Shown here: piece after piece, positions 1 to 14,068 of the stretch
Position numbering within the stretch: the first letter of the stretch is position 1
Layout of the letters: each line of letters begins with the position of its first letter
Source: Candidatus Eisenbacteria bacterium
Lineage (GTDB): Bacteria; Eisenbacteria; RBG-16-71-46; JAFGJU01
Assembly: GCA_026388185.1 (NCBI GenBank)
Contig: JAPLKG010000001.1
Location: 1-14,068 of the forward strand
Direction of reading: 5' to 3'
Length of the DNA: 14,068 nt
The notes under the pieces: model-generated
Told to the model about the DNA's origin: nothing
Seen by the model: the letters and a program-made list of their open reading frames with translations, nothing else
Databases searched by the model: none
Made by a program: the position numbers and the translations under genes

Positions 1-1319
1 GTCGCCGTCTCTCCCGTGTAGTACACGTAACCGTCGCTCAACCACCCACTCCAACCACCAGACTCGCACGCAGGAGCATACCTGGCCTGATAGTAGAAGA
101 AGATGTACATCACTATAGGCGAGTAACCAAACCTCTCGCACGAGAACAGCTTGCCAGGCAATCCCGGATGACCTTCAAAATCAACCACCGGGCAATACGC
201 AAAGTTGTCCTGACACAGCGGATGCCCGTAACCAAGGTTGTTCTCATCGTAAAACACCAACACACTGTCCGCCATCTCGCACCAGCCAGCACCAATGTTG
301 CCATAGCAAATATCCTCGCTCAACATAACGGGCAGATCGTTTACGTGCTTCACGTGAGCATAGTCACCGCAACCTGCATAGTAATGCGCCCAACCTGCCG
401 GTAGTGCTCCCTCTGCGACGGCCTCAAAGTTCTCACTGTCAACCGTCGCATTGATCGTGAGTGAATAGTCGTCGATCTCGAGACCACCGCACACGGTCGG
501 ATTGAGACCGTCCTCGTCGGAGTACCCACCGTCAGAATCAAAATTGAACGCGATGCGGAAGGAAACCGGAGGAGTCAACGCTGACAAGTAAGAGTCAACG
601 TCTATAGTCTCCGTACCGCTCACCACATCGGTGTACGTAGCCATCGTGTCGAGGGTCACCCACTCACCGGCGCCAGTGTCATAAATCTGCAGTATGGCGT
701 AACTGTAGTCAAATCCAGCTTCACTCTCGTTGTGGTACTTGTAAACGAGACTGATCTGATCGCTGGCAGCGTAGGTGTAACTCTTCGTGACTACCGTCTG
801 ATACATGCTGTTGCCGTAACCAGTGCCATTATTGTCTTTGTAGCAGAGATTGATGCCCTGTGCGTTCGTCACACCACAGAAGAGCGACTTGGTGCCGGCA
901 AGCACGCACGTCCCGATGTTCAGATACGGGTTAGCGCTCGTGTCACTCGCCACGTGCATGTAGTCCGTTGCCTGTGTGGTGTTGTCGACGCCCCTCCAGC
1001 CGTCCATGAAGAGACCGCTGTGAGGTGTGCCGTTAAAACCGGCGGAGCTAAAACTCCACATCTTCCGGTTCGCCCAACCTGCAACCGCAGGCACCGCAGC
1101 GAGAGGTTCGCCACCCCCCGATATGACCGTTCCACCATAGTAGAACGTGTCCGTGCCCGCCATCGCCGCGTTCAGGCCGAATACATTACCCATCGGGACT
1201 ACGCCGATTGCGTCGTCAATGATGGGGACTCGTCTCTCGATCTCCCTGGCTCCGGCAACAGCCGCTGTCATCGTAATCCCGACGAGCAGGATGAGAAGAC
1301 CCGCTAGCTTTTGTCTCAT
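1..1319 (-). CDS. Large exported beta-sandwich protein (choice-of-anchor/MAM-like), 3' end cut by window edge
   Basis: An uninterrupted minus-strand frame of 439 codons runs from an ATG at 1319-1317 off the left edge, so the C-terminus is missing. The start is set by a strong AGGAGGT ribosome binding site 6 nt upstream and by the signal peptide that follows (MRQKLAGLLILLVG..., cleavage near AVAGA at residues 20-24). The mature part is rich in Gly, Tyr, Asp and Ser with scattered Cys, as in secreted beta-sandwich proteins. Two jelly-roll-like halves are visible: residues about 85-290 (with a GTGYGNSMYQ motif and FDYSYAIL strand) and a second beginning at SENFEAVAEGALPAGW, which resembles the opening of choice-of-anchor J domains. 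No protease motif is seen in the visible part. Likely cell-surface or extracellular. Function unknown; the domain names are recognised from sequence style only. Confidence 0.85.
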   Translation of the reverse strand, partial: MRQKLAGLLILLVGITMTAAVAGAREIERRVPIIDDAIGVVPMGNVFGLNAAMAGTDTFYYGGTVISGGGEPLAAVPAVAGWANRKMWSFSSAGFNGTPHSGLFMDGWRGVDNTTQATDYMHVASDTSANPYLNIGTCVLAGTKSLFCGVTNAQGINLCYKDNNGTGYGNSMYQTVVTKSYTYAASDQISLVYKYHNESEAGFDYSYAILQIYDTGAGEWVTLDTMATYTDVVSGTETIDVDSYLSALTPPVSFRIAFNFDSDGGYSDEDGLNPTVCGGLEIDDYSLTINATVDSENFEAVAEGALPAGWAHYYAGCGDYAHVKHVNDLPVMLSEDICYGNIGAGWCEMADSVLVFYDENNLGYGHPLCQDNFAYCPVVDFEGHPGLPGKLFSCERFGYSPIVMYIFFYYQARYAPACESGGWSGWLSDGYVYYTGETA

Positions 1320-1758
1320 CGGCACACCTCCTACTACCAAGGGAAATCCATGTTTCCTCACCCGAAGCAAACCTCGACCGAGACACTCGGGAGCAAGTCG
1401 AGCTGAGCTTGTCCACCCCAGCTAGAGCGCAAACCCGGTAAGGGTCAAATCCACCAATCGTGCAGGGCCCACGAAACATTGGTGCATCCGTCATTATCAA
1501 AATCAGAAACCGATGTGCTGAGCCACGTTCAATTGACTCACGGCCGTACTATATCACCAAAGTATCGCCGACGCAAGCGAAAATCCTTATCACACAGTTA
1601 CCACATCTCAAGAGACGAGTACCTCTCAGTCACCTGGAGCGAGCAGCCCCGTTAAGCCCAACTTCGTATAGTGAAGAGGATTGTATCCGGAGTGCTCATG
1701 GGAGGAAGGCAAGATTGCTTGGCACACGGATGCACCTGAGCATTTCGGATACAATCAG
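1320..1758. other. Non-coding region between exported-protein gene and IS91-type element
   Basis: No convincing gene was found on either strand; the short frames here have no ribosome binding site and no protein-like composition. It should hold the promoter of the minus-strand gene starting at 1319; a TTGACC-like hexamer on the minus strand at 1448-1443 lacks a good -10 partner, so no promoter is called. The left part of the inverted-repeat cluster next to the mobile element lies at its right end. Confidence 0.6.
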
Positions 1759-1799
1759 TTGAACGAAGCCGTTTCGCTTTGGTCTATGGGGATTGTATC
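1679..1799. repeat. Three alternating GATTGTATC copies forming competing hairpins at the left end of the element
   Basis: Positions 1679-1698 and 1737-1756 form an imperfect inverted repeat (GATTGTATCC..GTGCTCA against TGAGCA..GGATACAATC, about 17 of 20 paired) with a 38-nt loop. The right arm starts with GGATACAATC; a third copy, GATTGTATC at 1791-1799, can pair with the same arm, enclosing the left terminal arm of the IS91-type element (1759-1777). The middle copy can therefore pair with either neighbour. IS91-family ends are known to carry hairpins read by the HUH transposase; assigning this role here is inference. Confidence 0.65.
1759..1777. repeat. Left terminal inverted-repeat arm of the IS91-type element
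   Basis: The minus-strand reading GCGAAACGGCTTCGTTCAA matches the plus-strand sequence at 4248-4266 at 17 of 19 positions, and both point outward from the two-gene element. It contains a small CGAA..TTCG hairpin. It lies downstream of the transposase, the side that carries oriIS in IS91 relatives, so it may be part of the origin end; that assignment is inference. Confidence 0.6.
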
Positions 1800-2023
1800 G
1801 AGGGTCGGGAGGTACGAGCGAGTCTTTTGAGACGGGAGCCGCTTGGATGTTGGAGGAAGAAGCTTAACAGAGTAGTGGATTGTGATGGTGTGAGGGCTCG
1901 ACAGGAGTTCTTGATGAGAAGCTCAGGAGGAGAGCAGATATACTGTGGCCGCGAGGCAGCGCGCGGTGTCTTGCCGGACTTGAGGGCTATAGGATTCATC
2001 GACACGAGATGCATAGTTTCACT
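1778..2023. other. Non-coding end of the IS91-type element downstream of the transposase
   Basis: About 245 bases between the transposase stop and the left terminal arm. A short GC hairpin (CCGCG at 1949-1953, CGCGG at 1962-1966, 8-nt loop) is visible. The minus strand contains CAAGAAC around 1913-1907, which includes both CAAG and GAAC, the tetranucleotides recognised by IS91. This is the expected place for oriIS. The plus-strand open frame across it lacks a ribosome binding site and is not called. Confidence 0.45.
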
Positions 2024-3226
2024 CTACGATGTATTGAACTTTAAAGGGTCGAACCCGGCGAGGCCGAGTGGGTCGAGGGTTTCGACAAGGAGGAGTCGTC
2101 CCTCCTTGCAGGCCGGGCAGAGATCCGGGTGAACCTCTTGGGCGGTTCCGGCTAGCTTGTGTGCGGGAGTCTCGGAGGCTAGGGCGTGCTTGTCGGTTTT
2201 CTGAGCGAGGAGCTTTCTTATGAGCGCGAGCTTCTGCTTTCGTCCCCGATTTGCCAGGAAGCCATAGTGGCGGATGTGCATGAAGCCAGTGGGGAGGACA
2301 TGGAGCAGGAACCTTCGTATGAACTCCACGGCGTCGAGGCTCATCGTTTTCTGGCAATTGCCGTGGGCGTAATCTCTCCACAGAAAGGTAACTTTCCCAT
2401 CTTCGAGCGACAGGAGTCGTTGGTTTGATATTGCGACTCTGTGGGTGTAACGGGCGAGGTACTTGAGTACCAGGCTGGCGCCCCCAAAGGGTGGCTTGGC
2501 GTACACGACCCACTCTGTGGCAGTTAGAGTAGCAATCCACTCTGACCAGTTCTGGGGCTCTCTGAGGTGCTCGAGGGTTCCATGGAGGCTGAGCTTCCCG
2601 GTGCTGTATGCCGCCGTGAGAAGGCCAAGGAACTTCTTGCGGAAAAGGCGGCTTAGAACCCGCACCGGGAGGAAGAAGTTCTTTCTGGATGATATCCATT
2701 GCATGCCATCAGGCGAGATTCCGCCGCCGGGGACGACGCAGTGGACGTGCGGATGGTGGTGCAGGTTCTGACCCCAGGTGTGGAGCACGCTGAGGAAGCC
2801 GACGTCGGCGCCTAGATGCTTTGGATCTTTTGCTATTGTGAGGAGAGTCTCAGAAACGGCACGGAACAGGAGGCCATAGACGAGCTGTTTATTCTGTAGG
2901 GCCAGTGGGCCGAGACTCTGGGGGAGAGTGAAGACCACGTGGAAGTACGGGAGATCAAGCAGCTCTTTCTCCCTCGCCTCAAGCCACTGCGCCCTGGCAG
3001 CGGCCTGGCATTTTGGGCAATGCCTGTCACGGCAGGAGTTGTAGGAGATCTCCTCATGACCGCAGAGATCACATCTTCTTTTGTGGCCGCCCAGGGCCGC
3101 GGTGCGACAGACCGAGATGGCTCGCAGGACTCGTCTCTGACTCGTCGAAGTTGGACCGCAAGCTTCTAGGTACGCGACCCCGTAGCTCCGGAAGACATCA
3201 GCCACCTCCGGCCCACGTTCCCTCAT
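2024..3226 (-). CDS. tnpA: IS91-family transposase (Y2 HUH rolling-circle type)
   Basis: 400 residues, near the usual IS91 transposase length. An N-terminal zinc-ribbon is visible (C52, C55, C65, C70, C73 in RCDLCGHEE...CRDRHCPKC). The HUH metal-binding motif is at residues 156-162 (HHHPHVH, core H160-V-H162). The two candidate catalytic tyrosines are Y256 and Y260 in YLARYTHRVAISN, the two-tyrosine arrangement of IS91 proper rather than the single tyrosine of ISCR elements. The family motif RHYGFLANR follows at 319-327, and a second CxxC (C370, C373) sits near the C-terminus. The enzyme nicks at oriIS and drives rolling-circle-like, single-strand transposition. The ATG overlaps the upstream recombinase stop as TAATG, so translation is probably coupled. 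All key residues are present and the frame is intact, so it could be active. Confidence 0.95.
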   Translation of the reverse strand: MRERGPEVADVFRSYGVAYLEACGPTSTSQRRVLRAISVCRTAALGGHKRRCDLCGHEEISYNSCRDRHCPKCQAAARAQWLEAREKELLDLPYFHVVFTLPQSLGPLALQNKQLVYGLLFRAVSETLLTIAKDPKHLGADVGFLSVLHTWGQNLHHHPHVHCVVPGGGISPDGMQWISSRKNFFLPVRVLSRLFRKKFLGLLTAAYSTGKLSLHGTLEHLREPQNWSEWIATLTATEWVVYAKPPFGGASLVLKYLARYTHRVAISNQRLLSLEDGKVTFLWRDYAHGNCQKTMSLDAVEFIRRFLLHVLPTGFMHIRHYGFLANRGRKQKLALIRKLLAQKTDKHALASETPAHKLAGTAQEVHPDLCPACKEGRLLLVETLDPLGLAGFDPLKFNTS

Positions 3227-4071
3227 TAGCTCTCCGGGGTATGAACCGCTTCCAGCAGGCTTTGCGTTGGCTGAAGAGCCCGTGTCGAGACGTGGAGGTA
3301 GGTGGCTGTCGAGCTGAGGCTGCGATGGCCGAGTAATAGTTGGATGGTGGGCAGATCAGTGCCAGCCTCGAGAAGATGTGTGGCAAAACAGTGACGCATG
3401 GTGTGTGTCGTGACAGGCTTGGAGAGACGAGCCTTCCTGCGGGCACGGGAACAGGCCATTTGGACGACCCTTGTAGAGAGAGGCTGATGTGATGGCCTGC
3501 CGGGGAAGAGCCAGGACTTTGGTTTGTAAACGCTCCAGTATTCCCTGAACGCGGTCAGGGGCGCGGAAGAGAGCGGCACGTAGCGGTCGCGGTTGCCCTT
3601 TGCCTGACGGATGCGGACAAGCATGCTCTCGCTGTCAATGTCTGCGACGCAAAGACCTGTGGCCTCCGAGACCCTTAAGCCGGCGGCATACATAGTCATG
3701 AGTATTGTGCGGTGCTTCAGATTCTCCACAGCCTGGAAGAAAGCCCTGAGCTCACCGACGCTTAAGACAACAGGAAGCCTCTTCTCTCGCCTGGGATAGG
3801 CAATGTGCTCCACGCTTTCCCGTCTGCCGAGTGTCACCTGGTAGAAGAATCGCAGAGCACAGACAGTCTGGTTGAACAGGGCCCAGGAAGCGCGCTTGCT
3901 CTTGACGAGAAAAAGCTGGTAGTCTCGGATGTGTTTAGGGCCAAGCAGGTCCGGGGACTTACCAAAGTGGCTGGCATAGCTTGCAACGCAGCGGGTGTAG
4001 ACATTGATGGTGTTTTGTGAGTAGTTGCGGATACGTAGATCTTCGATCATCCTCTGGCGTAGAGAGCTCAT
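3226..4071 (-). CDS. Tyrosine recombinase of the IS91-type element (XerC/D-like)
   Basis: 281 residues. Residues 1-90 form a SAM-like core-binding domain (RIRNYSQNTINVY...LRFFYQ), the rest the catalytic domain. The catalytic set is complete: R133 (AAGLRVSE), K158 (RQAKGNRDRYVPL), H223-x-x-R226 (HTMRHCFATHLLEAG), H249 (LLGHRS) and nucleophile Y258 (TATYLHV). The AAGLRVSE and LLGH blocks resemble the recombinases that accompany IS91-type transposases and, more distantly, integron integrases; the extra IntI-specific insertion is not seen. The ribosome binding site AAAGGAG sits 6 nt before the ATG and falls in an arm of the inverted repeat at 4080-4141. The stop overlaps the transposase start by one base. 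Probable role is resolution or integration of transposition intermediates; that role is inferred. Confidence 0.92.
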   Translation of the reverse strand: MSSLRQRMIEDLRIRNYSQNTINVYTRCVASYASHFGKSPDLLGPKHIRDYQLFLVKSKRASWALFNQTVCALRFFYQVTLGRRESVEHIAYPRREKRLPVVLSVGELRAFFQAVENLKHRTILMTMYAAGLRVSEATGLCVADIDSESMLVRIRQAKGNRDRYVPLSSAPLTAFREYWSVYKPKSWLFPGRPSHQPLSTRVVQMACSRARRKARLSKPVTTHTMRHCFATHLLEAGTDLPTIQLLLGHRSLSSTATYLHVSTRALQPTQSLLEAVHTPES

Positions 4072-4079
4072 GAGAGACT

Positions 4080-4141
4080 CCTTTCGTGGGGTTAGGGTTA
4101 ACGTTGATGGATCAGCTAGGAGAACCCTACCTCACGAAAGG
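4080..4141 (-). promoter_or_regulatory. Inverted repeat able to sequester the recombinase ribosome binding site
   Basis: 4080-4099 and 4123-4141 are near-perfect inverted copies (outer CCTTTCGTG paired with CACGAAAGG, inner AGGGTT paired with AACCCT, with a small indel), separated by 23 nt. On the minus strand the second arm ends in the AAAGG of AAAGGAG, the ribosome binding site of the recombinase gene starting at 4071. An RNA read in from outside the element would fold the site into the stem, while a transcript starting in the loop would leave it free. This arrangement is known from IS10 and IS50 as protection against read-through activation. Confidence 0.6.
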
Positions 4142-4247
4142 GTCTTGTGCATCTCTACAAATTGAGCTGCACCTAAGGAGCTATCCGGAATCGCTGGGAT
4201 CGTACAAACCCAGCCGGGAAGAAGAACAGATCTCTCGCCTCGCTACC

Positions 4248-4266
4248 GCGAAGCGGTTTCGTTCAA
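4248..4266. repeat. Right terminal inverted-repeat arm of the IS91-type element
   Basis: GCGAAGCGGTTTCGTTCAA matches the reverse complement of 1759-1777 at 17 of 19 positions. It overlaps a tight hairpin ACCGC-GAA-GCGGT at 4245-4257, followed by TTTC. It probably marks the end of the element upstream of the recombinase (the terIS side by analogy with IS91). Confidence 0.6.
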
Positions 4267-4316
4267 TGCCGATTATGGGATGTCGAAACTGGCAAATAAA
4301 ACAGTCCCTCTGAGCG

Positions 4317-5177
4317 TCACATGTTTGCAAGCGCCTTCCTGAGTACCTTGTCCTCGACCATGACGTAGATCTCGGTGGTTGTGATGTGTCTGTGTCCGAG
4401 CGCACGCTGTACCAAATGCAGGTCGCCTGTCTTGGAGTAAAGTCTTGCGGCAAAGGTGCGACGCAGCGAGTGAACCGAAAGTGGTTTTGTAATGCCAGCG
4501 AACCCCAGCCAGTGCTTAAGCCTCAGCTGGACCTGGCGCGGGCCAAGCTTGCCGCCGTTGCGGGAACGGAAGAGCGGTGTTCCATCTGTGGCACTCACGG
4601 CCTTGATGTAGCGAGCCAGCAACTTGCAAAGCCGTGCGTTGAGGAATACAGTCTCCTCTCGTCCACCTTTGGTGTTGATAGTGATGGTTTGCTCGGCAAG
4701 ATTGACGTCGCCCGTGTTCAGACCGACCAGCGAGCCGAGCCTCATGCCGGTCCCAAGCAGGAGCGAGAACATCGCGTGGTCTCTTTTGGCAAGGGCGCTG
4801 TTCGAGTCGGCAATTGCATCGAGCAATCTCCTCGCTTCGTCGATAGACAAGTAGCTCGGTACTCTCCTGTCAGTCGGCGTCGAGCGAATCAGCCTTGCCG
4901 GGTTTTCGGCCAGGTAGCCTGCGTCGGTGAGGAAGCGGAAGAACACTCGCAAGGCAGTCTTGGTCCGATTGATAGTCAGTGCAGACTTAGGCTCGCCGTT
5001 CCCATCAGCAAGAAACCGGGCAAGCTTGTCTGGATTGATGGCCGTGACCGACACATCCGTGCCGAGCCAGCACTTCAGCTTGTCCAGATCCCTGAGGTAC
5101 GCTTGCCTTGTGCGTTCACTCTTGCCATCGGCGCGGAGCTGCGTGTCAAAGCACTTCGTGACTGTGGAAAGCTTCAT
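4317..5177 (-). CDS. Second tyrosine recombinase/integrase (XerC/D-like), outside the IS91-type element
   Basis: 286 residues. Residues 1-100 are a core-binding domain (SERTRQAYLRDLDKLKCWLG...INRTKTALRVFFRFL). The catalytic residues are complete: R146 (GTGMRLGSLVGL), K170 (TKGGREETV), H236-x-x-R239 (HSLRRTF), H262 (LGHRH) and Y271 (TEIYVMV). It differs clearly from the recombinase at 3226-4071, so it is not a duplicate. The start is supported by AAGGAGGTG 5 nt upstream of the ATG. It lacks the extra IntI patch of integron integrases and is shorter than most phage integrases, fitting a Xer-type or genomic-island recombinase. It lies just outside the right arm of the IS91-type element. It is the only other recombinase in the window and so a candidate, by proximity only, for acting on the repeat-bearing region to the right. 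Confidence 0.9.
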   Translation of the reverse strand: MKLSTVTKCFDTQLRADGKSERTRQAYLRDLDKLKCWLGTDVSVTAINPDKLARFLADGNGEPKSALTINRTKTALRVFFRFLTDAGYLAENPARLIRSTPTDRRVPSYLSIDEARRLLDAIADSNSALAKRDHAMFSLLLGTGMRLGSLVGLNTGDVNLAEQTITINTKGGREETVFLNARLCKLLARYIKAVSATDGTPLFRSRNGGKLGPRQVQLRLKHWLGFAGITKPLSVHSLRRTFAARLYSKTGDLHLVQRALGHRHITTTEIYVMVEDKVLRKALANM

Positions 5178-5558
5178 GGTTTCACCTCCTTCTTTGTGGA
5201 TTCTGAGGCTGTGACCATGAACGCTCTCCCGCCAGTGACAGTCAAGCAGGTTAACCGAAGAAACTGCTCGTTTGGGCAGCGTTCAGGGCCTTTCTGCCGG
5301 TGTTTGCCCGCGGGGCCGCCACACAGGCGCCGTGTGGCCGTGTCTACAGGGAGGCAGGTATCTATCCATGCCTAGCCCTTGTGAAGGAGGGCCTGACGCG
5401 CGAAATGGCGCAGATCCTGGCAAAACCGAAGGCCATGGGTGGGAGCGACCAGCTATCCGGACAGCAGGGCTGAGAGGTACTCGCCGATTGCGGGGCTGTG
5501 AGAAGGGTCCCCTCGCCAGACGACATGAAAAGGATTGACATACGAGGTCACATAGTGT
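5178..5558. other. Probably decayed or non-coding region with a start-less open stretch
   Basis: No intact gene is called. Between a TAA at 5252-5254 and a TGA at 5471-5473 there is a plus-strand open stretch of 72 codons without ATG at its beginning. Its composition is protein-like (for example REAGIYPCLALVKEGLTRE and LAKPKAMGGSDQLSG). After the stop, a neighbouring frame continues in similar style (EVLADCGAVRRVP..DDMKRIDIRG). This suggests the frameshifted remnant of a displaced gene. The family is not recognised. The segment also contains one copy of a diverged 49-bp repeat (5469-5517). Confidence 0.35.
5469..5517 (+). repeat. Diverged 49-bp direct repeat, copy 1
   Basis: Aligns without gaps to 9937-9985 at about 37 of 49 positions, sharing GATTGCG and GTCCCCT blocks. 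Both copies lie in gene-poor sequence ahead of a plus-strand gene. Origin unknown; it could be the remnant of a shared decayed gene, since one reading frame gives AERYSxIAxL in both copies. Confidence 0.45.
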
Positions 5559-5801
5559 ATGGTCCTGTGTGGTGACGTCGCTACAGACCTGACCTCTCGG
5601 ATTATAGGACAATCACATCCTCCACAAAGACAGGCCATCTCTCGCGCGACTGATTCCCACAAGGAGTACTTGATTCACGTAATCTCTCACCGAAAGAACA
5701 AGAGCATTCCACCGTGCTACGCCCTTGTTTCTGACTGGAGCGCTTCCGGGTCTTGGTATCGTCTGAAGATGGTGATAGAGAACACCCAAGAGAGGAGGTA
5801 A
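5559..5801 (+). CDS. Possible small hypothetical protein or gene remnant (80 residues)
   Basis: An 80-codon frame from ATG 5559 to TAA at 5799-5801. The C-terminal half (HKEYLIHVISHRKNKSIPP...SGSWYRLKMVIEN) has a believable residue mix and varied codons. There is no clear ribosome binding site at the ATG, and the first 30 residues are less protein-like, so this may be the 3' part of a gene whose beginning was lost in the decayed region upstream. No family is recognised and no signal peptide or membrane segment is visible. It ends just before the nested inverted repeat upstream of the lamin-tail gene. Confidence 0.3.
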   Translation: MVLCGDVATDLTSRIIGQSHPPQRQAISRATDSHKEYLIHVISHRKNKSIPPCYALVSDWSASGSWYRLKMVIENTQERR

Positions 5802-5804
5802 CTG

Positions 5805-5855
5805 GCAGGAAAATTGATTACGTTAGGATCTAACGTTTGCTTCACTGTTTCCTGC
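5805..5855. promoter_or_regulatory. Nested inverted repeats in the leader of the lamin-tail gene
   Basis: Outer arms GCAGGAAA (5805-5812) and TTTCCTGC (5848-5855) are perfect complements. Inside them ACGTTAG (5820-5826) and CTAACGT (5830-5836) form a second perfect dyad around a 3-nt centre. The whole structure ends 25 nt before the ATG at 5881, upstream of its ribosome binding site. It may be an operator, a folded 5' leader, or the terminator of upstream transcription (no U-tract is seen). Confidence 0.5.
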
Positions 5856-5880
5856 ATCTTTGAGAACGGAGGAATTCGAA

Positions 5881-6837
5881 ATGAGTAGGTTTGTCACATT
5901 TCTGATGGTGGTCCTGGTGCTTGGCTTTGCTCTATCCGTGGCTGCTCAAGCGCAGCAGAGCATCGGCGGGCACGACGAGACGACCGAGAACCACAAAGGC
6001 GCACAGTGGGCCGCAGGAGCCCTCGCTACACCCGGGACCGGTCCAGTCGTTGCTGGCACACATCTTCTCCTCACAGAAATCGGCTGGCGAGGGCTCAACG
6101 GGGCGTGTGCAGACTCCACCGAGTTCATCGAGATCTATAATCCTACCTCGAGCACAATTGACTTGTCCCACTACTACGTGTCAGACGTCAATGGGTATTC
6201 AGATCTACCTACGCAGGGAACCATTGACATACTAGCCGCCGGGTCGGACTTTGCCATGAAGTTCCCACCGGGGGCAACCATAGCAGCCCATAGCTATAAG
6301 GTAATAGCCATTCAGGGGCCTCGGTACAAACGCTGCACCGGGCTGGACGCTGACTTTATGATGTGGTCTTCTGGCTGTACCGCCCCACCGCCGGCATGTA
6401 ACCTCACGACTGCCGTTCCGATGGTGGACGTCGCGAGGAACAAGCCGGGGTCGTATCCGACTTATGGCTCATTTACGAATACCGCTGAGTTCGTAGAGCT
6501 ATTTTTCTGGGATGGCATATCGGACCTCGTTTGTGATGTTGACCTTGTATACTGGGGCTCCAGTCCAGGTACCGGTAACTGGCCAACACTCAAGACAAAT
6601 GCCATGTGCCAGGACGGGCCGGATGCAGGCGCTCTGTTGTCGTGCTACGTCAATGACGTTGGTAATCCCGCCGGGTCTCTGGCCCAGGCACTCACTGCTC
6701 CCGCAAGTGGCGCTGGCACTCGCCAGAGAGTCACGGCAGAAGGAGCTGAGGGCGCTAACGGCAACGGCTGTGCACCAGGCGGACCCACTGCTGTCCAGAA
6801 CAGCACCTGGGGTCAGATTAAGGTGCTTTATCGGTAG
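5881..6837 (+). CDS. Exported lamin-tail-domain (LTD) protein
   Basis: 318 residues. ATG 5881 is preferred over a TTG at 5860 because GGAGG lies 8 nt upstream and the signal peptide begins directly (MSRFVTFLMVVLVLGFALSVAAQA, residues 1-24, split here as MSRFVTFLMVVL then VLGFALSVAAQA). Residues about 60-230 match the lamin tail domain style: LLLTEIGWRG, then STEFIEIYNPTSSTIDLSHYYVSD, then AAHSYKVIAI. In bacteria LTDs are found on exported proteins, often next to nucleases or hydrolases, and are thought to mediate binding or anchoring. Several Cys residues (151, 166, 173, 219, 243, 255) suggest disulfides outside the cytoplasm. No FlgD-type C-terminal tail is present. The next gene on the same strand encodes an exported metallo-hydrolase-fold protein 132 nt further on, so the two may act together at the surface; that link is inference. 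Confidence 0.85.
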   Translation: MSRFVTFLMVVLVLGFALSVAAQAQQSIGGHDETTENHKGAQWAAGALATPGTGPVVAGTHLLLTEIGWRGLNGACADSTEFIEIYNPTSSTIDLSHYYVSDVNGYSDLPTQGTIDILAAGSDFAMKFPPGATIAAHSYKVIAIQGPRYKRCTGLDADFMMWSSGCTAPPPACNLTTAVPMVDVARNKPGSYPTYGSFTNTAEFVELFFWDGISDLVCDVDLVYWGSSPGTGNWPTLKTNAMCQDGPDAGALLSCYVNDVGNPAGSLAQALTAPASGAGTRQRVTAEGAEGANGNGCAPGGPTAVQNSTWGQIKVLYR

Positions 6838-6882
6838 TGGTCCGTTGCTGAGTTAGAGCGACTGGCCGTTATGATCTTCGTT

Positions 6883-6927
6883 CCGGGGCTCTTGGCGTAG
6901 CTGGCCAGCGGGCAGAGAGAGCCCCGG
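6883..6927 (+). terminator. Stem-loop between the lamin-tail and metallo-hydrolase genes
   Basis: Perfect 10-bp arms CCGGGGCTCT (6883-6892) and AGAGCCCCGG (6918-6927) enclose a 25-nt loop that itself holds the palindrome GCTGGCCAGC. No T-run follows, so it is not a textbook intrinsic terminator; it could instead protect or attenuate mRNA between two cotranscribed genes. Confidence 0.5.
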
Positions 6928-6969
6928 CCAGATTGGTTCACAGTGCATCCAAGCGGAAGGACGGAGGAA

Positions 6970-9411
6970 ATGCATAGAGACGGAGAGACGCAACTGCGGG
7001 TTCGCATCGCGTTAGTGTTCGTGTTTGCCATGGCGCTCTTGACCCTGTGGGCGCCGTGGTCGCTGGCGATAGAGGGGAACGGCAAACTCCAGATCCATCA
7101 TATCGCTGTGGGCCAGGGGGACGGCGCGGTCATCATCACTCCGGAGGGCCGGGTTGTTCTCGTAGATAGCGGGGACAACTGCACACTATTCGTGAGCTAC
7201 ATCAGCAGTCTGGGCATAACGAGTGTAGACTACCATTTCGCGTCACACTACCACGCTGACCACATCGGGTGCCTGGATAACCTCCTTGCGACCGGCGTGA
7301 CGCTCGACATCGCCGGATACGACAGGGGATACTCCTACACGACCCAGGCTTACACGACCTACGTGAACACCCTTGGCGCCAAGAGACAGACCATGGCCAA
7401 GAACCAGGTCGTCACGCTAGACTCACTGTCGGCGCATCCGGTGTACATCAAGTGTGTGGACTTGAACGGTGCCGGAGTCTATTCGCCAACCGGCAGCGAT
7501 GAAAACGCAAAGAGCATGGTACTCAAGGTAAGTTACGGTGAGTTTGACGAATCCCTGGGAGGCGACCTGACTGCGAGTCCTTCGGTGGAGCCCACGGTAG
7601 GCCCTGAGATGGGCGATGTAGAGGTGTACAAAGTCCATCACCACAGTGCCTCGACATCTAGCTATGACGCCTGGCTCAATGCGACTACTCCTGAAGTGGC
7701 CGTGATCTCCCTTGGTGGCAATTCCTATGGCTATGTTCCGGCGGCAACCCTCACGAGATTGCACAGCCACGGGGTGAAGACATACTGGACCAACGCGGGT
7801 TCCTCTGCGAGCCCGGTTGAGGGTTGGGACAAGGTCGGAGGCAATATCGTCATCCAGGCCGACTGGAGCCCGGGGGCACCGTACACGGTCACCGGCAGCG
7901 GCTTCGTTGACACCTACTACAACTCTGGCACCGCTGCGGACCTGACGCCGCCGGAGGTTGCGGTGCTCAAGCCGGTGGGTGGTGAGATTCTGTATGTAGG
8001 TTCTGAGGAAATGATTGAGTGGATCGCCACAGATAATGTGGGTGTCGACTCGGTCAGCATGTACTACTCCACGGACGGCGGGGCCACTTTCCCGTACACG
8101 ATTGCCACAGGCGAGCAGAATGATTCGAGTTACACATGGTTAGTTCCGGATACCCCCTCGGACAGCTGCGTTGTGAAGATTGTCGCGTACGATTCCTCGC
8201 TCAATTCCGGGGAGGGCGTCAGCGCGTCGCTTTTCAGCATCCGGGGCGAGGTGGGCGTGGACGGAGCCATCGCCGCCTGGGGGTTTAATGGCACTGCGCA
8301 GTGCAACGTCCCTGCGCCGAATGCCGACTTCGTAGCAATCGCTGCAGGCTGGGATCACAGCCTGGGCCTTAAGTCCGACAGCACCATCGTCGCCTGGGGG
8401 TATAATAACAGCGGGCAGTGCAACGTCCCCGCGCCGAATGCCGACTTCGTAGCAATCGCTGCAACCGGGCGTCACAGCCTGGGCCTTAAGTCCGACAGCA
8501 CCATCGTCGCTTGGGGTGATAATGGCGAGGGGCAGTGCAACGTCCCTGCGCCGAATGCTGACTTTGTAGCAATCGATGCAGGCGGGTGGTTCAGCCTGGG
8601 CCTTAAGTCCGACGGGACCATCGTTGCCTGGGGATTGAATAACTTTGGGCAGTGCAACGTCCCTGTGCCGAATGCTGACTTCGTGGCAATCTCAGCAGGC
8701 GGGGATCACAGCCTGGGCCTTAAGTCCGACAGCACCATCGTCGCCTGGGGGTATAATGGCAATGGGCAGTGCAATGTCCCTGCGCCGAATGCCGACTTCG
8801 TAGCACTCGCGGGAGGCTGGTATCACAGCTTGGGTGTTAAGTCCGATGGGACCGTCGTTGCCTGGGGGAGGAATGACTATGGTGAGTGCAATATTCCTGC
8901 AGAGAATGCCGACTTCGTAGCAGTCGCGGGAGGCTGTATGCACAGCTTGGGCGTTAAGTCCGATGGGACCATTGTCACCTGGGGGTGGAACGAAAGTGGC
9001 CAGTGCAATGTCCCTGTGCCGAATGCCGACTTCGTAGCAGTCGAGGCGGGCGGGTATAACAGCCTGGGTTTGAAACGCCCATCTGTGATTTCTGTTGAGG
9101 GGCCCAAGCCAGCCGTTGTGCCCGGAGCATCTATGCTCTCAGTAGTGTCTGTTTCACCCAACCCGTTCAATCCCTCTGTAGAGATTGTTTTCGAAAGGCA
9201 GGGGTCGGGTCAGGTAGCTATGGAGATCTATGATGTGAGGAGTAGGCACATAAGGACGGTGTCTCTTGGGTTTTTTGGGTCCGGTCTGCACAGGGCACGG
9301 TGGGACGGACGGGATGCGAGCGGGGCTGACGTGTCTTCGGGGGTGTACTTCATACGTCTTTGGAGCACTGAGGCGGAATCCCTGCCGGTGAAGGCTGTAT
9401 TGATCCGCTGA
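6970..9411 (+). CDS. Exported ComEC-like metallo-hydrolase / Ig-like / RCC1 propeller / FlgD-Ig tail protein
   Basis: 813 residues from ATG 6970. GGAGG ends only 2 nt before this ATG, but the upstream GTG at 6943 has no site at all. Signal segment: VRIALVFVFAMALLTLWAPWSLA. Residues about 35-310 form a metallo-beta-lactamase fold of the ComEC/Rec2 C-terminal type: VGQGDGAVII, VLVDSGD, the metal motif H93-x-H95-x-D97-H98 (SHYHADHIG), H223-H225 (KVHHHSAS) and VISLGGNSYGYV. Residues about 325-425 are an Ig-like domain. Residues 432-702 are seven RCC1-like repeats of about 39 residues, giving a beta-propeller. Residues 726-813 are a FlgD-Ig/type IX-like tail (SPNPFNPS...GVYFIRL). ComEC-type domains are linked to DNA or phosphodiester hydrolysis; no ComEC membrane channel is present, so the substrate is unknown. 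Likely secreted and surface-attached. Confidence 0.9.
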   Translation: MHRDGETQLRVRIALVFVFAMALLTLWAPWSLAIEGNGKLQIHHIAVGQGDGAVIITPEGRVVLVDSGDNCTLFVSYISSLGITSVDYHFASHYHADHIGCLDNLLATGVTLDIAGYDRGYSYTTQAYTTYVNTLGAKRQTMAKNQVVTLDSLSAHPVYIKCVDLNGAGVYSPTGSDENAKSMVLKVSYGEFDESLGGDLTASPSVEPTVGPEMGDVEVYKVHHHSASTSSYDAWLNATTPEVAVISLGGNSYGYVPAATLTRLHSHGVKTYWTNAGSSASPVEGWDKVGGNIVIQADWSPGAPYTVTGSGFVDTYYNSGTAADLTPPEVAVLKPVGGEILYVGSEEMIEWIATDNVGVDSVSMYYSTDGGATFPYTIATGEQNDSSYTWLVPDTPSDSCVVKIVAYDSSLNSGEGVSASLFSIRGEVGVDGAIAAWGFNGTAQCNVPAPNADFVAIAAGWDHSLGLKSDSTIVAWGYNNSGQCNVPAPNADFVAIAATGRHSLGLKSDSTIVAWGDNGEGQCNVPAPNADFVAIDAGGWFSLGLKSDGTIVAWGLNNFGQCNVPVPNADFVAISAGGDHSLGLKSDSTIVAWGYNGNGQCNVPAPNADFVALAGGWYHSLGVKSDGTVVAWGRNDYGECNIPAENADFVAVAGGCMHSLGVKSDGTIVTWGWNESGQCNVPVPNADFVAVEAGGYNSLGLKRPSVISVEGPKPAVVPGASMLSVVSVSPNPFNPSVEIVFERQGSGQVAMEIYDVRSRHIRTVSLGFFGSGLHRARWDGRDASGADVSSGVYFIRLWSTEAESLPVKAVLIR
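8263..9075 (+). repeat. Seven tandem ~117-bp repeats encoding RCC1 propeller blades
   Basis: Seven units of about 39 codons, each with IVAWGxNxxGQCNVP, NADFVAI and HSLGLKSD blocks. Blades 1-5 are very similar at the nucleotide level (for example TGGGCCTTAAGTCCGAC is shared exactly); blades 6-7 have drifted (GECNIP, SLGVKSDG). Seven blades is the canonical number for an RCC1 propeller. The near identity points to recent expansion or gene conversion. Every blade keeps one Cys in the QCNVP block. Confidence 0.9.
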
Positions 9412-9631
9412 GGGGTGCCGGTCGAACTCGGGGCAAGCGATGGGCGTGTATGCTAGGAAGCCAAAGTTGTAGTGAGGCAATGCGCGCGGCTTAGATGTGA
9501 TAGCTAACACTTGATCGTACTGGTACTCCGCCTGTGGCAGTGTCTGTTAGACCAAGCAGCGATCACTTTTTCCCGGACGATCGCCTTGCGCCTGCACTCG
9601 GTGTCTCGTACGGTGTCCTCCCATCGCCGCT

Positions 9632-9707
9632 GTGAACGCGGTGCACAGTCTTGGGAACGGAGTTCTCACCTGTAACCGCAGTTCACACTGCTGGCAACTC
9701 CGTTCAC
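9632..9707. repeat. Nested inverted repeats (cruciform-capable)
   Basis: GAACGGAGTT (9655-9664) pairs perfectly with AACTCCGTTC (9696-9705). Inside, CCGCAGT and ACTGCTGG form a small hairpin around TTCAC. An alternative outer pairing, GTGAACG (9632-9638) with CGTTCAC (9701-9707), uses the same right arm. It lies about 225-300 nt after the stop at 9411, too far for a simple terminator. Confidence 0.55.
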
Positions 9708-9788
9708 GCCTCTGCTTCCCCTCTAGAATCGATTCTGTCACTCCAAACCCCCGCTTTTTGCGCCACTTTTCCGACGATCTCCCGCCAG

Positions 9789-9889
9789 GCATACATCTGA
9801 CTAGAGGTCCCCTGATTTCATGCAGCAAACCACGCCTTTTCCCCAGCTTTCTGCCCTGCTTTCCCGCTGAAAGAATCTTCGCCTGAGCC
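9789..9889 (+). repeat. ~100-bp direct repeat, copy 1 (upstream of ferritin-like gene)
   Basis: Matches 10864-10965 at roughly 80% with a few small gaps. The last 23 bases, starting CTGAAAGAATC and ending GCCTGAGCC, are identical. Differences do not follow a codon pattern on either strand, so it is probably not coding. It ends 212 nt before the ferritin-like start codon. Confidence 0.8.
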
Positions 9890-9936
9890 TCACAATTGAA
9901 CTGTCGCCCCTTACGGCGAGCCATGCCGACCTGAGG

Positions 9937-9985
9937 GCCGAGCGGTATTCGCGGATTGCGAGACTGTGCGGCGTGTCCCCTTGCG
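9937..9985 (+). repeat. Diverged 49-bp direct repeat, copy 2
   Basis: Gapless match of about 37 of 49 positions to 5469-5517. Its 3' end overlaps the -35 element of the promoter of the ferritin-like gene. Confidence 0.45.
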
Positions 9986-10009
9986 TTGGCGGTACGTTGG
10001 TGATATGAT
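9981..10009 (+). promoter_or_regulatory. Sigma70-type promoter of the ferritin-like gene
   Basis: TTGCGT (9981-9986), exactly 17 nt, then TATGAT (10004-10009). Transcription would start near 10016, giving a leader of about 85 nt before the ATG at 10102. Confidence 0.6.
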
Positions 10010-10101
10010 GCGCGGCACATCAGGCGAAAGCAGCTGATGGTAATGGTTCTCTGAGTCAAACAAGAGCAGCATACTATCGTTTCACTGCAACGGAGGCAGA
10101 A

Positions 10102-10776
10102 ATGACCGAACCGAACCGCAAACAGGCAACCCCCAACGGCGGCGGCAGACAAACAACACCGAGCGACGGACAGGCAACGTCGAACCAGGAGCAGGCAGCG
10201 CCGCACGACGAACAGAGTACGCCCGACAGCGAGCAGACGATGGCTGAAGTCTTTAGCCGCGCAATCGAGATTGAAAAGAAAGCCGCCGACATTTTTACTG
10301 AGTTGTCGAGTTTGTTCTCTCACATTCCGAACATCTCAGCGTTCTGGAAGGGAATGGCTGCGGACGAGGTCGTCCATATGGACACGTTGCAGGACATCCG
10401 TGGTACTTTGACACAGGAGCAGCTCTCGCTACCTCCAGAGAAACAGATATTGAAAGACATTTGCAAGGTTGAGGACCTGTTGAAGGGGGATCTAATCGGT
10501 CCGATTCGGAACTTGGATGATGCCTACGAGCTTGCACACGAAATGGAGTATTCCGAGGTCAATGCCATATTCAGATCCTTGGCAACCGGGATCGTTCCTT
10601 CCGAGAAGCTGGTGGAATTCGTAAGCGCAGAGATGGAGCAACACCTGAAGAAGATAATTGATTTTACTCAGAATTTTGGAGATCGGGCGTGGAGAAGGCA
10701 GATTAGTATTCGACACGCGCAAGACATTCCGCTGTTATCGACGACCGGCGATAGTGCCAGCGATAGAGAGCCTTGA
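10102..10776 (+). CDS. Ferritin-like/rubrerythrin-like four-helix protein with disordered N-terminus
   Basis: 224 residues; ATG with GGAGG 6 nt upstream. Residues 1-45 are a polar, low-complexity extension (Gln, Thr, Asn, Ser, Gly, Pro), probably disordered. Residues 47-190 form a four-helix bundle of ferritin-like style: AIEIEKKAADIFTEL (E58 a likely ligand), MAADEVVHMDTL (E89-x-x-H92), AHEMEYSEVNAIF (E149/E152) and AEMEQHLKKI (E177 or E179, H181). In classical rubrerythrins the fourth ligand pair is ExxH; here the spacing is ExxxH or ExH, so iron binding may be altered. There is no rubredoxin domain. Likely a cytoplasmic iron or peroxide-handling protein, though such domains also serve other roles. 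It has its own promoter and is flanked by the two copies of the 100-bp repeat. The family call is good; activity is uncertain. Confidence 0.8.
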   Translation: MTEPNRKQATPNGGGRQTTPSDGQATSNQEQAAPHDEQSTPDSEQTMAEVFSRAIEIEKKAADIFTELSSLFSHIPNISAFWKGMAADEVVHMDTLQDIRGTLTQEQLSLPPEKQILKDICKVEDLLKGDLIGPIRNLDDAYELAHEMEYSEVNAIFRSLATGIVPSEKLVEFVSAEMEQHLKKIIDFTQNFGDRAWRRQISIRHAQDIPLLSTTGDSASDREP

Positions 10777-11065
10777 TGTGACCCCACGTTGATCCTGCCT
10801 CGTCGTTGATATCGACGAACCCGCCGCAAGGACTCCGCACTACAAGCATCAGGGAGTCGGGAAGCATACCTCTGGGCAGGCTCCCCTGAATTCACGCAGC
10901 AAGCCCCGGCCTTTTCCTTCCCCTTTCTGCTCTGCTTTCCCCCTGAAAGAATCTTCGCCTGAGCCGCAGAAACAACTTGCCATCCCTTGCCCCCAGAGCG
11001 TTCATGGACTTAGGCAGTCATTGTAACTGCTTGCATGAAAGGCTCTTAGAAAGGAGGTGAGAAAC
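10777..11065. other. Intergenic region holding the second 100-bp repeat and a leader hairpin
   Basis: No gene is seen. It contains repeat copy 2 (10864-10965), and, closer to the next gene, a small hairpin with arms GCAGT and ACTGC (about 11015-11031). No clear sigma70 promoter was found for the gene starting at 11066. Confidence 0.5.
10864..10965 (+). repeat. ~100-bp direct repeat, copy 2 (upstream of the 179-residue gene)
   Basis: Partner of 9789-9889, with about 80% identity and an identical 23-base end. It ends 100 nt before the start codon at 11066. The two copies bracket the ferritin-like gene with its promoter, as expected if that gene arrived as a unit or the flank was duplicated. 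Confidence 0.8.
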
Positions 11066-11605
11066 ATGGCAAAGAAGGCGAAGAAAGGCAACGGAAAGGC
11101 CAAGGTTGCGGCGAAGCACAGGCAATCCGAGCAATCGTCCCAGGCCGCAAAGCCCGCACACGTGGCTTCCGACTTGGATGCGCTACGCAAGCCGGTACTC
11201 GACGCCAACGCTGGCCTGACCAAGGCTGAAACCGAGGCCAAGGCGCTCGTGGACAAGGCGCAAGCCCTCGTTGCAACGGCCAGAGGTCAGTACCGCGAGG
11301 CAGCAGCGCTCTACCGCGAAGCCTGCCGCAAGGCCGGAGTAGATTGCGAGTTCGAAGGCGGGCGCTCCACCAACGTGAGCCCCAAGGTCAGCTTCATCGT
11401 TGAGAAGGCTGACAAGGGCATCCGCGTGATGGTGAAGGGGAAGCCCGAGAGCGAGGAGCTGATCCCGCTGTCAGCGCTCAAGGCATCGATTGGCAAAGCG
11501 GCTTACGCCTACACCGACAAGCACGTCGGTCCGCGAGAGCGCGTGGGGAACAAGGGCGGGACGCTCGGAAACAGGCTCAGAGCTGTGATGGCTGGGAAGA
11601 AGTAG
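11066..11605 (+). CDS. Basic 179-residue protein of unknown function; full-length source of the repeated C-terminal tail
   Basis: ATG 11066 follows AAGGAGGTGAG, a near-perfect ribosome binding site; the GTG at 11057 lies inside that site and is rejected. Residues 1-30 are Lys/Ala/Gln rich (MAKKAKKGNGKAKVAAKH). Residues 35-92 form one long Ala/Glu/Arg-rich helix, probably coiled-coil. Residues 95-130 look like beta strands (VSFIVEKADKGIRVMVKG). Residues 137-179 are a basic Gly-rich tail: AYTDKHVGPRERVGNKGG, then TLGNRLRAVMAGKK. No signal peptide or membrane segment. The charge pattern suggests nucleic-acid binding, but no family is recognised. The tail region recurs, out of frame, behind the next three genes (12168-12233, 13170-13262, 13856-13996), so this appears to be the one intact member of a gene family in the window. 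Confidence 0.85.
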   Translation: MAKKAKKGNGKAKVAAKHRQSEQSSQAAKPAHVASDLDALRKPVLDANAGLTKAETEAKALVDKAQALVATARGQYREAAALYREACRKAGVDCEFEGGRSTNVSPKVSFIVEKADKGIRVMVKGKPESEELIPLSALKASIGKAAYAYTDKHVGPRERVGNKGGTLGNRLRAVMAGKK

Positions 11606-11615
11606 TAGACTGAGT

Positions 11616-11641
11616 AAGGACCGTCTGTGATAGGCGGCCTT
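11616..11641 (+). terminator. Hairpin terminator behind the 179-residue gene
   Basis: AAGG, bulged A, CCGTCT, loop GTGAT, AGGCGG, CCTT, then GCTCTTTCC. The stem includes one G-U pair where the copy at 12244-12269 has an A-U pair, so base pairing is kept while the sequence changes. The weak T-run fits a modest intrinsic terminator. Confidence 0.65.
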
Positions 11642-11683
11642 GCTCTTTCCTGTTCTGTGTTGATTAAGGACACGCTTTGGCAA

Positions 11684-11712
11684 TTGACAGGCAAGCTATT
11701 CGTGACTATGCT
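11684..11712 (+). promoter_or_regulatory. Sigma70 promoter upstream of the 65-residue membrane protein gene
   Basis: TTGACA (11684-11689), 17 nt, TATGCT (11707-11712). The same promoter with the same spacing recurs at 12290-12318, including flanking ATTGACAGGCA and ACTATGCT. The predicted leader to the ATG at 11921 is about 200 nt and contains hairpins. Confidence 0.7.
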
Positions 11713-11718
11713 GTGGCT

Positions 11719-11769
11719 GATTGAGCAGAGAGTGTTGTTATGCGGAAACCGCGTAATATCAGCTGTAGA
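11719..11769 (+). repeat. Leader repeat with TTATGCGG-AAA-CCGCGTAA hairpin, copy 1
   Basis: Aligns with 12329-12377 (shared CAGAG, GCGGAAAC, TAA and TAGA blocks). Here it forms an 8-bp hairpin (11738-11745 with 11749-11756, one G-U pair, AAA loop). It lies directly after the promoter, so it would be at the 5' end of the transcript. Confidence 0.5.
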
Positions 11770-11825
11770 TGGTGAGATTGTCGCTTAGGGTATCATCATA
11801 AGATAGTTGGACGACGTGCAGGCTG

Positions 11826-11885
11826 CGAGTGTTATGGCGCTCCAAAGGCGCTTATCTGGAAACGGTATGAGCCGTAGTTCGGCAG
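11826..11885 (+). repeat. Structured leader element with GGCGCTCCAAAGGCGC hairpin, copy 1
   Basis: A CGAGTGTTAT block is followed by GGCGCTCCAAAGGCGC (11836-11851), identical to 13495-13510. A second potential stem, ACGG with CCGT, follows at about 11871-11875. It ends about 35 nt before the start codon at 11921. It may be a structured mRNA leader or part of a recombination site. Confidence 0.6.
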
Positions 11886-11920
11886 CCAAGGGAAACGCAG
11901 GATCAGCGGAGGGGGGGATA

Positions 11921-12118
11921 ATGAGGAAGTTCTTTGAGTCAGGCCTTGCCTTCATGCTAGTTGCCCTGGTTTGGATCGCGGTTGGCCTGCTTTCTGGCAG
12001 ACCGGGTTTGGGAGCTCTGGGAGTGTTTTGGCTAGTACTAGCGGTAGCCGTGAGAGCGAGGAGCACCAAGAAGCAGCGACCCACACCTGAGTCCCAGGGG
12101 AAGGACGACGCTACCTAG
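11921..12118 (+). CDS. Small membrane protein, 65 residues, two transmembrane helices
   Basis: ATG 11921 is chosen because of the strong GGAGGGGGG ribosome binding site just upstream; an in-frame earlier start at 11807 would add the structured leader and has no such site. Residues 4-24 (FFESGLAFMLVALVWIAVGLL) split as a first helix around MLVALVWIAVGLL, then GRPGLG turn, then a second helix GALGVFWLVLAVAV. The C-terminus (about residues 46-65) is a basic, polar tail (RARSTKKQRP...), so both ends are probably cytoplasmic by the positive-inside rule. No family is recognised. It is the second ORF of the cassette-like array, has its own promoter upstream (11684-11712) and is followed 49 nt later by a truncated copy of the tail of the 179-residue gene. 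Confidence 0.75.
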   Translation: MRKFFESGLAFMLVALVWIAVGLLSGRPGLGALGVFWLVLAVAVRARSTKKQRPTPESQGKDDAT

Positions 12119-12130
12119 CACGTATGAGGC

Positions 12131-12167
12131 CTCCCGCCGTCAAGGGATAGAGTCTCCCTTTGACCGG
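12131..12167 (+). terminator. Imperfect hairpin after the membrane protein gene
   Basis: CGCCGTCAAGGG (about 12135-12146) can pair with CCCTTTGACCGGCG (about 12156-12169) with small bulges, and overlaps the start of the tail remnant. It lacks a clean T-run. The junction between this gene and the tail remnant falls here. Confidence 0.35.
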
Positions 12168-12233
12168 CGCGTGGGCAACAAAGGAGGGACACTCGGGAAT
12201 AGGCTCAGAGCTGTGATGGCGGGGAAGAAATAG
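12168..12233 (+). pseudogene. Tail remnant B: last 21 codons of a paralogue of the 179-residue gene
   Basis: In its own frame (not that of the preceding gene) it encodes the final 21 residues of the 179-residue protein exactly, including GNKGGTLGNRLRAVM, and its stop codon. Compared with 11540-11605 there are 8 base differences, all synonymous third positions. There is no start codon or ribosome binding site, so it is not a gene by itself. The pattern says the sequence evolved as coding DNA before being cut from its 5' part. Confidence 0.8.
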
Positions 12234-12243
12234 CAAGCTGAGT

Positions 12244-12269
12244 GAGGACCGTCTGTGATAGACGGCCTT
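12244..12269 (+). terminator. Hairpin terminator behind tail remnant B
   Basis: GAGG, bulged A, CCGTCT, loop GTGAT, AGACGG, CCTT, followed by GCTCTTCGTGTTTT. Same design, bulge and loop as 11616-11641, with the G-U pair there replaced by A-U here. Confidence 0.65.
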
Positions 12270-12289
12270 GCTCTTCGTGTTTTGTGCGA

Positions 12290-12318
12290 TTGACAGGCAG
12301 ATGATTCACAACTATGCT
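12290..12318 (+). promoter_or_regulatory. Sigma70 promoter of the lipoprotein gene
   Basis: TTGACA (12290-12295), 17 nt, TATGCT (12313-12318), with flanks nearly identical to those at 11684-11712. Transcription would start near 12325, about 65 nt before the ATG at 12390. Confidence 0.7.
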
Positions 12319-12328
12319 CAACTAGGTT

Positions 12329-12377
12329 GATCGGACAGAGGCTTCTTGGGCGGAAACGGCATAAAGGCGCAGTTAGA
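12329..12377 (+). repeat. Leader repeat, copy 2
   Basis: Homologous to 11719-11769: GA, CAGAG, GCGGAAAC, GCATAA and a closing TAGA. It occupies nearly the whole 5' leader of the lipoprotein gene, ending 12 nt before its start codon. Confidence 0.5.
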
Positions 12378-12389
12378 CACGGAGAGCTA

Positions 12390-13088
12390 ATGAAACGTAT
12401 TAGCGAGTTTACGTGCAGGGCATTTCTTCTTGTTGTGCTCTGTGCAGTGCTGAGCTGCAGCCGTTCGTGCTCTGGTTCGAGCGTCAGAAGTATGGGACCG
12501 GTAAGTTCGCCCGATTCAATCCCGGCTGTGGTGCTCCAAGAGTCTCTCAGGTACGTTGCTTCGCGGATGGGAGCGCAGTTCCGTCGCGATAGCGTTCGAT
12601 TTGACCGTGCGCGCTCGCTGGCTCATCCCATATTGCCGCCTGATTTTGTCCGGCTTCACCCGGACCTTGCTTCTTTGCCATGGTTTCGCATGTGCTTTCG
12701 CTTTAGTGTGCCAGAATCGCCGTGGGTCGATGGCAACATGGAGTTCTTCGTTGACGGCCGGGGCCATCTTCTGCCGGATACACACGTGGACGGAATACCT
12801 GATTGTGTTCACCAGCCCTCGGAGTGTGTGTTTCCGATAGACGAGGCCGAAGCCTTTCGCCTGGCCAAAGAAGCGGGTCTGGAAGAGGGGCTAAGACCCT
12901 GGAAGGCCTCGTTTCATTGGTTGCGGGTCGGCGACAAGGATTTGATTTCTGGCACATACGTCTGGGACGTCAGTAACACGCGTGACGTATCACTCACGCG
13001 AGAGGGCGGCGATGCAATAGTGATCGACGCAAACTCCGGGAAGGTAGTTTACGCCCACATGGGATGGGGAGCACTATTCTCTCGTTAG
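12390..13088 (+). CDS. Predicted lipoprotein, 232 residues, with PepSY-like C-terminal region
   Basis: ATG 12390 follows GGAGAG and starts a lipoprotein signal: basic MKRISEFTCR, hydrophobic AFLLVVLCAV, then lipobox V20-L21-S22-C23. An upstream alternative start at 12327 would bury the leader repeat in coding sequence and is rejected. After a Ser-rich linker, the soluble part has RLHPDLASLPWFRMCFRF, then MEFFVDGRGHLLPD. The C-terminal part, FPIDEAEAFRLAKEAGL followed later by YVWDVSNTR and GGDAIVIDANSGKVV, resembles a PepSY domain, which is usually found in the periplasm or cell envelope and often linked to protease inhibition. That resemblance is by eye only. Four further Cys residues are in the mature part. 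It is the third ORF of the array, followed about 80 nt later by tail remnant C. Confidence 0.75.
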   Translation: MKRISEFTCRAFLLVVLCAVLSCSRSCSGSSVRSMGPVSSPDSIPAVVLQESLRYVASRMGAQFRRDSVRFDRARSLAHPILPPDFVRLHPDLASLPWFRMCFRFSVPESPWVDGNMEFFVDGRGHLLPDTHVDGIPDCVHQPSECVFPIDEAEAFRLAKEAGLEEGLRPWKASFHWLRVGDKDLISGTYVWDVSNTRDVSLTREGGDAIVIDANSGKVVYAHMGWGALFSR

Positions 13089-13169
13089 TCGTGTTCGGCC
13101 GGCGGCTTGGAACCGACGGATACTGTCCCATCAACTCTTCTGCAGAAGCGAGCACCGTCGCGTCTTCCC

Positions 13170-13262
13170 TACACCGAGAAGCATGTGGGGCCGAGAAAAA
13201 AGGTGGGGAATAAGGGAGGAACATTGGGCAATAGGCTGAGAGCTGTGATGGTGGGGAAATAG
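13170..13262 (+). pseudogene. Tail remnant C: last ~30 codons of a diverged paralogue of the 179-residue gene
   Basis: Encodes YTEKHVGPRKKVGNKGG, then TLGNRLRAVMVGK and a stop, against YTDKHVGPRERVGNKGG and TLGNRLRAVMAGKK in the intact protein. Many third positions differ; amino-acid changes are few and mostly conservative (D to E, R to K, A to V). Upstream, GCG.CTT..CCTACACC still matches the intact gene but with a 2-base deletion, so the frame is broken there. No start codon or ribosome binding site. Confidence 0.8.
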
Positions 13263-13267
13263 GCTGC

Positions 13268-13304
13268 AAGTGTGAGGACTGCCGAATGGGCGGTCTTCGC
13301 ACTT
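13268..13304 (+). terminator. 16-bp hairpin behind tail remnant C
   Basis: AAGTGTGAGGACTGCC (13268-13283) pairs along its full length with GGCGGTCTTCGCACTT (13289-13304), including three G-U pairs, with a 5-nt loop. It occupies the same place as the hairpins behind tails A and B but has a different stem sequence. Confidence 0.7.
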
Positions 13305-13373
13305 CCGTCGCTTGCGTCACACCCATGACCCGCATATTGTGATTTAGTCTTTCTCCTTGCCTACAGTTTAGGG

Positions 13374-13403
13374 TTGACACAGGGCACGCCGGGACTTCAT
13401 CAT
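13374..13403 (+). promoter_or_regulatory. Possible sigma70 promoter in the region before the 77-residue gene
   Basis: TTGACA (13374-13379), 18 nt, CATCAT (13398-13403). The -35 is perfect but the -10 is weaker than in the other two array promoters. It lies at the equivalent place between hairpin and leader element. Confidence 0.4.
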
Positions 13404-13474
13404 GGTGTCACGTAATTGCACTGGATGATTGTCGTCTCGAGAATCACTACAAGGTACGTAGCGACTTTCGGCAA

Positions 13475-13540
13475 CGAGTGTCATATGGACAAGGGGCGCT
13501 CCAAAGGCGCCCGTCCGCAACCGGTGCACGGCATAGCTAG
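13475..13540 (+). repeat. Structured leader element with GGCGCTCCAAAGGCGC hairpin, copy 2
   Basis: A CGAGTGTCAT block (13475-13484), then GGGCGC-TCCAAAG-GCGCCC (13494-13512), a perfect 6-bp stem with the same loop as the copy at 11836-11851. Downstream AACCGG..CGGCATA and CTAGAAACGG blocks resemble the other leaders. It ends about 45 nt before the ATG at 13587. Confidence 0.6.
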
Positions 13541-13586
13541 AAACGGAGTGCGCGAGGTGCGTTTCCTGACGTGAAAGGAGGGTAAC

Positions 13587-13820
13587 ATGCCGACAATCAC
13601 GGTTACAGTTCTTCGCGATGGAGAACCGGCCAGCGGACATCGCGTGGCCCTCGGCTTCAGTGGGCCAGATGGAGGAATGTCTGATGCCGAATACACGGAT
13701 TCTGATGGCGTTGCGGAATTTGACGTGGAGGGCGGACAGGAGGGCGACGTATTTGTGGACGGTCGCAACGTTGACAGTTGGGGCTCGTACAACGCTACAG
13801 ACATTACAGTGGAATTGTGA
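13587..13820 (+). CDS. Small beta-sandwich protein, 77 residues (carboxypeptidase-regulatory/Ig-like style)
   Basis: ATG 13587 follows AAAGGAGGGTAAC, a strong ribosome binding site. The sequence has the strand and turn pattern of a single Ig-like or transthyretin-like domain: TITVTVLRDGEPASGHRV, then YTDSDGVAEFDVEGG and GDVFVDGR, with the usual rise-and-fall of a CarboxypepD_reg-type module. It is acidic and lacks a signal peptide, so it would stay in the cytoplasm or be carried elsewhere; a binding or structural role is possible but no function is claimed. It is the fourth ORF of the array. Tail remnant D begins 35 nt after its stop, in a different frame. Confidence 0.75.
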   Translation: MPTITVTVLRDGEPASGHRVALGFSGPDGGMSDAEYTDSDGVAEFDVEGGQEGDVFVDGRNVDSWGSYNATDITVEL

Positions 13821-13855
13821 GTCCTCGCCCGACAGACCTTCTGCTGCCATCCCGG

Positions 13856-13996
13856 CTCAAGGCAGGCGTCAACAAGGCTGCGTATGCTTACACCGACAAG
13901 CACGTCGGGCCGCGTGAGCGCGTGGGTAACAAGGGAGGTACGCTCGGTAACAGGCTGAGAGCTGTGATGGCGGGGAAGTGGCCACGAGCTGAGTAA
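13856..13996 (+). pseudogene. Tail remnant D: last ~43 codons of a paralogue of the 179-residue gene
   Basis: Longest remnant. It reads LKAGVNKAAYAYTDKHVG, then PRERVGNKGGTLGNRLRAVMAGK, against residues 138-178 of the intact protein, differing in only a few residues (ASIG to AGVN; final K to W). Almost all other base changes are third-position silent. The usual stop is lost (TGG instead of AAG, then CCA), so the frame runs on to TAA at 13994-13996. The frame differs from that of the preceding 77-residue gene, and there is no ribosome binding site of its own. Confidence 0.8.
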
Positions 13997-14000
13997 GGGC

Positions 14001-14057
14001 GGTTGACATAGACCCACAGGTGTTCAGAGGGCTTTCCCTCAGTCGGTTCTATCAACT
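14001..14057 (+). terminator. Nested hairpin behind tail remnant D
   Basis: Outer arms GGTTGACATAGACC (14001-14014) and GGTTCTATCAACT (14045-14057) pair with a small bulge; inside, GAGGG-CTTT-CCCTC (14027-14040) forms a perfect tight hairpin. It sits at the same place relative to the tail as the hairpins behind A, B and C but with unrelated sequence. The window ends just after it. Confidence 0.55.
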
Positions 14058-14068
14058 AGACTGCATCG

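Follow-up and report, generated by a model that had tools for sequence, protein, structure and literature searches.

Integron-like arrays of single genes and repeated 3' remnants of gene P179 in a Candidatus Eisenbacteria genome

In one Candidatus Eisenbacteria MAG, single genes of unrelated type alternate with copies of the 3' end of one gene, P179, in arrays that seem to have been assembled from outside pieces and not copied in place. A motif just ahead of the genes, L, rather than the P179 tail, is the likelier exchange point in a recombination that we infer, and the tail would be its passenger. On balance we lean slightly towards integron-like cargo arrays expanded at a prophage cargo hotspot, and it is highly probable that the units were captured from a pool and did not arise by tandem decay. 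The anatomy of the units, their copy number, the sharp edge of L, the coding past of the tails and the lack of local tandem duplication were read directly from the sequence. All array results come from this MAG, whose assembly is 97.9% complete and broken within the arrays.

Anatomy and extent of the arrays

All four tail copies that the preliminary description had reported in the window (the whole stretch of 14,068 nt that was analysed), the first attached to its gene and the others behind other genes, were recovered at 77–87% nucleotide identity to copy 1 (Table 1). The genes ahead of the relic tails encode, in order, a two-helix protein of 65 aa, a lipoprotein of 232 aa and an Ig-like protein of 77 aa. 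A branch of the assembly within this repeat accounts for the contig end at 14068: contigs C1 and C19 share their final 141 nt without a difference, in keeping with an assembler k-mer of 141. The suggestion that the array continues past the right edge is thus borne out. Element X, a second repeated remnant, likewise sits after stop codons elsewhere.

Table 1 Features of the array and of the recombinase region in the window
Feature	Position	Strand	Remarks
Xer-like tyrosine recombinase	4317..5177	-	~6 kb upstream of the array, divergent
Conserved region upstream of recombinase	5178..5433	not assigned	common to the C11 and C14 copies
P179, intact	11066..11605	+	179-aa basic protein, array head; relatives in prophages/phages
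Tail copy 1	11474..11605	+	attached to P179
Intrinsic terminator	11612..11649	+	GGACCGTC..GGCGGCC plus T-rich; repeated together with tail
Promoter P1	11684..11712	+	predicted sigma70-type (TTGACA N17 TATGCT), repeated
Extra partial L unit	11736..11757	+	no ORF behind
L motif of cassette 1	11827..11883	+	end GTTCGGC
Cassette 1 ORF	11921..12118	+	65 aa, two predicted membrane helices
Element X	12114..12166	+	second repeated 3' remnant (PYEASRRQG..)
Tail copy 2	12167..12233	+	relic, last ~21 codons
Terminator copy 2	12240..12275	+	
Promoter P1 copy 2	12290..12318	+	predicted
L motif of cassette 2	12344..12378	+	end GTTAGAC
Cassette 2 ORF	12390..13088	+	232-aa lipoprotein
Tail copy 3	13168..13262	+	relic
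Terminator copy 3	13268..13305	+	diverged (GAGGACTGCC..GGGCGGTCTTC)
L-like sequence	13489..13545	+	decayed, ahead of cassette 3
Cassette 3 ORF	13587..13820	+	77 aa, weak Big_1/Ig-like match
Tail copy 4	13855..13980	+	relic, contig end just 3'

Across the 2.6-Mb genome, the tail DNA returned 28 copies in arrays on seven contigs at E ≤ 5.5e−9, a repetition therefore far beyond chance. Many further copies, each behind a different ORF, had been named as one part of the support for a mobile cassette system; they do exist, and lie mostly behind differing, unrelated ORFs (TIR, SIR2-like, DUF4062, AbiJ-like, CAAX protease, lipoproteins). The cargo ahead of most tails consists of unrelated single genes of integron or defence type. 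The cassettes hold one ORF each, share the repeat and run in one direction within an array, so the resemblance to integron cassettes drawn earlier is real as a layout. No tail match was found in 46 other genomes of the phylum. Among the arrays of this MAG no cassette was found twice, a point against the movement of whole units.

The usual junction reads ORF, 5'-truncated P179 tail, terminator, sigma70 promoter, L of 44–66 bp and next ORF. Accordingly, the earlier statement that the repeat is a 3' coding end stands for the tail, which is the end of P179, but in most junctions the repeat runs beyond the stop codon into terminator, promoter and L. The terminator stem is 91% paired over 19 copies, which display no double-sided covariation. 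Since the predicted P1 and the terminator recur at most junctions, the cassettes are not mostly promoterless; upstream of intact P179, P1 and L are absent. Patterns of L, terminator and element X had 0 matches in viral contigs.

P179, its tails and the L motif

P179 is probably a phage hotspot gene. A genome-wide scan with an alignment of its C terminus led to seven loci. Its relatives adjoin phage tail genes in L079, L084 and L087, and type III RM, Snf2-helicase or cytosine-methylase genes lie directly downstream of P179 in L080, L081 and L084; the relatives with RM genes behind them belong to other phyla. A phage-like ParB-MTase gene lies upstream on C10, C11 and C14; the search for a conserved phage gene downstream found none, and P179 did not appear in phage and plasmid records. 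Copies of P179 differ with dN/dS of 0.14–0.19, and intact ones head several arrays. On C14 the 5' end of the gene (37.8–37.5 kb) is split from its tail (20.2–20.0 kb) by the recombinase platform and cassettes. The fold predicted for P179 (pTM 0.38) combines one long helix with a small alpha/beta domain and had no meaningful structural match.

Substitutions in the relic tails fall on codon positions 1, 2 and 3 at 0.087, 0.067 and 0.290, giving a third-position share of 0.66 (95% 0.61–0.71) vs 0.33 expected, with an excess in 16 of 16 copies. The relics were therefore coding until recently and derive from different P179 alleles. Their breakpoints range from codon 49 into the terminator, a spread of the 5' edge of >300 nt. 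The proposal that the tail itself is the exchange site found no support, as the 5' edge of the tail is not fixed, the tail does not look like one noncoding site, and the sole sharp shared edge lies at L. Two further origins were set aside: reverse transcription with 5' truncation, because the shared block reaches past the end of the transcript and takes in P1 and L, and integration within P179 at a fixed att core, because tail edges vary.

Alignment of 32 L sites revealed conservation from −44 to +6 and ~0 bits from +7 (consensus ..GGAAACGGCATAAGCCGTAGTTRGRC). The 3' end of L, sharp at GTTRGRC just ahead of the ORF, is the only sharp edge that the units share; the core heptamer is degenerate, matching GTTRRRY exactly in about 12 of the 32. 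Upstream, L is met by P1 with a tail, by promoter 2 beside recombinases, by other leaders or directly by an ORF (C10:118627). It also precedes genes without any tail, and toxin-antitoxin genes on C2. All sites within any one array are in direct orientation. The motif was absent from 48 relatives.

Four paralogues of the Xer-like recombinase lie near arrays in this genome, with 73–80% aa identity to the C14 copy and dN/dS of 0.13–0.25. L is immediately divergent from two of them (C14:5.6–6.9 kb and C14:32.4–33.2 kb); the window copy is separated from its array by 6 kb that hold other genes, and it has no good L beside it. Generic Xer-like proteins, the array recombinases score 85–93 bits against the IntI model TIGR02249, whose cut-off is 265, and nothing in the genome passed that cut-off. 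Close relatives were found neither in 98 other genomes nor in viral contigs. L may be the recombination site of this recombinase, an assignment that we make with some doubt.

Proposed formation of the arrays and its rivals

We propose that the unit would be one transcription unit: promoter, L, one ORF and a P179 stub with terminator. The pool that supplies new units would consist of related elements, in prophages or strains, each carrying P179, terminator, P1, L and cargo, and the 3' flank of the older cargo gene would become joined, at variable points, to the interior of the incoming P179; the terminator would be kept because it insulates units. Units would then probably move or swap at L (core GTTRGRC) via the nearby Xer-like tyrosine recombinase. 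With units joined inside P179 and exchanged at L, the tail would be a passenger and a record of unit making, and not an exchange site. More tentatively, this could be an integron-independent cassette capture, in which dedicated Xer-like recombinases swap units at double-stranded L and a cassette is born when some gene becomes fused to a resident phage gene at its 3' end, a truncated tail marking each birth. Counting against the proposal, this one MAG showed no excision and no circular form, the core heptamers are degenerate, the window recombinase stands apart from its array, and L might instead serve as a leader or in transcription, given its position ahead of genes.

Homologous or illegitimate recombination alone, in which co-infecting prophages stack cargo by chance joints inside P179 and RecA or phage recombinases act on the shared block, with L as a conserved native transcript start, would account for the variable breakpoints, for the recent coding of the tails, and for shared blocks of 200–300 bp inside whose tail the assembly branches; for hotspots in known phages, too, recombination close to conserved sites is the presumed mode of exchange (PMC9122126). 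We nevertheless consider it rather unlikely, since it leaves unexplained a sharp-ended L behind several unrelated upstream blocks, its presence ahead of tail-less single genes genome-wide and its place directly beside two recombinase paralogues. Still less probable is that L (and P1) forms a regulatory leader, an RNA element or operator, of an accessory-gene regulon in which recombination is incidental. Here the position of L fits, as an ATG ORF follows on the same strand in 31 of the 32 sites at a median of 36 nt, but the spacing ranges over 17–242 nt, the end of L is sharp and falls on a heptamer resembling a core, and L persists while the types of promoter ahead of it change; as a structured RNA it had no Rfam match, and pair counts for its two possible hairpins showed no covariation.

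The least credible reading appears to be that a tandem family of P179 genes decayed while new genes took over their 5' parts in place. The part of this earlier reading that placed the breaks inside the gene stands, given breakpoints from codon 49 to the terminator and tails that are real P179 3' ends and diverged as coding sequence, and several arrays are indeed headed by intact P179. The tandem origin in place found no support: repeat identity was 0.755 for adjacent repeats, 0.747 within an array and 0.763 between arrays (permutation p = 0.86), so repeats within an array are no more alike than those on other contigs, and decayed tandem paralogues do not account for the arrays. It also sits poorly with the lack of L and P1 ahead of intact P179, with L genes that have no tail, and with only 1–2 P179 copies per genome elsewhere. 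A true integron with aberrant attC sites, whose IntI gene was lost or unassembled, is very improbable too. The layout, cargo and GTTRRRY-like core would agree with it, as would an incomplete assembly broken in the arrays; against it stand the missing IntI, the predicted promoters and terminators of the cassettes, an L without long hairpin, and attC sites with paired R''/R' (RYYYAAC..GTTRRRY), of which the array stretches held 0 vs 0–2 in shuffles.

Comparison with known systems

Integrons are defined by an IntI that has its integron-specific segment, lies beside and divergent from the first site and catalyses excision and insertion, by attC sites (R''/R', L''/L') with core GTTRRRY, and by mostly promoterless single-ORF cassettes in one direction. 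The arrays share with them single-gene units in the same direction and a wide cargo including toxin-antitoxin and defence-like genes. Two further likenesses are partial: units have their 5' edge at a heptamer like GTTRRRY, exact in about 12 of the 32 sites, and the tyrosine recombinase lies divergent beside the first site at two loci but 6 kb away in the window. L, a core plus a related upstream repeat, also recalls attI, as attI1 contains direct repeats (PMC2727003). In contrast, the recombinase is Xer-like and not IntI, one long site stands at most junctions, most units carry their own predicted promoter and terminator, and the 3' block includes a phage-gene relic; the attC hairpin is absent, and any exchange would therefore be between double-stranded sites. 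The history of an integron cassette cannot be read from its attC site, and to our knowledge the way in which any given gene acquires its recombination site and 3' end is therefore an open question. In the present arrays every unit includes part of a known gene that can be dated, and single births are thus readable in joint position, source allele and age on the scale of that gene's divergence. Should L prove to be the site, integron-like arrays would have a second route of origin, and candidate defence genes for systematic testing could be drawn from these units.

P2/P4 hotspots and morons are similar in placing variable, often defence-related genes as independent transcription units beside a conserved phage gene, and the analysis found both an anchor at a conserved phage gene and, in the other genomes named above, differing defence-type genes at the corresponding position. 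Known P2/P4 hotspots are single loci of 1–5 kb between two conserved genes (PMC9122126), whereas here several loci hold arrays of repeated units, every unit closing with a stub of the anchor gene. The pdif/dif modules of Acinetobacter likewise consist of accessory genes and toxin-antitoxin pairs mobilised by Xer-type recombinases at short sites, but they are flanked by inversely oriented pdif site pairs and use the host XerC/D (PMC9455709). Here a dedicated recombinase family lies nearby and the sites are direct, with no inversely oriented dif-like pairs within arrays. Genomic islands at the 3' ends of genes also leave a displaced 3' end behind inserted genes, the tail being coding-constrained until displaced. 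Their att core is single and fixed, whereas the 5' edge of the tail is variable here.

Anatomy, extent and cargo of the arrays

The 3' coding end of P179, the intact gene for a 179-aa basic protein at the head of the window array, was found in the window in the four copies that the preliminary description had located; the tail comprises 11474-11605. Copy 1 is the end of the intact 179-codon gene, and copies 2-4 each follow an ORF, the three ORFs being unrelated. In extent the repeat exceeds that description: past the stop codon it continues with an intrinsic terminator, then the promoter P1 (TTGACA-N17-TATGCT) and then a motif (L), after which comes the next ORF; at the third window junction P1 is absent and L is decayed. 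Further copies were present: tail DNA gave 28 matches in its own genome (E<=5.5e-9), on contigs C1 (the window, 14,068 bp), C10, C11, C13, C14, C18 and C19, with 5 of the 28 attached to P179 genes that are complete or nearly so. The longest array, on C11, has about eleven junctions across 13 kb and ends in an AbiJ-like gene and a DNA methylase. Each unit carries one or two genes, of types including DUF4062, TPR, SIR2-like, TIR, STAND-TPR, CAAX protease, nitroreductase, ICMT, lipoproteins and unknowns.

These data come from the assembled contigs of one MAG and one strain of an uncultured bacterium (2.62 Mb, 20 contigs, 97.9% complete). Exactly 141 nt are common to the starts of C18 and C19, and likewise to the ends of C1 and C19, which places a branching of the assembly graph within the tail; between C10 and C1 the end overlap is at least 135-140 nt. 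Contig ends coincide with repeat borders in all three pairs, the branching being due to repeats or strain variation. Because several contigs end inside repeats, the array lengths and links given here are lower bounds.

Other repeats accompany the arrays (table). An intergenic block stands 5' of P179 and of a rubrerythrin-like gene in the window and upstream of P179 on C11, C13 and C19. Element X is another 3' remnant that recurs and reads PYEASRRQG..; it lies mostly directly 3' of an ORF stop codon, and is also present where there is neither a P179 tail nor L. A diverged coding piece upstream of the tail is common to four copies and seems to represent a second allele type of P179. On C13, a group II intron RNA directly follows a tail-terminator copy; class C introns likewise sit behind terminators.

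Coordinates of recombinase genes and accompanying features
Feature	Contig and position	Strand
Xer-like tyrosine recombinase paralogue	C1:4317-5177	
Xer-like tyrosine recombinase paralogue	C11:17.5-18.5 kb	
Xer-like tyrosine recombinase paralogue	C14:5.9-6.9 kb	
Xer-like tyrosine recombinase paralogue, truncated	C14:32.4-33.2 kb	
IS91-family Y2 transposase with own tyrosine recombinase	C1:2024-4071	-
Large secreted protein family	C14:33573-37382; C14:7256-10594; C10:128.5 kb to C1:1.7 kb	
Secreted metallo-beta-lactamase-fold domain, RCC1 repeats and FlgD-like C-terminal domain, fused	C1:6943-9411	
Intergenic block (CTCCCCTGAATTCACGCAGCAAGCCC..)	C1:9789-9895; C1:10864-10971; C19:2.2-2.4 kb	
Element X	C1:12114-12166; C11:36022; C14:17996; C14:47285; C6:3594; C18:61563; C2:32272; C2 ~19.0 kb	
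KLNST.PDYLEGVFVAAR piece	C11:28.0, 31.15 and 33.95 kb; C18:64.5 kb	
Group II intron RNA	C13 (L059):6672-6949	

Codon history of the tails

The spread of a single noncoding exchange site would have left tail copies that differ equally at all codon positions; instead, the third position dominates. Among relics (5'-truncated tails) hand-picked from copies long enough to align, difference rates from the consensus at codon positions 1/2/3 were 0.087/0.067/0.290, compared with 0.026/0.038/0.282 for intact P179 genes and 0.132/0.120/0.426 for relic-relic pairs. The third-position share of changes was 0.66 (bootstrap 0.61-0.71), exceeding one third in 16/16 copies. Each tail therefore stood in a working P179 for most of its divergence, and the tails turned into relics recently and independently. 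Their breakpoints on the 5' side are spread from codon 49 to inside the terminator, as would be expected of independent joints.

Decay of tandem P179 paralogues is disfavoured because local duplication would raise the likeness of neighbours: repeat-block identity was 0.747 within arrays and 0.755 for neighbours, as against 0.763 for blocks of different arrays (p=0.86 by permutation). The blocks thus seem, from their sequences, to be drawn from a common, diverged pool.

The L motif and the recombinases

L is the sharp edge of the units. Across 32 aligned sites (consensus CACTTATCTGGAAACGGCATAAGCCGTAGTTRGRC), it is conserved from -44 to +6 around the G of GTT, and information is about zero from position +7. 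The terminal heptamer is similar to the integron core GTTRRRY, with an exact match at only about 12 of 32 sites; directly upstream, many of the sites carry another, related unit. L occurs behind P1 with the tail, behind promoter 2, a different type found next to recombinase genes, behind other leaders, directly behind an ORF (C10) and 5' of two toxin-antitoxin pairs on C2. Pair counts gave no support for RNA structure in L, and Rfam held no match for it.

Four paralogues of one kind of Xer-like tyrosine recombinase (table) each lie near an array and point away from it, under purifying selection (dN/dS 0.13-0.25). The second promoter and L directly adjoin the gene at both C14 copies; the link is weaker in the window, since about 6 kb separate the recombinase from P179. 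As IntI candidates these enzymes were rejected (scores of 85-93 bits, cut-off 265). The tyrosine recombinase of the IS91-family element, inserted in the platform, is nearer the IntI profile (169.5 bits, same cut-off). A large secreted protein family always adjoins the recombinase on C1 and C14, in the same direction.

Known systems, rival explanations and phage context

The arrays share with integrons their layout, their type of cargo and a core-like edge, here at L, but differ in two defining parts: neither IntI, sought in the genome, nor attC, in a canonical search, was found, and we therefore do not file them as integrons. In integrons, attC is conserved at GTT and AAC only, and attI has a degenerate core, plus direct repeats in attI1 (PMC2727003); dif modules were compared from PMC9455709. 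The system was absent from relatives (tail in 46 genomes of the phylum, L in 48 relatives), and 98 other genomes held no close relative of the array recombinase.

The sequences show the unit anatomy, the copy number, the edge at L, the coding past of the tails and the lack of local duplication. We infer that units would come in from related prophages or strains, joined at variable points inside an incoming P179 gene whose terminator was retained, and would probably be exchanged at L, with the recombinase perhaps taking part. A purely homologous or illegitimate recombination route, dispensing with site-specific exchange, is a live rival for the variable joints, to be set against the sharp edge at L. 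L as a mere leader element is another live rival: a same-strand ATG ORF begins 17-242 nt downstream in 31/32 sites, although the final bases of L are core-like.

Relatives of P179 (46-65% identity) occur in two virus contigs and in genomes of Verrucomicrobiae, Desulfomonile and Planctomycetes, each with one or two copies. Phage tail genes lie near three of them (L079, L084, L087), and the genes directly 3' encode a Snf2-helicase/type III methylase (L080), type III restriction-modification (L081, with the same downstream gene in L083, a second Desulfomonile contig) or a cytosine methylase (L084). C10, C11 and C14 each have a phage-like ParB-methyltransferase gene upstream, and on C14 the recombinase platform and cassettes stand between the P179 5' end and a P179 tail. 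Given these neighbours and the C14 split, the position immediately following P179 resembles, in several phyla, a cargo site of prophages and can be compared with the P2/P4 hotspots (PMC9122126). In a genome of another phylum (L077), N- and C-terminal fragments of a split P179-like gene flank an AAA-ATPase (DUF4143-like) gene.
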